Source: Candidatus Aerophobota bacterium (GTDB taxonomy: Bacteria; Aerophobota; Aerophobia; Aerophobales; B3-G15). From it: 6,730 nt of DNA. The position numbers and the translations under genes were made by a program. The DNA is taken from contig JACUUP010000083.1 in NCBI GenBank assembly GCA_014859225.1, forward strand, positions 1-6,730, written 5' to 3'. Shown in pieces: positions 1 through 6,730 of the stretch. Position 1 is the stretch's first letter. Every line of letters begins with the position of its first letter. The notes below the pieces were generated by a model. It searched no databases. It was not told where the DNA came from and was given only the letters and a program-made list of their open reading frames with translations.

Positions 1-359
1 TTAGCTGCAACTATTCCATTTGCTCCTAAGATGCCTATATTGGTATCAGCAATATGCATGGAGCCACCTTTCCCTTTGCAGTAACCTGTTTTCTTCCCAT
101 AAAGCTCTGCCATCATGAGTTTAACATCTCCACCCTTGGCAATTAAATGACCGTGACCTCTGTGTGTGCTTCCGATGTAATCATCCTTCCTGAGGCAGGA
201 TGCAACTCCCACGGCAACGGCTTCTTCTCCAATATAAAGATGTTTTAACCCGGGCAAAATACCCTGGAGGTGAAGCTCCTCCACTTTTAATTCAAATTTT
301 CTTATCCGCACCATCTTCTCATACATCTGGAAAAGCTTTTCTTTTTTTAGCTGCAACAT
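1..359 (-). CDS. Thiamine-diphosphate dehydrogenase E1 alpha subunit (acetoin/pyruvate dehydrogenase type), N-terminal part
   Basis: Partial gene: the first 119 codons are present and the reading frame stays open to the left edge. The start ATG at 359-357 follows an AAGGAG ribosome binding site by 6 nt. The protein opens MLQLKKEKLFQMYEKM and carries E1 alpha hallmarks: H40-L-Y-x-G-E-E-A-V (40-48), T-H-R-G-H-G-H (65-71) followed by A-K-G, and G-K-G-G-S-M-H (96-102) before a GANGIV stretch. These belong to the alpha chain of 2-oxoacid or acetoin dehydrogenase E1, which decarboxylates or cleaves its substrate on thiamine diphosphate and passes an acyl group to lipoyl-E2. The GDG diphosphate-binding motif lies beyond the window. 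The THRGHGH...AKG wording and the short N-terminus resemble AcoA-type acetoin dehydrogenase more than classical PdhA, but 119 residues cannot decide the substrate. Only 10 bp separate it from the AOR gene, so cotranscription is likely. E1 beta and E2 genes would be expected further left. Confidence 0.88.
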   Translation of the reverse strand, partial: MLQLKKEKLFQMYEKMVRIRKFELKVEELHLQGILPGLKHLYIGEEAVAVGVASCLRKDDYIGSTHRGHGHLIAKGGDVKLMMAELYGKKTGYCKGKGGSMHIADTNIGILGANGIVAA

Positions 360-365
360 TACTCT

Positions 366-371
366 CTCCTT
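366..371 (-). promoter_or_regulatory. Shine-Dalgarno site of the E1 alpha gene, overlapping the AOR stop
   Basis: AAGGAG lies 6 nt before the ATG at 359. It shares bases with the AOR stop codon (TAA at 372-370, read as TAAGGAG), so a ribosome finishing AOR covers the next initiation site. This fits translational coupling and fixes the E1 alpha start. Confidence 0.75.
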
Positions 372-2142
372 ATTGTAAAAAATCAGGAAGCTTTTTTGGA
401 TTACCTTTCTTATCCCAACCTCTCATATCGTAGTATTCATCGAGCATATACATAAACTCATCTTTATTTACCAGTTTTCCATCATCTCTTCTTCCCTCTT
501 TAAAAAAGCGTACAGGAAGCATGTCATCTTCTTTTGTCAGCCCTTCCCGCATGCTTATCATTCGCCGCAGCGTAGAAATATCATTTGCCATCTCCTCCAA
601 TTTTTCCCGCTTATAGCTGATACCGGTGATGGCTTCAATTATAGTGATTAAGTCATTCCATTGGATAAGGTCCCTGAAGAATCTGCATAAAATAAGAGTA
701 TCAAAAATGGTCATTCTGTTTTCCCATTCAATTAATAGTTTTGCCTTACCTTCAACCTGCTCAGGAGGGATAATTCCAGCAAGCTCTGGTTTGTAAAATG
801 TAGCTGTTAAGTGACAGGCTCCCCGGGGAGAAGTTGCATACTGAAGAGCCATACCTTTCAGTACTCGAGGGTCAAATCCTGCAGGCTCAAGACCCTTAAC
901 ATGAACGGCTACATCTTCAGCATCAAAGTGCTTTGCTGTATACTTTATACCTCGGGCAAGTATATCTCCTATCCCTTCTCTATTTTTAATTTTTTGAAGA
1001 AGTTCTATGGCAACATCAGAGTTGCCGTATTCAAATTTTTCTTTAATCCTCCCTCTCTTTGAAAGCTCCATACAAAAGGCAATCAGGTTTCCCGCACTTA
1101 TTGTATCCATCCCCGCTCTGTCACATATATCATTGAGGTAAGCAATCTCCTCCAGCTCATTTATCCGACAAAGACCCCCAAAGGCATAAATTGTTTCATG
1201 TTCGGGACCTTCTATCTTTAAACCTTTATGCCTTCCTTTTAAAACTTCGGAAACTTTCCCACAGGCAATAAAACATCTCTCGCAGGCATGGGGCATAACT
1301 TTTAAATCATTAAGGAGAGAATCTGCACTTATCTTCTCCCAGTCTTCAAACACTCCTTTTGACCAGTATTCTGAAGGCCAGGCTTTTGCATTGTTGAGTA
1401 TAGCCACCATCTGGACAGTCCCATACTTTCTATAGGCGGCAACCCCCGCATCATTTTTCCCTTTTCTTACCAGAGATTTAACATAGCTCCTTAAAAGGTT
1501 ATCATCAGCTAAATTTGCACTTGCATTCCCATGAAAAACGAGCGCTTTCAACTTTTTGGAACCCATAACCGCCCCTAATCCACATCTTCCGGCACTTCTC
1601 CAGTAATTGTTCTCTATGCAAGCAAAGGTAACCATCTTCTCCCCCGCAGGACCTATTACCATCGCCTGTGCCCCGGGGACGCCAACTTCTTTTAAGATGG
1701 TATCCTCTGTTTCATAGGTATCCTTACCCCAGAGATGCTCAGCTGAATGAAATTTAACACCATCGTTTGAAATTTCAAGATAAACAGGAGAGGAGGAGGC
1801 ACCTGTTACTAAAATAGCATCATAACCTGCTGCTTTCATCTTATAGGCTACCCAGCCTCCCGCATAGGAGTCGGCAAAAAAGTTTGTCAGGGGAGACTTG
1901 GAAAAAACTGCATATCTACTTGCACCCATCATTTTTGTTCCAGTAGCAGGCCCTAAAGCAAAAACAAGCACATTGTCAGGAGAAAGAGGGTCTTTCCCTT
2001 TTTCCAGATTTTCCCATAAAAGATATGCTCCAAGACCTCTGCCGCCCAGGGTAGCTCGTAAAATATCATCAGAAATTTCCTCTTCCTGCCACTTTTTTTC
2101 ACTTAAGTCAACCCTCAACAGTTTGTTATAAAATCCTCTCAT
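370..2142 (-). CDS. aor: Tungsten-containing aldehyde ferredoxin oxidoreductase (AOR family)
   Basis: A complete 590-aa enzyme, close to the usual AOR length of about 600. The family oxidises aldehydes to carboxylic acids in the cytoplasm at a tungsten bis-pterin centre and passes electrons through one [4Fe-4S] cluster to ferredoxin. The N-terminus (MRGFYNKLLRVDLS, then GGRGLGAYLL) is the typical AOR opening. RSAGRCGLGAVMGSKKLKA at about 182-200 is a family signature. Cluster ligands are C287-x2-C290-x3-C294 plus distant C486 within DTLILC. A pterin-contact motif D-x-x-G-x-D is at 341-346. GPE(H)E at 312-316 and H444 in SPRGACHL probably match the active-site Glu and His of Pyrococcus AOR. 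I chose ATG 2142 rather than the in-frame TTG at 2145 because AGGAGG is 6 nt from the ATG but only 3 nt from the TTG. The gene follows the SDR by about 20 bp and precedes E1 alpha by 10 bp. No iron-sulfur partner subunit is adjacent. The aldehyde substrate cannot be read from the sequence. Confidence 0.95.
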   Translation of the reverse strand: MRGFYNKLLRVDLSEKKWQEEEISDDILRATLGGRGLGAYLLWENLEKGKDPLSPDNVLVFALGPATGTKMMGASRYAVFSKSPLTNFFADSYAGGWVAYKMKAAGYDAILVTGASSSPVYLEISNDGVKFHSAEHLWGKDTYETEDTILKEVGVPGAQAMVIGPAGEKMVTFACIENNYWRSAGRCGLGAVMGSKKLKALVFHGNASANLADDNLLRSYVKSLVRKGKNDAGVAAYRKYGTVQMVAILNNAKAWPSEYWSKGVFEDWEKISADSLLNDLKVMPHACERCFIACGKVSEVLKGRHKGLKIEGPEHETIYAFGGLCRINELEEIAYLNDICDRAGMDTISAGNLIAFCMELSKRGRIKEKFEYGNSDVAIELLQKIKNREGIGDILARGIKYTAKHFDAEDVAVHVKGLEPAGFDPRVLKGMALQYATSPRGACHLTATFYKPELAGIIPPEQVEGKAKLLIEWENRMTIFDTLILCRFFRDLIQWNDLITIIEAITGISYKREKLEEMANDISTLRRMISMREGLTKEDDMLPVRFFKEGRRDDGKLVNKDEFMYMLDEYYDMRGWDKKGNPKKLPDFLQ

Positions 2143-2148
2143 CAAATT

Positions 2149-2154
2149 CCTCCT
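2149..2154 (-). promoter_or_regulatory. Shine-Dalgarno site of the AOR gene
   Basis: A full AGGAGG lies 6 nt upstream of ATG 2142, after an A/T-only stretch that follows the SDR stop. Its spacing favours the ATG over the TTG immediately before it. It is the strongest ribosome binding site in the window, suggesting high AOR expression. Confidence 0.75.
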
Positions 2155-2162
2155 AAAAAAAA

Positions 2163-2912
2163 TTAATCCATAAGAATTCCCCCATTAACATCCGTGACCT
2201 CACCCGTGATAAATTTTGCTCTATCAGAGGCAAGAAAAAGCACCGCTTCAGCTATGTCCTGAGGTTCTCCAAATCTACCTAGTGGTATTTGTTTTGCAAG
2301 TTTCTCCCTATCCTCCTTAGACCAGATATCAGTCATCCTCGTTTTAATCTGTCCAGGGCAAACAGCATTCACATTCACTCCGTAAGGGGCGAGTTTTTTT
2401 GCAAAAGATTTAGTAAGGGAGATAACCCCAGCCTTGGAGGCAGAATAATTAGCGCCTACTATAATTCCACCTATTTTTCCCGCAAGTGAGGCAATGTTTA
2501 CTATCTTCCCGTATTCTTGAGAAATCATAACCTGCATGACTGCCTGAGAACAAAGAAAGCAGCCTTTAAGATTTATCGCCAGAACCCTGTCCCATTCCTC
2601 TTCGCTAATGTCCTCAAGCGGGGTAAGGCAAGTAATTCCAGCATTGTTAACAAGAATGTCTACTCTTTTGAATTCCTCTACTATTTCCTTAAATACTTTC
2701 CTAACTTCATCTCCACGGGAAACATCTAACTTAACTGGAAGAGCAGAAAATCCCTTATCTTTAATTTCCGAGGCTGTTTTTGTAGCAGCCTCATAGTCTA
2801 TATCGCACACTAAAACATCTGCACCTTCTCCTGCAAAGGTTAAACAGATAGCCTTGCCTATCCCCCGTGCTCCTCCTGTCACAACAGCAACTTTTGCCTC
2901 CAGCTCTTTCAT
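2163..2912 (-). CDS. NAD-type short-chain dehydrogenase/reductase (classical SDR)
   Basis: A complete 249-aa classical SDR, of normal family length. Visible elements are the Rossmann glycine motif T12-G-G-A-R-G-I-G19, D37 at the end of strand beta-2 (an acidic residue there usually selects NAD(H) over NADP(H)), NNAG at 89-92, the catalytic tetrad N114, S142, Y156 and K160, PG at 186-187, and the FITGEVTDVNGG C-terminal region. Such enzymes interconvert alcohols and carbonyls in the cytoplasm. FabG (3-oxoacyl-ACP reductase), 2,3-butanediol dehydrogenase and sugar-alcohol dehydrogenases look alike at this level, so no gene symbol is given. D37 argues for an oxidative NAD role over NADPH-dependent FabG. 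It is the first gene behind the consensus promoter at 2997-3024 and lies about 20 bp before AOR, so it probably belongs to the same catabolic unit. The ATG at 2912 is preceded by GAGG at 2922-2925 (9 nt spacing). Confidence 0.9.
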   Translation of the reverse strand: MKELEAKVAVVTGGARGIGKAICLTFAGEGADVLVCDIDYEAATKTASEIKDKGFSALPVKLDVSRGDEVRKVFKEIVEEFKRVDILVNNAGITCLTPLEDISEEEWDRVLAINLKGCFLCSQAVMQVMISQEYGKIVNIASLAGKIGGIIVGANYSASKAGVISLTKSFAKKLAPYGVNVNAVCPGQIKTRMTDIWSKEDREKLAKQIPLGRFGEPQDIAEAVLFLASDRAKFITGEVTDVNGGILMD

Positions 2913-2921
2913 GGTATACCC

Positions 2922-2925
2922 CCTC
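2922..2925 (-). promoter_or_regulatory. Ribosome binding site of the SDR gene
   Basis: GAGG within a GGAAGAGGGGG purine run lies 9 nt before ATG 2912. The palindrome GGTATACC fills the space between this site and the start codon. Confidence 0.55.
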
Positions 2926-2986
2926 TTCCGCTACTATCAATCTGTTTTGTTCACCTGCATGATTTTACGAATAATATTATGATTAT

Positions 2987-3009
2987 GATGGTTACTATTA
3001 TAAACCATC
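2987..3009 (-). promoter_or_regulatory. Perfect inverted repeat overlapping the -10 box (candidate operator)
   Basis: GATGGTT and AACCATC form a perfect 7-bp inverted repeat with a 9-bp spacer, 23 bp in all. The -10 hexamer TATAAT lies inside the spacer and the predicted transcription start is at or next to the downstream arm. A dimeric repressor bound here would block RNA polymerase. The arms do not match the ModE-type sites I know, so the regulator is unknown. A transcribed hairpin is less likely because one arm lies upstream of the expected start. Confidence 0.55.
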
Positions 3010-3024
3010 GGGGCATAATGTCAA
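2997..3024 (-). promoter_or_regulatory. Consensus sigma-70/sigma-A promoter for the SDR-AOR-E1 unit
   Basis: TTGACA (3024-3019) and TATAAT (3002-2997) are both exact consensus hexamers, separated by 16 bp. The -35 begins only 9 bp after the moaA stop codon. Transcription should start near 2989-2991, giving a leader of about 78 nt before the SDR ATG. Two perfect boxes in the only long gap of the gene train are unlikely to be chance. Confidence 0.8.
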
Positions 3025-3032
3025 AAAACTTA

Positions 3033-3986
3033 TTATCCTCCTATCTGGAACATAAATTTATGAGGACTGGTAAAGGCGGGACAGGAAACATTTTTTTGAA
3101 TTTTGTATCGTAAAGCCACATCTATCAGCTCTTGTATCTTGAGCTGGCTATGTTCATCACGCAATGCGTTTTTTACATCCAGCTCATAACCGGATGCAAG
3201 GCAGGGTCTTAGTTTTCCATCTGCGCTAAGACGCAAACGAGAACATCTGTGGCAAAAAGAATTTGAAATGGGGCTTATGAAACCTACGACGAGCGAAGTG
3301 CTATGTAGAGAAAAATACTCGGCAGGACCGTTTCCTAAGAAATTTGTGGGCTCTAATGCCCCCCATTTCTTCTCTATTATGCTCCGCACAACCTTGTTGG
3401 ATATCTGCCAGGACTTATCTCCTACTCCCTCAATAGGCATATATTCTATGAATCTGAGTACCAGCGAGTTTTTCAGGGCAAAATGCACAAAGTCATTTAT
3501 TTCGGTATCATTGATACCTTGAAGGGCTACCACGTTAATCTTTACAGGTTCAATGCCTGTCTCTTTTGCAGCTTCTATACCCTTTAAAACTTTCAAAAGA
3601 CCATCCGAGCCGGTGATGTGGATAAATTTATTCCTGTTGAGCGTATCCAGGCTCACGTTGATGCGTGAGATGCCTGCTTCTTTTAAACCCTTCGCATACT
3701 CGCTCAAGCATATTCCATTCGTAGTCAAGGTAATATCATCTATGTTTTGTACCCTGGTAATCATGTCAATTAATGTAATTATGTTCCTGCGCAAAAGCGG
3801 CTCTCCTCCGGTGAGTCTTACTTTCCTCACGCCAACTTCTGCCGCAACCTTTATGAACTGCACCATCTCCTCAAATCTCAAAATTTTTTCACGTTCCATA
3901 ATTCTAACCCACGTTTTAGGACGACAATAAATGCAGTTCAAATTGCACCTATCGGTCAAAGATAGCCTTAGATAATTCAGTTCCAT
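3033..3986 (-). CDS. moaA: GTP 3',8-cyclase MoaA (radical SAM, molybdopterin/tungstopterin synthesis)
   Basis: A complete 317-aa radical SAM enzyme. MoaA converts GTP to 3',8-cyclo-7,8-dihydro-GTP, the first committed step of the pterin cofactor that carries molybdenum or tungsten. The SAM-binding cluster motif is C14-x3-C18-x2-C21 and GGEP is at 60-63. The second, GTP-binding cluster is C245-x2-C248-x13-C262. The arginines used for GTP chemistry in studied MoaA proteins appear as R13 in TDRC and R250/R252 in SRLR. The protein ends in the catalytically important GG pair. The N-terminus is about 10 residues shorter than usual and lacks the D-x-x-x-R segment before YLRLS. An in-frame TAG directly before the ATG rules out a longer version. 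GGAAGG is 5 nt upstream of the start. It lies 20 bp after tupC, consistent with cotranscription and with a role in AOR cofactor supply. No other moa gene is in the window. Confidence 0.95.
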   Translation of the reverse strand: MELNYLRLSLTDRCNLNCIYCRPKTWVRIMEREKILRFEEMVQFIKVAAEVGVRKVRLTGGEPLLRRNIITLIDMITRVQNIDDITLTTNGICLSEYAKGLKEAGISRINVSLDTLNRNKFIHITGSDGLLKVLKGIEAAKETGIEPVKINVVALQGINDTEINDFVHFALKNSLVLRFIEYMPIEGVGDKSWQISNKVVRSIIEKKWGALEPTNFLGNGPAEYFSLHSTSLVVGFISPISNSFCHRCSRLRLSADGKLRPCLASGYELDVKNALRDEHSQLKIQELIDVALRYKIQKNVSCPAFTSPHKFMFQIGG

Positions 3987-3991
3987 CTAAA

Positions 3992-3997
3992 CCTTCC
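3992..3997 (-). promoter_or_regulatory. Ribosome binding site of moaA
   Basis: GGAAGG, within the purine run AAGAAGGAAGG, is 5 nt from the ATG at 3986. Together with the in-frame TAG at 3989-3987 it fixes the short MoaA start. Confidence 0.65.
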
Positions 3998-4006
3998 TTC
4001 TTACTA

Positions 4007-5077
4007 TCAGCCAATAATATGAAGCGCTGTAGCTTTAAACGATGCATAAACTTTTTTCCCAATGCCAAGCTGCATATCCTCGGCTGATTTTTTCGTAACT
4101 ACGGCGATAAGTGGAAAAGGACACGCAAGCTCGACTCTAACAAGTGGCCCGGAGAACGCTACGAGTTTTACTTGGCCGGAAAGAAAATTCCTGGCACTAC
4201 TTGCATGTTTTGCAGTAGAAAGTGTTATATTTTCTGCTCGAATACAAACATGCACTTTTTCACCTACCCGGCAGTTGGATATACCCTCGATTGTGTGCCC
4301 CTGAACATCTATACAAGTCATACCAGCATCGTTGGAGATTACCACACCTTTTAAAATATTTTCCACTCCAACAAATTTAGCCACTTCTTCATTTTCGGGA
4401 GCTCGGAAAACTTCGGTTGATTTCCCTGCCTGAACAAGCTCACCCTTCATTAAAACACCTATTCTATCGGCAAGATGCTGCCCCTGAAGCATGTTATGCG
4501 TCGCCATCACTACGGTAGTTTTTTGCTCACGACTAAGCCGCAGGATAAGACTCTCAATCAAGTCTACGCTCAAGGGATCAAGATTGGCAGTTGGTTCATC
4601 CAGCAGGAGCATCTCAGGTTCAGAGACTATGGCACGTGCCAGAGCAACCCTTTGCGTCTCGCCCCCGGAGAGTTTGCGTGAATGACTTTTTACATAGCTA
4701 TCCATGGATACTAAATGTAAAACCTGTATAACTTTGTTAGCGATATCTCTCTCTTTGTATCCCCGTACCCGGAGCGGATAGGCAACATTTTCGTACACAG
4801 TGGTATTGAATAAAAGTGGCTTTTGGAACACCATCGACATTTTGCGCCGTACCTTTAACTTGAACCTGGGTGAGGCTAAACTGTCTTTCCCTGCAAACTT
4901 TATTGTTCCTGCAGTCGGCTTATCCAGTAAATCAATCAACCTCAAAAGAGTCGTTTTACCCGCACCGGTTGGACCAACCAGAGCAAATATCTCCCCCTGT
5001 CCAATCTTCAAATTAATTCCTTTCAGAATCTCTTGCGAACCGTACCGGTAATATAAATCTACAATCTCCATATCCAT
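4007..5077 (-). CDS. tupC: Tungstate ABC transporter ATP-binding protein
   Basis: A complete 356-aa ATPase that powers tungstate import on the cytoplasmic face of the permease. Nucleotide-binding domain (about 1-235): Walker A G35-P-T-G-A-G-K-T-T43, Q-loop Q85 in VFQKP, signature L136-S-G-G-E140, Walker B MLLLDEP with D160 and E161, D-loop ANLD (164-167) and switch H194. The roughly 120-residue C-terminal part (about 236-356) looks like a TOBE/Mop-type oxyanion-binding region, with KGVVI...GHTIEG...VHVCIRAENITLS and then LSGQVKLVAFSGPLVRVEL...KATALHI. In ModC relatives such domains bind oxyanion and can feed back on transport. Many TupC proteins are shorter and lack this extension, so cytoplasmic inhibition by tungstate or molybdate is plausible. 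Start: ATG 5077, 4 nt after the tupB stop; a second ATG at 5071 is possible. Assignment to tungstate rather than molybdate rests mainly on the TupA partner. Confidence 0.9.
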   Translation of the reverse strand: MDMEIVDLYYRYGSQEILKGINLKIGQGEIFALVGPTGAGKTTLLRLIDLLDKPTAGTIKFAGKDSLASPRFKLKVRRKMSMVFQKPLLFNTTVYENVAYPLRVRGYKERDIANKVIQVLHLVSMDSYVKSHSRKLSGGETQRVALARAIVSEPEMLLLDEPTANLDPLSVDLIESLILRLSREQKTTVVMATHNMLQGQHLADRIGVLMKGELVQAGKSTEVFRAPENEEVAKFVGVENILKGVVISNDAGMTCIDVQGHTIEGISNCRVGEKVHVCIRAENITLSTAKHASSARNFLSGQVKLVAFSGPLVRVELACPFPLIAVVTKKSAEDMQLGIGKKVYASFKATALHIIG

Positions 5078-5081
5078 ATTA

Positions 5082-5771
5082 TCAGAACCTTTGCTGGATT
5101 AGGTTCATCGCCATATTAACCGCTAAAGATACACAGATGAGAACTATTCCAAGCGCCAGCGCAAACTCCAATTCACCTTTCTGAGTTTCCAGGGAAATTG
5201 CGGTCGTTAAGACGCGCGTAAATCCTTTAATGTTTCCCCCGAGCATAATCGCAGCCCCCACCTCTGATACTGCTCTGCCAAAACCCATAATCACTCCCGC
5301 CACCACCGAGAATCTTGCTTCTTTGATAATGGTCCAGATAACCTGCAAACGGGTAGCACCAAGTGATAACGCACTTTCTCTGATAGCAACATCAATACCG
5401 GTCAAAGCAGCAAAGGTGAGACCGAGCAGGATGGGCGTAATGAGTATGGTCTGCCCGATGATCATCGCCGTCGGTGTAAACATAAGACCCAGGCTACCCA
5501 GTGGTCCTGCCCGCGATATGAGCACGAAAACAAAAAGACCCACACATACCGTGGGCAGACTGTAAAAGGTTTGAATGAGATTTATCAAGAAGCGTTTGCC
5601 ACGAAATTGATGAAATTGAATTAATCCGGATAAGGGAATACAGATTGCTGAAGCGAATGTCGTTGAAGTTCCAGCAATCCACAAAGATCGCAGCGTAATC
5701 TCCACAACTTCCGGATCTCTCGTTGCTATAAGTTCAACTGCTTTGAGTAAGGCTCGCCCAAGTTCATTCAT
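5082..5771 (-). CDS. tupB: Tungstate ABC transporter permease
   Basis: A 229-aa integral membrane protein forming the tungstate channel. About five hydrophobic segments can be seen, near residues 22-50, 62-86, 97-124, 152-178 and 203-225. Between the third and fourth lies the cytoplasmic EAA loop, R-E-S-A-L-S-L-G-A-T (131-140) through the G-F-G-R-A-V-S-E-V-G-A stretch (163-173), which docks on the ATPase. Length and layout match TupB. The frame is open upstream to an ATG at 5897, but that version would overlap the tupA coding end by 116 bp and add 42 hydrophilic residues not expected in this family. I therefore use ATG 5771, 10 nt after the tupA stop. No good Shine-Dalgarno sequence precedes it (GCGAAAATACA), so translation probably depends on coupling to tupA. 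ModB and other anion permeases look alike; the tungstate assignment comes from the adjacent TupA. Confidence 0.88.
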   Translation of the reverse strand: MNELGRALLKAVELIATRDPEVVEITLRSLWIAGTSTTFASAICIPLSGLIQFHQFRGKRFLINLIQTFYSLPTVCVGLFVFVLISRAGPLGSLGLMFTPTAMIIGQTILITPILLGLTFAALTGIDVAIRESALSLGATRLQVIWTIIKEARFSVVAGVIMGFGRAVSEVGAAIMLGGNIKGFTRVLTTAISLETQKGELEFALALGIVLICVSLAVNMAMNLIQQRF

Positions 5772-5781
5772 TGTATTTTCG

Positions 5782-6720
5782 CTATTTAACGCGCGTTGCA
5801 CACTCTTCCCAGGCAGGACAACCGATATCCTTGCATTGTCCACCTCCTCCCGGATAGAAAAGAGGTACTCCGTATTCTTCCACTCCGTAGTTTGCAATCA
5901 ACTCCTGCACCTCGTCTGATATGAGGAAATTGATAAGGTTGTTCGCCATGCGAATATCAACCCGGGCATGTTTCTCAGGATCTATGGCAAGTATCGCATA
6001 CACGTTGAGTAGAACCTCTCCCTCTGCAACCAGAGAAACAAGCTCTAAATCACCCACAAAAGCCAGAAATGTCCCGATATCCGTGAGGGTATACGCCTCC
6101 ATCTCGGATGCCATGAGTAGCGTAGGCCCCATTCCCCTGCCTGCCTCTACATACCAGGAGCCAGATTTTTGAACGTCACTGTAGGCATAACCTGCCTTTG
6201 ACCAGACTGTCTTTTCCCGGGCATGCGTTCCTGAACCGTCCCCCCTGGAGACAAATCTTATCTTATCCGGATTTGTCTGTCCTTCCATCATTAGTTTCTG
6301 AAACGCCTCTTCGGGTAACATATTTCGTATCCCGGCAGGGTCAATTTCTGGACCTACAAGTATAAAATAATTATAGGCAAAGCACCTGCGGTTTACCCCG
6401 TATCCTTGTTCTACAAAAGCATCTTCGCGCTGCCGGTCGTGAATGGCAATAACATCAACATCGCCTCGTTTTCCATATTCAAGTGCTATTCCCGTGCCTG
6501 CATATATAATATCCAGCTTAACATTAAACTTTTCTTCAAATGCAGGCTCAAGATATTCCCACAGACCCGTATCGTACAGACTCGTGGTCGTTGCAACCTT
6601 TAATCTTTGTCTTGCAAAAGCGCAGCCACCCTGTCCACCTACTCTACCCAAACAGTCCGTCAGCAGTAGTGCACTAAGTAGCAACATCCCCACACAAACC
6701 ATTTTCACGCACTTCCTCAC
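5782..6720 (-). CDS. tupA: Tungstate-binding protein of the TupABC transporter (extracytoplasmic)
   Basis: A 312-aa substrate-binding protein that captures tungstate outside the membrane. Diagnostic TupA elements are A43-T-T-T-S-L-Y-D-T-G-L (43-53), with TTTS as the oxyanion-binding loop, S158-R-G-D-G-S-G-T165, and AYTLTDIGTFLA (209-220). The last usually reads TDRGT; here Ile215 replaces the Arg. A basic start plus a hydrophobic core (V8-L20) forms a signal peptide. C23 after LTD is lipobox-like, but Asp at -1 is unusual, so lipoprotein or secreted forms are both possible. The C-terminal tail after LFYPGGGG contains three cysteines (C296, C301, C307), which is unusual for this family. The frame begins with GTG at 6720, only 2 nt from a GGAGG, so GTG 6708 or ATG 6702 may be the true start. 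The window edge cuts off the promoter. It is the first gene of tupABC-moaA, 10 bp before tupB. Confidence 0.92.
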   Translation of the reverse strand: MRKCVKMVCVGMLLLSALLLTDCLGRVGGQGGCAFARQRLKVATTTSLYDTGLWEYLEPAFEEKFNVKLDIIYAGTGIALEYGKRGDVDVIAIHDRQREDAFVEQGYGVNRRCFAYNYFILVGPEIDPAGIRNMLPEEAFQKLMMEGQTNPDKIRFVSRGDGSGTHAREKTVWSKAGYAYSDVQKSGSWYVEAGRGMGPTLLMASEMEAYTLTDIGTFLAFVGDLELVSLVAEGEVLLNVYAILAIDPEKHARVDIRMANNLINFLISDEVQELIANYGVEEYGVPLFYPGGGGQCKDIGCPAWEECATRVK

Positions 6721-6730
6721 TTCCTCCCTC

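Follow-up and report, generated by a model that had tools for sequence, protein, structure and literature searches.

Gene content and organization of the locus

The window, which is the whole 6,730-nucleotide stretch of DNA analyzed here, is the complete contig C200 of the MAG of an uncultured, anaerobic bacterium, Candidatus Aerophobetes (G000; 1.8 Mb in 273 contigs). All of its genes are on the minus strand, in the order TupA, TupB, TupC/WtpC-like, and MoaA, followed by genes for a short-chain dehydrogenase (SDR), an aldehyde:ferredoxin oxidoreductase (AOR), and an E1 alpha. By position, the features are as follows:

3..359, minus strand: E1 alpha, N-terminal 119 aa, of an acetoin-type 2-oxoacid/ketol dehydrogenase E1 (TIGR03182, 1.8e-37; PF00676 [E1_dh], 3.1e-20)
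370..2145, minus strand: AOR family (tungsten), 591 aa (PF02730/PF01314; AFOR_N, 1.7e-79; AFOR_C, 5.4e-116)
2163..2912, minus strand: SDR, NAD-type (D37), FabG-like, 249 aa (Pfam adh_short, 6.8e-67)
2987..3009, no strand: 7-bp perfect inverted repeat GATGGTT-N9-AACCATC spanning the -10 box, a possible operator
2997..3024, minus strand: sigma-70-type promoter TTGACA-16-TATAAT of the SDR-AOR-E1 operon (12/12 match)
3033..3986, minus strand: MoaA, GTP 3',8-cyclase of pyranopterin cofactor synthesis (TIGR02666, 336 bits, above the cut-off)
4007..5077, minus strand: tungstate-type ABC transporter ATPase with a TOBE domain, TupC/WtpC-like (WtpC, 295.7 bits, below the cut-off of 440)
5082..5771, minus strand: TupB-like permease (ORF listed from 5897; ATG at 5771 is the likely start)
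5782..6720, minus strand: TupA-like tungstate-binding protein (NF041772, 1.4e-51, 175 bits, below the cut-off of 400)

The earlier note had described the SDR, AOR, and E1 alpha genes as adjacent and tightly spaced behind one promoter, and the layout bears this out: only 17 bp separate SDR from AOR and 10 bp separate AOR from E1 alpha, and the promoter lies in the 120-bp gap between MoaA and SDR. Its NAD-type assignment of the SDR also held, with the TGGARGIG motif, D37, and the catalytic S/Y/K all present. The E1 alpha gene is likewise real, as judged from its E1_dh match, with the correction that the contig edge cuts it short, so that just 119 of its roughly 327 aa are present and the GDG..NN thiamine motif is not reached. 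Dinucleotide shuffles gave a chance expectation of 0.0065 per window for the 12/12 promoter, and a perfect promoter is also present at the matching place, after MoaA, in another Aerophobota genome (G001). The inverted repeat over the -10 box weakly suggests a possible operator and was absent from every other locus compared. A riboswitch search of the window, which stops about 10 bp before TupA, found none. For AOR, the listed start is TTG 2145, and the adjoining ATG 2142 is the better Shine-Dalgarno fit.

Continuation, conservation, and recurrence of the operon

With a relative's full E1 alpha as the query, we located the C-terminal 93 residues of the protein right at the end of contig C216 of the window genome; E1 beta comes next, and after it an epimerase-type extended SDR and an MDR dehydrogenase that is threonine-dehydrogenase-like (score of 325, against a cut-off of 458). 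From synteny with relatives, we infer that C216 very probably continues the window contig. About 115 residues of E1 alpha (a gap of about 350 bp between C200 and C216), the thiamine motif among them, are missing from this genome's assembly; the integrity of the window E1 alpha is therefore unproven, which counts against the explanation favored below.

The order AOR-E1 alpha-E1 beta is kept in three Aerophobota genera (G000, G001, and G016). In G001, the genes run Wtp transporter, MoaA, 2-hydroxyacid dehydrogenase, SDR, iron alcohol dehydrogenase (ADH), AOR, E1 alpha, E1 beta, extended SDR, and MDR, across two contigs (C11 and C84) that overlap exactly over 127 bp within E1 alpha. In G016, where the contigs share an exact 141-bp overlap inside AOR, the order is GntR, MDR, a fucose/sulfoquinovose-kind isomerase, ALDH, AOR, E1 alpha, E1 beta, and an isocitrate-dehydrogenase-like gene (identity assigned by eye). 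Across the three genera, identities are 74 to 77% for AOR and 76 to 88% for E1 beta; the window E1 alpha fragment is 84% identical to that of G016, and the window SDR is 69% identical to its counterpart in the matching position in G001. Between G000/G001 and G016, the MDRs share just 36% identity and are thus not clear orthologs. The dehydrogenase upstream of AOR also varies (SDR in G000, SDR plus iron ADH in G001, and ALDH in G016). The invariant core is therefore AOR-E1 alpha-E1 beta, with the SDR outside it, and the case for the SDR as an essential member is weakened, since no SDR turned up in the G016 cluster. We rejected chance as the reason that AOR and E1 are neighbors, as the order is common to three genera and recurs in a Bacillota lineage. 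The closest named relative with the operon is Candidatus Aerophobetes isolate AUK192.

A Syntrophomonadaceae MAG locus, PWRN01000103 (L117), has the order GntR-E1 alpha-E1 beta-E2-E3-LipB-LipA, followed by a related AOR, and in another genome (G110) a frameshifted E2 adjoins AOR. Like the window operon, L117 combines related E1 alpha/beta genes with a same-clade AOR in a single operon; it differs in its complete E2, E3, LipB, and LipA, in showing no alcohol dehydrogenase, and in an old-yellow-enzyme-like gene that follows. The L117 and G110 AORs group together with support (99/97), and the Aerophobota AORs (100/100) fall outside this group. Because the two sets sit on separate branches, the AOR-E1/E2 link probably originated, or was reassembled, on two or more occasions, and this probable recurrence is the strongest argument for a functional link.

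Placement of the E1 and AOR proteins

Because the window fragment is too short for tree building, its E1 was represented by the G001 and G016 orthologs. The operon E1 alpha groups with acetoin-type E1s (97/94 in a 22-sequence tree and 96/93 in a 39-sequence tree), apart from pyruvate and branched-chain E1s, and the full-length G016 E1 alpha scores below the cut-offs of the pyruvate dehydrogenase (PDH) models (TIGR03182, 383.7 against 393.85; TIGR03181, 270.5 against 411.35). On tree placement and scores, we rejected a pyruvate or branched-chain dehydrogenase; this agrees with the earlier note, which had set its acetoin-type reading against exactly those two groups. Its description of the E1 as AcoA-like is right as to the wider group but not as to the branch: the canonical AcoA proteins encoded in acoX/acoR/lipA operons make up a separate branch (99/98), to which the operon E1 is sister, grouping instead with those of L117, G012, and G011 (96/91). 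The E1 beta on C216 keeps catalytic E60 and H129, which are invariant in eight E1 betas.

The note had also proposed a search for E1 beta, E2, E3, and lipoate genes beside the window. E1 beta does exist, on C216, but neither E2 nor E3 is present in the operon (C200 plus C216), which counts against the favored explanation. A single E2, on contig C55, is encoded in the genome, with lipoyl, E3-binding, and catalytic domains; E3 (on C121) and LipA are also single, and none of the three is near an E1. In several genomes, a lone E2 accompanies three or four E1 modules, and the other E1s of the phylum adjoin FGGY kinases, RuBisCO-like proteins, class II aldolases, sugar transporters, and SorC regulators (the kinases and sugar transporters were named by eye). 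The G011 ortholog of the operon E1 (75% for E1 alpha and 84% for E1 beta) has an adjoining E2, and G012 has an E1 without an E2, its contig ending inside E1 beta. Of 17 genomes of the order, 13 have both E1 and E2 (one-sided P value = 0.063); this speaks for the favored explanation but is weak evidence on its own.

The AOR contains AFOR_N and AFOR_C domains, and its C288, C291, C295, C487, E317, and H445 align with C288, C291, C295, C494, E313, and H448 of Pyrococcus furiosus AOR, giving four [4Fe-4S] cysteines and the catalytic Glu and His. No small Fe-S subunit gene lies next to it, the neighbors being SDR and E1 alpha. With these catalytic residues kept and no adjacent small subunit, the protein matches the definition of Class I given in PMC13328260. 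It resembles the Class I tungsten oxidoreductases (P. furiosus AOR and relatives) in its single large subunit, in these residues, in the missing small subunit gene, and in a nearby tungstate transporter; it differs in having an E1 as partner gene and in being distant from the solved structures (best PDB match, 385.7 bits). Given the adjoining TupABC and MoaA genes, tungsten content is plausible. A related enzyme has been produced in Eubacterium limosum, a tungsten-competent anaerobic host (PMC13328260).

The AOR clade (approximately 50 to 61% identity) extends over Bacillota, Thermodesulfobacteriota, Chloroflexota, and Aerophobota; we found no characterized member, and a plasmid search returned only matches below 60% identity. 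In about 20 of the loci scanned, a class III aminotransferase adjoins related AORs, sometimes together with 2-oxoacid:ferredoxin oxidoreductase genes, and in G003 and G012 the AOR ortholog lies beside 2-oxoacid:ferredoxin oxidoreductases. Because many relatives adjoin class III aminotransferases rather than an E1, the clade is not dedicated to E1 products and seems to serve different aldehyde sources, a further point against the favored explanation.

Predicted ketol cleavage and its relation to known systems

An acetoin-type E1 releases an aldehyde, whereas a 2-oxoacid dehydrogenase releases CO2. With an AOR as the recurrent partner, ketol cleavage would therefore be favored. The explanation that we prefer, and to which we give roughly an even chance, is a catabolic operon in which alcohol dehydrogenases (the window SDR, the downstream MDR, and the iron ADH of a relative) would oxidize a hydroxylated compound to an alpha-hydroxyketone. 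The thiamine-dependent E1 alpha/beta would dock on the genome's single shared E2/E3 and split this ketol into an acyl-CoA and an aldehyde, and the Class I tungsten AOR would convert the released aldehyde to the acid with reduction of ferredoxin, its cofactor presumably supplied through the neighboring tungstate uptake and MoaA genes. Acetoin and a sugar-derived ketol are candidate substrates. The epimerase-type SDR fits no place in such a simple route and counts against it. The earlier proposal that the aldehyde is captured by a tungstoenzyme thus survives in general form, being consistent with the acetoin-type E1, the AOR residues, the tungstate uptake genes, and the conserved, recurrent link, but no specific evidence points to its choice of acetoin as substrate.

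That choice implied a literal route in which the SDR makes acetoin from 2,3-butanediol, E1 yields acetyl-CoA and acetaldehyde, and AOR yields acetate, and we consider it unlikely. The E1 is indeed acetoin-type by tree, the LipA and LipB genes beside E1-E3 in L117 recall the Pelobacter aco cluster, and Pelobacter carbinolicus grown on acetoin oxidizes acetaldehyde with viologen (acetaldehyde:viologen oxidoreductase activity; PMC4275255) while one of its AOR genes, aorA3, rises 2.9-fold (PMC3543383). However, the SDR scores 226 bits against the BudC model, below the cut-off of 270, and compared by eye with the residues of the Corynebacterium glutamicum enzyme (table in PMC3543383) it keeps the pocket residues S, A, Y, P, G, and M but differs at 5 of 11 butanediol dehydrogenase pocket positions (I142L, F148 to G or I, I186Q, W192T, and I195W), so that we rejected it as a butanediol dehydrogenase. 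The threonine-dehydrogenase-like MDR, the position of the E1 outside the canonical AcoA branch, the absence of AcoR and AcoX from the window operon, the sugar-like clusters of the E1 relatives in the phylum, and the isomerase and ALDH of the G016 cluster point the same way. Judged from sequence, acetoin or 2,3-butanediol as the specific substrate is not supported.

It is also rather unlikely that E1 alpha/beta is a 2-oxoacid dehydrogenase that releases CO2 and no aldehyde, with AOR serving an independent branch from alcohol through aldehyde to acid by way of the operon's alcohol dehydrogenases. NCBIfam names the E1 after pyruvate dehydrogenase, AOR orthologs adjoin 2-oxoacid:ferredoxin oxidoreductases in G003 and G012, and the iron ADH or ALDH that precedes AOR in G001 or G016 would suit such a branch; the tree placement of the E1 and its score below the PDH cut-off of 393.85 argue otherwise, as does the separate occurrence of the AOR-E1 link in two lineages, which is expected if the E1 makes an aldehyde. 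Quite unlikely, in our view, is transketolase-like cleavage of a ketose or sugar-derived ketol, with a glycolyl or acetyl unit passed to E2 and the shortened aldose oxidized by AOR. This would match the isomerase-like gene of G016 and the FGGY kinases, class II aldolases, RuBisCO-like proteins, sugar ABC transporters, and SorC regulators near the phylum's E1s, but no sugar kinase or transporter is present in the window operon or on C216, and the operon E1 branch is distinct from those of the sugar clusters.

We tentatively suggest, as less likely than not, a plug-in design in Aerophobota, in which the single E2/E3 core of each genome would serve several acetoin-type E1 alpha/beta modules placed in different alcohol or sugar breakdown clusters that yield ketols, AOR being the aldehyde outlet in the window's version. 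Such a design would turn one ketol into an acyl-CoA plus reduced ferredoxin, a ketol-cleaving, ferredoxin-linked catabolic route so far undescribed, and may help to explain the many E1s but one E2 of an uncultured phylum. Should the favored explanation hold, a thiamine/lipoate cleavage pathway would include a tungstoenzyme, the electrons of the aldehyde would be saved at the potential of ferredoxin rather than that of NADH, a difference that counts for fermenters living close to the energy limit, and an AOR clade so far without a known physiological role would gain one.

Our literature search found no paper joining Aerophobetes with AOR or acetoin and no described operon joining acetoin dehydrogenase with AOR; acetoin dehydrogenase, AOR, and tungsten appeared together only in a Pelobacter physiology paper. 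The earlier note was thus right that the arrangement is not a described operon, but "new pathway" would be too strong, since the pairing is documented in P. carbinolicus (PMC4275255, PMC3543383). The biochemical idea is already known from that organism, whereas the joint operon, its conservation, and its shared-E2 setting were not found described. The canonical acoXABC/acoR operon (Enterococcus gilvus and Mycetohabitans plasmids) likewise has adjacent E1 alpha and E1 beta genes of the same E1 superclade; the window operon differs in its sister-branch E1, in the presence of AOR, and in being without AcoR, AcoX, E2, and E3. Pelobacter (Syntrophotalea) carbinolicus (PMC3543383, PMC4275255) shares the acetoin-type E1 alpha/beta with E2/E3 and lipoate genes, and on its side of the likeness stand SDR- and MDR-type butanediol dehydrogenases, tungsten AORs expressed on acetoin, and low-potential electrons from acetaldehyde. 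Its aco cluster is acoABCSL, with four AOR genes whose locus tags lie outside (PMC3543383), whereas in the window the AOR is inside the E1 operon, E2 and E3 are outside it, and the SDR and MDR are not recognizable butanediol dehydrogenases.

Tungstate transport, the SDR promoter and the contig end

The tungstate transporter that precedes MoaA is of the Tup type in the window (4007-6720), whereas at the equivalent position in G001, an Aerophobota relative with the AOR-E1 alpha-E1 beta core, it is of the Wtp type (L081:3344-6170); that is, the transporter types are swapped within one operon. In G001, an RF01055 molybdenum/tungsten cofactor riboswitch lies immediately 5' of the Wtp transporter (L081:6239-6367, minus strand, 82 bits), and the window stops short of the corresponding position.

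A perfect inverted repeat with 7-bp arms, GATGGTT-N9-AACCATC (window 2987-3009), has the SDR promoter's -10 box at its center. Two independent MAG assemblies are interrupted at almost the same position within E1 alpha (residue 119, window 1-5, versus residue 116, L079:1-5).

E1 modules and E2 in Aerophobota

Several acetoin-type E1 alpha plus E1 beta modules are carried by Aerophobota (genomes G002, G005-G008, G010, G011, G013, and G015) within carbohydrate-like clusters (loci L248-L263 and L246), where their partners are FGGY kinase, RuBisCO-like protein, class II aldolase, SorC, and ABC genes. Among Aerophobota genomes having E2, it is present as a single copy in all except one.

The window's own genome, G000, encodes two E1 alpha-beta fusion proteins of about 790 aa each (L077, contig C220; L078, contig C4), both with SorC-type regulators close by and one with RpiB. 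The AOR-E1 cluster of another Aerophobota relative, G016, includes a distant relative of sulfoquinovose isomerase SftI/fucose isomerase (L074:1819-3216).

Neighbors of the AOR clade

In genome G110, a broken E2 acyltransferase remnant adjoins an AOR of the window's clade (L218:8437-9800). Other members of this clade adjoin class III aminotransferases (loci L092, L094, L095, L106, L108, L126, and L223-L230, among others), often with KorABG also present, and these neighbors suggest a role for the AORs with semialdehydes derived from transamination.
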